Origin: Vagococcus xieshaowenii
GTDB taxonomy: Bacteria; Bacillota; Bacilli; Lactobacillales; Vagococcaceae
Assembly: GCF_004792515.1 (NCBI RefSeq)
Contig: NZ_CP038865.1
Location: 1,434,501 to 1,498,500 of the forward strand
Length of the DNA: 64,000 nt
Reading direction: 5' to 3'
How positions within the stretch are numbered: position 1 is the stretch's first letter; every line of letters starts with the position of its first letter. Made by a program: the position numbers and the translations under genes. Under the pieces are notes generated by a model, which worked only from the letters and a program-made list of their open reading frames with translations, was not told the DNA's origin and did not search any database. Positions 1 through 64,000 of the stretch are shown one piece after another.

Positions 1-79
1 TAAAATTTTTAGAAAAAAGGTACTGTGAGAGAATATCTTTCATATTTTCAAACGTTGATAACAATAAAAAATCAACCAT
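1..79 (-). CDS. 5' end of an unidentified gene, cut by the window edge
   Basis: An ATG at 79-77 on the minus strand follows a good GGAG ribosome binding site (about 85-95) and opens 26 codons without a stop up to the left edge. The visible peptide starts MVDFLLLSTFENMKDILSQ. The fragment is too short to name a family. It lies downstream of nifJ on the same strand, but the nifJ terminator separates them, so it probably has its own promoter. Confidence 0.5.
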   Translation of the reverse strand, partial: MVDFLLLSTFENMKDILSQYLFSKNF

Positions 80-255
80 CTATATTCTCCTTTCTTTTTC
101 TGTAAATAGTATAACATAAATAAGCCTTTCAAGAGTCTTATTGAACGTTTTTTCACAAAAATTTCTATCATTTTGCTTTGTTAGCCATCAAAACAGGAGC
201 TTGTGACAAAGTAAAATTTAAGAAGCTGCTTTTGCTACACCGTTCATGCGAAATA

Positions 256-291
256 AAAGAGCTGTGACAACAGTTTTGTCACAGCTCTTTC
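256..291 (-). terminator. Rho-independent terminator of nifJ
   Basis: The arms AGAGCTGTGACAA and TTGTCACAGCTCT form a 13-bp perfect stem with a 4-base loop, and a U-rich tract follows when read on the minus strand. It sits about 20 bases past the nifJ stop codon. Confidence 0.85.
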
Positions 292-311
292 TTAAAAAAT
301 ACCTAGTATGT

Positions 312-3300
312 TTATTCTTTTTCCAACTTTTGACGAATTTTTTCTTCCTGACCAGCAATTCGTGCATAGCGATAAAAACGCTTTTTAGCATCTTCAATTG
401 TTTTGTCATATAACTCATCTGCTACTTCAGGATTTACCTTACTTAGAGATGAAAAACGAGTCTCACTTAATAAAAAAGATTTCATTTGCTCAAAGTTAGG
501 TTTTTTGAAGTCTAAAGTCATAGGGTTCTTGCCTTTTTCTTCTAGTGTGGGGTTGTAACGATACAATGACCAATAACCTGAGTTAACCGCATCTTTCGTT
601 TGTTGTAACGTGATACCGCCACTAATTCCATGTGCTATACATGGTGTATAAGCTATAATTAATGAAGGTCCAGGGAATTTTTCTGCCTCTTCAATCGCTT
701 TAATGGTTTGCATTTGATTAGCACCTGATGCGATTTGCGCCACATACACATTGCCGTAACTCATGGCAATAACACCCAAATCTTTCTTTACCCCACGTTT
801 TCCATCTGCAGCAAATTTTGCAATAGCAGCTGTTGGGGTCGCTTTAGATTTTTGACCACCTGTATTAGAATAAACTTCATTATCCATCACCAAAATATTG
901 ACATCTTCACCACTTGATAAAATATGATCAATCCCACCAAAACCAATATCATACGCCCAACCATCGCCACCAATCATCCATTGACTAGGTTTCACTAATA
1001 AATCCCATTTTTGTGCGATTCGTTCTAAAACAGGATAGGTTTCTTTTTCCGCCTCGACCATTGCTTTTACTTTTTGTGCACGTTGTTGGGTTCCTTGGCT
1101 ATCATTAAAATGACTTAGCCAATCCGATAGCATCTGGGCAATCTCTTCTGATAACTGTTCTTCTTTTAATATCGTCTCAACTATCATCGCTAGCTCTTCT
1201 CTTCTAGAATTATTAGCTAAATACATCCCATAACCAAATTCGGCATTATCTTCAAATAAAGAATTTGACCATGCAGGTCCTTGTCCTAGGTGATTGGTTG
1301 TATAGGGGGTTGTCGACGCAGATGCCCCAAATATTGAAGAACACCCCGTAGCATTCGCCATCATTAAACGATCACCGTACAATTGCGTTAATAATTTAAT
1401 ATACGGTGTCTCTCCACAACCTGAACAAGCACCTGAAAATTCGATTAACGGTTGCTCAAACTGAGAGCCACGAATATTATTGGTTTTAAATGGATTGGCT
1501 TTTGTTTTCAACGTCATCGCAAAAGCCCAGTTAACTGCTTGTTCTTTCATCTCATCGTAAGGCTTCATTTCTAGTGCTTTTCCTTTAGCTGGACAAGCTT
1601 CCACACATAAACCACAACCTGTACAGTCTTCTAAAGATACTTGAATACGATACATTAAACCATCGGCTCCACGCATTTCTCTTGTTAGGAATCCATCAGG
1701 CGCTTCAGATTGTTCTTCCTCATCGACTAAGAATGGACGAATAGCCGCATGAGGACAGACAAAGGCACATTCATTACACATCGTACACTTATCCACATCC
1801 CATTCTGGCACCTCCAAAGCAATGCCGCGTTTCTCATACGCAGCCATACCACTTGGAATACGTCCATCAGTCATTTGTTGTTCCTTTAAATCGCCTACTG
1901 ATAAAGAATCTCCCTCATGTCGAGCAATGGGATCTACAATTTTAAAAACAAATTCTGGACGTTTCACGGTTGCATCAGTTAAGCGACCTTTCGTTTCCAA
2001 CCATGAATCATCTAGTTGAATTTCTCTCATACTATCCACGGTTAATCTCATCGCCTCAACATTTTTTTCGACTATATCGTTAGATTTTTTAGCAAATCGT
2101 CGTTTCAGTTCATCCATCATATGTTCTTCTGCCACTTTAGGTTCAATAATTCCTGCCAATTCGAAGAAAGCACGTTGCATAATAGTATTAATTCTTCCAG
2201 GTAATCCCACTTTAAGCGCGATTTGAGCCGCATCGACTACGTAAAACCGAATATTTTTTTCTATCATTTTTTTACGCATCTTATAAGGTAATAAGGTCTT
2301 TAACGTCTCATCTGACCAACTAGCATTCAAAAGAAAGACACCGTTTTCTCTTAAAGAATCAATCATGTCGTATTTTTTCACATAGGATGTATGATGACAG
2401 CCGACAAAATTGGCTTCATCGACTAAATATGTTGCTTCGATAGGATGTGGGCCAAATCGAAGATGTGATACGGTTAATCCCCCTGATTTTTTTGAATCGT
2501 AATCAAAATATCCTTGAACATAATGGTCTGTTTGATCACCAATTATCTTGATGGTTGAATAATTTGCCCCTACAGTGCCATCTGAACCAAATCCCCAAAA
2601 TTTCGCTTGATACGTTTCATCTGAAATTAGATTTATTTCTTCTTCCACAGGTAAGGATAAATAGGTTACATCATCGACAATCCCAATCGTAAAACGTTGT
2701 TTCAATTCATCTTTTGGTCTTAATAAATGTCTAAAAACAGCTAAAATATGACTGGGTGTTGTATTTTTTGAGCCTAATCCATAACGTCCTCCTGTAATAA
2801 TTGGTGCTGCATCACTGCCATACAAAGCACTTTGAACATCTAATAATAACGGTTCACCGTTAGCTCCAGGCTCTTTTGTTCGGTCCAATACGGCGATTTT
2901 TTTCACCGTTTTTGGTAACTTATTTAAGAAAACTTCTGTTGGAAACGGACGATATAAATGAATATTCAAATGTCCCACTTTTTGTCCCTGTGCATTTAAA
3001 TAATCGACAGTGTTTCTAACAGTTGAAGCAACACTTCCCATCGAAACAATCACTTCTGTCGCATCTTTTGCACCGTAATAAGTTACCAAATCATAATCTG
3101 TTCCACGTAGATCATTAATTTTTTGCATATAATGTTGGACAATGCCTGGTACAGCATCGTAATACGTATTAATTGTTTCACGTTGTTGGAAATGAATATC
3201 TGGATTTTGGTTGGTCCCACTGACATGCGGTTGGTTAGGATTCAAACTACGTTGACGAAATTCAGCTAATTTTTCTTCATTAACAAGCGGGCGTAATTCT

Positions 3301-3863
3301 TCATAATCGAGTACTTCTATTTTTTGTAGTTCATGACTCGTTCTAAACCCATCAAAAAAATTAATAAAAGGTAAGCTTGCTTCAATAGTTGCAAGATGAG
3401 CCACTGCAGATAAGTCCATCACTTCTTGGACGCTACTTTCTGCTAACATAACAAAACCTGTTTGACGTGCCGCCATGACATCGCCATGATCACCAAAAAT
3501 ACTTAAAGCATTAGTTGCTACCGCACGAGATGCTACATGAAAAACAGTGGGCAATAACTCGCCTGCAATTTTATACATATTAGGAATCATCAACAGTAAA
3601 CCTTGAGAAGCTGTATAAGTCGTTGTTAATGCACCTGTTTTCAACGCACCATGAACCACACCCGCTGCTCCTGCTTCTGATTGCATTTCAATTACTTGTA
3701 CTGGACGGTTAAATAAATTTTTCTTTCCCTCGACAGACCATTCATCGGTTACTTCTGCCATCGTTGAACTGGGGGTAATGGGATAGATAGCCGCTAACTC
3801 TGTGAATGCATACGCAATATGTGCTGCTGCTGTATTCCCGTCCATTGTCTTTAATTCACGCAT
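312..3863 (-). CDS. nifJ: Pyruvate:ferredoxin (flavodoxin) oxidoreductase
   Basis: This 1183-residue single-chain PFOR has the usual full length of the family. It oxidises pyruvate to acetyl-CoA and CO2, passing electrons to ferredoxin or flavodoxin in the cytoplasm. The N-terminal pyruvate/TPP domain opens with YPITPSSTMAE. Two 4Fe-4S clusters lie near residues 690 (CTMCNECAFVCP) and 745 (CTGCGLCVEACP). The C-terminal TPP site near residue 960 has GGDGWAYDIGFGG and NEVYSNTGGQKSKATP, and SGACSGCGETP near 805 supplies the proximal-cluster cysteines. GGAG lies 9 bases before the ATG. It is monocistronic. Finding it beside a full PDH operon is notable for a lactic bacterium; no ferredoxin or flavodoxin gene is in the window. 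Confidence 0.96.
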   Translation of the reverse strand: MRELKTMDGNTAAAHIAYAFTELAAIYPITPSSTMAEVTDEWSVEGKKNLFNRPVQVIEMQSEAGAAGVVHGALKTGALTTTYTASQGLLLMIPNMYKIAGELLPTVFHVASRAVATNALSIFGDHGDVMAARQTGFVMLAESSVQEVMDLSAVAHLATIEASLPFINFFDGFRTSHELQKIEVLDYEELRPLVNEEKLAEFRQRSLNPNQPHVSGTNQNPDIHFQQRETINTYYDAVPGIVQHYMQKINDLRGTDYDLVTYYGAKDATEVIVSMGSVASTVRNTVDYLNAQGQKVGHLNIHLYRPFPTEVFLNKLPKTVKKIAVLDRTKEPGANGEPLLLDVQSALYGSDAAPIITGGRYGLGSKNTTPSHILAVFRHLLRPKDELKQRFTIGIVDDVTYLSLPVEEEINLISDETYQAKFWGFGSDGTVGANYSTIKIIGDQTDHYVQGYFDYDSKKSGGLTVSHLRFGPHPIEATYLVDEANFVGCHHTSYVKKYDMIDSLRENGVFLLNASWSDETLKTLLPYKMRKKMIEKNIRFYVVDAAQIALKVGLPGRINTIMQRAFFELAGIIEPKVAEEHMMDELKRRFAKKSNDIVEKNVEAMRLTVDSMREIQLDDSWLETKGRLTDATVKRPEFVFKIVDPIARHEGDSLSVGDLKEQQMTDGRIPSGMAAYEKRGIALEVPEWDVDKCTMCNECAFVCPHAAIRPFLVDEEEQSEAPDGFLTREMRGADGLMYRIQVSLEDCTGCGLCVEACPAKGKALEMKPYDEMKEQAVNWAFAMTLKTKANPFKTNNIRGSQFEQPLIEFSGACSGCGETPYIKLLTQLYGDRLMMANATGCSSIFGASASTTPYTTNHLGQGPAWSNSLFEDNAEFGYGMYLANNSRREELAMIVETILKEEQLSEEIAQMLSDWLSHFNDSQGTQQRAQKVKAMVEAEKETYPVLERIAQKWDLLVKPSQWMIGGDGWAYDIGFGGIDHILSSGEDVNILVMDNEVYSNTGGQKSKATPTAAIAKFAADGKRGVKKDLGVIAMSYGNVYVAQIASGANQMQTIKAIEEAEKFPGPSLIIAYTPCIAHGISGGITLQQTKDAVNSGYWSLYRYNPTLEEKGKNPMTLDFKKPNFEQMKSFLLSETRFSSLSKVNPEVADELYDKTIEDAKKRFYRYARIAGQEEKIRQKLEKE

Positions 3864-4095
3864 TTACTTGTTCTCCTTTTTTCATCTTTGTGAAAAAACT
3901 ACCTAAGTTATTATATCCTTTTTACCTCACTTTTAAAAGACCTTATTTACTATAAGCAAACTAGCTGACTTTTTTTAATAAAAACTAATCATTTTATTTA
4001 ACTATCTAATTGTAAGTCAAAAGGCAATAAAAAATCGAACGTTTATGATACAATTATTTTTGTAAATAGACCCTTTAAATATATAGGAGGAAACA

Positions 4096-4728
4096 ATGAT
4101 GAAAATTGGTATTATTGCAGCGAACGGTAAAGTTGGTCAATTGATTACTGAAGAAGCCGTCAATAAAGGATATGAGGTAACAGCAATTGTTAGAAACGAT
4201 AACAAAACTACTGCACCACGGTCACTACAAAAAGATTTATTTGATTTAACTCGTGATGATATCTCTTCATTTGATGTTATCATTGATGCAGCAGGTTTTT
4301 GGCAACCCGAAGACTTAATCAAGCATCAAACGTCTATTGCTCATTTAACTGATATCTTAAAAGGAACACCCACACGATTAATAATAGTTGGCGGCGCAGG
4401 TAGTTTATATATGGATGCTACTCATACCATTCAATTAAAAGATACTCCTGATTTTCCTGAAGCGTATAAACCACTTGCTGAAAGTATGGCTAAAGGCTTG
4501 GATTTGTTGCGTGAACGTCACGATAGCCACTGGGTTTATGTCAGCCCCGCAGCCGATTTCATTGCGGATGGAGAAAAAACTGGTCAGTATGCCTTTACAG
4601 GTGAAGAATTCACTGTCAATAAACACGGTAAAAGTTACTTAAGCTATGCCGATTATGCAACTGCTCTAGTTGAGCTTTTAGAAGATACCTCTATCAATCA
4701 GCAACGAGTGGCTATTTATACTAAGTAA
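4096..4728 (+). CDS. NAD(P)-binding Rossmann protein (NmrA/YwnB-like)
   Basis: The protein has 210 residues. The start MMKIGIIAANGKVGQLI is a Rossmann nucleotide-binding loop of the NAD(P)H-binding (atypical SDR) type, and VDAAGFW/IIVGGAGSLY-like segments follow, as in YwnB and YwnB-like quinone reductases or epimerases. AGGAGG at 4085-4090 precedes a double ATG (4096 and 4099), so the start could be one codon later. It is monocistronic with its own terminator. The substrate cannot be told from sequence. It is the only plus-strand gene between nifJ and the sprT/tex pair. Confidence 0.75.
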   Translation: MMKIGIIAANGKVGQLITEEAVNKGYEVTAIVRNDNKTTAPRSLQKDLFDLTRDDISSFDVIIDAAGFWQPEDLIKHQTSIAHLTDILKGTPTRLIIVGGAGSLYMDATHTIQLKDTPDFPEAYKPLAESMAKGLDLLRERHDSHWVYVSPAADFIADGEKTGQYAFTGEEFTVNKHGKSYLSYADYATALVELLEDTSINQQRVAIYTK

Positions 4729-4744
4729 TTAAAAGATATAACGA

Positions 4745-4780
4745 AAAAGCGCACGACTATTCAACGTCGTGCGCTTTTAA
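4745..4780. terminator. Bidirectional terminator after the Rossmann protein gene
   Basis: The arms AAAAGCGCACGAC and GTCGTGCGCTTTT pair perfectly around an 8-base loop. A T-run follows on both strands, so it can also stop transcription of the convergent sprT-like gene. Confidence 0.85.
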
Positions 4781-4839
4781 TATAATAGGTTATCAATTAT
4801 TTCAATCTATTTATTAAACAATATTGTTCAATTATTCAG

Positions 4840-5337
4840 TCATTCTAATGTTATCATGACTAAATCACCAAAACATTTACAGCGATAGCGATTGAGGTCG
4901 ATTTTTTTCTGACGATAATAATCTAGTTGACATTTCTGACAGCGATAATGGTAACGAGTCTCTTTTTCAACTAACGGTTTTACATAACGTGAGCCACCTA
5001 CCGCTTTTAATAATAGTTTAAAGGCTTTGTCTCTATGTTGATAGCCGCGTCCGGTTAAATGCAAATGATAGTGGCAAAGTTCATGTAGTATCACATTGAC
5101 TAATTCTTCCCACCCATACTTTGTATAGACTAGTGGGTTAATATCAATATGATGACTAGTCAAATGATATCTACCACCTGTCGTCTTTAATCGTTTATTT
5201 ACTTTTGCATCATGAGTAAATGGCGCATTAAAGCATCTTAACGAAATGATGCTTATCCATTCGGTTAAAGAGTCATCTGTCAAAGGTGGTTCGTCTTGAA
5301 ATAGTTGTTCAAAATAACGATAATCTTCGCTTAACAT
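4840..5337 (-). CDS. SprT-like zinc metalloprotease-fold protein
   Basis: This 165-residue SprT-family protein resembles B. subtilis YdcK. The zinc-binding HELCH is at residues 85-89, within LHELCHYHLH. A C-terminal zinc ribbon uses CQKC (133-136) and CKC (153-155). The eukaryotic relative Spartan cleaves DNA-protein crosslinks; the role of the short bacterial form is not established. Its ATG overlaps the tex stop codon by one base (TAATG), so the two are translationally coupled. The tex-sprT order is conserved in Firmicutes. Confidence 0.88.
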   Translation of the reverse strand: MLSEDYRYFEQLFQDEPPLTDDSLTEWISIISLRCFNAPFTHDAKVNKRLKTTGGRYHLTSHHIDINPLVYTKYGWEELVNVILHELCHYHLHLTGRGYQHRDKAFKLLLKAVGGSRYVKPLVEKETRYHYRCQKCQLDYYRQKKIDLNRYRCKCFGDLVMITLE

Positions 5338-7517
5338 TAGGCTTGATTGGGACCTAACATACTTAGTGCGACACGATGTTTGGCTAAGTCAACTTCTTCA
5401 ATCCAGACTGTTACGATATCACCAACTGCGACTACATCAGTTGGATGCTTAACAAATTTATGACTTAATTTAGAAATATGTACTAACCCATCTTGTTTAA
5501 CACCAATATCCACAAATGCCCCGAAATCGACCACATTTCTGATGGTCCCTTCTAGTTCCATGCCGACTTTTAAGTCTTCCATCGTTAATACATCTTTTCT
5601 TAATAGTGGAGCAGGCATAGCCTCACGCATATCACGCCCTGGTTGTTTCAATGCCTCTACGATATCTTGTAATGTTTCTTCTCCTATAGACAAGTGTTGT
5701 GCCATTGAAGGTAATGACATATTGGCAAGTTTTTGCTTACTTTCTTCTGTTCCTAATTCTGTTAATTGAATGCCTAATTCTTTTAATAAACGTTCCGTTG
5801 CTTCATAACTTTCTGGGTGAATTCCGGTATTGTCTAAAATGGTTTTACCACCCACAATTCGGATAAAACCAACTGCTTGTTCATAAGCTTTTGGTCCTAA
5901 TCGTGGTACTTTTTTCAACTGTTTACGATCAGTAAAAACACCATTTTCATCACGATACTTCACAAAGTTTTGCGCAGTGGTTTTGTTCAATCCGGCCACG
6001 TGTTGTAGTAATTCAGAGCTAGCCGTATTAGCATTGACACCTACTTGGTTAACCGCTGTTTCCACAACAAAGTCTAATTGTTCAGCTAAGCGTTTTTGAG
6101 AAACATCGTGTTGATATTGTCCGACACCAACAGCTTTAGGATCAATTTTTACCAATTCTGCTAAGGGATCTTGTAAACGACGCGCAATACTAACTGCACT
6201 ACGTTCTTCAACTTGCAAATCTGGAAATTCTTCACGAGCAACCGCACTTGCTGAGTAAACCGAAGCACCGGCTTCATTAACAATCACATAGTACACACTA
6301 CGCTCTATTTGTCTTAATTGCTCGGCAACAAACAATTCTGATTCCCGACTAGCAGTCCCATTCCCAATAGCAACCATCTCAACTTGATACGTTTCGATTA
6401 GTTCTCTAAAGGTTGGACCTGCGGCAGCTTTTTTGGCTGCAGGAGCTGGATTGTGTGGATAAATAACATTAATGGCTAAGACTTTTCCTGTACCATCAAC
6501 AATCGCTAATTTACATCCCGTACGATATGCTGGATCAAATCCCATTACGACTTTATCTTTTAATGGTGACTGTAATAATAAATGACGTAGATTTTCACCA
6601 AAAATATTAATGGCTTGTTCATCAGCTTTTTCTGTTAATTCTGAGCGAATTTCACGTTCGATTGCTGGCTTAATAAAACGTTTATAGCTATCTTGATACG
6701 CAGCACGAATATAAGCTACTGCCGTACTTTGCGTGTGTTGGCCAATCAAATGACGTTCAAAGTAACGCATCACTTCTTCTTCTGGAAGGGTTAATTCCAC
6801 TTTAAGTATGCCTTCTTTTTCCCCACGATTCATTGCTAGAACACGATGAGAAACAATCGTTTTAACCGGTTCTTGAAAATCGTAGTACATTTCAAAAATC
6901 TGTTTTTCATCTTTTGAAGCATCTTTTCCACTACTTACTAAGATACCTTTTTTCATTGTAAAGTCACGCAGCCACTCACGATAGCTTGCATCATCACTAA
7001 TGATTTCTGCAATAATTTCATGTGCTCCTTGGTAGACATCTTCTGTACTCATTACCTCATTGGCCTCATTAATATAAGCTTGTGCTTCTACTTCAACCGG
7101 GCTACTTGGATAAGTTAATAACCATTTAGCAAATGGTTCTAAACCTTTTTCTTTGGCGATAGTTGCCTTAGTACGTCGCTTTTGTTTGTAAGGTCGATAA
7201 ATATCTTCTAGCTTTTGCATCGTAGTGGCCGTGAGTATTTGTTTAGATAACTCAGGCGTTAGTTTGTCTTGTTCGTGAATTAGTCGTTCTACTTCTTCAC
7301 GTCGTTTTTCTAAATTAGTAATATATTGATGACGTTCTTCAATTTCACGAATCATGACTTCATCTAAGCTACCGGTTGCTTCTTTACGATAACGTGCAAT
7401 AAACGGTACCGTGTTTCCTTCAGCTAATAATTCTAACACTTTCTTGATTTGATTAGGTTTGTACTGATTTAATTCTTTGATTAAAATTGAATGTACACGT
7501 TGTTCTTTTTCTTCCAA
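5337..7517 (-). CDS. tex: Tex-family RNA-binding transcription accessory protein
   Basis: The protein has 726 residues, the usual Tex length. It has the N-terminal Tex helical region (FIARYRKEATGSLDEV), a YqgF/RNase H-like domain (VVMGFDPAYRTGCKLAI near residue 325), a helix-hairpin-helix pair (GVNANTASSELLQ, VPRLGPKAYEQA) and a C-terminal S1 domain (GTIRNVVDFGAFVDIG). Tex binds nucleic acid and affects transcription and RNA turnover. The start is TTG (7517-7515) preceded by GTGGAG; no ATG lies near the conserved N-terminus. It is co-transcribed with the sprT-like gene. Confidence 0.95.
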   Translation of the reverse strand: MEEKEQRVHSILIKELNQYKPNQIKKVLELLAEGNTVPFIARYRKEATGSLDEVMIREIEERHQYITNLEKRREEVERLIHEQDKLTPELSKQILTATTMQKLEDIYRPYKQKRRTKATIAKEKGLEPFAKWLLTYPSSPVEVEAQAYINEANEVMSTEDVYQGAHEIIAEIISDDASYREWLRDFTMKKGILVSSGKDASKDEKQIFEMYYDFQEPVKTIVSHRVLAMNRGEKEGILKVELTLPEEEVMRYFERHLIGQHTQSTAVAYIRAAYQDSYKRFIKPAIEREIRSELTEKADEQAINIFGENLRHLLLQSPLKDKVVMGFDPAYRTGCKLAIVDGTGKVLAINVIYPHNPAPAAKKAAAGPTFRELIETYQVEMVAIGNGTASRESELFVAEQLRQIERSVYYVIVNEAGASVYSASAVAREEFPDLQVEERSAVSIARRLQDPLAELVKIDPKAVGVGQYQHDVSQKRLAEQLDFVVETAVNQVGVNANTASSELLQHVAGLNKTTAQNFVKYRDENGVFTDRKQLKKVPRLGPKAYEQAVGFIRIVGGKTILDNTGIHPESYEATERLLKELGIQLTELGTEESKQKLANMSLPSMAQHLSIGEETLQDIVEALKQPGRDMREAMPAPLLRKDVLTMEDLKVGMELEGTIRNVVDFGAFVDIGVKQDGLVHISKLSHKFVKHPTDVVAVGDIVTVWIEEVDLAKHRVALSMLGPNQA

Positions 7518-7564
7518 AACACTCCACGTCCTTCACTTTATTTCATTATCTATCATATCATAAA

Positions 7565-8293
7565 TTATTCTTCTGGTTGCCATACTTCTCCTTGGAAAAA
7601 TTCTTGTGCTTGCAAGATTCCTTCTGACGAAAAAATAACCACATGAAGACTCCCACCGTATATTGCTCCACCATCCATACCAATCTTATGATCATGTTGC
7701 CACAACTTGGTCGTTTGATTATCTCCATATAAATAGTGCGTTGGTGTATGGCCAAATACCAACGTCTTGCCCGTTTTATTGGGTAATTGGTGAAACGGCT
7801 CGCGGATCCAAATAAATTCACGCTCACTTGTCTTGCGCCAATCGCTTAAGGTTAAATTAACCCCTGCATGAACAAAAACATATGCTTGCCATTCATAATA
7901 TAGCGGTAGTGTTTTTAAGAACGTGAGTAATGTCTCATAGTGATAGCGAATCATTGCCGCAATTTCAGAAGGTGAATATTCCTCACAGGCACCTTTATGT
8001 AGTAAACTCTCGATAGTAAGTTTTCCACCATTTAATAAGTAATTAGGATACCGTTCAATAGGATCCTCAATAAATCTCAATAGTAGATCTTCATGATTTC
8101 CTTTCAAGTAAACGGCCCCATATTCTTCGACTAATTTCTTACCTAGAAGCAAGCATTCCTTACTATACGTTCCCCGGTCAAGTAAATCTCCTAATAATAC
8201 CAACTGATGCATAGTTGGATCAAATTCTATTAATGCTCGTTGAAAACTATTTATATCTCCATGAATATCTCCAATCACATAAGCCAACTTCAT
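7565..8293 (-). CDS. PrpE/ApaH-like metallophosphoesterase
   Basis: The protein has 242 residues and shows the complete calcineurin-like phosphoesterase signature: GDIHG near the N-terminus, GDLLDRG, GNHE, GHTPTHY and a final DGG. This set matches PPP-type serine/threonine phosphatases and bis(5'-nucleosyl)-tetraphosphatases such as PrpE, which need two metal ions. The substrate (phosphoprotein or Ap4A) cannot be decided from sequence. AAGGTGAT precedes the ATG. It lies upstream of tex on the same strand with a 47-base gap and downstream of the DUF1149 gene, whose terminator separates them. Confidence 0.88.
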   Translation of the reverse strand: MKLAYVIGDIHGDINSFQRALIEFDPTMHQLVLLGDLLDRGTYSKECLLLGKKLVEEYGAVYLKGNHEDLLLRFIEDPIERYPNYLLNGGKLTIESLLHKGACEEYSPSEIAAMIRYHYETLLTFLKTLPLYYEWQAYVFVHAGVNLTLSDWRKTSEREFIWIREPFHQLPNKTGKTLVFGHTPTHYLYGDNQTTKLWQHDHKIGMDGGAIYGGSLHVVIFSSEGILQAQEFFQGEVWQPEE

Positions 8294-8318
8294 ATTATCA
8301 CCTTCTTTTCTTGTAAAT

Positions 8319-8350
8319 AAAAAGAGGCAGACAAACTGTCCACCCCTATG
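8319..8350 (-). terminator. Probable terminator after the DUF1149 gene
   Basis: Read on the minus strand, an imperfect hairpin (AGGGGTGGACAG / CTGTC..CCTCT) is followed by TTTTT. The stem has mismatches, so this is a moderate call. Confidence 0.5.
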
Positions 8351-8356
8351 TATAGG

Positions 8357-8740
8357 CTAATCTTCTTGTTGGAAGTTTAATTTAACACCAGGAATATCAA
8401 GGGCAATTTCTGTTACTTCTTCCGTTAAACGTTCCACAACTCTAAATAGTGGTTTGATTAACTCGTTAACTTCTTCCTTTGATAATTCTTCTGACGCTGT
8501 AATTTTACGGCCATGAACTTCGACCAATTGACGAACTGCGCCTGTTAATACAAAATCAGGGAACATAATTTTATAAATCACTCGTACCCCTAATATACTA
8601 TTTTTTTCAGAATCAAAATCTGCTTCCTCATTAACTTCAAGTGGTGTTACATCTACTTTAATTTCATTTTCACCTTGTTCACCATTATGTGCATCATAAT
8701 GAAATGCTTCTACAAACGCCTTATGTCTAACTAATTCCAT
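8357..8740 (-). CDS. DUF1149-family protein
   Basis: This 127-residue acidic cytoplasmic protein has no signal peptide or membrane segment. It looks like the lactobacillalean DUF1149 family (start MELVRHKAFVEAFHYDA, middle ILGVRVIYKIMFPDFVLTG, C-terminal IPGVKLNFQQED). No function is established for the family. A good ribosome binding site (AAGGAGGAT) precedes the ATG. It is the first gene of a minus-strand run ending with sprT, but an internal hairpin probably limits readthrough. Confidence 0.7.
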   Translation of the reverse strand: MELVRHKAFVEAFHYDAHNGEQGENEIKVDVTPLEVNEEADFDSEKNSILGVRVIYKIMFPDFVLTGAVRQLVEVHGRKITASEELSKEEVNELIKPLFRVVERLTEEVTEIALDIPGVKLNFQQED

Positions 8741-8892
8741 CTTATCCTCCTTATTAATTCTTCAAATTTATTATTCATTTCTTTATTCAATTATAGCATA
8801 TTCCTACTATATAATACATCTTCATATTTTTTTGACTACTGATTATTTATGCAAAAAGCGCTAATTTTTTAACAGAATTATGCTCGATGTTG

Positions 8893-8901
8893 TGCTATAA
8901 T
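8893..8901 (+). promoter_or_regulatory. Extended -10 promoter for the YfcC-type carrier
   Basis: TGCTATAAT gives an extended -10 element (TGn + TATAAT) about 39 bases before the start codon. No good -35 box stands 17 bases upstream, which fits an extended -10 promoter. Confidence 0.55.
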
Positions 8902-8939
8902 GTTTATGGTTTTATAACATATATATAAAGGAGAATTCT

Positions 8940-10673
8940 ATGTCGGGAACAAACGTGAAGAAAAAGAAAGATTTGACACAGATAAAAACACCACATACCT
9001 ATGTCATTATCTTTGGTGTTGTCGTATTAGCGTGGCTATTAACTTATTTAGTCCCTGCTGGTAAGTTTGACACAACAGAAATTGAATACAAGGACGCAAA
9101 CGGTGAAGTTGCAACAAAAACCGTTTTAGATCAGGACTCATTCCGCTATCAATATAATTTAGATGGTAATATCGTGATTGAGAAATTAGAAGAGTTAGCT
9201 AACGATGAAGCCACTCTTGATAAAATTGGTGTTAGCCAAAGTGATGTAGAAGGTATTATTGCTGATGGTGCAGAAAACATCTCACAAGAAACTTTAGATG
9301 AGTACAACTTAACAGATGATACGCTATATGAGTTATATGGTAAGGACATTTATGATACATCTAAAAAATTACACAAAACAGCAAAATTGTGGGGAACAGA
9401 TGATTTTGGTGGTTTTGGTTTCCTAAACTTTGTCTTTGAAGGGTTAGTTTCTGGAGACAAATACGGTTCTGCTGTCGGCATCGCTGCATTAATCTTAGTC
9501 GTTGGTGGTGCTTTTGGTATTATCATGCGTACCGGTGCAATTGATGCTGGTATCTATGCCTTTATTAGTAAAACTAAGGGGCTAGAAAAATTAGCTTTAC
9601 CGTTGCTGTTCTTCGCCTTTTCTTTTGGTGGAGCAACATTTGGGATGGCTGAAGAAGTCATCCCGTTCTCAATGGTTATGGTACCCTTCGTTATTGCCTT
9701 AGGTTATAACTCTATCGTTGCGGTTACCGTAACTTATGTGGCCTCACAGGTCGGAAATGCGACATCATGGATGAGTCCATTTAGTGTGGCTGTTGCCCAA
9801 GGTATCGCTGGTGTTCCTGTACTTTCAGGTGCAACATTCCGTATTATTATGTGGGTAGTCGTCACTGCTTTATCCGCAGCTTATATGATGATTTACGCTG
9901 AAAAAATCCGTAAAAATCCATTAACTTCAGAAACATATGAATCAGATCAATATTTCCGTGATCAAATTAAGAAGACATCTGATGAGAAAAAACCATTCTT
10001 ATTAGGACACAAATTAATTCTAATTGAAATGTTAATCGTCTTAGTTTGGATTATTTGGGGCGTAACGCAAAAAGGCTACTACATTCCAGAAATTGCCTCT
10101 CAATTTTTCGTAATGGGACTTATTGCTGGTATCACAGCCGTTATCTTCAAACTTGATGGTATGGGGATTAATGATATTGCTAAGAGCTTCCAAAACGGAG
10201 CTGCCGATTTAGCAGGAACAGCAATTGTAGTTGGTATGGCAAAAGGTATTCTTCTAGTTTTAGGTGGCTCTGACGCTGCACAATACTCTGCTTTGAATAC
10301 AACGTTACATTCAATTGGTTCTGCACTTTCTGGCTTACCTGCTTTAGTTGGTGCTTGGTTCATGTACATTTTCCAAAGTTTATTCAACTTAGTGGTAACA
10401 TCAAACTCTGGACAAGCCGCTTTAACAATGCCAATTATGGCACCGTTAGCTGATCTACTAAACATTCCAAGACAGATTGCTGTCTTAGCTTATCAATTAG
10501 GAGCAGGCTTCATGGATGCTTTCACACCTGTTTCAGCAAGTTTAATTGGTGTTCTAGGTGTTGCACATATTGACTGGGCAAAATGGGCGAAATTCCAAAT
10601 TAAAATGCAAGCATTCTTATTCGTATTAGGTTGTATCTTTATTGCTATTGCGATTATGATTGGCTTACAATAA
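8940..10673 (+). CDS. YfcC-family carrier (DcuC/AbgT-related)
   Basis: This 577-residue polytopic membrane protein is of the YfcC (C4-dicarboxylate/basic amino acid carrier-like) family. The first membrane helix is near residues 20-40 (VIIFGVVVLAWLLTYLVPAG), followed by a long polar segment, here about 110 residues, before the second helix. Core motifs are GGAFGIIMRTGAIDAG, FGGATFGMAEEVIPF, QVGNATSWMSPF and SNSGQAALTMPIMAPL. Its position just before a small membrane protein and isoaspartyl dipeptidase suggests it imports dipeptides or their products; that is inference from context. AAAGGAG precedes the ATG. Confidence 0.85.
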   Translation: MSGTNVKKKKDLTQIKTPHTYVIIFGVVVLAWLLTYLVPAGKFDTTEIEYKDANGEVATKTVLDQDSFRYQYNLDGNIVIEKLEELANDEATLDKIGVSQSDVEGIIADGAENISQETLDEYNLTDDTLYELYGKDIYDTSKKLHKTAKLWGTDDFGGFGFLNFVFEGLVSGDKYGSAVGIAALILVVGGAFGIIMRTGAIDAGIYAFISKTKGLEKLALPLLFFAFSFGGATFGMAEEVIPFSMVMVPFVIALGYNSIVAVTVTYVASQVGNATSWMSPFSVAVAQGIAGVPVLSGATFRIIMWVVVTALSAAYMMIYAEKIRKNPLTSETYESDQYFRDQIKKTSDEKKPFLLGHKLILIEMLIVLVWIIWGVTQKGYYIPEIASQFFVMGLIAGITAVIFKLDGMGINDIAKSFQNGAADLAGTAIVVGMAKGILLVLGGSDAAQYSALNTTLHSIGSALSGLPALVGAWFMYIFQSLFNLVVTSNSGQAALTMPIMAPLADLLNIPRQIAVLAYQLGAGFMDAFTPVSASLIGVLGVAHIDWAKWAKFQIKMQAFLFVLGCIFIAIAIMIGLQ

Positions 10674-10683
10674 TAATTTTCAA

Positions 10684-10718
10684 GAAGTTGTGATCATTCA
10701 TTTGGTCACAACTTTTTT
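10684..10718 (+). terminator. Terminator after the YfcC-type gene
   Basis: AAGTTGTGA(T)CA pairs with (T)GGTCACAACTT around a short loop, followed by TTTTTT. It separates the carrier gene from the small membrane protein and iadA. Confidence 0.75.
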
Positions 10719-10793
10719 ATTTTACTAAAAGACTATTAATAAAACGTCAAATATCGTACACTATAATTAATTTAACAAGGAGTGATTATTTAT

Positions 10794-10949
10794 ATGAAAC
10801 TATCAAACATGATGAATTATGTAGGAATCTTTTCCAGTGTAATCTTATTAATTACTGGTATTGTTGAAACTAACTATTTACTAATCCTTTGTGCTGTCTT
10901 ATTATTTCTCATTTCAATTAATGACATTAAAAAAAACACCCTTAAATAA
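10794..10949 (+). CDS. Small two-helix membrane protein, 51 residues
   Basis: An ATG at 10794 with AGGAG 11 bases upstream opens a 51-codon frame ending in TAA at 10947-10949. The product starts MKLSNMMNYVGIFSSVILL. It has two hydrophobic stretches (about residues 10-22 and 28-42) split by GIVETNY, and a lysine-rich tail (DIKKNTLK). A TATAAT at 10762-10767 could drive it. It lies 76 bases ahead of iadA without a terminator, so the two may be co-transcribed. No family is recognised. It could be a small accessory subunit for the neighbouring carrier, which is a guess from position. Confidence 0.6.
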   Translation: MKLSNMMNYVGIFSSVILLITGIVETNYLLILCAVLLFLISINDIKKNTLK

Positions 10950-11025
10950 TTGGATGCCTCTCAAAAAAAATATTTTCAATTACAAACGTTTTTATTATAA
11001 ACTTACTTAAAAGGAGTGACTTAAC

Positions 11026-12213
11026 ATGATGAAATTAATAAAGAACGCGGAAGTTTATTCACCAGATTATCTTGGAAAAAAAGATATCCTGCTAGCAAAT
11101 GATAAAATTATTGCTATTGAAGATCAACTTTCTGCGGATAGTTTTCCAATTGAGATTGACGTCATTGATGTGGCAGGTAAGATTGTTACACCTGGATTTG
11201 TCGATTGTCATTTCCATCTAACAGGTGGTGGTGGTGAAGGTGGTTACCAAAATCGCACACCCGAGGTCACCCTCTCAAAATTAACAACAGCTGGCGTAAC
11301 GACTGTTGTTGGCTGTCTTGGAACTGACGGGGTTGGTCGTGATATGGTCGCGTTAATTAGTAAAGCACGTGGACTAGAGGTAGAAGGCATTTCAACTTAT
11401 CTCTATGTTGGATCGTATCATCTACCGGTTTGTACAGTGACCGACTCAATTATCAAAGATTTACTAACGATTGATAAAATTATCGGCATCGGTGAAATTG
11501 CTATTGCCGATCACCGTTCTTCTCAACCTAGTTTTGAAGAATTCACACGTGCTGCCTCAGAAGCTCGTGTTGGTGGCATGCTATCTGGAAAAGCTGGTAT
11601 TATCAATGTTCATCTAGGTGATGGTAAAGAACCTTTCAAACTTATCGAACGCACAGTTGATGAAACCGAAATTCCTATTAGCCAATTTTTACCAACTCAT
11701 ATTAATCGTACCGAAGCAGTATTTGAAGCAGCGATTGATTACGCTAAACGTGGAGGCTATGTTGATTTCACAGGTAGTGAAAATCCAGAATTCTGGGAAA
11801 AGAGCGATGGTGAAGTGCGTTTCAGCAAAGGGTTAAAACGCTTATTAGCTGAAGGAATTGCCATTGAACAAATTACAATGACATCCGATGGCCAAGGAAG
11901 CCTACCTTATTTTGATGAAAACAATCAGTTTTTAGGTTTAGGTGTTGGGAGTGCTAAGTCGTTATTAGTCGGAATTAAAGATGCCGTTTTAAATGAAGGA
12001 ATTCCTTTAGAAACAGCTATTAAAACAATTACCAAAAACCCAGCTACTATTTTGAAGTTATCTAGTAAAGGTAGTTTAGAAATTGGTAAAGACGCCGACA
12101 TTTGCGTCTTGGACCCACATACATTAGACCTTACTAGTGTGATTGCTAAAGGGCAACTAATGGTTCATGAACAAGAGGTAAACGTTTGGGGAACATTTGA
12201 ACAATCATATTAA
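11026..12213 (+). CDS. iadA: Isoaspartyl (beta-aspartyl) dipeptidase
   Basis: This 395-residue amidohydrolase cleaves beta-aspartyl dipeptides left from damaged proteins. Metal-site motifs are DCHFHLTGG (HxH, residues ~60-68), IGEIAIADHR (bridging Glu), NVHLGDG and PTHINR (His ligands) and TSDGQGS (catalytic Asp). The C-terminal part closes with the usual GSLEIGKDADICVLD strand. AAGGAG precedes a double ATG (11026, 11029). In other genomes iadA often sits beside a YfcC-type carrier, as here, which supports a peptide-salvage role for both. Confidence 0.93.
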   Translation: MMKLIKNAEVYSPDYLGKKDILLANDKIIAIEDQLSADSFPIEIDVIDVAGKIVTPGFVDCHFHLTGGGGEGGYQNRTPEVTLSKLTTAGVTTVVGCLGTDGVGRDMVALISKARGLEVEGISTYLYVGSYHLPVCTVTDSIIKDLLTIDKIIGIGEIAIADHRSSQPSFEEFTRAASEARVGGMLSGKAGIINVHLGDGKEPFKLIERTVDETEIPISQFLPTHINRTEAVFEAAIDYAKRGGYVDFTGSENPEFWEKSDGEVRFSKGLKRLLAEGIAIEQITMTSDGQGSLPYFDENNQFLGLGVGSAKSLLVGIKDAVLNEGIPLETAIKTITKNPATILKLSSKGSLEIGKDADICVLDPHTLDLTSVIAKGQLMVHEQEVNVWGTFEQSY

Positions 12214-12234
12214 TTAATCAGGCTAACATCAACC

Positions 12235-12275
12235 AAACAGAGCGATGACTATTCTTAGTCACCGCTCTGTTTTAC
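12235..12275. terminator. Bidirectional terminator between iadA and the ABC importer
   Basis: ACAGAGCG(A)TGACTA pairs with TAGTCA(C)CGCTCTGT around a 4-base loop. T-runs on both strands let it serve iadA (plus) and the importer operon (minus). Confidence 0.8.
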
Positions 12276-12295
12276 TGATGGCGATTAACTTATTC

Positions 12296-13117
12296 TCACT
12301 TTACTAAGCGGTCTTCGCCAAACCATTTTTCACTAATAGCTTTCGCTTCACCTGAAGTAATTAATTGATTGATTGCTTCATTTATCTTATCTGCAAGCTC
12401 TGTTTCACCTATTCTAAAACCAATAGCATAGTCTTCTTCTGGAAACTCAGTTGCTATCATAGCAAAATCATTTTTATTTTCTTTTTGTGATAAATAATAA
12501 TCTGCAAAAATTTTATCAATCAATAAGCCATCAATACGTCCTGCTTCTAAATCCATAAATGCTTCTGTATAAGCTGGATACGAAATAGCTTCTTGATCTT
12601 TAACAAAATCTTTTAATAATTCTGGATTGTTTGTAAAGGCATCTTCTCCACTTGAACCTTCTTGTAACCCCACAATTTTGCCATCCATATCATTGGGTGA
12701 TTGAATTTTGTTCTTTTTCATGGTGACAATTACTTGATCATTTTTTAAATAAGTTTGACTAAACGTTACTTGTTCTTTACGCTCAGCTGTCACTGTGTAA
12801 CCATTCCAAATAGCATCGATCGTCCCGTTTTTTAATTCTGTTTCCTTCATTGACCAGTCAATTGGTTGAAACTCAATATTAACACCCACTGTTTCTCCAA
12901 CTTTTTTTGCTAACTCTATATCAAATCCTACTAACTCTCCACTATCATTACGAAAACCCATTGGAACAAAACTATCGTCTAAACCAACCACTATACTTCC
13001 TTTTTCTTCGTAGTCACTAAATGATTTTGCTGTATCTGTTTGATTACTACATCCTGTTAAATTAAACCCTAATACAATAAGTCCTATTCCTAATAATACT
13101 GATATAAATGATTTCAT
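12296..13117 (-). CDS. Polar amino-acid ABC importer, substrate-binding lipoprotein
   Basis: This 273-residue family 3 solute-binding protein has a lipoprotein signal with the lipobox LTGC (Cys23), so it is anchored outside the membrane. Family hallmarks include VGLDDSFVPMGFRNDSGELV, GFDIELAKKVG, WNGYTVTAERKEQVTFS and GLQEGSSGEDAF. It is the last gene of the importer operon, 18 bases after the ATPase gene, with GGAGG upstream of the ATG. The T-box specifier suggests histidine (or threonine) as the regulated amino acid; family 3 proteins favour polar or charged amino acids such as histidine. Confidence 0.9.
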   Translation of the reverse strand: MKSFISVLLGIGLIVLGFNLTGCSNQTDTAKSFSDYEEKGSIVVGLDDSFVPMGFRNDSGELVGFDIELAKKVGETVGVNIEFQPIDWSMKETELKNGTIDAIWNGYTVTAERKEQVTFSQTYLKNDQVIVTMKKNKIQSPNDMDGKIVGLQEGSSGEDAFTNNPELLKDFVKDQEAISYPAYTEAFMDLEAGRIDGLLIDKIFADYYLSQKENKNDFAMIATEFPEEDYAIGFRIGETELADKINEAINQLITSGEAKAISEKWFGEDRLVK

Positions 13118-13135
13118 CTTTTTTCCTCCTAGTTA

Positions 13136-13750
13136 TTATACATTTACTTCATAAATTTTATCTGCAATCGTTTTAGCAAACTCGTGATCATGCGTCACCA
13201 CAATTTGAGTGATACCTTTTGCTTTTAAGTCAAGTAACATTTTGCCTACACTATCACGTAATTGCGGATCAAGTGCACTCGTTGGTTCATCATAGCAAAT
13301 CACTTCTGGTGTCAACATAAGGGCTCGTGCAATTGCGACACGTTGTTTTTGACCACCCGATAGTTCATAAGGGTATTGATTAACCTGTTCTGATAAATCG
13401 AATAGTGATAAAAGCTGTTTAGCTTGTTGCCCTAATTCTGTTTCTGATTGAGAACTCTTTAATTTAGGTGCTAATAACAAATTTTCTAGCACTGTCATAT
13501 GTGGAAATAAATGATAATCTTGAAAAACAACACCAATTTTATTTAATTGCATTTCAATTGGGTGATCATCTAACAAAATTTCTCCGGCTTGAAATGTTTC
13601 TAAGCCACTTACGCAACGTAACAACGTTGTTTTCCCTCCACCAGATGGCCCTACTAAACAAATTAATTGTCCTGTTGGAATCTCTAAAGACAAGTTATCA
13701 ATAATCGTTTTATTTTGAAACTTCTTCGTTAAATTCTTAATCGTTAACAT
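13136..13750 (-). CDS. Polar amino-acid ABC importer, ATPase
   Basis: The subunit has 204 residues from ATG 13750. It carries Walker A GPSGGGKTTLL, Q-loop VVFQDYHLF, signature LSGGQKQRVAIARALM, Walker B VICYDEPTSALDP and the H-loop VVTHDHEF, the GlnQ/HisP pattern. A longer frame reaches 13792 inside the permease gene, but AAGGAG lies 8 bases before the ATG at 13750 and MLTIKNLTKKF is the normal GlnQ-type N-terminus. At about 204 residues it is shorter than the usual 240; the end after IYEVNV lacks the typical C-terminal helices. Confidence 0.92.
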   Translation of the reverse strand: MLTIKNLTKKFQNKTIIDNLSLEIPTGQLICLVGPSGGGKTTLLRCVSGLETFQAGEILLDDHPIEMQLNKIGVVFQDYHLFPHMTVLENLLLAPKLKSSQSETELGQQAKQLLSLFDLSEQVNQYPYELSGGQKQRVAIARALMLTPEVICYDEPTSALDPQLRDSVGKMLLDLKAKGITQIVVTHDHEFAKTIADKIYEVNV

Positions 13751-13761
13751 CGACTCACTCC

Positions 13762-14406
13762 TTACTGATAATAGTTTATTTTTTTCTCGCAATATTTTAA
13801 AATCAAAGTCATCACACCGGTTAAAATTAAATAAATAATCGCAACATCTATCAGCGGAATAATACTTACTTCACGTTGCATCGCAATACGCCCTGCTTTC
13901 ATCAATTCACTTAAACCTAAAGCATAAACCAGTGACGTATCTTTTACTAATGTGATAATTTCATTTCCAATAGATGGATAGACTATTTTGATAACTTGCG
14001 GCATAATAATTTTTTTTAACGTTTCCAACTTGGTTAAACCTAACACTTGCGCGGCTTCATACTGTCCTTTAGGTATTGCTTGAATACCTCCTCTGAAGAT
14101 TTCAGCAAAGTAAGCTGCATAATTAATTACAAATGCCAGCAATACGGCTGCCACTCGGTTTTCAATGATAAATCCTAGTAATGGAAAACCATAAAAAACA
14201 AAAATCATTTGTAATAGTAACGGCGTACCGCGAATAATCCATATTAAACTATTTAATAAATAATTTAGCCATTTAATTTTTGTTTTAAGTAATAAGCCCA
14301 AAACCAATCCTAATGGTAATGACAATAATAATGTCATAAAAAATACTTCAAGTGTCATTTTTGTTGCGTCTAATAATGAAGGTAATACCTTTAATGCAAT
14401 ATCCAT
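13762..14406 (-). CDS. Polar amino-acid ABC importer, permease
   Basis: This 214-residue HisM/GlnP-type permease has about five membrane helices. The family's cytoplasmic loop that couples to the ATPase is EAAQVLGLTKLETLKKIIMPQ, preceded by ETFRGG-like EIFRGGIQAIPKGQ. AAAGGAG lies just before the ATG. It is the first gene of the operon and starts 21 bases after the second T-box terminator, so readthrough of both tandem T-boxes is needed for expression. It is followed by the ATPase and binding-protein genes. Confidence 0.92.
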   Translation of the reverse strand: MDIALKVLPSLLDATKMTLEVFFMTLLLSLPLGLVLGLLLKTKIKWLNYLLNSLIWIIRGTPLLLQMIFVFYGFPLLGFIIENRVAAVLLAFVINYAAYFAEIFRGGIQAIPKGQYEAAQVLGLTKLETLKKIIMPQVIKIVYPSIGNEIITLVKDTSLVYALGLSELMKAGRIAMQREVSIIPLIDVAIIYLILTGVMTLILKYCEKKINYYQ

Positions 14407-14426
14407 TTTCTTCTCTCCTTTAATAT

Positions 14427-14703
14427 AAAAAAAGTCCTCTTAGCCATAAGCTAAGAGGACGAATAGTTGTCTATACGTGGTGCCACCTCAATGCGCTCTC
14501 ACCTCGCAGTAAGAACCTCAACCAGTCATTTATTTGACTGATACAGCGATAACGAGCTTATCCGATTAAGACTACTTATTATTTTGTCACTTCAAATAAT
14601 TTCGCCTTGATAACTCCTAGGTGTGTGTTCAATTTGTTTGCTTACTCCGTTTTCAGCTATCGGGAGCTCTCTTTAAGCAGGGACGCCTTTACTTGTCCTA
14701 ATC
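14427..14703 (-). promoter_or_regulatory. T-box riboswitch, promoter-distal copy of a tandem pair
   Basis: On the minus strand this is a full T-box leader. It starts GATTAGGACAAGTAAA and has the AGAGAGCTC and AGTA elements of Stem I. The specifier region reads GAACACACACCTAGGAG. The T-box sequence GGTGGCACCACG is at 14487-14476, and a terminator stem GTCCTCTTAGC/GCTAAGAGGAC with a T-run ends at 14427. Uncharged tRNA pairing with specifier and T-box would form the antiterminator. The specifier could be read CAC (His) or ACA (Thr) because the loop is one base longer than the usual spacing. CAC is followed by a purine, as is typical, and suits the importer family. Confidence 0.93.
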
Positions 14704-14727
14704 AATATTTTTTAATGTTATTAAAAA

Positions 14728-14986
14728 TAAAAAAGTCCTCATGACCGAAGTCATGAGGACGAATAATTACTATACGTGGTGCCACCTCTAATTTTTCTTT
14801 ATCTCGCAATAAAGAACTTAGTTAGTCAAATATCTTTGACTATAAGCGGTAACGGGCTCAACGATACTTCCTACTAACTAAATTCAGAAGCATAACTCCT
14901 AGGTGTGTGTTCAATTAAGCTTCTTACTCTGTTCGCAGCTACCCAGAGCTCTCTATCAAGAAAGGATTAATTTACTTTTCCTAATC
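14728..14986 (-). promoter_or_regulatory. T-box riboswitch, promoter-proximal copy of a tandem pair
   Basis: A second complete T-box lies directly upstream of the first. It has the Stem I start GATTAGGAAAAGTAAA, the same GAACACACACCTAGGAG specifier region and the T-box core GGTGGCACCACG at 14786-14775. Its own terminator GTCCTCATGAC/GTCATGAGGAC ends in TTTTTT. Specifier strand and core are identical to the downstream copy, while the helices between them have diverged in sequence but keep pairing. The pair therefore arose by an old duplication or is kept by selection. Confidence 0.93.
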
Positions 14987-15015
14987 ACGGTTAATTTATT
15001 TTCTAATTGTGTATT

Positions 15016-15044
15016 ACTTTATCACACTAACCTTCATCTGACAA
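15016..15044 (-). promoter_or_regulatory. Promoter of the T-box controlled importer operon
   Basis: TTGTCA (15044-15039) and TAAAGT (15021-15016) are 17 bases apart on the minus strand. They sit about 25-30 bases before the first T-box Stem I, the right distance for its transcription start. Confidence 0.65.
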
Positions 15045-15084
15045 ATACTTTCTCTCAGAATACTTCATCTTTTTATTAATTAAA

Positions 15085-15129
15085 CAAAAAAACATTAAAA
15101 CAGTGAATAAACAACTGTTTTAATGTTAA
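15085..15129 (-). terminator. Terminator of the exporter/DUF4811 operon
   Basis: AACATTAAAACAGT pairs with ACTGTTTTAATGTT, followed on the minus strand by TTTTTTT. It lies just past the DUF4811 stop codon. Confidence 0.8.
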
Positions 15130-15135
15130 ATAAAC

Positions 15136-15840
15136 TTACTTAATTGCAGCTAATACTTCAGCAACAACTTTTTGTTGGAATTGTGCCGTTAACTGTTCTG
15201 TTAACTTTTCAATGGCTTCTTTACCCATACTTGGGTCTTTCATCATGGCTTGTTTGATACCTTCTTCAATAAATGATTTGATATCTTCTGCCATGGTTGC
15301 TTGTTTTTCTTTAATTAACTTACCAAATTTTTCTAATTGATCAGTACTTAACACTTGCCAATCTTTAGTAAGGTAAAATTCATTTTTCTCAGAGACAAAT
15401 TCTTTTTTATTGCTTCCATAATTGAATAAAGCTTTCATAGTATTATTTTTTGGAACCCAATAAGTCGTAGATTGGACCCATTTAGCTTCTTTACTATCTT
15501 CAATTACTTTGTTGATGACATTATTTGTTCCAGTTGCTTTTGGTTCTTTTTGATCATCGGATGTTTTGGTTAAATAAATTTTCTCACTGCCATCACCTAA
15601 TCCTTGATACATCAAAATATTCATACCATTCATATCAGCACTAGAAACTAACTTTTGTTCTTTTACCACTGTTTCTTTTGCCATACCGTAATGATAACTA
15701 CCATTAGCAATCATTGCTACAATTGAGCCAATGAATAACAACCCAAAAATTGTTGGCAAGGCAATATGACGTTTATCTGAAGCCTTGATTGAAAAGTAGG
15801 TAAATAATACCACACTAATTGCTGAAATTAATAACATCAT
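15136..15840 (-). CDS. DUF4811-type membrane protein, partner of the exporter
   Basis: This 234-residue protein has two N-terminal membrane helices (about residues 2-18 and 28-46). A polar part (STTYWVPKNNTMKALFNYG) follows, and it ends in a charged helical tail (EAIEKLTEQLTAQFQQKVV). It matches the DUF4811 proteins that follow LmrB-type exporters in enterococci. Its ATG overlaps the exporter stop by one base, so the two are translationally coupled. It may help assemble or support the exporter; no mechanism is known. Confidence 0.75.
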   Translation of the reverse strand: MMLLISAISVVLFTYFSIKASDKRHIALPTIFGLLFIGSIVAMIANGSYHYGMAKETVVKEQKLVSSADMNGMNILMYQGLGDGSEKIYLTKTSDDQKEPKATGTNNVINKVIEDSKEAKWVQSTTYWVPKNNTMKALFNYGSNKKEFVSEKNEFYLTKDWQVLSTDQLEKFGKLIKEKQATMAEDIKSFIEEGIKQAMMKDPSMGKEAIEKLTEQLTAQFQQKVVAEVLAAIK

Positions 15841-17306
15841 TAGGCTTTACCTCCTACAACTGTTTTAGGTTTAGCATTTAACATGAAGGAGATTAAACAA
15901 CCGATCACTGCAAAAATCACCGCAATGAAGAACGCTGAATGATAACCAGATAGCAACGCATCAATCACTTGATCTTTATACGCTAAAGGTGTTTTATCTA
16001 CCATACTCTCTTTTGGCATATTATTAGCGGTAACGTTTGATAATACACTAATTAAAACAGCTGTTCCAATTGAACTTGCTACTTGACGGAAGGTACTGTT
16101 TACAGCCGTTCCGTGACTAATTTGATGATGTGGTAACGCGTTTAGCCCTTCTGTTGTAAGTGGCATCATAGCCATAGAAATTGCAAACATACGAATACCA
16201 TATAACACAATAATATACGTTAACGGTGTTTCAGCTGTTAAAAATGCAAACGGTAGTGTCGAAAGTGCTAAAATAAACATTCCTAAAATAGTTAAGCGTT
16301 TTGCTCCTTGTTTATCAAAAATTTTACCCGTAATAGGCATCATGAATCCCATTACTAATGCACCTGGTAATAACATCAAACCTGAATTAAACGCTGTTTC
16401 ACCACGAATATTTTGAATATACATTGGTAAAACCATTTCAGCCCCAATCATTGCCATCATAACTAAACCTGATAACACAGTAGTCACTGTAAATATTTTT
16501 GATTTGAACACACGTAGTTCTAAGAATGGCTCATCCATTTTTAATTGGCGTAAGCTAAAGATTGCTAAGAAAATAATTCCTATTGCAATACAACCTAACA
16601 CTAAACTGTCTCCCCATCCTCTTGAACCAACTGATGAGAAACCATATAACATTGTACCAAATGCGATACATGATAAAATAATTGAAGAAAAATCGATTTT
16701 TGATTTTGAAACTTCCAAGACATTTTTCATTAAAAAGAATGATAAAACCACGACAATCGTACTAATTGGTAACATCATACCAAATAATACACGCCAACTA
16801 TAGTTATCAACAATCCAACCAGATAGTGTTGGGCCAATTGCTGGTGCTAATCCAATAACAATTCCTGACATCCCCATTGCTGCCCCACGTTTTTCTGGAG
16901 GGAAGATTGAGAACATAATGTTTTGTTGTAGAGGCATTGAAATCCCTACACCCATCGCTTGAATTAAACGACCTGCTAATAAAATACTAAAGTTTGGTGC
17001 TATAAAACAGGCAAAAGTTCCCACTAAGAAAATAATCATTGCCGCTAAATATAAATTCTTCGACGGGAATCGGTTAATCAACCAACCTGTAATAGGAATC
17101 ATCATCCCATTGATTAATAAAAAGCCTGTTGTTAACCACTGAACATCATTAGCCCCAATGCTAAATGCGTCCATAAGTTTCGGTGTAGCAGTAGCTAATA
17201 ATGTTTGGTTTAATACCGTACAAAATGAGCCAATTAGTAATACTGCTACCAACAAACCACGATTATATGGTTTGCCATGAATATCAAGTGTTTCTTGTTT
17301 ACTCAT
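15840..17306 (-). CDS. DHA2-family multidrug exporter (LmrB/EmrB type)
   Basis: This 488-residue major facilitator transporter of the 14-helix DHA2 drug:H+ antiporter type has motif A-like WLINRFPSKNLYLAA and motif C-like GPTLSGWIVDNYSWRVLF after IVIGLAPAIG. The N-terminal LNQTLLATATPKLM segment is typical of LmrB/EmrB. It probably exports hydrophobic drugs or toxic compounds. AAAGGAG precedes the ATG. It diverges from a MerR-type regulator gene. The two promoters share a 17-bp dyad across their -35 boxes, so that regulator probably controls it. Confidence 0.92.
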   Translation of the reverse strand: MSKQETLDIHGKPYNRGLLVAVLLIGSFCTVLNQTLLATATPKLMDAFSIGANDVQWLTTGFLLINGMMIPITGWLINRFPSKNLYLAAMIIFLVGTFACFIAPNFSILLAGRLIQAMGVGISMPLQQNIMFSIFPPEKRGAAMGMSGIVIGLAPAIGPTLSGWIVDNYSWRVLFGMMLPISTIVVVLSFFLMKNVLEVSKSKIDFSSIILSCIAFGTMLYGFSSVGSRGWGDSLVLGCIAIGIIFLAIFSLRQLKMDEPFLELRVFKSKIFTVTTVLSGLVMMAMIGAEMVLPMYIQNIRGETAFNSGLMLLPGALVMGFMMPITGKIFDKQGAKRLTILGMFILALSTLPFAFLTAETPLTYIIVLYGIRMFAISMAMMPLTTEGLNALPHHQISHGTAVNSTFRQVASSIGTAVLISVLSNVTANNMPKESMVDKTPLAYKDQVIDALLSGYHSAFFIAVIFAVIGCLISFMLNAKPKTVVGGKA

Positions 17307-17349
17307 TAATAATTGCTCCTTTATTTTTTATAATTTTTATTCCTTCATT

Positions 17350-17378
17350 ACTTTATAAGTTTTCACTTTCATTGTCAA
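17350..17378 (-). promoter_or_regulatory. Promoter of the exporter operon
   Basis: On the minus strand TTGACA (17378-17373) and TAAAGT (17355-17350) are spaced by 17 bases, about 44 bases before the exporter start. The -35 box is one half of the shared dyad. Confidence 0.8.
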
Positions 17379-17389
17379 GAAAGTTGACA
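17373..17389. promoter_or_regulatory. GlnR/TnrA-type operator dyad over two divergent -35 boxes
   Basis: TGTCAAGAAAGTTGACA fits the GlnR/TnrA box TGTNAN7TNACA exactly. Its two arms are the -35 hexamers of the exporter and regulator promoters, so one bound dimer would block both. The adjacent gene encodes a MerR/GlnR-like protein, which is the likely ligand, although the cell's own GlnR could also bind. Confidence 0.7.
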
Positions 17390-17411
17390 TATTTGTTAAA
17401 GGAAGTATAAT
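17384..17411 (+). promoter_or_regulatory. Promoter of the MerR/GlnR-like regulator
   Basis: TTGACA (17384-17389) and TATAAT (17406-17411) are 16 bases apart, 31 bases before the start codon. Confidence 0.8.
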
Positions 17412-17442
17412 GAAAGTTAACTAATGAACAAGGAGTAAAGAG

Positions 17443-17937
17443 ATGATTGGGGAAAATGTTAGACATTTATTGGATAATAATCACTTAGTAATTGGTATTG
17501 GAGAGCTATCTGAAATGACCGGTGTTACAACACGTCAGCTTCGCTATTGGGAAAGTAAAGGCTTTATAGAATCACAACAAAATGAGCATCATACAGCTCG
17601 TAATTTTAGTCTTGTTAACATTATCAAAGTCGAATTAATTAAAGGTTTCTTAGATGAAGGTTTTACACTAAAAAAATCCGTAGAAAAAGCACATCTAAAG
17701 ATGGAACTTATAGGAAATATAAAAAAAATCTTCAATGAATCATTCAATTCAGCAGAAATATTGGAAGAAAAATACACAGTTATTTCGTTAGGCATGTTCG
17801 ATCCTCAACAAGAAATGATCTACTTAATACGCGACAACGATAATGGGGAAAAATTTTATCACATTCAACGTAAAGAAGAAGCATTTAACTTCTCAGACGT
17901 CATGGCTTCACAAACTAAAAAGAGAGCAAACCAATAA
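17443..17937 (+). CDS. MerR-family regulator, GlnR/TnrA-like
   Basis: The protein has 164 residues. A winged helix-turn-helix at about residues 16-80 reads GIGELSEMTGVTTRQLRYWE, then LVNIIKVELIKGFLDEGFTL, the MerR fold in its GlnR/TnrA-like form. The C-terminal half (residues 95-164) has no drug-binding signature that I recognise and ends SQTKKRANQ. AGGAG precedes the ATG. It is divergent from the exporter/DUF4811 operon. Neither promoter has the long 19-20 base spacer of classical MerR activation, so repression is more likely. Confidence 0.85.
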   Translation: MIGENVRHLLDNNHLVIGIGELSEMTGVTTRQLRYWESKGFIESQQNEHHTARNFSLVNIIKVELIKGFLDEGFTLKKSVEKAHLKMELIGNIKKIFNESFNSAEILEEKYTVISLGMFDPQQEMIYLIRDNDNGEKFYHIQRKEEAFNFSDVMASQTKKRANQ

Positions 17938-17955
17938 TTGGCTTGCTCTTTTTAA
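17919..17955 (+). terminator. Terminator of the regulator gene
   Basis: AGAGCAA(A)CCAAT pairs with ATTGG(C)TTGCTCT and TTTTT follows. The left arm lies inside the last codons of the gene. Confidence 0.8.
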
Positions 17956-18011
17956 CGACATTAATTAATTTATTCACAATCAAAAACTAAAATAGAACAA
18001 CATTTTCTCAT

Positions 18012-18045
18012 AAAAAAAGAGAGGGCTAGGCCCTCTCTTTTTTTA
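18012..18045 (-). terminator. Terminator of the pdh operon
   Basis: AGAGAGGGC and GCCCTCTCT pair around a 3-base loop with long A/T runs on both sides, just past the pdhD stop codon. Confidence 0.85.
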
Positions 18046-18052
18046 TCATTAA

Positions 18053-19459
18053 TTACGCGTGGATTGGTAATCCTAATGCGATTTCAGCTGCGTCCATAGC
18101 CGCTTCTGATAATGATGGATGTGAATGAATAGTTAATGCGATGTCTTCAGCATTCATACCAGCTTCAATTGCTAAACCTAATTCAGCAATAATATCACTA
18201 GCACTTACGCCGGCAACTTGTGCCCCAACTAATACATTATCTTCTTTAGTTGTTACTAAACGTACGAAACCTTCTGTTTGGTTCAATGATAAAGCACGAC
18301 CATTTCCTGCTAGAGGGAATTTAATAGCTTTAACATCTAAGCCAGCTTCTTTAGCTTCTTTTTCAGTGTAACCAACTGTTGCTAATTCTGGATCTGTAAA
18401 GGCTACAGCAGGCATACCGATATAGTCAATTGCTACAGGTTTTCCAGCGATTGCTTCAGCAGCAATTTTCGCTTCGTAACTAGCTTTATGAGCTAATGCA
18501 GCACCCGGAGTAATATCACCAATAGCAAAGATTGATTTAACGTTAGTACGTCCTTGGTTGTCAACTTTAACTAAACCACGTTCAGTCATTTCAACACCAG
18601 CAACTTCTAAACCTAATTCGTCAGTATTTGGACGACGACCAACTGTTACCATTACGTAGTCAGCATCGATTGTTTCAGATTTACCATCTACTTCATAAGT
18701 AACTGTTACTGAGTCACCATTGTCAACGGCTTCTTTAGCCATTGCTTTAGTAACGATTTTAATACCTTTTTTGTCAAAGTCTTTTTCAACAAGTTTTACC
18801 ATGTCTTTTTCAAACGTTGGTAAAATTTGTGGAGAACCTTCAAGAATTGTTACGTCAGCTCCTAGGTTAGCATAAGCGCCACCTAATTCAGAACCGATAA
18901 CGCCTCCACCAACAATAACAAGTTTTTTAGGTACTTCAGTTAAGTTTAAACCACCTGTTGAATCGATAACGCGTCCGCCGAATTTGAATCCTTTAATTTC
19001 AATTGGACGGCTACCAGTTGCAACGATAGCATTGTTGAAAGAATAAGTTTGAGCATGTTCACCATTGATAACACGTAATGTGTGCTCATCAACGAAGAAT
19101 GCTTCACCTTCGATTACTTCAACTTTATTTTTCTTTAATAGACCTTTAACACCACCTGTAAGTTTAGATACAACACCGTTGTTTTTCCACTCTTGAGTTT
19201 TAGCAAAGTCTAATTTAACACCTTCAGTTGTAACACCAAAGATTTCAGAATCTAAAGCTTCTTGGTATTTGTGTCCAGCACTAATTAATGCTTTTGAAGG
19301 GATACATCCAACGTTTAAACAAACGCCTCCGATGTATTCACGTTCGATAATTGCAACTTTTTGTCCCATTTGAGAAGCACGAATTGCGGCTACATATCCA
19401 CCAGGGCCTGCTCCAATTACGACTGTATCTAATTCTAAAGCGAAATCTCCTACTACCAT
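18053..19459 (-). CDS. pdhD: Dihydrolipoamide dehydrogenase (E3)
   Basis: This 468-residue flavoprotein reoxidises the E2 lipoyl groups of pyruvate dehydrogenase with NAD+. It has the FAD-binding GAGPGG near residues 16-21, the redox disulfide CLNVGC (Cys47, Cys52), the NAD-binding [17 protein letters not shown] and the C-terminal catalytic [16 protein letters not shown] lies 8 bases before the ATG. It is last of four pdh genes, 12 bases after pdhC. Confidence 0.97.
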
Positions 19460-19471
19460 AATTCTTTCACC

Positions 19472-21070
19472 TTATCCTTCCATTAATAATAATTCTGGAT
19501 CTGCTAATAAACGTTTGATATTGTTCATAGCTTTTTGAGCTGTAGCGCCATCAACGATACGGTGGTCAAAGCTTAATGATAATTTCATTACGCGACCAAC
19601 AGCTAATTCGCCTTCAGCGTTAACGATTGGTTCTTGTTTGATTGTACCAACACCTAAAATAGCAACTTCAGGGTAGTTGATAACTGGTGTGAACCATTGT
19701 CCACCAACTGAACCAATGTTAGAGATTGTAACAGTACCATTACGCATATCTTGAGCTGTTAATTTACCTTCATGAGCTAATGCAGCTTTAGAGTTAATTT
19801 CATCAGCGATATCGAACATGCTCTTCATGTCTGCATGTTTAACGTTTGGTACATATAAACCATGGTCAGTATCTGTTGCAATACCGATATTGTAGTAGTT
19901 TTTGTAAACTACTTCGTTTGTAGCATCATCGATAGAAGCGTTTAATACTGGGTATTGTTTCATAGTTGCTACTAAAGCTTTCACAACATATGGTAAGAAT
20001 GTTAATTTAGTGTCGCGAGCTGCTGCAACATCTTTAAATTTCTTACGGTGATCCCATAAGTTAGAAACTTCAACATCATCATGTAATGTAACATGAGGCG
20101 CTGTATGTTTGCTATTTACCATTGCTTTAGCAATAGCTTTACGAGTTGGGCTCATTGATACGCGTTCTTCTTGTTCTGCAAGACCAGCAAATGGAGTCGC
20201 TGCTTTTGGTGCTGCTGTTTCAGTTTTAGCTTCTGCTGCTGGAGCTGCTGCCGCTTCTGTTGTTGTTGGAGCTGTTGCACCACCGTTAGCAAATGCATCG
20301 ATGTCTTCACGAACCACACGTCCTGCTTTACCTGTTGGTACGACTAATGTAATATCAACACCTTTTTCACGTGCATATTGACGTACTGAAGGCATTGCTA
20401 ATACGCGTTTTGAAGGTTGACCAGTTGCTTCACCTGTTGAAGATGATTTAGCTGGAGTAGTTGCTGCTGGAGCTGCTCCTTCTGTTGCTGCTGGAGCTGA
20501 AACTGCAGTGTTATGACCAGGAGCGTCGATTTCGATTAATACGTCACCAACGTTTGCTACTGTTCCTTCTGAAACAACGATTTTAACCACTTTACCTGTT
20601 ACAGGTGATGGAATTTCTTCTACTGATTTATCGTTTTGTACTTCTAACATTGTATCGTCTTCGTTGATTGTATCGCCTTCTTTAACGAACCATTTTACGA
20701 TTTCGCCTTCTGCAATACCTTCACCGATATCTGGTAATTTGAATTGGAATACTGCTTGACCTTCTTGAGCTGGAGCTGCTACTGGAGCTGCTTCTGCTGC
20801 AGGTGTAGCTGTTTCTTCTTCACTTTCATGACCAGGAGCGTCGATTTCGATTAATACGTCACCAACGTTTGCTACTGTTCCTTCTGAAACAACAATTTTT
20901 AATACTTTACCTGTTACTGGTGATGGAATTTCTTCCACTGATTTATCATTTTGTACTTCTAACATTGTATCGTCTTCGTTGATTGTATCGCCTTCTTTAA
21001 CGAACCATTTTACGATTTCGCCTTCTGCAATACCTTCACCGATATCTGGTAATTTAAATTTAAACGCCAT
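19472..21070 (-). CDS. pdhC: Dihydrolipoamide acetyltransferase (E2)
   Basis: The protein has 532 residues. Two lipoyl domains (1-81 and 106-186) each carry the lipoylation site NDKS (Lys43 and Lys148). Ala/Pro/Thr-rich linkers follow, then a peripheral subunit-binding domain (about 223-262, [18 protein letters not shown]) and the catalytic domain with DHRIVDG near the C-terminus. It transfers the acetyl group to CoA and forms the core of the complex. The two lipoyl domains differ at one residue over 77 positions. It lies 33 bases after pdhB. Confidence 0.97.
20513..21058 (-). repeat. Tandem lipoyl-domain repeat inside pdhC
   Basis: Copy 1 spans 20828-21058 and copy 2 spans 20513-20743, with a 315-base period. 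The encoded 77-residue units differ only at Leu57/Val162, and the DNA is also nearly identical, which points to recent duplication or gene conversion. Confidence 0.9.
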
Positions 21071-21103
21071 GTTATTACTCTCCTTTGTAAGTTATTCTAA
21101 TAA

Positions 21104-22081
21104 TTAGAATTCGTATACTTCTCTAACTTTTGCTTCGATATCTGATGCGTTTGGTAACCATGCGCTTTCAGCTTGACCGAATGGGAAGATTGTATCAGGA
21201 GCTGCAATACGTCCGATAGGTGCTTCTAATGAAAGAACGGCACGTTCAGAAATTTCAGCAATAACTTGTGCTGATACTCCAGCTTGTCTTTGAGCTTCTT
21301 GAACAACTACAACACGTCCAGTTTTTTCAACTGAAGCGATAATTGTTTCTACATCTAGAGGAGCTACTGTACGTAAGTCAATGATTTCAACATTGATTCC
21401 GTCTTTTTCTAAAGCTTCAGCGGCTTTTAATGATTCACGAACCATTGCACCGTAAGTAATAATAGATACATCTGTACCTTCTTTAGTTACTGCAGCCTTA
21501 TCTAAAGGAACAGTGTATTCACCTTCTGGAACTTCTTCACGGAATGAACGGTATAATTTCATATGTTCTAAGAAGATAACAGGGTCGTTATCACGAATAG
21601 CTGAAATTAATAATCCTTTAGCGTCATATGGGTTTGATGGAATTACCACACGAATACCAGGAGATTGTGCAATTAAACCTTCTAAGTTATCAGCATGTAA
21701 TTCAGGTGTATGTACACCACCACCGAAAGGCGCGCGGATTGTGATAGGCATGTTACGAGTGTTTCCTAAACGGTAACGAGTACGTGCCATTTGAGCTACT
21801 ACTTCATCCATTACTTCAAAAATGAATCCGAAGAATTGAATTTCAGGTACTGGACGGTAACCTTCTAAAGCTAAACCGAAAGCTAAACCACCGATTCCTG
21901 ATTCTGCTAATGGAGCATCGAATACACGATCTTCACCAAATTTTGCTTGTAGGCCTTCAGTGGCACGGAATACCCCACCATTGTTACCTACGTCTTCACC
22001 GAAGATTAAAACATTTTCGTCTTTTTCAAGTTCGATTGCTAATGCATCAGTAATCGCTTGAATCATTGTTTTTTGTGCCAT
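21104..22081 (-). CDS. pdhB: Pyruvate dehydrogenase E1 beta subunit
   Basis: This 325-residue transketolase-like beta chain pairs with PdhA to decarboxylate pyruvate on thiamine diphosphate. Landmarks are the early [34 protein letters not shown] (glutamate for TPP activation), [10 protein letters not shown]-like [15 protein letters not shown] and the C-terminal [15 protein letters not shown]. Its ATG is only 2 bases past the pdhA stop codon, so translation is coupled. It is second in the pdhABCD operon. Confidence 0.97.
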
Positions 22082-22083
22082 GC

Positions 22084-23220
<1,137 letters not shown>

Positions 23221-23259
23221 TTATTGTATTGTTTTTAGACGTTCAAAACTCAACAGACA

Positions 23260-23613
23260 TTCAAAACTGTATCATATTGCTGTCCTTACTGTCATAATTT
23301 AACACGCAAACAAATTAATTGCAAGCAAGATGCGTCGTCTTTTTAGTTGAATTATATAGACTAAACACCCTATACAACGCCTTTGTGAAAGTTGTATCAT
23401 GTTGCTTTTCTGTACAATTTTGTACTAAAAGAATACCAGAATAATAGTACAACAAAAAAAACTGTATTATTTTCTTTCCAACATTAATAAATCAACCTTT
23501 ATTGACGCCTATATGTAAGCGCATCATTATAAGGTTTTCTGGATATACCGGATAAATTAAAAATATATTTTTTTTATGAAAATTCAATGATACAGTTTGT
23601 GCGATTTTCACAA
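23260..23613. promoter_or_regulatory. Gene-free stretch upstream of pdhA with repeated and dyad motifs
   Basis: The 466 bases between pdhA and the aldo/keto reductase gene hold no credible gene. ATGATACA followed by RYTT occurs three times: minus strand at 23275-23260 and 23400-23387, plus strand at 23587-23601. A perfect dyad GTACAATTTTGTAC lies at about 23412-23425, with a further GTAC about 20 bases on. TTGTG-N7-CACAA is at 23597-23613. These look like regulator sites but I cannot name the regulators. The last dyad is one base shorter than a Rex box. Confidence 0.4.
23296..23324 (-). promoter_or_regulatory. Promoter of pdhABCD
   Basis: On the minus strand TTGCAA (23324-23319) and TAAATT (23301-23296) are 17 bases apart, with TG before the -10. 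Transcription would start near 23289, giving a leader of roughly 90 bases. Confidence 0.65.
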
Positions 23614-23615
23614 TT

Positions 23616-23647
23616 AAAAAAAGAACCCATTTTCCGTAGGTTCTTTT
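23616..23647 (-). terminator. Terminator after the aldo/keto reductase gene
   Basis: AAAAGAACC and GGTTCTTTT arms, with a TTTTTTT tract on the minus strand, sit 16 bases past the stop codon. Confidence 0.8.
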
Positions 23648-23662
23648 CTCACATTGTAATTA

Positions 23663-24592
23663 TTATGGAAGAATATTTCCAGCTGCACGATATAATGCAT
23701 ACCAATCTTCTCTTGATAACGTGATGCCACTTGCTTCAGCTACTTCACTCACGCGTTGACTATTCATCGTACCAATTATCGTTTGGATATTAGCTGGATG
23801 ACGGGATAGCCAAGCGATTGCTAATCCTGTTTTGCTCACGCCATATTTTTGTGCTATTTCTTCTAAGGTATTGTTTAGTTCAGGGAATTTAGGGTTATCT
23901 ACAAATGCTCCTTCGAAAAAGCCATATTGGAAAGGTGACCAAGCTTGAATTGTCATGTCATTTAAACGACTGTATTCAATTAATGAGCCATCTCTCATAA
24001 CTGCTCCTTCATTTTTCATATTCACATTAAACCCTTGATCAATCATTGGCGTAAACATTAAACTCATTTGTAATTGATTGACTAATAAATCAATCCCTTG
24101 AGGATTCAATGATTTTTTTAATAATTCAATTTGCATAGGATTTTGATTACTCACACCAAAATGTCTTACTTTTCCTGATTCTCTAAGTTCCACGAATGCT
24201 TCTGTCACTTCTTCAGGCTCCATTAACGCATCTGGACGGTGCAAGGCTAAAACATCTAGGTAATCAACGTCAAGACGCGTTAGAATATTATCAACCGATG
24301 ATAATATGTGCTCTTTTGAAAAATCAAAAAAGCCTGATCTGATACCGCATTTTGATTGAATCATAATATCTTCACGGTTAAAACTAGTTTGTTTTAATGC
24401 TTTCCCAAAAATTGTTTCACAAGCTCCTTGACCATATATATCTGCATGATCATAAAAATTAATACCTAACTCGTGTGTATGTTCTAAATAAGACACAACT
24501 TGTTGCTCAGTTAATTGTGCCATTCGCATACAACCTATCCCGATTTGTGAAACGTTCATCTCTTCTTGTTTACCTAGTAAAATTGACTTCAT
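23663..24592 (-). CDS. Aldo/keto reductase, YdhF-like
   Basis: This 309-residue (beta/alpha)8 NADPH-dependent oxidoreductase has the full catalytic tetrad: Asp48 and Tyr53 (NFYDHADIYGQG), Lys81 (QSKCG) and His118 (ALHRPD). The C-terminal TIIGTMNSQRV binds the cofactor phosphate. Overall it is closest to the E. coli YdhF group. The substrate is unknown. It is the last gene of a compact minus-strand cluster, 9 bases after the GntR gene, and is followed by a terminator. Confidence 0.88.
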   Translation of the reverse strand: MKSILLGKQEEMNVSQIGIGCMRMAQLTEQQVVSYLEHTHELGINFYDHADIYGQGACETIFGKALKQTSFNREDIMIQSKCGIRSGFFDFSKEHILSSVDNILTRLDVDYLDVLALHRPDALMEPEEVTEAFVELRESGKVRHFGVSNQNPMQIELLKKSLNPQGIDLLVNQLQMSLMFTPMIDQGFNVNMKNEGAVMRDGSLIEYSRLNDMTIQAWSPFQYGFFEGAFVDNPKFPELNNTLEEIAQKYGVSKTGLAIAWLSRHPANIQTIIGTMNSQRVSEVAEASGITLSREDWYALYRAAGNILP

Positions 24593-24601
24593 AACTTCCT
24601 C

Positions 24602-25264
24602 CTAAAACAGATATTTTTCTTCATGTATTTCTTGATTATCAATCACATCTAGTGAAATAGCATTAACAAATACTCTAATTTGTTTTCTAGCCTCAGCATA
24701 GTCACGTAATTGAATTTTTTCAACCAGCGAGAAAAATAGTTGTCCAAATAATATCGAGATTTGCTTCATATTAAGATGATCGCTAGTCTTAGAATAAACC
24801 AACACTTCTTTGATAATTGTTTTAAAACTATCTGCTAAATAAGCATTTTTTTCAAATTTCAAAAATAGAGTTTGTATCTCTATTAATTGTTGGTTAGTTA
24901 AATGGTTAATATTGATAGATAACTCATGGAATAACTTTTCATCTTCTAATGTAAAGCGATGTTCCCATTGTTCCATTCTCACGACGGTATGAATTAATAA
25001 TAATTCAAAAAGTTGCATCCTGTCTACGAATTCTTTCGTTGTTAACTTTTTGGGAGCAATATAAGCACCCTTATTGGGAATCAATCTGACAACGTTTTCT
25101 TTTTCTAACTTTTTCAAAGCCGCTCTAACAGGAGAGCGGCTTATATTTAATTCTTTTGCAATATCTTCTTCGACTAGCTTCATATTAGGTAAAAACTTTT
25201 GCGACGCAATATTTTGTTTAATGTATACGCGGACTTTATCTTCCGCTTTCAATTTCTTTTTAAT
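24602..25264 (-). CDS. GntR-family regulator, probable ATT start
   Basis: The N-terminal winged helix of the FadR-like type (DIAKELNISRSPVRAALKKL) is followed by an FCD-like helical domain, about 220 residues in all. GGAG (25276-25273) lies 8 bases before ATT (25264-25262), in frame with IKKKLKAEDKVRVYIKQ. No ATG or GTG lies at a suitable distance. TTG at 25252 is the next choice, and an ATG at 25336 inside the upstream gene lacks a ribosome binding site. The upstream stop codon is 1 base away. It may regulate this cluster. Confidence 0.75.
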   Translation of the reverse strand: MKKKLKAEDKVRVYIKQNIASQKFLPNMKLVEEDIAKELNISRSPVRAALKKLEKENVVRLIPNKGAYIAPKKLTTKEFVDRMQLFELLLIHTVVRMEQWEHRFTLEDEKLFHELSININHLTNQQLIEIQTLFLKFEKNAYLADSFKTIIKEVLVYSKTSDHLNMKQISILFGQLFFSLVEKIQLRDYAEARKQIRVFVNAISLDVIDNQEIHEEKYLF

Positions 25265-25265
25265 G

Positions 25266-26399
25266 TTAATCACTCCATATTTGTGAACCGATAGCATCAC
25301 TGTATGCTTCTGATAAATTATCAACAGGGATGGCAACTAAACCCACACCTGTCGAACGATTGACTACTGACTGAACATTTGAACCAAATATCTGTACTTG
25401 CCAATTTTTTTGATACGGAAGTTGTCCAATTAGATTAGAATAGTGTTCTTTATCGACTTCTATTGTTAGCCATTTATCGTTTCTTGATTCGATAGAAATT
25501 GGCCAACCGCATATTGCTCTTATTAACGCATCTGTTTGTGATAATGTCCCATGATATTCTGTAAAATAACCATCTGAGGTTGGCACGCCCGAAATAGTGT
25601 TCACATAAATAATTCCCATATCATTGATAAACATTTCGATAGTTAACAAACCTTGTACTCTTAACGTTAACGTCAATATTTCTGCCACTCGATAAATTTC
25701 TTGTTCCATTTCATCTGATAAATGTACTGGACCAATTGAACCTTCTAATTTTTTGTGGATTCTCGCTTTTTCTGAAATTGGAAAAAAGACTGGTTTATCC
25801 ACCCCATTATTAGCCACCATCACTGAAATTTCTTTTGTCTTAGGAATCAACGATTCAACAATACACGGACCTTGATTAATCAGTTCCGCACACCCACTCA
25901 AGTCTTCCATTCTCTCAATTACCATAATGTTTTGTGCATTTGGCTTATTTTCAGCAAGCTTAATAACACATGGATAACCTAAGTATTCTACCGCATCATA
26001 AATATCAACCATCATATGAGCCACTCGATAAGGTGCAATATTGAGGTTACAATTTTCTAAAAATTCACGTTCTTTCACTCTATTCTTTGATAATTCAATT
26101 AATAACTTGCCTTGTGGTAATAAGGTTACTTCACTTAATGCTAATAAATCTGATAATTTAATATTTTCATTTTCATATAACACCACATCTGACTTATTTG
26201 CAAACTCAACTAATTTATTCGTATCATCAACTTCTCCAACAATTTGCCAATCTGCAACATCTGAAGCTAAATTATTAGGATTATGATCAATAATCCCTAC
26301 TTTCATTCCTAATTTTTTTGCAGATAAACATAACATACGAGAGATGTTTCCTCCACCGATTATACCAATTGTTTGACCTGGAATTAATAATTTCCCCAT
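25266..26399 (-). CDS. PurK-like ATP-grasp protein with altered active-site motifs
   Basis: The protein has about 377 residues from the ATG at 26399, which has GGGTGA just upstream; an ATG 4 codons earlier is also possible. The N-terminus PGQTIGIIGGGNISRMLCLS and the three-domain layout match PurK (N5-carboxyaminoimidazole ribonucleotide synthetase). The expected GGYDGxGQ loop is replaced by ENKPNAQNIMV. The NExxPRxHNSGH motif is replaced by VNTISGVPTSDGYFTEY. It is not with other purine genes but between a glucosaminidase and a GntR regulator. It is likely a repurposed or inactive paralogue. Confidence 0.75.
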   Translation of the reverse strand: MGKLLIPGQTIGIIGGGNISRMLCLSAKKLGMKVGIIDHNPNNLASDVADWQIVGEVDDTNKLVEFANKSDVVLYENENIKLSDLLALSEVTLLPQGKLLIELSKNRVKEREFLENCNLNIAPYRVAHMMVDIYDAVEYLGYPCVIKLAENKPNAQNIMVIERMEDLSGCAELINQGPCIVESLIPKTKEISVMVANNGVDKPVFFPISEKARIHKKLEGSIGPVHLSDEMEQEIYRVAEILTLTLRVQGLLTIEMFINDMGIIYVNTISGVPTSDGYFTEYHGTLSQTDALIRAICGWPISIESRNDKWLTIEVDKEHYSNLIGQLPYQKNWQVQIFGSNVQSVVNRSTGVGLVAIPVDNLSEAYSDAIGSQIWSD

Positions 26400-26419
26400 A
26401 TCTTCACCCATCTCTATGA

Positions 26420-27049
26420 TTAAAAATCATTATCATATTTTGATAAATCATAAACTTCAATAACGTTAATTATCTTATTAGCGTAGTCTGGATCAGTTGC
26501 ATATCCTGCTTGTTGTAAGGCATTCGCTGCTTCTTTGTAATTATCAGCTGCTAATACGCCATAATATAGCTGATTATCCCATGAAACACCTTCATTAAAT
26601 AAACGGTTATGGTCAATAATAGCTTCTTCAATGGTTGGATAAACCTTAAAATAAGCCTCTACATTTTGCCATTCATTATGAACGAATTCTTGTGTAGGCA
26701 ATAGAACTTTATCCTCTTGCTCACTTGCTTTGACTCCAAATAAATTATTATAAGATGCCAGCTCACTTCTACCCCAGTCTGATTCCAAAATAGCTTGTCC
26801 TATTACTATACTTGGCAGTACTCGGTACTGAGCATAATTGTGCTGAGCAATTGTCGCAATTTTGTCAATAAATGCTTCTTTATCGACTGTTTCAACCCCT
26901 GGACTATTATTTTCAATAATATTTTTAACTACTACAATACCAGTACTTACTACTAAAAGCATAACCAACCCTAACATCATAACAATAAACGATAAAAAGT
27001 AGTTCTTTTTTCTCTTCCTACTAATTCTTTTCTTTTTGTGTTTTTTCAA
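26420..27049 (-). CDS. Membrane-anchored glucosaminidase (GH73-like)
   Basis: The protein has 209 residues. A very basic N-terminus (KKHKKKRISRKRKKNY) leads into one membrane helix (about 18-42), so the enzyme domain faces outward. The glucosaminidase domain has AILESDWGRSELASYNNLFG, with Glu as the likely catalytic acid, and YFKVYPTIEEAIIDHNRLF. It would cut N-acetylglucosaminyl bonds in peptidoglycan. The likely start is TTG, overlapping the VanY-like gene by 29 bases, with GAGGAG 13 bases upstream; the exact start is uncertain. Confidence 0.83.
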   Translation of the reverse strand: MKKHKKKRISRKRKKNYFLSFIVMMLGLVMLLVVSTGIVVVKNIIENNSPGVETVDKEAFIDKIATIAQHNYAQYRVLPSIVIGQAILESDWGRSELASYNNLFGVKASEQEDKVLLPTQEFVHNEWQNVEAYFKVYPTIEEAIIDHNRLFNEGVSWDNQLYYGVLAADNYKEAANALQQAGYATDPDYANKIINVIEVYDLSKYDNDF

Positions 27050-27836
27050 CTAATTCAACAAACTCCTCTAATGTTAAATGATTTGCCATTATAAACTTCG
27101 CATTTTCTACACCAACAAAACGAATATGCCATGGTTCATAATTGATTTTAGTGACTGACTCTTTCCCTTTTGGAAAACGAATAATAAAACCATAATCTGC
27201 ACAGTGTTCATCAATCCATTTTCCGGCTTTCGTATCATAAAATTCTGGAATTAATCCTTTACCTGCATCGAGCCATGGTTGATCTACTAAATCAATAGCT
27301 AGTCCCGTATGATGTTCACTCTTTCCAGGTTCTGCCACATACTCTGCTGTTTCTTTTTTTGCTTCTTCATCACTCATACCAGCATTCTTATTATCAATAA
27401 TTGATTGATCATATACTTGTTGCTGATAAGAAACTGAACGATATGTTGACACTACTCTTAAATTAATACCGTCTTCTTCTGCTGCTTTCTTCATTTCATT
27501 ATAAGGCTCTACTAAATCGGCATGCACTTGATAATTACTGTCTATAATACCTGTTTCTTCTGGTAACTGCTCATCACTAAATGCATGTCGTTCATTAACT
27601 AATATCAATTCATACAATGATAAATCGACTTTGTTTAAAAAATCAGTTTCTTTACTATTTTCTTTTGTTTTAGTAACCGGCTTCGTTACATTTGTGGCGG
27701 TTGTTGTTTTTTTAGTCGATGAGTCGCTAACTTTTACATTTTTTTTATCATGCTCGCCACTCATTACTTCTACACGATTAATAACAAACAACAATGCCAT
27801 AGCGGCAATTAATGATACTAATATTTTTTTTGACAT
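27021..27836 (-). CDS. VanY-type D,D-carboxypeptidase (M15B)
   Basis: This 271-residue protein has an N-terminal signal anchor (residues 5-20) and a Thr/Lys-rich linker (about 35-65) before the enzyme domain. Zinc-site motifs SEHHTGLAIDL (SxHxxGxAxD) and YEPWHIRFVG (ExxWH) identify an M15B D-Ala-D-Ala carboxypeptidase acting on wall stem peptides. It is unlikely to be an acquired vancomycin-resistance gene, since no vanHAX genes are present. It lies 6 bases after the unknown gene and overlaps the glucosaminidase gene. Confidence 0.9.
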   Translation of the reverse strand: MSKKILVSLIAAMALLFVINRVEVMSGEHDKKNVKVSDSSTKKTTTATNVTKPVTKTKENSKETDFLNKVDLSLYELILVNERHAFSDEQLPEETGIIDSNYQVHADLVEPYNEMKKAAEEDGINLRVVSTYRSVSYQQQVYDQSIIDNKNAGMSDEEAKKETAEYVAEPGKSEHHTGLAIDLVDQPWLDAGKGLIPEFYDTKAGKWIDEHCADYGFIIRFPKGKESVTKINYEPWHIRFVGVENAKFIMANHLTLEEFVELVEKTQKEKN

Positions 27837-27842
27837 CTAACT

Positions 27843-28391
27843 TCATCCCTCTTGATTTGTATCCAAATAACTTTCTGTTAAATTTTCACTTACCCAATCT
27901 AACAAATCAATCGGTGAACTTTCAATTTGTTGTTGAATAGTAGCTGGTAGGTGGAAAATTAAAATATCGTCCATTCCCCATACACCATATTCGAGTGATA
28001 CACGAATTTCAAAGCGACTGCTAGAATTCTGGGTAGTCTTTTTTCGTCCTATATGACTTTTTTGTGTAATTAATTCAATTTTTGCTTCATCTGTTTGAAG
28101 CCACTTCTGTGCGATTAGTGATTTCAAACGTTTATATTCTGATACGACATAATTTCTTTTTTCAGGGAATAGTCCTGCTTGACGAATCAGTTTTTGTATT
28201 AACATCCATTCATAATCAGAAAACAACAGTTTAATTTTTTGATTATTTTCTGCACTCAAAGTAAGTGCGCCTTGTTTCCAACTTTGCCACTGTTCTTGAT
28301 TAATTAGTAAATAATCTTCATAAAACATTTTTTCAGTGACATACTGACTTTTTACACGATCTACGACAATTTCAACAAATGATTGATGCAT
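27843..28391 (-). CDS. Protein of unknown function, 182 residues
   Basis: I do not recognise a family. The product is soluble with no signal peptide. Its first half is predicted helical, and the order QEQWQSWKQGALTLS, IKLLFSDYEWMLIQKL loosely recalls a helix-turn-helix protein. The second half, RFEIRVSLEYGVWGMDDI, looks like beta strands. An ATG with a GGTGAAGAGAA-type site upstream starts it. It lies 30 bases after the ArAE gene and 6 before the VanY-type gene, so it belongs to the wall-hydrolase cluster. Confidence 0.65.
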   Translation of the reverse strand: MHQSFVEIVVDRVKSQYVTEKMFYEDYLLINQEQWQSWKQGALTLSAENNQKIKLLFSDYEWMLIQKLIRQAGLFPEKRNYVVSEYKRLKSLIAQKWLQTDEAKIELITQKSHIGRKKTTQNSSSRFEIRVSLEYGVWGMDDILIFHLPATIQQQIESSPIDLLDWVSENLTESYLDTNQEG

Positions 28392-28421
28392 TTTCTCTTC
28401 ACCTCTTCATAAGATTAATCG

Positions 28422-29363
28422 TTAAGATAAAAAACCTTTTTTTATTTCTAAAAAATGTTCAAACTCTAGTAACAATTGAAACAAATTAGCTCGATATTCA
28501 AATTCTTGTCGGTCACTTGGCAGATTAGTCTGTCGATAATAATAAAGTACTTGTTGTAGCTTATCTAATAGTAGTTTACCATCATTTTCTTCAGAAAACT
28601 CATTAGCGGTTTCCTCTAATAGATAAGCAATTTCCAATCCTTTATCATCTTCAACTGTAATTTCTCGCAAAATATTTGCCATACGTTCAAGTGACTGCAA
28701 TTGTAATTCACGCATCGAAAAATAGGATTGAAAATAACTTTGATCACTAAAAAAATGATTTTCGGTATGTGTTTTAGCCCATCTTCTAGCTGAAGCGAGT
28801 TCTTCTTTAGCATGAATAATTTCATCTTGTGATGTTACCGTCTGATGACTAGCTAATCGTTTAGCATAATCACGAATAATCGCCTGAATTGACTGATCAA
28901 TATTTTGTTGTTTGTGACGTAACGTACTTGATAAATCTGGCATGTAAAGATTCGCTAATAATGCACAACCTACTCCTAACATCATTAACGAATACGCGTT
29001 TATGATATTAGAAAGCGTCATCTCTTGATACACGATAAACTGCGAAATCAACACAGAATTAACCGCAATTCCTTCATTTAATTTAAACCCATTTGATAAG
29101 GTAATAAACACCAACAAAAACAGACCAAAACCTAAGGCATTATATCCTACTAAATGATACACCACAAATGCAAGAACTAACGCTAAGGTTAGCGACAACA
29201 AGCGTTCAAAACCAACTTTCAATGTTGAACGTTTAGTTGACGTCAAACTCAATATGGCAATGATACCCGCTGAGGCTGGATTCAATAAATGTAATTGTTG
29301 CGCAATAAAAATCGCGATTGGGGCGCTTATCGCCGTTTTCAACGTTCGCAAACCAATTTTCAC
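28422..29363 (-). CDS. Aromatic acid exporter-like membrane protein (ArAE_1/DUF939)
   Basis: The protein has 313 residues. The N-terminal half (1-150) has several membrane helices with TSTKRSTLKVGFERLLS and LNEGIAVNSVLISQF, as in the ArAE_1 (FUSC-related) family. The C-terminal half is a soluble helical domain (ArAE_1_C-like) rich in Glu and Arg. It may export organic acids, but function in this group is not shown. It is first in the minus-strand cluster and is divergent from a second, shorter ArAE-type gene. Confidence 0.8.
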   Translation of the reverse strand: MKIGLRTLKTAISAPIAIFIAQQLHLLNPASAGIIAILSLTSTKRSTLKVGFERLLSLTLALVLAFVVYHLVGYNALGFGLFLLVFITLSNGFKLNEGIAVNSVLISQFIVYQEMTLSNIINAYSLMMLGVGCALLANLYMPDLSSTLRHKQQNIDQSIQAIIRDYAKRLASHQTVTSQDEIIHAKEELASARRWAKTHTENHFFSDQSYFQSYFSMRELQLQSLERMANILREITVEDDKGLEIAYLLEETANEFSEENDGKLLLDKLQQVLYYYRQTNLPSDRQEFEYRANLFQLLLEFEHFLEIKKGFLS

Positions 29364-29511
29364 ATTTTCACCTTCTTTTCTTTATCTTATCATATTTTTC
29401 AAAACACGCCATCACACGATTCGATATTAATAAATTTTTATTAATTAGATAGCATGATTCTATTCATTATTTGCTATAATAATAGTATCCATAAAAAAAG
29501 GAGCGAATTTT

Positions 29512-30096
29512 ATGACAGTAGGACAATTCAGACTTGGTTATCGTACAATGAAAACCGTTCTTGCGGTCTCCATTTGTATTCTTGTCTTTAGTTTTTTTGA
29601 CAATCATACACCAGTAATTGCTTGTCTATCTGCAATAGTCGCCTTAAGAGAAGACATGCCTAAAACCTATTCTTTTGGAGGTCTTCGTGTATTAGGAACC
29701 ATCGTTGGAAGTATCGCGGCGGTATTGTATTACTTTATGCAACAACCTTTTGAAAATAAAGATCTCGCAACATTCCTTTTAATCCCCTTTTTTGTTGGCT
29801 TACTAATTGTAGTAAATGATGGATTAAATTTAAACAAAGGAATTGTAGCAAGCGAGGCAACTTTTTTAATTATCGTCTTTACGATTCCGCAAAATCAAGC
29901 GCTTATCTATATTTTTGAACGAACATTTGATTCTTTTGTCGGTGTTTTTATTGCATTAACAATCAATCGCTTAATCAAACCACCTGCTGAGTCCCTGGAA
30001 CAACAGCCTACGGCAAAAGAAAAAATCGTATTATTAGAACAAGAACTCGCTGAATTAAAACAAGAAGTAAATGAAAACACGCCACAAAAAAAATAA
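29512..30096 (+). CDS. Short FUSC/ArAE-type membrane protein
   Basis: This 194-residue protein has about five membrane helices and a charged coiled tail (KEKIVLLEQELAELKQEV). GGLRVLGTIVGSIAAVL and LNLNKGIVASEATFLI resemble the ArAE_1/FUSC fold, but the soluble C-terminal domain of the larger neighbour is missing. AAAGGAG precedes the ATG, and TGCTATAAT about 36 bases upstream is an extended -10 promoter. The divergent pair suggests related transport roles or hetero-oligomers, which is inference. Confidence 0.75.
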   Translation: MTVGQFRLGYRTMKTVLAVSICILVFSFFDNHTPVIACLSAIVALREDMPKTYSFGGLRVLGTIVGSIAAVLYYFMQQPFENKDLATFLLIPFFVGLLIVVNDGLNLNKGIVASEATFLIIVFTIPQNQALIYIFERTFDSFVGVFIALTINRLIKPPAESLEQQPTAKEKIVLLEQELAELKQEVNENTPQKK

Positions 30097-30106
30097 CTTT
30101 GCGTAT

Positions 30107-30146
30107 ACCTTTATATCATGCGAAATCTTTCGTATAATATAAAGGT
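30107..30146 (+). promoter_or_regulatory. Dyad with embedded -10 box before the nuclease gene
   Basis: ACCTTTATAT (30107-30116) pairs with ATATAAAGGT (30137-30146), and inside it CGAAA pairs with TTTCG (30121-30132). TATAAT at 30133-30138, the probable -10 box of the nuclease gene, lies within the right arm. It could be an operator or a weak terminator of the upstream gene. Confidence 0.45.
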
Positions 30147-30170
30147 AATTTTATAGAAAGTAGTGACATA

Positions 30171-30851
30171 ATGAGTAAAAAATCATCTAAAAAAGCCTAC
30201 AAAAAATCCAAATGGTATACTTGGGGGGCAATTATCGTCCTAATCCTTAGCCTTCTGGGAGTTAAAGTACCTGGCGTTGTAACAGATTTTTTTGAAATAA
30301 ATAATGGAACGGCTAAGCAAACCGATGTTGGTCATCAAACATCTACTGTTCCTAAAGAAAGTGGCAAATCTACCTTCACTAATAAGGAACTTGAACTTTC
30401 TAACAAAGGTTGGATTACCTATCAAGCATTGGATAAGTTAGGGCGTCCTACTGGAGCTGACGCTTTACTTACCAAATCAATGATTGGGACAGGTTCTAAA
30501 GCTAATAAAGAGATCAAACCACCTGGCTTTATCTCTGGTCTTTCACCTTATGGACATTCACGCGGTCATTTAATTGGCAATCAATTTGGTGGTAGCGGTA
30601 ACGAAAAAAAGAATTTGGTGACGATTTACCAAAATCCCGTTAACAGTCCATATATGACGTCATATGAAGGGAAAGTAAGAGACGTATTAAATCGTGGAGG
30701 CGTTGTAAGATATCGTGTCGTCCCTTTATATGACGGGGATAAATTGATGCCTGCCGCTATTGAAATGCAAGGGAAAAGTCTTAAAGGTAAAGCTTTAGAT
30801 TTCAAAGTTATTATCCCAAATGTGGTAGAACAGGAGGCCACCAATGAATGA
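30171..30851 (+). CDS. Membrane-tethered DNA/RNA non-specific endonuclease (EndA-like)
   Basis: This 226-residue protein has a basic N-terminus and one membrane helix (about 17-40), which would place the nuclease domain outside the cell. The beta-beta-alpha-metal site reads GHSRGHLIGNQFGG (His133 in SRGH, a DRGH variant), and ENLVT-like KKNLVTIYQNPVNSP gives the metal-binding Asn. It resembles pneumococcal EndA, which degrades DNA during uptake. The SRGH change (Ser for Asp) is shared by some active relatives. Its stop codon overlaps the next gene. Confidence 0.87.
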   Translation: MSKKSSKKAYKKSKWYTWGAIIVLILSLLGVKVPGVVTDFFEINNGTAKQTDVGHQTSTVPKESGKSTFTNKELELSNKGWITYQALDKLGRPTGADALLTKSMIGTGSKANKEIKPPGFISGLSPYGHSRGHLIGNQFGGSGNEKKNLVTIYQNPVNSPYMTSYEGKVRDVLNRGGVVRYRVVPLYDGDKLMPAAIEMQGKSLKGKALDFKVIIPNVVEQEATNE

Positions 30852-31224
30852 ATGGCAAATTGATAGTTTAGCAAGTCTTGACGATAACGTAAGTTCCTTT
30901 AAAGAATTTATCAAAAGTCAATCTATCTATGAACTGGATAATTATTTCATTTTAGAATATCCAAGAATTGAGCGTATCTTTCAATTAACACTTGATCAAC
31001 TCCATTATGCTGATACCCTTCCTAAGGATTTCTTGCTTGCCAACGATGCTCAAGTAGTGGCCATGACCATTGATGGGGATTTCATCGTCGCTAATGATTT
31101 TCACACATGGGTAATTGAGCGTTCATTCTATATAGAAGATATCGAATGCTTTATATTACCGATTAATAAATGGTGGATAGCTTATTTCAATCAAACGTTA
31201 AGCTCATCCATCCTCAGTCTCTAA
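30844..31224 (+). CDS. Acidic protein of unknown function, coupled to the nuclease
   Basis: This 126-residue protein has about 20 Asp/Glu against 7 Lys/Arg. It has no signal peptide and no membrane helix, so it should stay in the cytoplasm. AGGAGG lies 7 bases before the ATG, and the first 8 bases overlap the end of the nuclease gene, so translation is coupled. The C-terminal half (DGDFIVANDFHTW, then PINKWWIAYF) resembles the overall look of SMI1/KNR4-type immunity proteins but I cannot assign it. It could be a nuclease inhibitor. Confidence 0.7.
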   Translation: MNEWQIDSLASLDDNVSSFKEFIKSQSIYELDNYFILEYPRIERIFQLTLDQLHYADTLPKDFLLANDAQVVAMTIDGDFIVANDFHTWVIERSFYIEDIECFILPINKWWIAYFNQTLSSSILSL

Positions 31225-31225
31225 T

Positions 31226-31270
31226 AAAAAGAAGGGAAGTAAGCCCATGAGCCTACTTCCCTTCTTTTTT
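31226..31270. terminator. Bidirectional terminator between the nuclease pair and rpoE
   Basis: AAAGAAGGGAAGTA pairs with TACTTCCCTTCTTT around a loop, with A- and T-runs on both sides. It serves both converging units. Confidence 0.9.
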
Positions 31271-31271
31271 A

Positions 31272-31883
31272 TTATAATTCTTCTTCGTCTTCTTCATCTT
31301 CATAATCTAAATCACTGTCTAGATCATCTTCATGAACGATAGTTAATTCATCTTCAACGCCTTCTGGAATATCATCTTCATCGTCGATATCATCTGCGCC
31401 TAATTCAGATAAGTCTTTATTATATTCTGCAATTTCTTCATCATCTTCATCTTCATCGATGTAATCATCATCATCAACACTTAAATCACTATCTTCTGGA
31501 TCATCATCATTGTAATCAATTGCATCTTCATCACTGTCGATAAAGGCATTAACACGTTTACGTTTTTTACGTACTGGACGATCGTCTTCATCTTCATCTT
31601 GATAGTTAGATACTTCTTCATCGATTGAGTCAATTGGATACCATGAACGTAATCCCCAACGATTTTCTCCTAAAGAAATAAAACTACCATCGATATTTAA
31701 ATCTGTATAGAATTGTGATAGTTCTTCACGAATCACACTATCAGATTTCCCTAAATAATTTTGGATTTGGTTAACAAGATCAGAGAAATCAATAATCTCC
31801 CCACGCTCTTCTAAAATCGCATGTGCTACTTCAATCATTGACAATTCTTCTTTATTGACACCATCAAACGCTTTAATCTCCAA
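31272..31883 (-). CDS. rpoE: RNA polymerase delta subunit
   Basis: The subunit has 203 residues. The N-terminal HARE-HTH-like domain ([19 protein letters not shown] to [10 protein letters not shown]) is followed by a disordered tail of almost pure Asp/Glu, typical of Gram-positive delta. Delta displaces RNA from polymerase and sharpens promoter selection and recycling. The start is TTG at 31883, with AAGGA 11 bases upstream; the family N-terminus MEIKAF supports it. Its own promoter lies 33 bases upstream. Confidence 0.95.
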
Positions 31884-31915
31884 ATCATTACACGTCCTTT
31901 CAAAGTCTACTGTTT

Positions 31916-31945
31916 ATCATACAATATTTTGGTACTAAAAATCAA
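31916..31945 (-). promoter_or_regulatory. Promoter of rpoE
   Basis: On the minus strand TTGATT (31945-31940) and TATGAT (31921-31916) are 18 bases apart, at the right distance before the rpoE start. Confidence 0.65.
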
Positions 31946-31958
31946 TCCTAAATGTTAA

Positions 31959-32405
31959 TTACGCTGTAAATTGTAGGCGTAAATGATAGACGCCTAATTT
32001 ATCTTCTCCTGCATGTAACTCATAATCAATTAACACGTTTCCTGAGATAGGTTTATCCATTAATGTCACACGTAGATTGTTGGTCACCGTCTTAATTGGA
32101 ATAATGCCATACGGTGTGTGATAATTGGCTTCAAATTCTTTTTGGTAAGAAAAACTTAGACGCATTCTTTGATGATCCGCCCGAATCAAATGGACTGTTC
32201 CATCTGGTTCAATTTTAATGGTCACATTGACCGGTTGAGCTTCTGCTTCATTTTTATTAACGGGCTCTTGATAACGAATATAGATATTATCACCCACTTG
32301 GACAAATTGTCCTAACACATCAAAATAATGTTCATCCATTTGCTCATTTTGAAAAATTTCTGTTCTTAATTGAATAGAAATTGGTAAGTCATTTCGTTCA
32401 GTCAT
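31959..32405 (-). CDS. DUF1934 (YwiB-like) beta-barrel protein
   Basis: The protein has 148 residues from ATG 32405. It is built of beta strands (VQVGDNIYIRYQEP, GTVHLIRADHQRMRLSFSY, YGIIPIKTVTNNLRV) like DUF1934/YwiB, a calycin-type barrel family. An in-frame ATG 38 codons upstream gives a basic extension that does not fit the family, while AGGTG lies just before ATG 32405. ywiB is next to rpoE in many Firmicutes, and here it is directly upstream of rpoE on the same strand. Confidence 0.83.
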   Translation of the reverse strand: MTERNDLPISIQLRTEIFQNEQMDEHYFDVLGQFVQVGDNIYIRYQEPVNKNEAEAQPVNVTIKIEPDGTVHLIRADHQRMRLSFSYQKEFEANYHTPYGIIPIKTVTNNLRVTLMDKPISGNVLIDYELHAGEDKLGVYHLRLQFTA

Positions 32406-32562
32406 TTTTAACACCTGCTTATTCGTTAGTGAGTCTAGTGTATCAAATTTTAGCTTATTTGTCTTTATTGCGTATCTTTTTATAGAAGAAAAAGTTAGAA
32501 GATTACCTTTTCTGTTCATTTCCTATATAATAGTAATTAGCTAACACAAAGGAGCGTTATTC

Positions 32563-33447
32563 ATGCTAAAAAACTATTATCAATTTTTAACTCATCTATC
32601 GCCTGTCCTGTATGATCAAGCGATAATAACGCCAGAAAGACAGTTTACACCTTTTGCTTTCACGGATATGTTAACAACGCAGATGTCTGCAAATGGACAA
32701 CCTGTCTTACACTACTGGCAATTAGATCAATCTGTCATTCTAGGGATGAAAGATTCTCGTGTACCTCTATTTAAAGACGCTTTAACGTCATTAACAGATA
32801 AAGGTTATCATGTCATGTTACGTAATTCTGGGGGACTAGGGATTGTTGCCGATCAAGGTATCTTGAATATTTCATTTATCTTGCCTAACCCTGATACACA
32901 CACACTTAATATTTCATCAGCCTATGAATTGGTTATGGCAATCATTCAAACAGCCTTTGCTGATTTCTCACAAACCATCGAGGCTAAAGAAATAACAGAT
33001 TCTTATTGCCCAGGTGATTATGATTTGAGTATCAATGGGCAAAAATTTGCAGGTATCGCTCAACGAAGAATTAAGAATGGTATCAGTGTCATGATTTATC
33101 TAAGTGTCAATGGTAATCAACAAGCCCGTGGTGAATTAATGCATGCATTTTATCAAATTGGTCTGGGAGATGACTTTGGCTCAAACGGTTATCCTCCTGT
33201 TAATCCTCATTCGATGGCAAATTTAGAAACTTTATTACAAACTGAGCTCTCTATTGATGAAGTCAAATCAAGGGTGACCGCAGCATTTCAACAATTATTT
33301 ACCACTCCATTAGCCAGCATGGATGAAGAATATTTTACGTCTGATATCGCGACTAATGAGGCAATGGCACGACAAGTTGAACGAATGACTGATCGTAATG
33401 AGCTTATTACAACACTTATAGGAGGACTAGATGGAGATATCGTATAA
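32563..33447 (+). CDS. LipL-like octanoyl/lipoyl-protein amidotransferase
   Basis: This 294-residue protein has the biotin/lipoate protein ligase fold. Key features are RNSGGLGIVADQGILNIS, Cys149 in SYCPGDYDLS and Lys161 in NGQKFAGIAQRR. The CPG cysteine is the acyl-carrying residue of B. subtilis LipL (YwfL), which moves octanoyl or lipoyl groups from GcvH to E2 subunits. AAAGGAG precedes the ATG and TATAAT lies at 32526-32531. It overlaps the HD-domain gene by 17 bases, as ywfL and ywfO neighbour each other in related genomes. Confidence 0.83.
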   Translation: MLKNYYQFLTHLSPVLYDQAIITPERQFTPFAFTDMLTTQMSANGQPVLHYWQLDQSVILGMKDSRVPLFKDALTSLTDKGYHVMLRNSGGLGIVADQGILNISFILPNPDTHTLNISSAYELVMAIIQTAFADFSQTIEAKEITDSYCPGDYDLSINGQKFAGIAQRRIKNGISVMIYLSVNGNQQARGELMHAFYQIGLGDDFGSNGYPPVNPHSMANLETLLQTELSIDEVKSRVTAAFQQLFTTPLASMDEEYFTSDIATNEAMARQVERMTDRNELITTLIGGLDGDIV

Positions 33448-34786
33448 ACACCAGCTATTACCCATTGAAAAAGTTTTTAAAGATCCTGTCCATAATGATA
33501 TTCAAGTACAGCATCAAGTAATATTAGATTTAATTAACGCTAAAGAATTTCAGCGTTTAAGACGAATTAAACAGTTAGGAACGGCTTCGTTTACCTTTCA
33601 TGGCGGAGAGCATAGCCGTTTTTCACATTCATTAGGAGTATATGAAATCACCCGCCAAATTTGTGATATTTTTGAACGGAATTTTTCTATTGAAAAAGAT
33701 CCTATTGACGGTTGGAACGATGAAGAACGATTAGTCGCTTTATGCGCTGCGCTACTTCATGATGTAGGACATGGTCCTTATTCACATACATTTGAAGCGA
33801 TTTTTTCTACTAATCATGAACAGTTTACAGTGGATATTATCACGTCCCCTTTTACTGAAATCTATCAAATATTAAACAAAGTAGAAGATGGTTTTCCACA
33901 AAAAGTGGCAAGTGTCATTACAAAACAGTACCCTAATCAACAAGTCGTTCAGATGATTTCCAGTCAAATTGACGCTGACCGAATGGATTACTTATTAAGA
34001 GACGCCTATTTTACAGGAACTCAATATGGAACCTTTGATTTAACTCGTATTTTACGTGTCATTCGTCCATATAACAAAGGAATTTGTTTCACTACTAACG
34101 GGATGCATGCTGTAGAAGATTATATTGTGAGTCGTTATCAAATGTACATGCAAGTTTATTTTCACCCTGTTTCTCGTGGTATGGAAGTGATTTTAGATCA
34201 TTTATTAAAATATGCTGAACAACTATTCAAAGAATCACCTGATTTCTTTGAACGAACGTCTCCACTTCTTGTACCATTTTTAGAAAAAAGCGAGACATTG
34301 AGTGATTATTTAAAGTTAGACGACCATGTTTTGAATAGTTATTTTATGATGTGGTGTGATCATCCTGATGAAACATTGAGTGATTTATCAAAACGATTTT
34401 TAAATAGAAAACCTCTCAAGTCAGTTAAATTTGTCACAGGTAAAGACGAACCTCTCATTGAAGACATGAAACAATTAATTGAAAAAATTGGCTACGATAC
34501 AGCAATTTATACAGCAATCAACACCAGCTTTGATTTACCATATGATTTTTACCGACCAAATGCCGTCTCTTCACGCACTCAGATTGAGCTAATGGAATAT
34601 GACGGAACATTAATTGAATTATCCAAACAAAGTTCACTTGTCCGTGCGCTTGCGGGAGAAATACATGGGGATGAACGTTTTTATTTTCCTAAAGAAATGC
34701 TAACCCAATCAGATAATCTTTTTAACGATATTTATCGAATGTTTCAATGTTACATTCACAACGGAAAAATTACAAAGCCAAATTAA
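33431..34786 (+). CDS. HD-domain dNTP triphosphohydrolase (YwfO/EF1143-like)
   Basis: This 451-residue protein has the SAMHD1-like HD core: HSRFSHSLGV (His66), LLHDVGHGPYSHTFE (His110-Asp111) and QIDADRMDYLLRDA with the last metal Asp. E. faecalis EF1143, of similar length, is a dNTP-hydrolysing enzyme activated by dGTP, and this protein is likely its counterpart. It would keep dNTP pools in balance. GGAGG precedes the ATG within the end of the LipL-like gene, so the two are coupled. Confidence 0.9.
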   Translation: MEISYKHQLLPIEKVFKDPVHNDIQVQHQVILDLINAKEFQRLRRIKQLGTASFTFHGGEHSRFSHSLGVYEITRQICDIFERNFSIEKDPIDGWNDEERLVALCAALLHDVGHGPYSHTFEAIFSTNHEQFTVDIITSPFTEIYQILNKVEDGFPQKVASVITKQYPNQQVVQMISSQIDADRMDYLLRDAYFTGTQYGTFDLTRILRVIRPYNKGICFTTNGMHAVEDYIVSRYQMYMQVYFHPVSRGMEVILDHLLKYAEQLFKESPDFFERTSPLLVPFLEKSETLSDYLKLDDHVLNSYFMMWCDHPDETLSDLSKRFLNRKPLKSVKFVTGKDEPLIEDMKQLIEKIGYDTAIYTAINTSFDLPYDFYRPNAVSSRTQIELMEYDGTLIELSKQSSLVRALAGEIHGDERFYFPKEMLTQSDNLFNDIYRMFQCYIHNGKITKPN

Positions 34787-34798
34787 GGAGAGAACACA

Positions 34799-35608
34799 TT
34801 GAGTATAAAACTAGTTGCTATAGATATTGACGGAACATTAATTAATTCTAATCACCAATTAACAGAAAAAACAATCGAGGTTATTAAGAAAAAAGCCGCC
34901 GAAGGAATGAAAATCGTCATTGCTTCAGGGCGTCCTTTAATCGGAATGTTAGAGGTCGTTGAACAACTTGGTCTAACAACCGAACATGATTATATTATCA
35001 GCTACAACGGAGCGTTGGCAGTCAAAGCTCATAATCATGAACCTTTTGTTGAACATTCACTAACCTATGATGATTTGGTTAGTCTTAACGCACTAAGTAA
35101 GGAAGTCAACGCACACTATCATTATGCAGATTTAGAAGCGATTTACACCCCTCATCGTCGCATTAACCCCTACTCTGTTCATGAAGTTACATTAACTGGA
35201 ATGCCTTTAGAACATCTGCCATTTGAAGAGGTCGATCCATCTAAGAGTATTTGTAAATTAATGTTTATTGATCCTGAAGAAGAAATCACACGCATCATGA
35301 AAGAAATTCCTGAATATTTTCATGACCGCTACAATATTGTCAGAAGTGCCCCTTTCTTCTTAGAATTCTTAAATAAAGATGCTAGTAAAGGACTAACCTT
35401 AAAGAATCTTGCTGAAAAACTAGCGATCGATCCATCAGAAATCATGGCGATTGGCGACAACGAGAACGATATTTCTATGCTTGAATATGCTGGTCTTGGT
35501 GTTGCAATGGGCAATGCGACTGAAAAAACCAAAGAATATGCGCAAAAAATTACGTTATCAAATGATGAAGACGGTGTCGCGTATGCCTTAGAAAACTTTA
35601 CCAAGTAA
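34799..35608 (+). CDS. Cof-type HAD-IIB phosphatase
   Basis: The protein has 269 residues. HAD motif I is AIDIDGTLINS, motif II IASGRPL and motif III/IV is KGLTLKNLAEKL plus AIGDNENDISMLEYAG, with the C2B cap between. It resembles YidA/YwpJ sugar-phosphate and nucleotide phosphatases; the substrate is not predictable. The start is TTG (34799), with AAGGAGAG 6 bases upstream. It follows the HD-domain gene by 12 bases, so it is the third gene of the lipL-HD operon. Confidence 0.9.
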   Translation: MSIKLVAIDIDGTLINSNHQLTEKTIEVIKKKAAEGMKIVIASGRPLIGMLEVVEQLGLTTEHDYIISYNGALAVKAHNHEPFVEHSLTYDDLVSLNALSKEVNAHYHYADLEAIYTPHRRINPYSVHEVTLTGMPLEHLPFEEVDPSKSICKLMFIDPEEEITRIMKEIPEYFHDRYNIVRSAPFFLEFLNKDASKGLTLKNLAEKLAIDPSEIMAIGDNENDISMLEYAGLGVAMGNATEKTKEYAQKITLSNDEDGVAYALENFTK

Positions 35609-35679
35609 GCACTTCTCTTTATTAAGCACTTAATAATTGCTAGAATAGGACTATATGTTATTTCAAGGAGGAAACCAAT

Positions 35680-36057
35680 ATGAAAATGGCACATACATGT
35701 GTACGTGTAAAAGATTTAGAAGCATCAATTGAGTTTTATGAAAAAGGATTCGGTTTTGAAGTAAGCCGTCGTCGTGAATTTCCAGAACACAAATTCACAT
35801 TAGTCTACATGGTATTACCTGGCGATGATTACGAGTTAGAATTAACGTATAACTATGATCATGAAGCCTATGACTTAGGTAATGGTTACGGACATATTGC
35901 AATTGCAACAGATGATTTAGAAGGATTACATGCTAAACATTCTGAATTAGGATTAAACGTTACACCACTTAAGAACTTACCTGGTGTACCACCTTCATAC
36001 TACTTTGTTATTGATCCAGATGGCTATAAAGTAGAAATCGTACGCTTCAAAAAATAA
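35680..36057 (+). CDS. gloA: Lactoylglutathione lyase (glyoxalase I)
   Basis: This 125-residue vicinal-oxygen-chelate protein has two beta-alpha-beta-beta-beta modules. Metal ligands expected in GloA are visible: His5 (MAHTCVRV), Glu in ELELTYN, His in GHIAIAT and Glu in KVEIVRF. It converts the hemithioacetal of methylglyoxal and a thiol. AAGGAGG precedes the ATG. A terminator follows. Whether the thiol partner is glutathione depends on the host, as some Lactobacillales make or import it. Confidence 0.9.
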   Translation: MKMAHTCVRVKDLEASIEFYEKGFGFEVSRRREFPEHKFTLVYMVLPGDDYELELTYNYDHEAYDLGNGYGHIAIATDDLEGLHAKHSELGLNVTPLKNLPGVPPSYYFVIDPDGYKVEIVRFKK

Positions 36058-36062
36058 TGACT

Positions 36063-36105
36063 AAAAGAAGTTATGGCAAAAATAATTGTCATAACTTCTT
36101 TTTAT
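36063..36105 (+). terminator. Terminator of gloA
   Basis: AAAAGAAGTTATG(G)CAA pairs with TTG(T)CATAACTTCTTTT and TTT follows. It ends the lipL-to-gloA stretch. Confidence 0.85.
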
Positions 36106-36163
36106 TTCGATCCTTTTTCTGTTAAAATAAAAGTATATATTACTTAAACAAGGAGGCTTAAGA

Positions 36164-36982
36164 TTGAAATCATTCAACAATAGTTTAGAAGAAAAACATT
36201 ATTTTGAAACACAAGCCACCGAGCAAGAGTTTTTAGCTTGGTATAATCGCCAAGAACAACCCAAATATGAAAAACCATCTGTTACTGTCGATAATGTCTT
36301 ATTTAGTTACGATAAAGCCTCAGATGATTTAAAAATATTATTAATTCAACGTAACACGCACCCTTATCGCCTATCATGGGCGTTACCGGGAGGATTTGTA
36401 AATTCTAACGAATCGACTGAACAAAGTTGCATTAGAGAGACCAAAGAAGAAACCAATGTCTCCATTACCAATGCCAATATTGAACAATTACATACATTCA
36501 GTACGCCTCATCGTGACCCACGTGGTTGGGTCATTACCGTCAGCTATTTAGCCTTTATTGGTGAAGAACCTTTAGTTGCTGGAGATGACGCTAAAGAAGC
36601 TTACTGGTTTTCTTTAGTAAGAGATAATCATCTTCTTTACCTTAAACACGATAAACAAGAACCTATCATTCTTGATCTCAATACCGAAGCATCTATTGGC
36701 CAAAACCAATTAGCCTTTGACCACAGTCAAATCATTTTAAAAGCCTTCAAACGTGTGGAAAATAAAATGTATCATGAACCACGTATTTTGCAAGTTTTAG
36801 GAAAAGATTTTTCAATCACAGATGCTAGAAAAGTATTCGCTAAATTTTTAGGTGTTTCTTACCGAAACATTGACCATTCAAACTTCAAAAAATCATTATT
36901 GCCTTATCTTAACGAAGTAGGTGAACGTCCTACCGGGATTGGACGCCCATCAAAATTTTATGAATTGACGTTGAACCATTAA
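36164..36982 (+). CDS. Nudix hydrolase with C-terminal winged helix (NrtR-like)
   Basis: The protein has 272 residues. The Nudix domain (about 37-170) keeps the metal-binding box (GGFVNSNEST, then IRETKEETN). The C-terminal part (about 195-272) resembles the NrtR winged helix, ending RPTGIGRPSKFYEL. NrtR proteins sense ADP-ribose and repress NAD salvage genes, but an intact Nudix box means it may also hydrolyse. The start is TTG (36164), with AGGAGG 7 bases upstream. No NAD genes are nearby. Confidence 0.83.
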   Translation: MKSFNNSLEEKHYFETQATEQEFLAWYNRQEQPKYEKPSVTVDNVLFSYDKASDDLKILLIQRNTHPYRLSWALPGGFVNSNESTEQSCIRETKEETNVSITNANIEQLHTFSTPHRDPRGWVITVSYLAFIGEEPLVAGDDAKEAYWFSLVRDNHLLYLKHDKQEPIILDLNTEASIGQNQLAFDHSQIILKAFKRVENKMYHEPRILQVLGKDFSITDARKVFAKFLGVSYRNIDHSNFKKSLLPYLNEVGERPTGIGRPSKFYELTLNH

Positions 36983-37000
36983 GACTAAAACAAATTAAAA

Positions 37001-37041
37001 ATAGCTCGTATTACCTGCTGATTGGTAATACGAGCTGTTTT
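37001..37041. terminator. Bidirectional terminator between the Nudix gene and rsmI
   Basis: AGCTCGTATTACC pairs perfectly with GGTAATACGAGCT around an 8-base loop, with T-rich tails on both strands. Confidence 0.85.
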
Positions 37042-37917
37042 CTATAAATCATGGTATTCCTTGTAGATATCTTGCTTCTTCATGCCACGTAGTTTAGCAA
37101 CTTCTTTAATCGCGGCTTTTGAACTTAATTGGTTATCACTCATCAGTGTTTCAACATGTTCCTTAATAGTTAAAGAAAGTTGTTCTTCATGAAGTGTAGA
37201 CAATTGTTCTTGCCCTCCACCAATCATCAAGCAACATTCACCTTTAATCTCATGTTCACCCAGATATTCTAATAATTCACGAATAGAACCACGTAAATAT
37301 TCTTCATGAATCTTCGTTAACTCACGACATAAAACAACGGGATGTGTTTCAGGATATATCTCCAACATATTTTCTAATGTCGTTTTCACACGGTAAGGTG
37401 ATTCATAAATAATTTGCGTTTCTTCACGGCCAATTAATTTTTGAAATATCGCTTTTTGTTCGCCTTTTTTACGTGGTAAAAAGCCAACAAATGTGAATGT
37501 ATCCGATGGTAACCCTGAAGCAATCAATGCAGTTACTCCTGCTGTGGCACCTGGTAGAGAAATAACACGAATGTTTTCTTCAATGCACGCCTTAACTAAA
37601 TCATGACCCGGATCACTAATTGATGGCATCCCGGCATCACTCACTTGCGCAATAGATTGACCTGCTTGTAAGTAATCAATTAGCTCTGGTATTCGTTGTT
37701 GACTATTATGCTCATGAAAACTAATTTGATTCACTTTAATATCAAAATGATTCAATAATTTTTGTGTATTACGTGTGTCTTCGCTTGCTACAAAGTCAAC
37801 GGTTTTTAATATGTTTAAAGCGCGATAACTGATATCTTCTAAGTTTCCAATTGGCGTTGGTACAAGATATAAACAACCTTGACTGTCTAATTCTTTATAA
37901 CTCTTTTGTCTGTTCAC
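37042..37917 (-). CDS. rsmI: 16S rRNA cytidine-1402 2'-O-methyltransferase
   Basis: This 291-residue SAM-dependent tetrapyrrole-methylase-fold enzyme methylates C1402 of 16S rRNA. Motifs are LYLVPTPIGNLEDIS, ASEDTRNTQKLL, VSDAGMPSISDPG and ISLPGATAGVTAL. The start is GTG (37917), preceded by GAGGAG at 7 bases. A TTG five codons further up is also in frame but lies within that ribosome binding site. It closes the dnaX-to-rsmI block, after yabA and a terminator. Confidence 0.95.
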   Translation of the reverse strand: MNRQKSYKELDSQGCLYLVPTPIGNLEDISYRALNILKTVDFVASEDTRNTQKLLNHFDIKVNQISFHEHNSQQRIPELIDYLQAGQSIAQVSDAGMPSISDPGHDLVKACIEENIRVISLPGATAGVTALIASGLPSDTFTFVGFLPRKKGEQKAIFQKLIGREETQIIYESPYRVKTTLENMLEIYPETHPVVLCRELTKIHEEYLRGSIRELLEYLGEHEIKGECCLMIGGGQEQLSTLHEEQLSLTIKEHVETLMSDNQLSSKAAIKEVAKLRGMKKQDIYKEYHDL

Positions 37918-37972
37918 AACTTTACTCCTCAAAACATTTATTTTCTACTACATTTCCCTTGAACCAATTAAC

Positions 37973-38012
37973 AAAAAAGTTGGGATCAGGCTACCTGTCT
38001 CCCAACTTTTTT
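37973..38012 (-). terminator. Terminator after yabA
   Basis: AAAAGTTGGGA(T)CAGG pairs with CCTG(T)CTCCCAACTTTT. Read on the minus strand it ends in TTTTTT and separates yabA from rsmI. Confidence 0.8.
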
Positions 38013-38353
38013 CACTTGCGTTCACCGTATATAACATCCAAACAAAAGGCACATTCTTCATCATTTTCACGTCTTGATCCGTAATAAACATTACAAACAT
38101 GGAATCCTTCTTCATAAATTTTTTCTAGATTCATACGTGATTTTGATAATTCGTTCTTTCCTGATGATGTAGCAGACGCTTCTTTTTCTAACTCCATCAA
38201 GCGTGAACGTAAATGTTTATTTTCTACTTCTAAATGGACATTTTTTTCAGTTAAACTTTCAACGGTACTCTTCATTTCGCTTAAACGAAGAAGCATTTGT
38301 TTTAAGTCGTTTTCTATATTAGAAAATTCATCATGTAACGTTCTTTTGTCCAT
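38012..38353 (-). CDS. yabA: Replication initiation control protein YabA
   Basis: The protein has 113 residues. A long N-terminal coiled coil (about 5-60, leucine heptads with [15 protein letters not shown]) allows tetramers. A C-terminal zinc site uses HVCNVYYG and EECAFC. YabA links DnaA to DnaN and limits replication initiation. Its ATG shares one base with the ricT stop codon (TAATG), so translation is coupled. The order holB-ricT-yabA matches B. subtilis. Confidence 0.94.
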
Positions 38354-39171
38354 TAAACTCTTCCTTTTGCTAAAACTTTTATTTCCTCATGATCGTAATC
38401 AATCGGTACTTCTTTTCCAAATAGTCTTACTTTAATCACACGATCAAGTAAATTCAAACCTACCACACGGCCTTTTCCATCCGGTGTTTCTACTTCATAA
38501 CCATAATCGGGTAACTCGCGACGTGCTTCTTCATACATATCATTTTCGTATTTTAGGCAACACATTAAACGACCACATAATCCTGATATTTTGGTTTGAT
38601 TAAGTGATAAATTTTGATCTTTCGCCATCTTAATTGATACCGGCATAAAATCCCCTAAGAAGGTTGAACAACATAAGGGGCGACCACATGGACCAATGCC
38701 TCCCAAAATTTTCGCTTCGTCTCTAATACCTATTTGACGCAACTCAATTCTCGTTCTAAATTCAGACGCTAAATCTCTTACTAAATCACGAAAATCTACT
38801 CGACCATCTGATGTAAATTGAAACATTAACTTAGCGCGATCAAATGAATAATCTGCTTTAGCTAGTTTCATTTCTAAACCATGCTCTTTAATTTTCACTT
38901 TTGCTAACTTAAACGCATGATTAGCATCTTTAATGTTTTGTGCCTCTTGTTCTAAATCTTTTTTTGTTGCACTACGAAGGATACTTTTTAATCCTTCAGG
39001 TAGTTCTTCTTTAGATAATTCACGCTCTGCAATTGCGACATAGCCTAACTGTTGATTTTTATCAGTTTCGACTAAGACACGTTCATTATATGAGTATGTT
39101 TTATTAGCTTCTCCTAAAAAATAGTAAATTTGTCCTGCTTCTCTAAAACGAACTCCGACAACTTTAACCAT
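38353..39171 (-). CDS. ricT: RicT/YaaT, PSP1-domain protein
   Basis: The protein has 272 residues. The PSP1 domain has the conserved cysteine patch [19 protein letters not shown] and [16 protein letters not shown]. In B. subtilis RicT works with RicA and RicF in an Fe-S bearing complex that affects RNase Y cleavage; these partners are not in the window. ATG 39171 is preferred because AGGTGA lies just upstream. A GTG at 39180 is inside that site. Confidence 0.94.
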
Positions 39172-39181
39172 AGCGCTCACC

Positions 39182-40120
39182 TCATTTTCTTAAGACATGT
39201 AATACCAATTGTTCTAACGTTACTTGGAACGGGACATTTACCTGCCATCTCTGCTCAGCTTGTAACACTTCTGTGGTCACACTCGCAATATCAGCTGCTG
39301 ACCAATTGGCTAATTCTTTAAAGTTTGCTGTCTTTTCTCCTTGTATAAATAGGATTAAATAAGCAATCATTAATTGAAAACATCTGCTTTGCTGATGTTT
39401 GTCTTTACAATGTTTAACCACATGTTGCTGAATATATACAAAGCTGTAGGCATCTCGTTTAATTAAGTAATGTAACCACTTCTCCACTATCTCTTGTAAT
39501 TCATTGAACCATTCATCGCTTGATAATGCAAGTACTGTTTGTTTATCCGTTGTCATCTCACTCAGTACATCTACCATTACTTCAGCCACTCCAGACTCTA
39601 AGAGGTCTTGACGAAATAACGCTTTAGGTAATGGTTCAAAAAAAATGGTTTGACAACGCGATTGAATAGTCGCTAAGACGCGTTCTTTATTTTCTGTAAT
39701 AAAAACAATTTCTAGCTGTCCACTAGGCTCTTCAATAAACTTCAACAAACTATTGGCTGCCTGAGGCGTCATTTTTTCTGCTTGAGAAATAATCAAAAAT
39801 TGTTTTGAACGCTCTAATCCACTTTTACCAAAATGAGATTTTATTTGCGCCATTTGATCTATCTTGATACTTTGTCCATCAGGTATTATCAAATGAACAT
39901 CTGGATGATTACCTTCTTCAATCCTTAAACAATTCATACAATTACCACAAGCTAACGGTTCATTATCACAAAAATAACACTGAGCTAACCATGTAGCTGT
40001 ATCCAATTTCCCCGTGCCAGCACCACCATCGAACAAGTAGGCATGAACGAGTTGATTCTTTTCAATCACTTTTTTTAAAAAGCGATAGATATTCGGTTGT
40101 TTTGCTTGAATTTCTATCAT
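39182..40120 (-). CDS. holB: DNA polymerase III delta' subunit
   Basis: This 312-residue clamp-loader AAA+ subunit has an N-terminal nucleotide-fold with GGAGTGKLDTATWLAQ, a degenerate Walker A as usual for delta', and the zinc cluster CDNEPLACGNCMNC. SAEKMTPQAANSLLKFIEEP and ATIQSRCQTIFF are typical. It helps load the sliding clamp. Its ATG overlaps the darA stop codon by one base, and ricT follows it 10 bases downstream, part of a translationally coupled chain. Confidence 0.95.
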   Translation of the reverse strand: MIEIQAKQPNIYRFLKKVIEKNQLVHAYLFDGGAGTGKLDTATWLAQCYFCDNEPLACGNCMNCLRIEEGNHPDVHLIIPDGQSIKIDQMAQIKSHFGKSGLERSKQFLIISQAEKMTPQAANSLLKFIEEPSGQLEIVFITENKERVLATIQSRCQTIFFEPLPKALFRQDLLESGVAEVMVDVLSEMTTDKQTVLALSSDEWFNELQEIVEKWLHYLIKRDAYSFVYIQQHVVKHCKDKHQQSRCFQLMIAYLILFIQGEKTANFKELANWSAADIASVTTEVLQAEQRWQVNVPFQVTLEQLVLHVLRK

Positions 40121-40452
40121 TAGAATTGATGAAAACTATCGACTGGCAGTACAAAGACCGTTGCGCCACCAATTGGCACTTTGATGGTTGTCCCAATAAA
40201 GGTATCAATCGTAGGATCAATACTAGTAGTTGGGTTAGGCATATATTGCTCTCTAGCCTCACACGTTTCTTTAATTAATTCCAATACTTCTTCCACACGT
40301 TCATCTTCAATCCCAATAATAAAGGTTGTATTTCCTGACTTCAAAAAACTACCTGTTGTCGATAATTTTGTCGCACGAACATTGGTTTCTGTAAATTTTT
40401 TAGATAAACGATGTGCATCTTGATCTTGTATAATCGCTAGTACTATTTTCAT
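40120..40452 (-). CDS. darA: Cyclic-di-AMP receptor DarA (PstA/YaaQ)
   Basis: This 110-residue PII-like protein starts MKIVLAIIQDQDAHRLSKKF and has NVRATKLSTTGSFLKSGNTT (the B-loop/c-di-AMP region) and GGATVFVLPVDSFHQF. It binds c-di-AMP as a trimer. The output is not known. It lies between tmk and holB as in B. subtilis (yaaQ), but the yaaR gene usually between darA and holB is missing here. Confidence 0.94.
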   Translation of the reverse strand: MKIVLAIIQDQDAHRLSKKFTETNVRATKLSTTGSFLKSGNTTFIIGIEDERVEEVLELIKETCEAREQYMPNPTTSIDPTIDTFIGTTIKVPIGGATVFVLPVDSFHQF

Positions 40453-40480
40453 TCTCTTTCCACCTTTCTATGAGTTTCTT

Positions 40481-41116
40481 CTAGAAAAAGCGCCCTTTAA
40501 TGGTTTTTAGACATTCTGTGACAACTGTATTTAAATCCTTACGCGCATTGATTGTCACAATACGTTCTGGATCTTGTTCAGCTAATTTGATGTACGCATG
40601 TTGAACACGCTGATGAAAAACTGCACTCTCTTGATCTAAACGATCTAATTGATCTACTGTACGTCCACGTCGAATACGTTCCAAACCAGTATCTGAATCT
40701 ACATCTAAATATAAAGTTAAATCTGGTAGTAGCCCTTCTGTTGCAAATTCATTAATTGACAATACAGGCTCCATTCCTATTTTGCGTCCGGCTCCTTGAT
40801 AGGCTAGCGAGCTATCAACAAAACGATCACATAAAATGACTTTCCCTTCATTTAGAGCAGGAATAATACGTTCTACCAAATGTTGACGACGTGCTGCAGC
40901 ATACAGTAATGCTTCCGTACGAGCATCCATCTCAACGTTCTTTGGATCTAAAATAACTTTTCTAATTTCTTCAGCGATTGGAATACCACCTGGTTCTCTT
41001 GTTAACACCACTGTTTCTTTCCCCAGTTCATTTTTTAATAACGTTTCCAATCTTTTAACAACACTTGTCTTGCCTGCGCCATCTGGACCTTCTACTGTGA
41101 TAAAAATACCTCTCAA
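40481..41116 (-). CDS. tmk: Thymidylate kinase
   Basis: This 211-residue enzyme phosphorylates dTMP to dTDP. It has the P-loop EGPDGAGKTS, the DR(Y/F) motif CDRFVDSSLAYQG and LTREPGG; the lid RIRRGRTVDQLDRLD is of the Gram-positive type. The start is set to TTG 41116, with AGGAG 8 bases upstream, giving the usual MRGIFITVEG. An ATG six codons upstream (41134) has a poorer site. It lies 70 bases after recR. Confidence 0.95.
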   Translation of the reverse strand: MRGIFITVEGPDGAGKTSVVKRLETLLKNELGKETVVLTREPGGIPIAEEIRKVILDPKNVEMDARTEALLYAAARRQHLVERIIPALNEGKVILCDRFVDSSLAYQGAGRKIGMEPVLSINEFATEGLLPDLTLYLDVDSDTGLERIRRGRTVDQLDRLDQESAVFHQRVQHAYIKLAEQDPERIVTINARKDLNTVVTECLKTIKGRFF

Positions 41117-41186
41117 ATTGCTCGCTCCTATCATTATGTTCCTAACTTAATTTTACTTGATAAATCAAAACTTGTCTATTTGATTC

Positions 41187-41783
41187 CTACATTTCTCGGC
41201 GACCTTCAACAGCTTTTAATAAAGTAACCTCATCTGCATATTCAATGTCACTCCCTACAGATAAACCATGTGCCAAACGAGTAACTTTAATTCCAGCTGG
41301 TTTAATCAGACGAGATAAGTACATGGCCGTTGCTTCACCTTCTGTTGTGGCGTTCGTCGCAATAATGACTTCTTCAATTTCTTCATTGTGTAAGCGTTGG
41401 ATCAAACTTGTGATATTGATATCATCTGGACCCGTTCCATCCATGGGTGACAACACACCATGCAGTACATGATATTGTCCACGATATTCGCGCATCTTTT
41501 CCATTGACATTACATCTTTTGATTCTTCTACAACTAGTACAACTGATTTATCACGTGAAGTGTCCTGACAAATGGAACATACTGCACTCTCCGTAATATT
41601 GCCGCACACATCACAATAGTGCAAATCACGTTTGACACTAATCAATGCCTTAGCAAATTCTGTCACATCTTCTTCTTTCATATCAATCGTATAAAAGGCT
41701 AAACGAGCAGCCGTTTTAGCACCAATTCCTGGTAATTTCATATAACTTTCTATCAATTTAGCAATGGGGGTAGGATAATGCAT
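41187..41783 (-). CDS. recR: Recombination protein RecR
   Basis: The protein has 198 residues. The helix-hairpin-helix ([16 protein letters not shown]), a four-cysteine zinc finger ([16 protein letters not shown]) and the TOPRIM domain ([12 protein letters not shown] and [13 protein letters not shown]) are all present. RecR works with RecO and RecF to load RecA. Upstream is the ebfC gene, but a terminator lies in between. It precedes tmk on the same strand. Confidence 0.97.
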
Positions 41784-41815
41784 GTTTTTCCTCTTTTCTA
41801 TTTCCTAAACGTTTT

Positions 41816-41850
41816 AAAAAGAGCTGTGACATATTATCACAGCTTTTTTA
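41816..41850 (-). terminator. Terminator between ebfC and recR
   Basis: AGCTGTGA and TCACAGCT with a 7-base loop, T-rich on both sides. Together with about 90 further bases it separates ebfC from recR. Confidence 0.75.
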
Positions 41851-41939
41851 TCTATCAAATTTATTTGGTCAAATGGGTAGTTTATCTCCACTCAACCATT
41901 TTGCTTAATCCGGATTTCAGGCGAAACTTCAGTCACTTT

Positions 41940-42254
41940 TTAGAATCCTGGTAAACCTTTAGTATATTTACCCATGGTTGCTTCTGAATCCACCGTCACT
42001 TTTTGGATAGCGTCATTCACTGCTGTGATGATTAAGTCTTGTAACATTTCTGGATCTTCTGGATCGATAACTTCTGGCTTGATATCTAAATTCAACATTT
42101 CTTTTTTACCGTTAAATGTTACCGTTACTAAATCATTAGCCGTTGTCCCTGTATATGTTTTCGATTCTAATGTCTCTTGAGCAACTGCCATTTCTTTTTG
42201 CATTTTTTGCATTTGCTTCATCATACCTTGCATATTTCCCATTCCACGCATCAT
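41940..42254 (-). CDS. Nucleoid-associated protein EbfC/YbaB family
   Basis: This 104-residue protein starts with [20 protein letters not shown], Met-rich as in the family. [16 protein letters not shown] and [19 protein letters not shown] are typical. It forms tweezer-like dimers that bind DNA. Two ATGs (42254 and 42251) are equally plausible. It lies 45 bases after dnaX, in the conserved dnaX-ebfC-recR order. Confidence 0.95.
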
Positions 42255-42299
42255 TATTAAATTCCTACTTTCTTTTATTAATTATTATCTATAATTTTT

Positions 42300-44039
42300 C
42301 TATTCTTCTGAAATTTCAACTAAGTCTTCACCAAAAAATTCGATTGCTTTTTCCACAACTTGTTCACTTGCTTGTTGATCATTAAGTTCTGGGACGTTAA
42401 CTTCTGAACTAATAGTTGCTTCTTGTTTTTTATCAAAAGGGTGTTCCTTTAGATAGTCATTTCGCAACATTGCCCAACTTACTTCTGGAATAAAGACAGC
42501 TTTTAATGGTTTTTGAATTAATCGCTGTAAGTTAGTTTGAATCGCTTGTTGCAACGAGTCATCATTATTAAGCATATGACAAACAAAATCACTGTCAAAT
42601 GTCACCACCACTTCTGTGCTACTAGCTGCCACCGGATGACTATTACGGATCATCCCACGTTCACGGGTTGATAACATTTGTAACAAGTCACTCCAAACAT
42701 CTTGCGTTTCACGTAAGCTTTCACGTGTGGCTTCTCTTAAAACATTATAAACTAAACCTTTAGGTAATTTATATTGACTTGGTTTAGCTTTTGCGGGTGT
42801 TTGTGGCGCCGAAACATTACTAACAGTTACACCTGTTTGTTTAACTTGTTCTAGTTGTTGACGTAACTCAGTAATTTGTTGTTGTAATTGTTGCCATTCG
42901 TCTGAAGATACACCGGCTTGATTTTGGGGTATCTCACCCTCTTTAGGCGCTTGCGTCAATCTTAATTTAGCCAATTTTACGGTTACTACTTCTAGGTAAA
43001 CCGTTGAATGAGTGCTAATCTTTAGCTGTTGTTGCGCTTCACTTAACAAATCAATATAACGATATATTTTTTCATTCGACAATGTGTTAGCCAATTCTTT
43101 GAATGGGTCTGATACATATCCCCGTTGTAATCGTAAAAATTCCGGTGCTTGTTTATAAACCAGTAAATCACGACTATATAACAACACATCTTCAATAAAT
43201 CGATTAGCTTCTTTACCTTCAGACAATATCTTTTGAACACCTGATAATGCGGCTTCAACTTCGCCATTCGAACAATCCATTAAGTATTGATCCATCATTT
43301 CATGTGTCAGACTCCCTGTTACTTGCAACGCATCTTGCTCTGTTAAGCGCTCATCACTAAAAGATAATGCTTGATCTAACAAGCTTAACGCATCACGCAT
43401 CCCACCTTCTGCAGCACGCGCTATTATATAAAGACTCTGATCATCATATGAAATAGCCATATCATTCAAAATATAACCCAAATGTTCTACAATATCTTCT
43501 GTTTGAATACGTTTAAAGTCAAACCGTTGTGTTCTTGAAATAATCGTAGCAGGAATTTTATGTGGTTCAGTAGTCGCTAAAATAAATAACACATTTTGTG
43601 GAGGTTCTTCCAATGTTTTTAACAACGCATTAAAGGCGCCTGTCGATAGCATATGGACCTCATCAATAATGTACACTTTATAAGAAACTTGCGTCGGTGC
43701 ATATTTAACTTTCTCACGAATTTCACGGATTTCATCTACACCATTATTACTTGCCGCATCAATCTCAATCACATCATTCAGACGACCTTCTGTAATTTCT
43801 TTACAAATATGGCATTCATTACATGGCTCTCCATCCACTTGATTAGGGCAGTTAATCGCTTTGGCAAATATTTTTGCCGCACTCGTCTTACCTGTTCCTC
43901 GTGGTCCAGTAAATAGATACGCATGAGAGGTTTTGTGTTGTGATAATGCATTTTTTAATGTTTGAGTCACTGCTTTTTGCCCCACAATATCATCAAATCG
44001 TTGGGAACGCCAAACGCGATACAATGCTTGATATGCCAA
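42300..44039 (-). CDS. dnaX: DNA polymerase III gamma/tau subunit
   Basis: This 579-residue clamp-loader ATPase has Walker A GPRGTGKTSA, a zinc cluster CPNQVDGEPCNECHIC, Walker B YIIDEVHMLS and sensor ISRTQRF. The C-terminal half (from about 370) is the tau-like region, rich in Gln. The start is TTG (44039), preceded by GGAGAGAGG. No obvious slippery A-run for a frameshifted gamma form was seen. The neighbour on the other side is the divergent SPFH trio rather than the usual ffs/tadA pair. Confidence 0.96.
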   Translation of the reverse strand: MAYQALYRVWRSQRFDDIVGQKAVTQTLKNALSQHKTSHAYLFTGPRGTGKTSAAKIFAKAINCPNQVDGEPCNECHICKEITEGRLNDVIEIDAASNNGVDEIREIREKVKYAPTQVSYKVYIIDEVHMLSTGAFNALLKTLEEPPQNVLFILATTEPHKIPATIISRTQRFDFKRIQTEDIVEHLGYILNDMAISYDDQSLYIIARAAEGGMRDALSLLDQALSFSDERLTEQDALQVTGSLTHEMMDQYLMDCSNGEVEAALSGVQKILSEGKEANRFIEDVLLYSRDLLVYKQAPEFLRLQRGYVSDPFKELANTLSNEKIYRYIDLLSEAQQQLKISTHSTVYLEVVTVKLAKLRLTQAPKEGEIPQNQAGVSSDEWQQLQQQITELRQQLEQVKQTGVTVSNVSAPQTPAKAKPSQYKLPKGLVYNVLREATRESLRETQDVWSDLLQMLSTRERGMIRNSHPVAASSTEVVVTFDSDFVCHMLNNDDSLQQAIQTNLQRLIQKPLKAVFIPEVSWAMLRNDYLKEHPFDKKQEATISSEVNVPELNDQQASEQVVEKAIEFFGEDLVEISEE

Positions 44040-44186
44040 TTTGACCTCTCTCCTTCTCTTCTAATAAATAAAAAACACCTCTTTCTATTATACGAAATTT
44101 TTAGACAAAAAACTATCATTAATCTTTCAGACTTATTTAATAACATAACGATTTATCAAAAGTTTGATGTTTCCAATGCTTTTAAT

Positions 44187-44216
44187 TTGTCCAATAACTT
44201 AATAGGTTGATACAAT
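44187..44216 (+). promoter_or_regulatory. Promoter of the SPFH/zinc-ribbon/TPM trio
   Basis: TTGTCC (44187-44192) and TACAAT (44211-44216) are 18 bases apart and 34 bases before the start codon. No sigma-W type -35 (TGAAAC) is visible. Confidence 0.55.
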
Positions 44217-44250
44217 GTAGCTATAAAAATAGGAATGGAGTGTTTATTTT

Positions 44251-45489
44251 ATGGGATTAATTAAAGCAGCTGTTTCAACTATTTCTGGTGGCTTAGCCGA
44301 TCAATGGCTTGAGGTCATTGAACCTGATAATCTAACAAATCGTACATTAATGACAAAAGGCGTCTTAATGGTTAGAGATCGTAAAGGTTCAAACACAAAA
44401 CGCTCTGACGGTGTCATCACTGATGGCTCTGTGATTCATGTCTACCCAAATACTATGATGTTATTAATTGACGGTGGTAAAGTCATCGACTATACCGCTG
44501 AAGAAGGTTACTACACCGTTAAAAATGAAAGTGCGCCTTCTTTATTCAACGGCAACCTAAAAGAAGCCATTAAAGAATCCTTTAGCCGTTTCAAATTTGG
44601 TGGTGGTTCTCCACAAAATCAACAAGTGGTTTATATTAACTTACAAGAAATTACAGATATTAAATTTGGCACAAAAACGGCATTAAACTATTTTGATAAC
44701 TTTTATAATGCTGAATTATTCGTACGTGCCCATGGTAGTTATTCAATTAAGATTACTGACCCTATTTTATTCTACGGAAATGTGGCATCTAAATCCAATC
44801 CACAAATTGAAGCAGATGGCTTAGCAGAACAATATGCAGATGAATTCTTATCAGCCTTACAAACAACTATTGGTCAAATGTCTGTCGACGGTACACAAGT
44901 GAGTCATTTAATTTCTAAATCAACTGAATTAAGTGAACACATGGGTAATGTTTTAGATGACAAATGGACAACGTTGCGTGGTATTGAAATTATTTCAGCT
45001 GCTGTTGCTAGTATTTCTTACGATGATACATCTAAAGAATTGATCAATATGCGTAATAAAGGTGCGATGTTAGGTGATGCTAATATTCGTGAGGGCTATG
45101 TTCAAGGCTCTATTGCAAGTGGTATTGAAGCAGCTGGTTCTAATACAGCCGGTGCTGGTACTACTTTCATGGGTATGGGTATGGGCATGAACGCTGGCGG
45201 TGGCTTCATGGGAGAAGCTTCAAAAACTAATCGTGAAATGGCAGCTGCTCAAGCAGCAAACAATACAGCTAACACTACAAGTACAAACGCAGATGAATGG
45301 ACATGTCCAACTGATGGTGCTGTAAACACTGGTAAATTCTGTTCTGAATGCGGTGGGGCAAAACCAGCTTCACCAGGGTCTGGTATCCAAATGCGTTGTG
45401 GTGCTTGTCAAGAAGTAGTCACAATTAACGGTTCAATGCCTAAATTCTGTCCTGAATGTGGGCAACCATTTTCTGGAACAGCCATTTAA
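44251..45489 (+). CDS. ydjI: SPFH-domain protein with zinc ribbons (YdjI-like)
   Basis: The protein has 412 residues. The N-terminal SPFH/virion-core-like domain (1-270) is followed by a Gly/Met-rich linker (MGMGMGMNAGGGFMGE) and two zinc ribbons, CPTDGAVNTGKFCSECG (about 350) and CGACQEVVT..CPECG (about 385). It resembles B. subtilis YdjI, an SPFH protein that helps membrane-stress protein PspA localise. AATGGAG precedes the ATG. It heads a three-gene plus-strand operon. Confidence 0.87.
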   Translation: MGLIKAAVSTISGGLADQWLEVIEPDNLTNRTLMTKGVLMVRDRKGSNTKRSDGVITDGSVIHVYPNTMMLLIDGGKVIDYTAEEGYYTVKNESAPSLFNGNLKEAIKESFSRFKFGGGSPQNQQVVYINLQEITDIKFGTKTALNYFDNFYNAELFVRAHGSYSIKITDPILFYGNVASKSNPQIEADGLAEQYADEFLSALQTTIGQMSVDGTQVSHLISKSTELSEHMGNVLDDKWTTLRGIEIISAAVASISYDDTSKELINMRNKGAMLGDANIREGYVQGSIASGIEAAGSNTAGAGTTFMGMGMGMNAGGGFMGEASKTNREMAAAQAANNTANTTSTNADEWTCPTDGAVNTGKFCSECGGAKPASPGSGIQMRCGACQEVVTINGSMPKFCPECGQPFSGTAI

Positions 45490-45524
45490 TGCTTCACCTA
45501 GTAACGCAATAAAGGAGCGATTTT

Positions 45525-46610
45525 ATGAGTGAAGTAATGATACATAAATGTCCCAATTGTGACGGGCCATTAACATTCAACCCAACGACTCAGTTGTTTC
45601 ATTGCGAGTACTGTTCTGGTGATTTTACCGAAGAAGACATAACGTCTCTTGTGACATCTACTTCTGAACACGTTGAGGTTGAAGTTCCTGATGAAACAAC
45701 TGAAGATCCAAATGATACAACTATCGGCACCTTAGAACTCTTTAGTTGTCCGACTTGTGGCGCTGAAGTGGTGACAGAATCAACCACCGCCGCCACATTC
45801 TGTTATTATTGTCATAATCCTGTTGTACTCTCTGGACGAGTAAGCGGGGAATTTTTACCTGAGTCTGTCGTTCCTTTTGCTATTGAGCGTAAAGAAGCGA
45901 TTGAGGCATTCTTAAAGTGGGGGAAATCAAAGAAATTTGTCCCTAAAGATTTCTTTGACAACGAACAAGTCGAAAAAATATCTGGCGTTTATTTTCCCTA
46001 TTGGGTCGTAGATGGCGATATGAGTGGCACATACCGGGCAAACGCCAAAAATACTCGTATTTGGATTGCTGGTGATTTAGAAATGACGGAAACAAAATAC
46101 TTCAATGTTGTCCGTGAGGGGCAAGTTTCCTTTAAAAATTTAGTAAAAAATGCTTTAAAGAAAAATTCAAAAGTGGCAATGATTGATTCTGTTCAACCGT
46201 TCGATCTATCAAAAGCGAAACCTTTTTCAAGCAAGTATTTATCAGGGTTTCTAGCGGACAAACGGGACGTAGAATATGAAGACATTAAAGGCGAAGTTCA
46301 AGCCGAACTACAATCTTACGGGACATCTGTTATCAAAAATACTGTTACAGGTTTTACACAAGTTTATCAAGAAAGTATGAATTTCCCTAAATTTGAAGAT
46401 AAGCAAAAATACGTACTATTACCTATTTGGATTTTAACGTATCGTGGCAAAAACACGCCACCTGATGAACCTTTCTATTACGCAATGAATGGTGAAACTG
46501 GAAAAATTAGCGGGAAGCTACCTGTTGATAAAAAACGTTTGTTCTTCCGGTCAGCCTGGATTTTTGCACTTATCTTCATTTTGTTATTGATTGGAGGTTG
46601 GTTCATATGA
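45525..46610 (+). CDS. TFIIB-type zinc-ribbon membrane protein (YdjG-like)
   Basis: The protein has 361 residues. Two N-terminal zinc ribbons (CPNCDGPL..CEYC at 8-30 and CPTCGAEV..CYYC at about 75-98) are followed by a globular domain. A single C-terminal membrane helix (about 344-361, FALIFILLLIGGWFI) makes it tail-anchored, with the ribbons in the cytoplasm. It matches B. subtilis YdjG, and its gene overlaps the TPM gene by ATGA. It probably forms a complex with the SPFH and TPM proteins. Confidence 0.83.
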   Translation: MSEVMIHKCPNCDGPLTFNPTTQLFHCEYCSGDFTEEDITSLVTSTSEHVEVEVPDETTEDPNDTTIGTLELFSCPTCGAEVVTESTTAATFCYYCHNPVVLSGRVSGEFLPESVVPFAIERKEAIEAFLKWGKSKKFVPKDFFDNEQVEKISGVYFPYWVVDGDMSGTYRANAKNTRIWIAGDLEMTETKYFNVVREGQVSFKNLVKNALKKNSKVAMIDSVQPFDLSKAKPFSSKYLSGFLADKRDVEYEDIKGEVQAELQSYGTSVIKNTVTGFTQVYQESMNFPKFEDKQKYVLLPIWILTYRGKNTPPDEPFYYAMNGETGKISGKLPVDKKRLFFRSAWIFALIFILLLIGGWFI

Positions 46611-47431
46611 AATTAGCCATAAAATACTACACTATGCTACTTTTCGGTCTAGTATTTTTCCTGTTTCCAACACCCCAACATGCTGCAAATGAGATTAAAG
46701 TACTTGACCATGCCGGACTTTTTACCTTGGAAGAAAAAGCGAAAGTTGAACAAGAAGTAAAATCATTTATTGCTGCAACAAACATGGATGCCGTCGTTTT
46801 AACGATCAATAATGCAGAAGGTTATGCAACTCGTGACTATGCTGCTGATTTTTACGATTACAACGGATACGGTATCGGCAAACATTTCGACGGATTTATT
46901 TTCATTATTGATATGGATAATCGTGAATTTTACGTAGTGACCTCTGGTAAGACCCATGCGTTATTAAGTGATTCACGAATTAATACGATACTAGATAACG
47001 CTGAACCTTATATGCGTAACGGCAATTATGCCCTAGCCAGTCAATCGGTTATTAACACAATTGAGCAGTTTAATTTAGAAGGTATGCCAAATGGTTATAT
47101 TTATAATGAAGAAACCGGTCAATTAATTAAACAGAAAAAAATTACTGGCCTAGAATTTTTATTCGCGTTTGTCATTGCTAGTATCGCAGCCATCGCTGCT
47201 TACGCAAGCGTCAACACTAAGTATTCATTAAAGAAAAGTACCTATTCATACCCGTATACAAGTCAAGGACAACTTAATTTGTCTACTCAAAAAAACGATT
47301 TGGTCGACGTTCGTGTTACTAAACGTTTTATTCCACGCCCAACTACCACTCGTGGGACTACTACAAGAGGTGGCGGTTCCTTTACTTCAGGAAGCGGACG
47401 CTCACATGGTGGCGGCGGTAGAGGGTTTTAA
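46607..47431 (+). CDS. TPM-domain membrane protein (YdjH/YgcG-like)
   Basis: The protein has 274 residues from ATG 46607 (GGAGG 9 bases upstream). It has a signal peptide (about 1-28), an extracellular TPM domain (LDHAGLFTLEEKAKVE, DFYDYNGYGIGKHFDGF) and a membrane helix near 185-205. The short cytoplasmic tail ends in a Gly/Ser-rich stretch (SGSGRSHGGGGRGF). TPM proteins take part in membrane-protein quality or stress. The start overlaps the previous stop, so the three genes are coupled. Confidence 0.86.
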   Translation: MKLAIKYYTMLLFGLVFFLFPTPQHAANEIKVLDHAGLFTLEEKAKVEQEVKSFIAATNMDAVVLTINNAEGYATRDYAADFYDYNGYGIGKHFDGFIFIIDMDNREFYVVTSGKTHALLSDSRINTILDNAEPYMRNGNYALASQSVINTIEQFNLEGMPNGYIYNEETGQLIKQKKITGLEFLFAFVIASIAAIAAYASVNTKYSLKKSTYSYPYTSQGQLNLSTQKNDLVDVRVTKRFIPRPTTTRGTTTRGGGSFTSGSGRSHGGGGRGF

Positions 47432-47440
47432 TAACTATTA

Positions 47441-47486
47441 AAAAACTCGCGGGTTCATTCGAATTGAATGAACCCGCGAGTTTTTA
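47441..47486. terminator. Strong terminator of the SPFH trio
   Basis: CTCGCGGGTTCATTC pairs perfectly with GAATGAACCCGCGAG (15 bp) around a short loop, with A- and T-runs. The GC-rich stem is unusual for this AT-rich DNA. Confidence 0.92.
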
Positions 47487-47540
47487 ATTTATTTTATCAA
47501 TCGTTTCTATTTTTCTGTCAATTCAGCTAATAATGAGTAC

Positions 47541-47618
47541 AAAAAAAGGCACATAGCCAGACTACTTAGTGCTGCTTCCTTCCGGACCTGACACAATTCA
47601 TAGCCTAACTATTGCCAA
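47541..47618 (-). ncRNA. ffs: Small signal recognition particle RNA (4.5S-like)
   Basis: On the minus strand the conserved apical part reads CAGGTCCGGAAGGAAGCAGC. The flanking arms TAGGCTATG and CATAGCC-type pairs close the hairpin, and TTTTTTT ends it. The size of about 78-80 bases fits the short SRP RNA without an Alu domain. It lies between tadA and dnaX as in other Firmicutes. Ends are estimated. Confidence 0.93.
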
Positions 47619-47649
47619 ATATTATTCTACCCTATCTTCAAACAAAATG

Positions 47650-48195
47650 CTAGTCTTTTTTCAAATTTTCTTCTTTCAATAATTTCGCACGTTTCGCTAA
47701 TTTATGTGCTTTCTTTTTTTCACGAATTTGTTTAAAAAAATCCGTCAATAATTGGCTACATTCTTCTTCTAGAACCCCTTGTTCTATCACTACTTGATGA
47801 TTCAAACGTTCATCGCTAAGTAGCTGATACAAGCTCTCAGTCGCACCACCCTTAATATCAACTGCGCCGTAATAAACTTGCTCTATTCTCGATAACACAA
47901 TAGCCCCACTACACATTACACAAGGCTCAAGTGTCACAAATAAATCACAACCTTCAAGACGCCAACTGCTTAATGTTTGGCAAGCATCTTGAATAGCCAT
48001 CATTTCCGCATGCGTAATCGCATTTTGCGTAGTCTCTCGTAAGTTATGACCTCTTCCTACAATAACACCTTCATATACGACGACCGCTCCTATTGGCACC
48101 TCTCCTTTCGCCTGTGCTCGTTTGGCTTCCTTCATTGCTTCTTCCATATAGTATACTTTCTCATCTAGCGTATACACACGTTGTTCTTTTGTCAT
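47650..48195 (-). CDS. tadA: tRNA-specific adenosine deaminase
   Basis: This 181-residue enzyme converts the A34 wobble base of tRNA-Arg(ACG) to inosine. The zinc site is HAEMMAI (His and catalytic Glu) and EPCVMCSGAI. ATG 48195 is chosen because AAGGGA lies just upstream; an ATG seven codons earlier is weaker. The C-terminal tail is Lys-rich. ffs follows 30 bases downstream. Confidence 0.95.
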   Translation of the reverse strand: MTKEQRVYTLDEKVYYMEEAMKEAKRAQAKGEVPIGAVVVYEGVIVGRGHNLRETTQNAITHAEMMAIQDACQTLSSWRLEGCDLFVTLEPCVMCSGAIVLSRIEQVYYGAVDIKGGATESLYQLLSDERLNHQVVIEQGVLEEECSQLLTDFFKQIREKKKAHKLAKRAKLLKEENLKKD

Positions 48196-48270
48196 CTTCT
48201 TTCCCTTCTCGTTCATCTCAATAGGTTTATTTTACCATAAAATAATTTTTAGAATTTCATTTCATGCAAT

Positions 48271-48314
48271 AAAAAAGTACCAACGTTCTTCCTATAGATA
48301 AGAACGTTGGTACT
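48271..48314 (-). terminator. Terminator of the YhgE/Pip gene
   Basis: AGTACCAACGTTCTT pairs perfectly with AAGAACGTTGGTACT, and TTTTTT follows on the minus strand. Confidence 0.9.
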
Positions 48315-48343
48315 AATATTTCATTAAGGCTTATTACTTCACA

Positions 48344-51067
48344 CTAATGTAATAAATGCCCTTCTTTTAATTTAGCATTTAATTTTCTGAAAACAGTTGT
48401 TACTTGGGGAGCTAATAAATAACCTACTACTAAAAATACCGCACCTACAATTAAAAGAATCGTCATATATTTCGTCGCATTTGGCCAATATATACCACCT
48501 GTGGTTTCTCTTAATAAATTAACCGCATAGGTAAATGGTAAAAACGGGTTAATCATATTAAAGAATTTACCCGACATTTGAATAGGAAAATTTCCTCCTC
48601 CAGCAGAAATAGATAGCACGAGAATAATAACTGCTAGGCCTTTTCCTAAGTTACCAAACAAATGTACTAATACATAAACCATCGACATAAATACTACACC
48701 AATCATTAATGTAAACAAGAAGTTCCACCATGGATTTACCATATAAGCATTTAGTAAGAAACGATTACCTAATGCTACGATAGAAGCTTGAGCGATACCT
48801 ACTGTTAAGAATGTCATAAAGCGTGAAACAAACTGTTGTCTCATACTATATTTTTTCTTTTGTTTATCATCAAGATGAACCACCGTTGTCGCAATACTTG
48901 AAAATAAAACAGCTCCTACCCACAAGCATAACGCTGTATAAAACGGTGCACTAGCTGAGCCATAATTAGGTACTGGATAAATATCCTTTTGTTTGATTTT
49001 TACAGGACTAGACAAGAAATCACTCTCAGCATTGGCATCTTTTTTAAGCAAGTTAATAATAGACCCTAAATCAACATTATTTTGACCCTTACGAACTAAA
49101 TCAGCTGCTTTTTGAATACCTGAACGAACATCTGGCCATTCATCTTTAACGAAATCAGATGATAACGCCAATGCTTCTTCAATTTCAGGCATTTTACCAT
49201 TAACTGTATTTAGCGTTTCTGTTAATTCTTTTTCAATTTTAGGCCAATCATTTTGATAAAAATTAACCCCTTGATTCATTTTTTCTTCTAGTTTAGGTAA
49301 ATCATTTTGATAAAAATTTGCAGCTTTATTTATTCCACCAATAATGGTGGACATATTATCATTTAGTAACGTATTAGCCGTATGAATTTCTTCTTTAATT
49401 TTTGGTAACTCACCTTGATAATTATTGAAGAAGGTTAATGCTTTGTTTATTGTATCTGTTGTATCGGTCATCACATCATCAAGTTGTGCTAACATATTTT
49501 GTTTATCAATTTTACTTGTTAGCGTATTAGCTATTCCTAGCATCTCTGAAACATTGCCTATAATCGTTGTGATGGTTGACTGAATCGTTGGCAAGTCGCT
49601 TTCTAATTGATTAGCTTGTGCACCTACATTGCCAGCTGCTTGACTTATCGCTTGTATGTTTTGTTTAATTTCTTCTGCACTCATAGAATCAAAACGATTC
49701 AACGTATCGGTAATCAAATCATTGACACCTTGGCCTACTGTCTGTAGTTTTTTCAATCTATCGACAACTGGTTGTAAACTATTACTACCTGCTAAATCCA
49801 TTAACTTTTCTAATGTATTCATCACACTTGTGATAATTTGAGATTGTTTATTAAGATGTCCTTGAATTCCCATAAGAATTGTTTTAATCTTCGCCTTACT
49901 TTGATCATTAAAATCTGTTTCATTTAAAAATTGGCTCAAATCATTCGCCGCATTATTGACACTTTGGCTTACTAATATTAAAACGTTCAACCCAGATGTG
50001 ATCCCTTGACCAATTTGAGGTAATGCTTCTTTAACTTTACCCACTTCATCAATAACTGTTGGTAAGGTATTATTGGCTTGATCAACAAATTGATTCACTT
50101 GTGGCAACATCTCTTGTGCTTGTTCGATAATTTTTAAACCCTTTTTAGAGGTATCTATTGCCTTATTTAACGTCTCAACAATTTGATCAAATTCTTCATC
50201 AATCGTTTTAATTTGTTTACCAGCATCTACTATTTGATCAGTTTTACCTTGAAGGGATACAACTAGTTCACCAGCTTTTTTGATTTCTGGCATTTTCTCA
50301 TTCAACAAGACTAGTTTATCGCCCACTTCTTTAACTTTCGGTAAATAATCCACCACTTCATTTGCTTTATCTAATTTTTCTTTATACTCAGGGAATTTAT
50401 CGTTTAATTCAGTAATTTTATTCGTATAACCATCAATCTCAGCCAAATGATCATCCACTAATAAAATTTTACTTGTCACTTTATTTAACATAGGTAAACT
50501 TTCGTCAATCTTATAACCTGCATCATTTAATGTTTGAAAGACTGTTTTACTTACCGTATCGATAAATTCGGTTGAAATAGTAGACTGAATCGTACTTGCA
50601 CCTTTATCGGTCACTTTAGGTGCAATGGCATTGATTTTTTGGTTCACTTGGTACTCAATTTCTGGTTTTTTTATTTCACCATTCACAAAACTTAATAAAT
50701 TCTTTGAAAAATCACTAGGAATTAATATCCCTGCATAGTATTCCCCACTTTTAACCCCTTTATTAAGTTCTGCTTTGGAGTTAACAAATTGCCAAGAAAA
50801 ACTATCATTTTTCTTCAAATTTGCAATCATCTCATCTCCAATATTAACCGATTGATCCATCACACCAGCTTGTTTATCTTCGGATAAAATGGCAACTTTA
50901 ATATCACCCGTATTAGAGTACGGATCCCACAACGCCGCGATATTAAACCACGCATATAATGAAGGAATAATCATCAATGCGATTATTAATAGTAATGTTA
51001 ATTTATTTTGATAAACACGTCGCCAATCTAGGCGATATAACTCCAACACTTTTTTCATTCGACTCAT
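48344..51067 (-). CDS. YhgE/Pip-family large membrane protein
   Basis: The protein has 907 residues from ATG 51067 (AAGGAAGG upstream; an earlier in-frame ATG lies inside the previous gene). The N-terminal helix (LLLIIALMIIPSLYAWFNIAALWDPY) is the family signature. A long extracellular coiled-coil stretch of repeated TLNKA/KLP-type units (about 200-660) follows, then five or more C-terminal membrane helices of the ABC-2 type. Relatives act as phage receptors (Pip) or join ESX/type VII-like systems and lipid transport. It is coupled to the Rrf2 gene 13 bases upstream. Confidence 0.87.
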   Translation of the reverse strand: MSRMKKVLELYRLDWRRVYQNKLTLLLIIALMIIPSLYAWFNIAALWDPYSNTGDIKVAILSEDKQAGVMDQSVNIGDEMIANLKKNDSFSWQFVNSKAELNKGVKSGEYYAGILIPSDFSKNLLSFVNGEIKKPEIEYQVNQKINAIAPKVTDKGASTIQSTISTEFIDTVSKTVFQTLNDAGYKIDESLPMLNKVTSKILLVDDHLAEIDGYTNKITELNDKFPEYKEKLDKANEVVDYLPKVKEVGDKLVLLNEKMPEIKKAGELVVSLQGKTDQIVDAGKQIKTIDEEFDQIVETLNKAIDTSKKGLKIIEQAQEMLPQVNQFVDQANNTLPTVIDEVGKVKEALPQIGQGITSGLNVLILVSQSVNNAANDLSQFLNETDFNDQSKAKIKTILMGIQGHLNKQSQIITSVMNTLEKLMDLAGSNSLQPVVDRLKKLQTVGQGVNDLITDTLNRFDSMSAEEIKQNIQAISQAAGNVGAQANQLESDLPTIQSTITTIIGNVSEMLGIANTLTSKIDKQNMLAQLDDVMTDTTDTINKALTFFNNYQGELPKIKEEIHTANTLLNDNMSTIIGGINKAANFYQNDLPKLEEKMNQGVNFYQNDWPKIEKELTETLNTVNGKMPEIEEALALSSDFVKDEWPDVRSGIQKAADLVRKGQNNVDLGSIINLLKKDANAESDFLSSPVKIKQKDIYPVPNYGSASAPFYTALCLWVGAVLFSSIATTVVHLDDKQKKKYSMRQQFVSRFMTFLTVGIAQASIVALGNRFLLNAYMVNPWWNFLFTLMIGVVFMSMVYVLVHLFGNLGKGLAVIILVLSISAGGGNFPIQMSGKFFNMINPFLPFTYAVNLLRETTGGIYWPNATKYMTILLIVGAVFLVVGYLLAPQVTTVFRKLNAKLKEGHLLH

Positions 51068-51080
51068 CTTTATACCTTCC

Positions 51081-51551
51081 TTACTCATTATTCCAATCAT
51101 GGAATACCACATTTTTTTTCACACCAAAAACTTCTTCCATTATTAATTTCACATTAACAGATTTTAAATGGTTTATCCATACAACATCGGCTTCATTAAA
51201 ATATTTTGCAATAACTTGATGACCTTCTTTAGCTTGTACCCCAAAATTAGCAAATGCCTCTTCTAATATGCCAGAATTAGATAGCGAAATAAATTCGCCT
51301 TCAATCGCTGAAACCACATCATATAGTGTGATTGACTCCAATGATTTATCTAATTTAAAGCCACCATTATTCCCAGTTGCTCCAGAAATAATATTAGCAA
51401 CCACTAATTTTCTTAATAATTTTTGAACATAACTTTTTGATAAATTTAATTTCTGATAAATACTTTCTGATGATAGAGCAATTTCAGGCTCTTGAGTTGC
51501 CATCAGTGCGACAACGGCAATGGCTTGTTCTGTTGCAAATGTTAATTTCAT
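51081..51551 (-). CDS. Rrf2-family regulator without cysteines
   Basis: The protein has 156 residues. The winged helix (NLSKSYVQKLLRKLVVANII, then GNNGGFKLDKSLESITLYDVVSAIEG) is the Rrf2 fold. There are no cysteines, so it cannot bind an Fe-S cluster as IscR or NsrR do and is closer to CymR or YwnA types. GAAGGTGA precedes the ATG. Two 19-bp direct repeats stand in its promoter, a likely autoregulatory site. It is co-transcribed with the YhgE/Pip gene. Confidence 0.86.
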   Translation of the reverse strand: MKLTFATEQAIAVVALMATQEPEIALSSESIYQKLNLSKSYVQKLLRKLVVANIISGATGNNGGFKLDKSLESITLYDVVSAIEGEFISLSNSGILEEAFANFGVQAKEGHQVIAKYFNEADVVWINHLKSVNVKLIMEEVFGVKKNVVFHDWNNE

Positions 51552-51563
51552 TTTTTCACCTTC

Positions 51564-51608
51564 ATTATAGACTTTTTTTATCTACAATGATTATAGACTT
51601 TTTTTATC
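51564..51608 (-). repeat. Two direct repeats in the rrf2 promoter, candidate operator
   Basis: GATAAAAAAAGTCTATAAT occurs at 51608-51590 and again at 51582-51564, 26 bases apart, identical over 19 bases. The upstream copy holds the -10 box and the downstream copy lies in the leader. Confidence 0.75.
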
Positions 51609-51618
51609 CATAATACAA
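51590..51618 (-). promoter_or_regulatory. Promoter of the rrf2-yhgE operon
   Basis: TTGTAT (51618-51613) and TATAAT (51595-51590) are 17 bases apart on the minus strand. The rest of the gene-free 51552-51916 holds the nrd control sites; nothing else was recognised. Confidence 0.7.
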
Positions 51619-51797
51619 CTATTTATTTTCAAGAAACTATCATTTTTTATTTCAAGAACACGATTTGTAATTTTTTGTCTTTTTTTTCTCAAATAATTTA
51701 GGCTGATACATTCTTTATTTCATACTTATCCCCATGTAAACAAATAAGAAAACACGTCACACTACACTTCTTAATAGTTTTCCACACTATCCACAAA

Positions 51798-51845
51798 ACA
51801 CAAACGGTAGTATTTACCGAACGTTCGGGACACAATATATTGTGT
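51798..51845 (+). promoter_or_regulatory. NrdR box pair upstream of nrdHIEF
   Basis: ACACAATATATTGTGT (51830-51845) is a perfect NrdR box. A weaker one, ACACAAACGGTAGTAT (51798-51813), agrees at 11 of 16 positions and is exactly 32 bases away, the three-helical-turn spacing seen for NrdR pairs. NrdR would repress nrdHIEF when dATP is high. Confidence 0.85.
51817..51828. promoter_or_regulatory. Perfect 12-bp palindrome between the NrdR boxes
   Basis: CCGAACGTTCGG is self-complementary and sits between the two NrdR boxes. It is GC-rich in a very AT-rich stretch. It resembles TetR-type operators rather than a DinR/LexA box, which has four bases between GAAC and GTTC. Confidence 0.5.
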
Positions 51846-51852
51846 TTTTCCT

Positions 51853-51880
51853 TTGACTTTTAATTAAATGACGGTATACT
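51853..51880 (+). promoter_or_regulatory. Promoter of nrdHIEF
   Basis: TTGACT (51853-51858) and TATACT (51875-51880) are 16 bases apart, just downstream of the NrdR boxes and 36 bases before nrdH. Confidence 0.75.
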
Positions 51881-51916
51881 TAGTATTATAAAACAAATCG
51901 CACGGAGGTAACCACA

Positions 51917-52144
51917 ATGAATGAATTAACGCTATATACCAAAAATAATTGTCCTCAATGTAAAATGACAAAACGCTTTTTAAGCGAAAAACATTTATCA
52001 TATAATGAAATCAATATCGATGAGCAACCACAATATGTTGATTGGTTAAAAGAACAAGGACATCGTTCAGTTCCAGTATTAACCAATAGTGCTGTAACAA
52101 TTGTAGGTTTCCGACCTGATCAATTGCGTGCATTGGCGGTTTAA
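51917..52144 (+). CDS. nrdH: Glutaredoxin-like NrdH redoxin
   Basis: This 75-residue thioredoxin-fold protein has the active site CPQC (Cys13-Cys16) and RSVPVLTN with the cis-proline. C-terminal VGFRPDQL fits NrdH. It reduces the class Ib ribonucleotide reductase. It is first of nrdHIEF and has a CGGAGGT ribosome binding site. The nrdI start is 4 bases after its stop codon. Confidence 0.95.
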   Translation: MNELTLYTKNNCPQCKMTKRFLSEKHLSYNEINIDEQPQYVDWLKEQGHRSVPVLTNSAVTIVGFRPDQLRALAV

Positions 52145-52148
52145 TATA

Positions 52149-52529
52149 ATGAAACTTGTCTATTTTACCTTAACTGGGCAAACTCGTCGCTTCATTAAGA
52201 AATTAGACGCCCCATCATATGAAATTGATCCAACAAATCCTTTCAATGAATTGAAAGAGCCTTATATTCTAGTCGTTCCTACTTATGACGAAGACGTTAC
52301 AGAAGTAGTGAACGATTTTATTGAGTACAAAACAAATCGTGAAAATATTCTTGGTGTCGCAGGTGGTGGAAACCGAAACTTTGCGGACCTTTTTATTTTT
52401 ACTGCCAAAGATATATCTCGTGATTATAACATCCCTCTATTATTCGAATTTGAATTTAGTGGCACGGAAGAAGATGTAAAAAACTTTAAGAAAGTAGTGA
52501 AGGAAATTGAGTCTAAAAGAACTAAGTAA
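52149..52529 (+). CDS. nrdI: NrdI flavodoxin-like protein
   Basis: This 126-residue flavodoxin-like protein is needed to form the manganese-tyrosyl radical in NrdF. It starts MKLVYFTLTGQTRRF and contains VVPTYDEDV and GVAGGGNRNF, which hold the FMN. An upstream in-frame ATG overlaps nrdH and is less likely. It overlaps nrdE by 23 bases. Confidence 0.94.
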   Translation: MKLVYFTLTGQTRRFIKKLDAPSYEIDPTNPFNELKEPYILVVPTYDEDVTEVVNDFIEYKTNRENILGVAGGGNRNFADLFIFTAKDISRDYNIPLLFEFEFSGTEEDVKNFKKVVKEIESKRTK

Positions 52530-54669
52530 TGTTACTTATTTTGAACTAAATAACGAAATCAATCGTCCTGTTAATGGTCAAATTCCATTGAACAAGGATA
52601 AAGAGGCTTTAGATGCTTTCTTTAAAGAAAATGTTGAACCTAATACTATGACATTCAACACAGTCGAAGAAAAAATTAATTATTTAATCGCACATGAATT
52701 TATCGAATCTGAATTTATTGAGAAGTATTCCATGACATTTATTACGTCATTATATGATTATTTATTTGCTCAAAACTTTGAATTCAAATCATTCATGGCC
52801 GCATATAAATTTTATTCACAATATGCATTAAAAAGTAATGATGGCTCAATGTACTTAGAGCGCTACGAAGATCGTGTTGCCTTTAATGCCTTGTACTTTG
52901 CCGATGGTAACGAATCGCTAGCAATGAATATTGCTGAAGAAATGATTTATCAACGCTATCAACCGGCTACTCCTTCGTTTTTAAATGCTGGTCGTAAACG
53001 TCGTGGTGAATTAGTTTCATGTTTCCTACTACAATTAACTGATGACATGAATAGCATTGGGCGTGGCATTAACAGTGCGCTGCAATTATCACGTATTGGT
53101 GGTGGTGTTGGAATTTCACTTTCTAACCTACGTGAAGCTGGTGCTCCAATTAAAGGCTATGAAGGCGCGGCAAGTGGTGTGGTTCCCGTTATGAAATTGT
53201 TTGAAGATAGCTTCAGCTATTCTAACCAATTAGGACAACGTCAAGGAGCCGGTGTGGTTTATTTAGACGTTTTCCATCCAGATATTGAAATGTTTCTTTC
53301 TACTAAAAAAGAAAATGCGGATGAAAAAGTACGAGTTAAAACACTTTCATTAGGTTTAACTGTCCCTGATAAATTTTATGAGTTAACTCGTAAAAATGAA
53401 GACATGTACTTATTTAGCCCTTATAGTATTGAACGTGAATATGGTGTTCCGTACTCATACATGAACATTTCGGAAAAATACGATGAATTAGTCGCTAACC
53501 CTAATATTCGTAAAACAAAAATTAAAGCACGTGATTTAGAAAACGAAATCAGTAAATTACAACAAGAATCTGGTTACCCTTATATTATCAATATTGATGA
53601 AGCCAACCGTCAAAATCCAATTGATGGCAAAATCATTATGAGTAACTTATGTTCTGAAATTTTACAAGTTCAAACCCCCTCTGTCTTAAATGATCGACAA
53701 GAATATGAAGTAATGGGTACAGATATTAGCTGTAACTTAGGGTCAACTAATATTCCTAACTTAATGAACAGTCAAGATTTTGGACAATCTGTTCGAACAA
53801 TGACACGTGCATTAACCTTTATTACGGATGCTTCAAGTATCGATGCTGTCCCTTCTATTAAGAATGGAAACAGCTTAAATCATACAATTGGTTTAGGTGC
53901 AATGGGCTTACATTCATACTTTGCTAAAAACCAAATGGCTTATGGTTCACCAGAATCAATTGAATTCACTGATGTTTATTTTAGCTTATTAAATTACTGG
54001 ACATTAGTTGAAAGCAATCAAATTGCAAAAGAGCGCGGTCAATCTTTCCATAATTTCGAACATTCAGATTATGCGTCTGGAAAATATTTCGAACGTTACA
54101 TCAACGAACCAGTATTACCTCAATCTGATAAGATTAAAGAACTATTTGAAGGTATTTTTGTGCCAAATGCCGCTGATTGGCAAGCATTAAGCGAAGCTGT
54201 ACAAACAAATGGCTTATACCATCAAAACCGATTGGCAGTAGCTCCTAACGGCTCAATTTCTTATATTAACGATACAAGCGCAAGCATTCATCCTATTACT
54301 CGTTTAATTGAAGAACGCCAAGAAAAGAAAATCGGAAAAATTTATTACCCAGCACCATATTTAAGTAATGAAACACTTCCTTACTATACCTCTGCTTATG
54401 ATATGGATATGCGTCGCGTCATTGATGTTTACGCTGCCGCTCAAAAACACGTAGACCAAGGAATGAGTTTAACATTATTCATGCGTTCTGAACTGCCAGA
54501 AGGCTTATATGAATGGAAAGCTGATACAACTAAACAAACAACACGTGACCTAAATATTTTACGTCACTATGCCTTCCATCAAGGAATTAAATCAATTTAT
54601 TATGTCCGTACTTTCACTGAAGACGAAGAAGAAATCGGAAGTAACCAATGTGAAAGCTGTGTCATTTAG
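52507..54669 (+). CDS. nrdE: Class Ib ribonucleotide reductase, alpha subunit
   Basis: This 720-residue large subunit has the catalytic loop cysteines in VSCFLLQL and NLCSEILQVQTPS, RIGGGVGISLSNLR at the substrate site, and the C-terminal redox pair CESCVI. The start is TTG (52507) inside nrdI, with AAGGA close upstream, fitting the MSLKELSNVTYF N-terminus usual in the order. It lacks the N-terminal ATP cone, as usual for NrdE. Confidence 0.97.
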   Translation: MSLKELSNVTYFELNNEINRPVNGQIPLNKDKEALDAFFKENVEPNTMTFNTVEEKINYLIAHEFIESEFIEKYSMTFITSLYDYLFAQNFEFKSFMAAYKFYSQYALKSNDGSMYLERYEDRVAFNALYFADGNESLAMNIAEEMIYQRYQPATPSFLNAGRKRRGELVSCFLLQLTDDMNSIGRGINSALQLSRIGGGVGISLSNLREAGAPIKGYEGAASGVVPVMKLFEDSFSYSNQLGQRQGAGVVYLDVFHPDIEMFLSTKKENADEKVRVKTLSLGLTVPDKFYELTRKNEDMYLFSPYSIEREYGVPYSYMNISEKYDELVANPNIRKTKIKARDLENEISKLQQESGYPYIINIDEANRQNPIDGKIIMSNLCSEILQVQTPSVLNDRQEYEVMGTDISCNLGSTNIPNLMNSQDFGQSVRTMTRALTFITDASSIDAVPSIKNGNSLNHTIGLGAMGLHSYFAKNQMAYGSPESIEFTDVYFSLLNYWTLVESNQIAKERGQSFHNFEHSDYASGKYFERYINEPVLPQSDKIKELFEGIFVPNAADWQALSEAVQTNGLYHQNRLAVAPNGSISYINDTSASIHPITRLIEERQEKKIGKIYYPAPYLSNETLPYYTSAYDMDMRRVIDVYAAAQKHVDQGMSLTLFMRSELPEGLYEWKADTTKQTTRDLNILRHYAFHQGIKSIYYVRTFTEDEEEIGSNQCESCVI

Positions 54670-54684
54670 AGGAGGAATTGGACG

Positions 54685-55653
54685 ATGAGTCGTGAAGAAA
54701 CATATTATGCTGCGATAAACTGGAATGCCATTGAAGATATTATTGATAAATCAACTTGGGAAAAATTAACTGAACAATTTTGGTTAGATACGCGTATCCC
54801 TCTTTCAAATGATTTAGATGATTGGCGTAAATTATCTCAACAAGAAAAAGATTTAGTCGGCTATGTATTTGGTGGACTAACCTTATTAGATACCGTACAA
54901 TCTGAAAGTGGTGTCGAGGCGATTCGTAACGATTGTCGCACTCCTCATGAAGAAGCGGTATTAAACAACATTCAATTTATGGAATCTGTTCATGCTAAAA
55001 GTTATTCATCTATTTTTAGTACCTTGAATACAAAATCAGAAATTGATGAAATTTTCGAATGGACAAATACAAACGAGTTTCTGCAAAAGAAAGCCAAAAT
55101 GGTCAATGATATTTACCGTACGGGTTCTGCTTTGGAGAAAAAAGTAGCAAGTGTTTTCTTAGAAACTTTCTTATTCTATTCAGGATTCTATACCCCTCTT
55201 TATTACTTAGGTAATAATAAATTACCTAACGTTGCAGAAATCATCAAATTAATTATTCGTGATGAATCTGTGCATGGCACGTACATTGGCTACAAATTCC
55301 AATTGGGATTCAATGAATTATCTGAAGAAGAGCAACAGCAAATGGAAGACTGGGTATACAACCTATTATATGATCTTTATGAAAATGAAGAACGTTATAC
55401 AGAGTTATTATACGACGGCGTTGGTTGGACAGAAGAAGTAAAAACTTTCTTACGTTACAATGCCAATAAAGCTTTAATGAATTTAGGCTTTAATGCTTTA
55501 TTCCCAGATACTGCAAACGATGTTAACCCGATTGTCATGAATGGTATTTCAACGGGTACTTCTAATCATGATTTCTTTTCACAAGTCGGAAATGGTTACC
55601 TATTAGGTAGCGTTGAAGCAATGAAAGACGATGATTACTTAATCGGCATGTAA
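54685..55653 (+). CDS. nrdF: Class Ib ribonucleotide reductase, beta subunit
   Basis: This 322-residue diiron/dimanganese subunit has metal ligands in FMESVHAKSYS and IIRDESVHGTYIGYKFQ, and the radical Tyr region near NDIYRTGSALEK. It gives the tyrosyl radical to NrdE. GGAGG precedes the ATG, 15 bases after nrdE. A strong terminator ends the operon. Confidence 0.97.
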   Translation: MSREETYYAAINWNAIEDIIDKSTWEKLTEQFWLDTRIPLSNDLDDWRKLSQQEKDLVGYVFGGLTLLDTVQSESGVEAIRNDCRTPHEEAVLNNIQFMESVHAKSYSSIFSTLNTKSEIDEIFEWTNTNEFLQKKAKMVNDIYRTGSALEKKVASVFLETFLFYSGFYTPLYYLGNNKLPNVAEIIKLIIRDESVHGTYIGYKFQLGFNELSEEEQQQMEDWVYNLLYDLYENEERYTELLYDGVGWTEEVKTFLRYNANKALMNLGFNALFPDTANDVNPIVMNGISTGTSNHDFFSQVGNGYLLGSVEAMKDDDYLIGM

Positions 55654-55703
55654 AAAAAGTAGCAATCAAAAATTGTTTATCAATTTTTGATTGCTACTTT
55701 TTT
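55653..55703. terminator. Bidirectional terminator between nrdF and yjjG
   Basis: AAAAAAGTAGCAATC (plus further AT-rich pairs) matches its complement GATTGCTACTTTTTT around a short loop; the stem is over 20 bp. Confidence 0.92.
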
Positions 55704-56380
55704 CAGTTAACTAACATGATTAATTCATCTAACTGTTGGATATGATAGGTTGGTTGAATTTTTTTTCCTACTTTTTCATTAGAATACCAACATGTATCAA
55801 TCCCCACTTGATTACCACCCAATATATCAGCTGACAAGCTATCTCCTATCATTAAGATATCTTGTAAGTCTTTCTCCTCAATTGAGCCTAAAACGTGTTT
55901 AAAGAACAACGGTGATGGTTTTTGATAGCCAATTTCTTCTGAGATAAAGATCTCATTAAAATACGCTTCTAAACCAGCTTTTTGGATTCGTTTTTTTTGT
56001 GTAACAGCCACCCCATTCGTTACTACATACAATTGTTTTTCTTTTTTTAGTTGATCTAATACTTTTTTGGCATTAGGCATAAAAAAAATCTCTTCTGTTA
56101 AAAAAGAACGAAACATTTGGTCCATCGCTTTACCATCAACTTCTAAATCTAATTGTTGGAACAATTCAACAAAACGCTGAGATAATACGTAGTCACGTTC
56201 CACTTTTCCTTGCTCCAAAGCTAACCACAATGCTTTATTTTTGTTATGATACATAGTAAATAATTCTTGCTGCCATTCAATAGCATGTTGTTCTAATACT
56301 TTACGTAAAGCATATTGTTCGGCTTGATCAAAACTCAAAATGGTATTATCTAAATCCAATAGTAAGGTTGAATAACTCAT
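55703..56380 (-). CDS. yjjG: YjjG-family noncanonical pyrimidine nucleotidase
   Basis: This 225-residue HAD phosphatase has motif I LLDLDNTILSFD, motif II VVTNGVAVTQKKR, Lys in GYQKPSPLFF and motif IV LMIGDSLSADI. YjjG removes phosphate from noncanonical pyrimidine nucleotides (such as 5-fluoro-dUMP) and dUMP/dTMP. Placing it beside nrd is suggestive for nucleotide pools. It follows mecA on the minus strand after a terminator. Confidence 0.85.
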   Translation of the reverse strand: MSYSTLLLDLDNTILSFDQAEQYALRKVLEQHAIEWQQELFTMYHNKNKALWLALEQGKVERDYVLSQRFVELFQQLDLEVDGKAMDQMFRSFLTEEIFFMPNAKKVLDQLKKEKQLYVVTNGVAVTQKKRIQKAGLEAYFNEIFISEEIGYQKPSPLFFKHVLGSIEEKDLQDILMIGDSLSADILGGNQVGIDTCWYSNEKVGKKIQPTYHIQQLDELIMLVN

Positions 56381-56395
56381 TTGCTCCTCATTTCT

Positions 56396-56421
56396 AAAAA
56401 AGCCGCCCAGTAATGGACGAC
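56396..56421 (-). terminator. Terminator after mecA
   Basis: GTCGTCC and GGGCGGC (with G-U pairs) around a short loop, then TTTTTT on the minus strand. Confidence 0.7.
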
Positions 56422-56429
56422 TGTTGTGT

Positions 56430-57095
56430 TTATTTAAAATAATGTTTCACTTGTTCTAATGCGTCATCTTTCATAATTAATTGACCATATTCTTTAAGTA
56501 ATTCAGGTGATTTTGGGCTAATATGACCAAATTCTAATATACAAGCAATGTCATTTTTAATCGCTCTATCTGATTTTAATTTTGTTAAAAATTTCATTGA
56601 TAAATAATAACGATGATTCAACACATACAAATCTGTCAAATTATCTTCAAAATGATATGTGTCTACCATTCTAATTAAATCTTCAAATGATAAAAATTCA
56701 AAAACATAATCTAACACCGCTATATTGCCTATATTTGTATTATCATCATTTTTTGTTTCTTGAGCTGTATTAAACTGCTTTTTAATAAAATCTGCAAAGG
56801 ATGTTTCTTCCTCAAACTCGTCAAGGTCATCAGAATCATCTTCAGGCGCAGACATCATTAAGTTCTTACTTATAAACAGTTCTAAACCATTTCGATTTGG
56901 TAGCACTTGAAAAGTCACCGCATCAGTTTCTTGAAACTGCTCATCTATATCTACTTCTTCTAAAATGCTGTAAAAAAAGTTTTCAATTTCTTTATGATTA
57001 CCTAATAAATCAAGAAAGCTTACCCCTCTAGCTTCAAGGTCTGCATTTTCAATTAATACACGAATGGTGTTTTCATTTATACGTTCCATTTCCAT
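56430..57095 (-). CDS. mecA: Adaptor protein MecA
   Basis: This 221-residue two-domain adaptor has N-terminal MEMERINENTIRVLIE (substrate binding), an acidic linker (SDDLDEFEEETSFAD) and a C-terminal ClpC-binding domain (FEFLSFEDLIRMVDTYH). It brings substrates such as Spx or competence factors to ClpCP. The spx gene lies 163 bases upstream on the same strand, as in related genomes. Confidence 0.95.
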   Translation of the reverse strand: MEMERINENTIRVLIENADLEARGVSFLDLLGNHKEIENFFYSILEEVDIDEQFQETDAVTFQVLPNRNGLELFISKNLMMSAPEDDSDDLDEFEEETSFADFIKKQFNTAQETKNDDNTNIGNIAVLDYVFEFLSFEDLIRMVDTYHFEDNLTDLYVLNHRYYLSMKFLTKLKSDRAIKNDIACILEFGHISPKSPELLKEYGQLIMKDDALEQVKHYFK

Positions 57096-57258
57096 AGGTC
57101 GACACCTCTTTTCTGTATCCTAATTACATTATACTATACTATTTATACTATTATCCACAATTCTAACCATAAAATCAAGAAAAACACAGAATGGGGCAAT
57201 GACAGTAATAGTCACTCCCCCTAAAAAATTTATGATAATAGTTTTTCTTTTAAATATT

Positions 57259-57657
57259 TTATAAGCCAGCCATTAATTGAGCATGTCTTAATTCTAACGC
57301 TCTGACTTCTCTTGGAAGGAATCGTCTGATTTCATCTTCATTAAATCCAACTTGAAGACGCTTTTCATCAATCATAATAGGTCTTCTTAATAAACCTGGA
57401 TTTTCTTGAACTAATTTTAGAAGTTCATCTAAAGGTAAATCATCTAAATCCATTTCTAATTTCTGAAATACTTTCGATCTGGTAGAGATAATTTCCTCTG
57501 TTCCATCTTCTGTCAACTTCAATATTGATTTCAATTCCGTAATATTTAACGGATCTGAAAATATATTTCGTTCTTTGAAAGGAATTTCATGCTCAACTAA
57601 CCAAGCACGAGCCTTACGACATGAGGTACAACTAGGAGATGTGTATAATATCAGCAT
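57259..57657 (-). CDS. spxA: Spx-family redox-stress regulator
   Basis: This 132-residue ArsC-like protein has the CTSC redox switch (Cys10-Cys13 in [14 protein letters not shown]) and [20 protein letters not shown], typical of Spx. It binds the RNA polymerase alpha subunit and activates thiol-stress genes. It is degraded through ClpP, helped by adaptors. The ATG is preceded by GGGG 9-12 bases upstream, a modest site. It is upstream of mecA. Confidence 0.95.
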
Positions 57658-57861
57658 TAAAAATCAACCCCTTTTTCAAAACTTTACCAACAACAAAACT
57701 TTTATATACACTTTATTATAACGTAAAAAGTTGATGATTACTAGCGTTTTATTAAGATACAATTATAATAATATGACAAAAAATTAAACGTCCTTTATAT
57801 TTAATATCTTTTTGTGGTTCTTTATTCAAACACTATGGTATTTTTTTTTCTGTTTTTAGAG

Positions 57862-57867
57862 TATAAT
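57862..57867 (+). promoter_or_regulatory. -10 box of trpS
   Basis: TATAAT 34 bases before the ATG gives a leader of about 27 bases. This is too short for a T-box, and none is seen in 57658-57900. No clear -35 box. Confidence 0.5.
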
Positions 57868-57885
57868 CATAAAAGAATGAGTTGA

Positions 57886-58911
<1,026 letters not shown>

Positions 58912-58915
58912 TAGT

Positions 58916-58951
58916 AAAGGGAGCAGAAGATTAATCTTCTGCTCCCTTTAT
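58916..58951. terminator. Bidirectional terminator between trpS and the repeat-protein gene
   Basis: AAAGGGAGCAGAAGA pairs with TCTTCTGCTCCCTTT around TTAA, T-rich on both strands. Confidence 0.9.
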
Positions 58952-58956
58952 CTTTT

Positions 58957-61188
58957 TTATTTGATGATATCTTGTTGAATTACCCAGTAATCTAAACCTT
59001 TAAGTTTATAGGCAATGTTTGAATCATCGATATTAATAATATGAATATCTTCTACTTCATATTCTTTTCCTTTAACATCTGCTGGAATTTCGTTACGTTC
59101 TTCGTAATGTGTTGCATGTTCTGCTACTTTAACTGTTTGACCAATTGCAAATGTTGCTTCTTTTAATTTATCATTTATTGCATCTTTAGCAAATAAGTTA
59201 TGCTCGCTAATCCATTGACGTGCTTCTTCAAGATAATATGCTCTTGTTGAATCGCCATCCACTACTTCTTTAACACCCGCTATGGTAAAGTCTTTACCTA
59301 ACTCAACTTTAGGAATAGTTAAACCATCTGTAAATTTAGTTGCAAAATCTTGTAACTTAACTTTTGCTCCTTTAGCAACTGCTGGGAATTTAGATGCAAT
59401 ACTAATTGGGTCCACATCTACTGTTGGTAGTTCTGGGAACAAATCTTTTTCACTGATCCATTGTTTTAATTCTGTTAAATAGTATGAACGTTTAGCATCG
59501 CCATCTTCTTTTTCTTCTACTTTTTCAACTGTGTATTCTTTTGTTAAATCAATATCACCTAAATCTGTACCATCTGCAAATTTTGTTGCAAAGTCTTGAA
59601 TTTTTACTTTTCCACCTAATTCAATTGATGGGAATACTGAGGTGATCTTAGCTGGATCTAATAATGAATTTACTGCTACTTCGCTATCTTCTGAACTCTC
59701 TTCAACCACAACTTTTTTACTTGTACTTTCTTCCGCTACTATTGTTTCACTTGTTGAAGCATCCGTATTGATGGCTACTTCATCATCTTTAGGACTAAAT
59801 AACCCTAATAATCCTCCTAATAATCCTAATGCTCCTAAACCTAATAACCAAGGTAACCAACTACCCCATAAAGATTTTTTAGGTTTTTCTTCAGCTGTTA
59901 AACGGACAATATCAGGTTTCTCATCCTTAATATCTGTTTTCAATCCTACTTTTTCAACTTTAGGTTCTACCTTAATGTCTTTCTTCACATCACGGTCGAC
60001 TAAACCTACTTTGGGTAACCCAAGAGATAAAGCTGGCAGTAATTTTGCCCAGTCAAAGTTTAAGTTTGGTGTTAATTTAAATTTGTTGATTAATCCTCTA
60101 ATATCTTTAGCATAGCTGCCAAAATCTTTTTCATGACGGTCAACTAACAATGAAGCTTCATTATATTTTTTATCTTTCAATAAGCCAGCTAGTTTATTGG
60201 CTAAATCTGGTTTTCCAATGTTTGTAAATAAATTTTTGACTGTATCAAAATCAAGGTTAATATCAGTTGCTGCGCTAACTGCATCTCCCACTTTATCCAT
60301 TGTAGATTTAATTCCTAGTGTTGGAATTAATTTATTCCATTCTAAATCAACATTTGGTGTTAATTTCACTTTATTAATGAAGGCTTTTACATCGTTTGAA
60401 TAATCGCCAAAATCTTTTGAATGTCTGTCAACTAACAATGTTGCTTCATTATATTTTTTATCTTTTAGCAAACTAGCTAGTTTATTGACTAAGTCTGGTT
60501 TTCCAATATTTATAAATAAATTTTTCACTTTATCCATGTCAAAATCAAGCCGTGACGTGTTATCGGTTAATTTGTCAACTACTTTATCCACAGCCTTATC
60601 TGTCACTGAAAACGCATCGGAAACTGTATCTGTAACTTTATTCAATGTTGTTTTCAAACCAAATGCAGGAACATCCTTATTTTCTTTGCCAAATGCTAAC
60701 CAACCTTTGATATCATCATAAAAATCACCTAGTTTTTCCTTATAACCATCTACTAAAATATTAGCTTCAGCAAAACGATTCGTTGAAACTAACTTTTGAA
60801 TATCTTCTAGTATGCCATGATCATTTTCAGGTAACACTAATTTTAACGCTTGATTACGAGCAAAAGATAATAAGTCCTTCATTTCATAATAATAATCACC
60901 TAATAAGTTTTTGCTAGTGTCTACTAACGAGTTAGCTTTTTTGAAATCATTTGTCGAAATTAATCCTAAAACATCTTTAAATAATGAATTACCTTCTAAC
61001 TTACTATCTTGACTAATTCTCATCATACGGTTAGTGATGAACCATTGAATCATCTCTTCAAATTTGTCTCCTAAGTACTCTTTACGACTTTCTAAATACG
61101 TCATTGCTTTTGCATAATCTTTGTCATTAAATAATTGTTGAAAACGTGTAATAACCTTTTCTTGAATTAATTTTTTATCATCTACCAT
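58957..61188 (-). CDS. Novel membrane protein: cytoplasmic helical repeats plus extracellular SH3b-like repeats
   Basis: The protein has 743 residues and no recognised family. Five units of about 37 residues (15-50, 73-109, 129-165, 235-272, 331-369) share an Ala-rich helix with LVD and then LGDxY/FGDY. The last two sit in larger near-identical units (215-295, 312-390: NIGKPDL, DKKYNEA). One membrane helix lies at 443-464 after KPKKSLWGSW, so the repeats should be inside. Three units of about 70-75 residues follow (513-584, 593-665, 672-742; VKxQDFATKF, YYLxE, QWISE), SH3b-like and outside. GGGGAG precedes the ATG. It follows the 67-residue gene. Confidence 0.75.
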   Translation of the reverse strand: MVDDKKLIQEKVITRFQQLFNDKDYAKAMTYLESRKEYLGDKFEEMIQWFITNRMMRISQDSKLEGNSLFKDVLGLISTNDFKKANSLVDTSKNLLGDYYYEMKDLLSFARNQALKLVLPENDHGILEDIQKLVSTNRFAEANILVDGYKEKLGDFYDDIKGWLAFGKENKDVPAFGLKTTLNKVTDTVSDAFSVTDKAVDKVVDKLTDNTSRLDFDMDKVKNLFINIGKPDLVNKLASLLKDKKYNEATLLVDRHSKDFGDYSNDVKAFINKVKLTPNVDLEWNKLIPTLGIKSTMDKVGDAVSAATDINLDFDTVKNLFTNIGKPDLANKLAGLLKDKKYNEASLLVDRHEKDFGSYAKDIRGLINKFKLTPNLNFDWAKLLPALSLGLPKVGLVDRDVKKDIKVEPKVEKVGLKTDIKDEKPDIVRLTAEEKPKKSLWGSWLPWLLGLGALGLLGGLLGLFSPKDDEVAINTDASTSETIVAEESTSKKVVVEESSEDSEVAVNSLLDPAKITSVFPSIELGGKVKIQDFATKFADGTDLGDIDLTKEYTVEKVEEKEDGDAKRSYYLTELKQWISEKDLFPELPTVDVDPISIASKFPAVAKGAKVKLQDFATKFTDGLTIPKVELGKDFTIAGVKEVVDGDSTRAYYLEEARQWISEHNLFAKDAINDKLKEATFAIGQTVKVAEHATHYEERNEIPADVKGKEYEVEDIHIINIDDSNIAYKLKGLDYWVIQQDIIK

Positions 61189-61272
61189 GTTTTTCTCCCC
61201 TAACTAATAGTTTTCTCCAAAAAACAAAACGTTTAAAACTCCTATATACTGTTATCTATGAGTAGTTCTTTC

Positions 61273-61476
61273 TTATTCTATGATTTCGTCATCAAGAGAA
61301 ACGGTCGTATTTGATCCTATATTGCTTAACCAGTTGATAACTTCTTCATACTGATCACCTAATAGCTCTTGATTTGCTTCCGCATAACTAATAGCTCCAG
61401 ATAAATCATCGTTATCTAAGAAGTTCTTTAACGCAAGTGCCACATCTTCGGTTAAATAAATTTCTTTTTCTCCCAT
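61273..61476 (-). CDS. Single-repeat small protein paired with the large repeat protein
   Basis: The protein has 67 residues and is acidic and soluble. Residues 14-50 are one copy of the helical unit of the downstream protein (SYAEANQELLGDQYEEVINW compares with TYLESRKEYLGDKFEEMIQW in its first unit). It ends with a short acidic tail (SLDDEIIE). GGAGG precedes the ATG. No terminator is seen in the 84 bases before the large gene, so they form an operon. It may cap, seed or regulate the repeat stack; this is inference. Confidence 0.75.
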   Translation of the reverse strand: MGEKEIYLTEDVALALKNFLDNDDLSGAISYAEANQELLGDQYEEVINWLSNIGSNTTVSLDDEIIE

Positions 61477-61618
61477 ACTGTCTCCTCCAAAAAAATTATT
61501 AAACTACTTGTTATTTAAATCTTATCACCTTCTTTAAAAAATAATAAACATTTAAACTTATTATTAATATTTGTATATTAAATCGCATACATATTACTTT
61601 TTTTATATTTTTACGCAG

Positions 61619-61648
61619 AAAAAAAGAGCAGAAAAAATTCTGCTCCTT
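61619..61648 (-). terminator. Terminator of lplA
   Basis: GAGCAGAA and TTCTGCTC arms with a TTTTTTT tail on the minus strand, past the lplA stop codon. Confidence 0.8.
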
Positions 61649-61678
61649 CTTCAAATGGAAATATAAAGTTATTTTATT

Positions 61679-62683
61679 TTAATAAAGTAACCCTAGTAAA
61701 TCTTGTGCTGAAATATTTCCAAAATATTTTTGGATGTCTATTCTACTTACTACTTCTTGTAAATCTTCTTTTGTATAACGTGTTCCTACAAGCATTTGTT
61801 CAACATCTGCAATTTCTCCTAGTCCAAAGAAATCACCAAAGATTTTAGCCTCTTGAATTTTACCTTCTGCAACATTCAAGCGTACTTCTACTGAACCAAT
61901 TGGGAAACGCTCACGACGAACTTTATCAAATTCAGGTGATTTACCAAAATTCCAATCCCAATTGCGATAATATTTATCAGAAATTTCATTAATTCTAGCC
62001 CAGTCCTCATCTGTTAATTCATAAGTTTGAACTTGATCGATTGAATCGACGTTAAAAATACGTAATAAAATATCATCTCGGAAATCTTTTGTGGAAAGAT
62101 TTTGATACGCATCATCCAAGTACGGCTTAATGTTAGTCACACGTGAACGAATGGACTTAATCCCTTTAGATTCGATTTTATCTTTACGAACTTTTAATGC
62201 ATTTACTACTTCATTCACGTCACTATCTAACATAATTGTACCGTGAGCGAACATACGACCATTTGTCGCATACATTGCGTTACCAGAGAATTTTTTATCG
62301 CCAATTACTAAGTCATTACGACCTTTTAATTCAGCACCTGAGACGCCCATTGAATGTAGAGCTTCAATAATTGGGCTCGTTAATTTTTTGAAGTCACGGA
62401 ATGATTCGCCATCATCTGGCATAATAAAACTGAAATTCAAATTACCAAAATCATGATACACCGCACCACCACCACTTAAGCGGCGCACGACGTGAATATT
62501 ATTTTCTTCCACATAGTCTAAGTTAATTTCCTCAATCGTATTTTGGTTACGACCAATAATGATTGATGGCTCATTGATATAAAATAATAAAATGGGTTCA
62601 TCGACTTTCATCTCTTGTAATAAAAACGTTTCAATTGCTAAGTTAACACGTGGGTCATTGTTTTCATTTGGGACATAAATCAT
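61679..62683 (-). CDS. lplA: Lipoate-protein ligase
   Basis: The enzyme has 334 residues from ATG 62683. Motifs VRRLSGGGAVYHDFGNLNFSF, GRNDLVIGDKKFSGNA (catalytic Lys) and the C-terminal ligase accessory domain (WNFGKSPEF) are of the LplJ type. It attaches free lipoate to E2 and GcvH. AAAGGAG lies 9 bases before that ATG; a further ATG eight codons upstream would contain the ribosome binding site. It follows the MBL gene, as yhfI-lplJ do in B. subtilis. Confidence 0.94.
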   Translation of the reverse strand: MIYVPNENNDPRVNLAIETFLLQEMKVDEPILLFYINEPSIIIGRNQNTIEEINLDYVEENNIHVVRRLSGGGAVYHDFGNLNFSFIMPDDGESFRDFKKLTSPIIEALHSMGVSGAELKGRNDLVIGDKKFSGNAMYATNGRMFAHGTIMLDSDVNEVVNALKVRKDKIESKGIKSIRSRVTNIKPYLDDAYQNLSTKDFRDDILLRIFNVDSIDQVQTYELTDEDWARINEISDKYYRNWDWNFGKSPEFDKVRRERFPIGSVEVRLNVAEGKIQEAKIFGDFFGLGEIADVEQMLVGTRYTKEDLQEVVSRIDIQKYFGNISAQDLLGLLY

Positions 62684-62711
62684 GTGACATTTCTCCTTTA
62701 GTTTCAAATAA

Positions 62712-63449
62712 TTATATAGTTATTGTTAAACCTGTTGTTGCTAAAATAGGTGTTGCTTTATCTTGCGTAATAGCCTGTGCTTCTTCTAATAGCTGATTCA
62801 AGTCAATTCGTTGCTTTAAATGGCTCAGAACAACGGTTGGAATATTGCCTCGTACGGTCATTTCAGCTACTTCTTTCACACTAAAATGAACGGGATGATT
62901 TTCTGTACCACTCAAGAAGTAACTATCTGCTATTAATAAGTCTGTATCTAAAACAAAGTCATCAAAGGCGTCTAGCCAACCTGAGTCTGCTGTGTAGACC
63001 AATGACTTGCCCGTCGACTGTTCAGTAATACGCATGGCAAAACAAGGGACTGGATGTTTCGTTCTTAAGAACTTAATACTAAATGGCCCCACTTCAATCG
63101 TATCTTGCTCATAATAAGCATGTCCTTGACTAACGTTAGTCATCGTTAATGCTGAATAATAAAAGTCATGCTCCGTATGCCCATAAATTGGTAATATTGG
63201 CTGGGCTTCTTCTTGATTTAATTGTCGATAAAATTGTAGGACACCTAAATCTGCTATGTGATCGTGATGATAATGAGATAAAATCACGGCATCTAATGCT
63301 AATGGATCAATATGCTTTCTTAACTGGTTAAATGTGCCACTCCCTGCATCGATTAACAGAGAAAATTCATCTGATGTTAGTAAATAGCTTGAGGTTCCTT
63401 CATCATTCCACGGATAAGCACCCCAATACCCTAAAACGGTTAATTTCAT
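62712..63449 (-). CDS. MBL-fold metal-dependent hydrolase (YhfI-like)
   Basis: This 245-residue metallo-beta-lactamase-fold enzyme has the metal motif HYHHDH (residues ~59-64 in VILSHYHHDHIADL), AGSGTF, and further His in KHPVPCFAMRI and LSHLKQRI. The RNase Z-like layout matches YhfI, whose substrate is not established. It starts 3-5 bases after a GGGGAATAAC-type site. lplA follows 28 bases downstream, so the two may be co-transcribed. Confidence 0.85.
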   Translation of the reverse strand: MKLTVLGYWGAYPWNDEGTSSYLLTSDEFSLLIDAGSGTFNQLRKHIDPLALDAVILSHYHHDHIADLGVLQFYRQLNQEEAQPILPIYGHTEHDFYYSALTMTNVSQGHAYYEQDTIEVGPFSIKFLRTKHPVPCFAMRITEQSTGKSLVYTADSGWLDAFDDFVLDTDLLIADSYFLSGTENHPVHFSVKEVAEMTVRGNIPTVVLSHLKQRIDLNQLLEEAQAITQDKATPILATTGLTITI

Positions 63450-63635
63450 GTTATTCCCCTTTCAATGCTACTCTAATAATTTACACTGATTTTATTTTAA
63501 TAACCAACAAATCGTTCATTATACTTCTAATAATAACTTATTTCAGGTAAAAAAGCCTAATTAATAACCCATTAACATACAATTTTGTATAAAACGATTA
63601 ATCAAAAGTAAACTTATTTTTCTGTTTTTGACAAC

Positions 63636-63662
63636 AAAAAGCCTCCTACAATTAGGAGGCTA
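63636..63662 (-). terminator. Terminator after the M42 peptidase gene
   Basis: AGCCTCCTA and TAGGAGGCT around a CAAT loop, then TTTTT on the minus strand. The stretch 63450-63635 holds no gene; TATAAT near 63520 may be the MBL promoter. Confidence 0.8.
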
Positions 63663-63694
63663 AATTGGCTAGAAAACTTAGGTTTACCATACGT

Positions 63695-64000
63695 TTATTC
63701 GTACGAAGTAATTGAGTCAACCGTTTCTTTATCTAGTCGTTTCACTACTTCTGTGACTAATTTAACCGTATTTAAATAATCATCTTCGTGGATAACTGAA
63801 GTATGAGAATGTAAATAACGTGTTGAAACAGTAATTGCTAATGCTGGCACGCCATCTCGTGTAATATGAGCTGTTCCGGCATCTGTTCCTCCACCAGCCA
63901 CCACTTCTAGTTGATAAGGAATATTTAATTCATCGGCTACATCAATCACGAAATCACGTAGTTTACGATGCGGAATCATCGATGCATCAAAAATCAAAAT
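63695..64000 (-). CDS. M42-family glutamyl aminopeptidase, C-terminal part
   Basis: The visible C-terminal about 102 residues begin ILIFDASMIPHRKLRDF and continue with VAGGGTDAGTAHITRDGVP and STRYLHSHTSVIHEDDYL, where His is a metal ligand. This is the end of a PepA/YsdC-type M42 metallopeptidase. The gene runs past the right edge; an internal TTG is not its start. The product would be a cytoplasmic oligomeric aminopeptidase cutting acidic N-terminal residues. Confidence 0.9.
   Translation of the reverse strand: MLIFDASMIPHRKLRDFVIDVADELNIPYQLEVVAGGGTDAGTAHITRDGVPALAITVSTRYLHSHTSVIHEDDYLNTVKLVTEVVKRLDKETVDSITSYE

Follow-up and report, generated by a model that had tools for sequence, protein, structure and literature searches.

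A rare Vagococcus membrane protein that joins the helical module of tiny free proteins to endolysin-type repeats

Introduction

In a 64,000-nucleotide stretch of the genome of Vagococcus xieshaowenii (hereafter, the window), two neighbouring genes encode a small acidic protein and a much larger membrane protein that share a helical unit. A preliminary description, made from the DNA letters alone, took them for an operon of novel proteins forming a wall-sensing or scaffold device, in which the small protein would cap or compete for the stack of units in the large one. This raises the question of what the two proteins are built from, and whether they belong together as such a device. Our analysis indicates that both genes are real, undescribed and narrowly distributed, and that their parts are either of known kinds or can now be tied to a broader family of very small proteins.

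Results and discussion

Layout of the locus

Both open reading frames were found on the minus strand in the layout first proposed, the small gene preceding the large one by a gap of 84 nt, with strong ribosome-binding sites ahead of both (Table 1). They are likely co-transcribed. The terminator scan gave no terminator-like site between them, a two-way terminator-like hairpin lies on the trpS side, and an inverted repeat followed by a T run, seen by direct reading and absent from the scan output, lies just after lplA (about 61622–61648); given these three observations, the pair likely forms its own transcription unit.

Table 1. Positions in the window of the two genes, their parts and the flanking signals
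Feature	Position	Strand	Basis
Small gene, 67 aa, acidic, one unit	61273..61476	-	ORF list, unit profile, predicted structure
Unit within small protein (residues 10-52)	61321..61449	-	unit profile
Large gene, 743 aa: five units, membrane helix, three C-terminal repeats	58957..61188	-	
Unit 1 of large protein (residues 10-54), closest to small protein	61027..61161	-	unit profile, unit tree
Unit 2 of large protein (residues 67-113)	60850..60990	-	unit profiles
Unit 3 of large protein (residues 124-170)	60679..60819	-	unit profiles
Unit 4 of large protein (residues 231-277)	60358..60498	-	unit profiles
Unit 5 of large protein (residues 327-373)	60070..60210	-	unit profiles
Membrane helix of large protein (about residues 445-463)	59800..59856	-	hydropathy peak
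Outer repeat 1 (residues 513-585)	59434..59652	-	C-terminal repeat comparison
Outer repeat 2 (residues 595-667)	59188..59406	-	C-terminal repeat comparison
Outer repeat 3 (residues 676-743)	58960..59163	-	C-terminal repeat comparison
Block 5' of the pair, kept in the sister species without the small gene; probable promoter region	61505..61579	-	
Two-way terminator-like hairpin, common to the pair and convergent trpS	58914..58951	no strand	

Neither protein could be assigned to a described family, as had been anticipated: searches of Pfam, NCBIfam, PHROGs, PADLOC and PDB sequences returned weak matches only. The small protein has a net charge of -14 and a single match to the unit profile, and its portrayal as an acidic one-unit protein therefore stands.

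The helical unit

The five copies of the unit in the large protein, as originally counted, were recovered both by a profile built from these same units (72–76 bits each) and by an independent profile made only from stand-alone proteins, with no sequence from the window (19.7–27.0 bits). The latter also found the small protein at 22.0 bits, compared with a top score of 6.5 bits among 200 shuffled proteins, and again picked up the units and the small protein in a whole-genome search. Aligned directly with residues 7–50 of the large protein, the small protein scored 80, against 32 for the best of 60 shuffles, and in a unit tree of only 48 columns it groups with unit 1 (support 0.95). The unit was measured to be nearer 45 residues long than the approximately 37 initially given. 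Its proposed motif holds in part: LVD is present in units 2–5, but unit 1 has YLE and the small protein YAE, and a single A and a single G are the only invariant positions. Long, low-complexity, amphipathic linkers separate units 3–5. By eye, the stretches before units 4 and 5 (window 60210–60250 and 60510–60550; DKVKNLF and DTVKNLF) resemble the C-terminal DKVKGLF of the stand-alone proteins described below.

The predicted structures agree with the inner helical stack of the preliminary description, helical units being predicted in both models. The model of the small protein, computed with 20 relatives, has three helices (residues 10–21, 25–34 and 36–56; mean pLDDT 75). The model of the large protein, a poor one made from two rows, has the same helical unit pattern, with a mean pLDDT of 50.8 overall and of about 60–84 per ten-residue block within residues 1–160; a Foldseek search with this whole low-confidence model gave no match at E 0.001. 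In the structural comparison, TPR-type chains ranked first for the small model (2e2e, Z 6.0, rmsd 2.7 over 54 residues; 5jhe, Z 5.9), at Z values below 8, which are common for helical models and may mean only a common arrangement. The unit is thus predicted to be a three-helix TPR-like module. With TPR proteins it shares the short packed helices predicted here and the lead of TPR-type chains in the structural list, but it differs in having three helices over approximately 45 residues, and no TPR profile of Pfam exceeded its cut-off in either window protein (the best value, on a relative, was E 0.25).

Distribution of the stand-alone unit

A profile of the units of the window and of a sister species, run over 395 genomes of the order, matched roughly 70 genomes at E < 1e-5, nearly always in open frames of about 60–100 residues. 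A combined profile had a match in 50 of the 105 genomes of one related family and in 12 of the 29 genomes of the window's own family; these matches were in short frames with one unit each, the exceptions being the large genes of the window genome and of one sister. Multi-unit frames were found in only two species among the 395 sampled genomes, and outside the order only weak matches appeared. The unit, introduced as a feature of the two-gene operon, is indeed present there, but it is also widespread as a stand-alone protein of approximately 61 residues, for which no Pfam family fits and a literature search found nothing.

These tiny proteins carry the same unit as the window proteins, with profile matches in both directions, the invariant A and a near-invariant G. 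In those examined, a single unit is followed by an amphipathic helix at the C-terminus, and in contrast to the large protein they have no membrane or wall part. They also differ from the small protein, which in the alignment ends in SLDDEIIE, in that their C-terminal helix ends in K-x-x-[LFI]-F or similar. Searches of named genomes, viral contigs, phages and plasmids, in scans that may omit near relatives, gave no relatives of the inner part of the large protein.

Besides the small gene, the window genome has two more single-unit genes, making three free single-unit proteins in all. A 136-residue single-unit protein is encoded behind rpsP and a KH-type gene (contig C1, about 980759–981169; sister-species counterpart at C1:1089510-1089653), and an 89-residue protein in which the unit matches more weakly, also with a counterpart in the sister, is encoded at about 329798–330067 of contig C1. 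The neighbourhoods of stand-alone unit genes vary, with no conserved gene partner, and therefore no partner can be read from them. In some genomes of one related family, two single-unit matches occur on opposite strands at a distance of 1–2 kb, close to a universal-stress-type gene, one such locus having a transposase-like ORF between the two matches. In several genomes of the window's family, a single-unit gene stands beside the same two genes, which by eye are DUF1836- and DegV-like.

Membrane helix and outer repeats

The one membrane helix ascribed to the large protein was recovered as a single hydrophobic peak (Table 1). Because lysines flank this stretch on its N-terminal side, the first approximately 440 residues are taken to be cytoplasmic, a topology read from hydropathy and charge only.

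The C-terminus is filled by three repeats of approximately 70 residues. They are homologous to repeats in a protein with phage-type lysozyme and NlpC/P60 domains from a genome of the same family (E 6.6e-12), in which five copies, scoring 35–45 bits each, lie between the two domains. Relatives also occur in an NlpC/P60 protein of the order and, as a single copy, in a prophage-type amidase of a congener, and the repeats match Enterococcus and Streptococcus phage lytic enzymes (phage lytic amidase, E 2e-7). While homologous to these endolysin and hydrolase repeats of approximately 66–70 residues, those of the large protein follow a membrane helix and are accompanied by no catalytic domain. For the repeat, neither a Pfam family nor a sequence relative in the PDB was found. 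The repeats had been described as three SH3b-like units; their number holds, and they are related to repeats of wall hydrolases, but an SH3 fold is at most tentative. No SH3 family model of Pfam matched the large protein, and strands are predicted within the repeats, at low confidence, in the large model. Considering their homology to endolysin and NlpC/P60 hydrolase repeats, it is likely, as a fair inference from sequence, that they bind the cell wall, through either peptidoglycan or a wall polymer.

What is new here is the recognition of the unit as the core of an unannotated stand-alone protein, its predicted three-helix TPR-like form, the link of the outer repeats to those of endolysins and NlpC/P60 hydrolases, and the finding of the large gene in two species only. 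In the large protein, an unannotated helical module that is common across the order in tiny free proteins stands together with a membrane helix and wall repeats of endolysin type.

The locus in related species

The large gene was detected in only one other of the 29 genomes of the window's family, that of a species of the same genus. The sister protein (833 aa, 76% identical) has six units as opposed to five, both ends being conserved between the two species while the unit number differs. Unit 1 is 93% identical and units 2 and 3 are 80–84% identical, whereas units 4–5 and the sister units 4–6 are 62–73% identical and group together in the tree. Given this grouping and the conservation of unit 1, tandem duplication extends the distal part of the array, whereas unit 1 is kept as it is.

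The sister retains the block of approximately 75 bp upstream of the pair. It has no small gene in the interval from lplA to the large gene, however, and a search of its genome gave no further match to the small gene. A degraded small gene was considered and rejected; past the shared upstream block there is no clear similarity, and the one frame read contains stops. The pair is thus not upheld as a conserved device, since the only other species with the large gene has no small gene beside it. The adjacency that was to be checked across relatives is not kept there; a large gene without its small neighbour, one half of what had been named beforehand as telling against the pairing, is seen in this single case.

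Many other relatives carry trpS, clpP and then lplA at this locus, and clpP is absent from it in the window genome and the sister (window 58912–61679). For this reason the module of small and large gene looks like a local insertion or replacement. That the large gene is so very narrowly distributed speaks against its having a core role.

Possible functions

MapZ (LocZ) positions the division site of ovococci, binding FtsZ and marking mid-cell. It consists of a cytoplasmic part, a single membrane span and a wall-facing extracellular part (PMC4931243). The large protein likewise has one predicted span between a cytoplasmic and an outer part, in a presumed orientation, but the MapZ extracellular domain (PF18041) is not matched in it in Pfam, its inner part is made of unit repeats and its outer part of endolysin-type repeats. 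Identity with MapZ was rejected: the window genome encodes a MapZ-type protein elsewhere, namely a zinc-ribbon protein whose MapZ_EC1 match exceeds the cut-off, and therefore the large protein is at most MapZ-like in its working and not a member of that family. A second protein with MapZ_EC1-like matches is encoded on the 60-kb contig C3 of the window genome (C3:14500-14868).

By sequence, the large protein comprises five copies of the unit, one membrane helix and three hydrolase-type repeats. Such a protein, rare and undescribed, probably tethers the cell wall to the cytoplasm. Our best explanation, which we judge to have about an even chance of being right as a whole, is that of a single-span wall tether of MapZ-like topology with a cytoplasmic TPR-like docking stack, in which the small protein, as a paralogue of unit 1, is accessory and not a needed component. 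The N-terminal half would lie in the cytoplasm, the C-terminal repeats would attach to peptidoglycan or a wall polymer, and the stack would act as a docking platform through which a cytoplasmic partner is brought to particular sites of the wall, comparable to what MapZ does for FtsZ, although with unrelated parts. The partners of the stack might conceivably include free single-unit proteins. If the stack is indeed a docking platform, its partners may reveal the role of the free modules across the order.

The device first proposed survives in part, the wall-linked scaffold being supported and the capping or competing partner weakened, because the pairing is not conserved and the large protein exists without the small one. 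A wall sensor tuned by the free one-unit protein, through capping of the stack or competition for it, would fit two adjacent, probably co-transcribed genes on the same strand and a small protein that is closest to unit 1 and predicted to fold as a unit. However, the sister keeps the large gene and a nearly unchanged unit 1 without the small gene, and other single-unit proteins occur without any large gene, and we regard this role as improbable. A passive structural or surface protein, whose stack only adds stiffness or oligomerises and whose outer repeats fasten the membrane to the wall, with no partner being positioned, is also on the unlikely side, if somewhat less so. The variable copy number of the inner array, the nature of the linkers between units 3–5 and the lack of a conserved gene partner are what such a protein would lead one to expect, but the strong conservation of unit 1 is not, and TPR-like folds usually bind partners.

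More ambitious than the docking tether that we favour, and harder to credit than the capping role, is a picture in which the approximately 61-residue proteins form a widespread undescribed TPR-like class docking to itself or to shared partners, with the large protein as its wall-bound hub and free module and array together acting as a wall-sensing switch. Least probable of all, in our estimation, would be a recently acquired accessory gene, specific to the lineage and mobile or phage-linked in origin, its outer part derived from an endolysin, with a role in phage or envelope conflict. Phage lytic enzymes share the outer repeats, and the large gene was found in two species only, in a place where clpP is present in most relatives; yet its position is stable in both species, there is no PADLOC match, and phages, viral contigs and plasmids yielded no relative of the inner part.

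Elsewhere in the window genome, the first 9 kb (1–9000) of the 27-kb contig C2 are 99.8% identical to a plasmid of Enterococcus faecium that carries MobQ and TrsE-type transfer genes.
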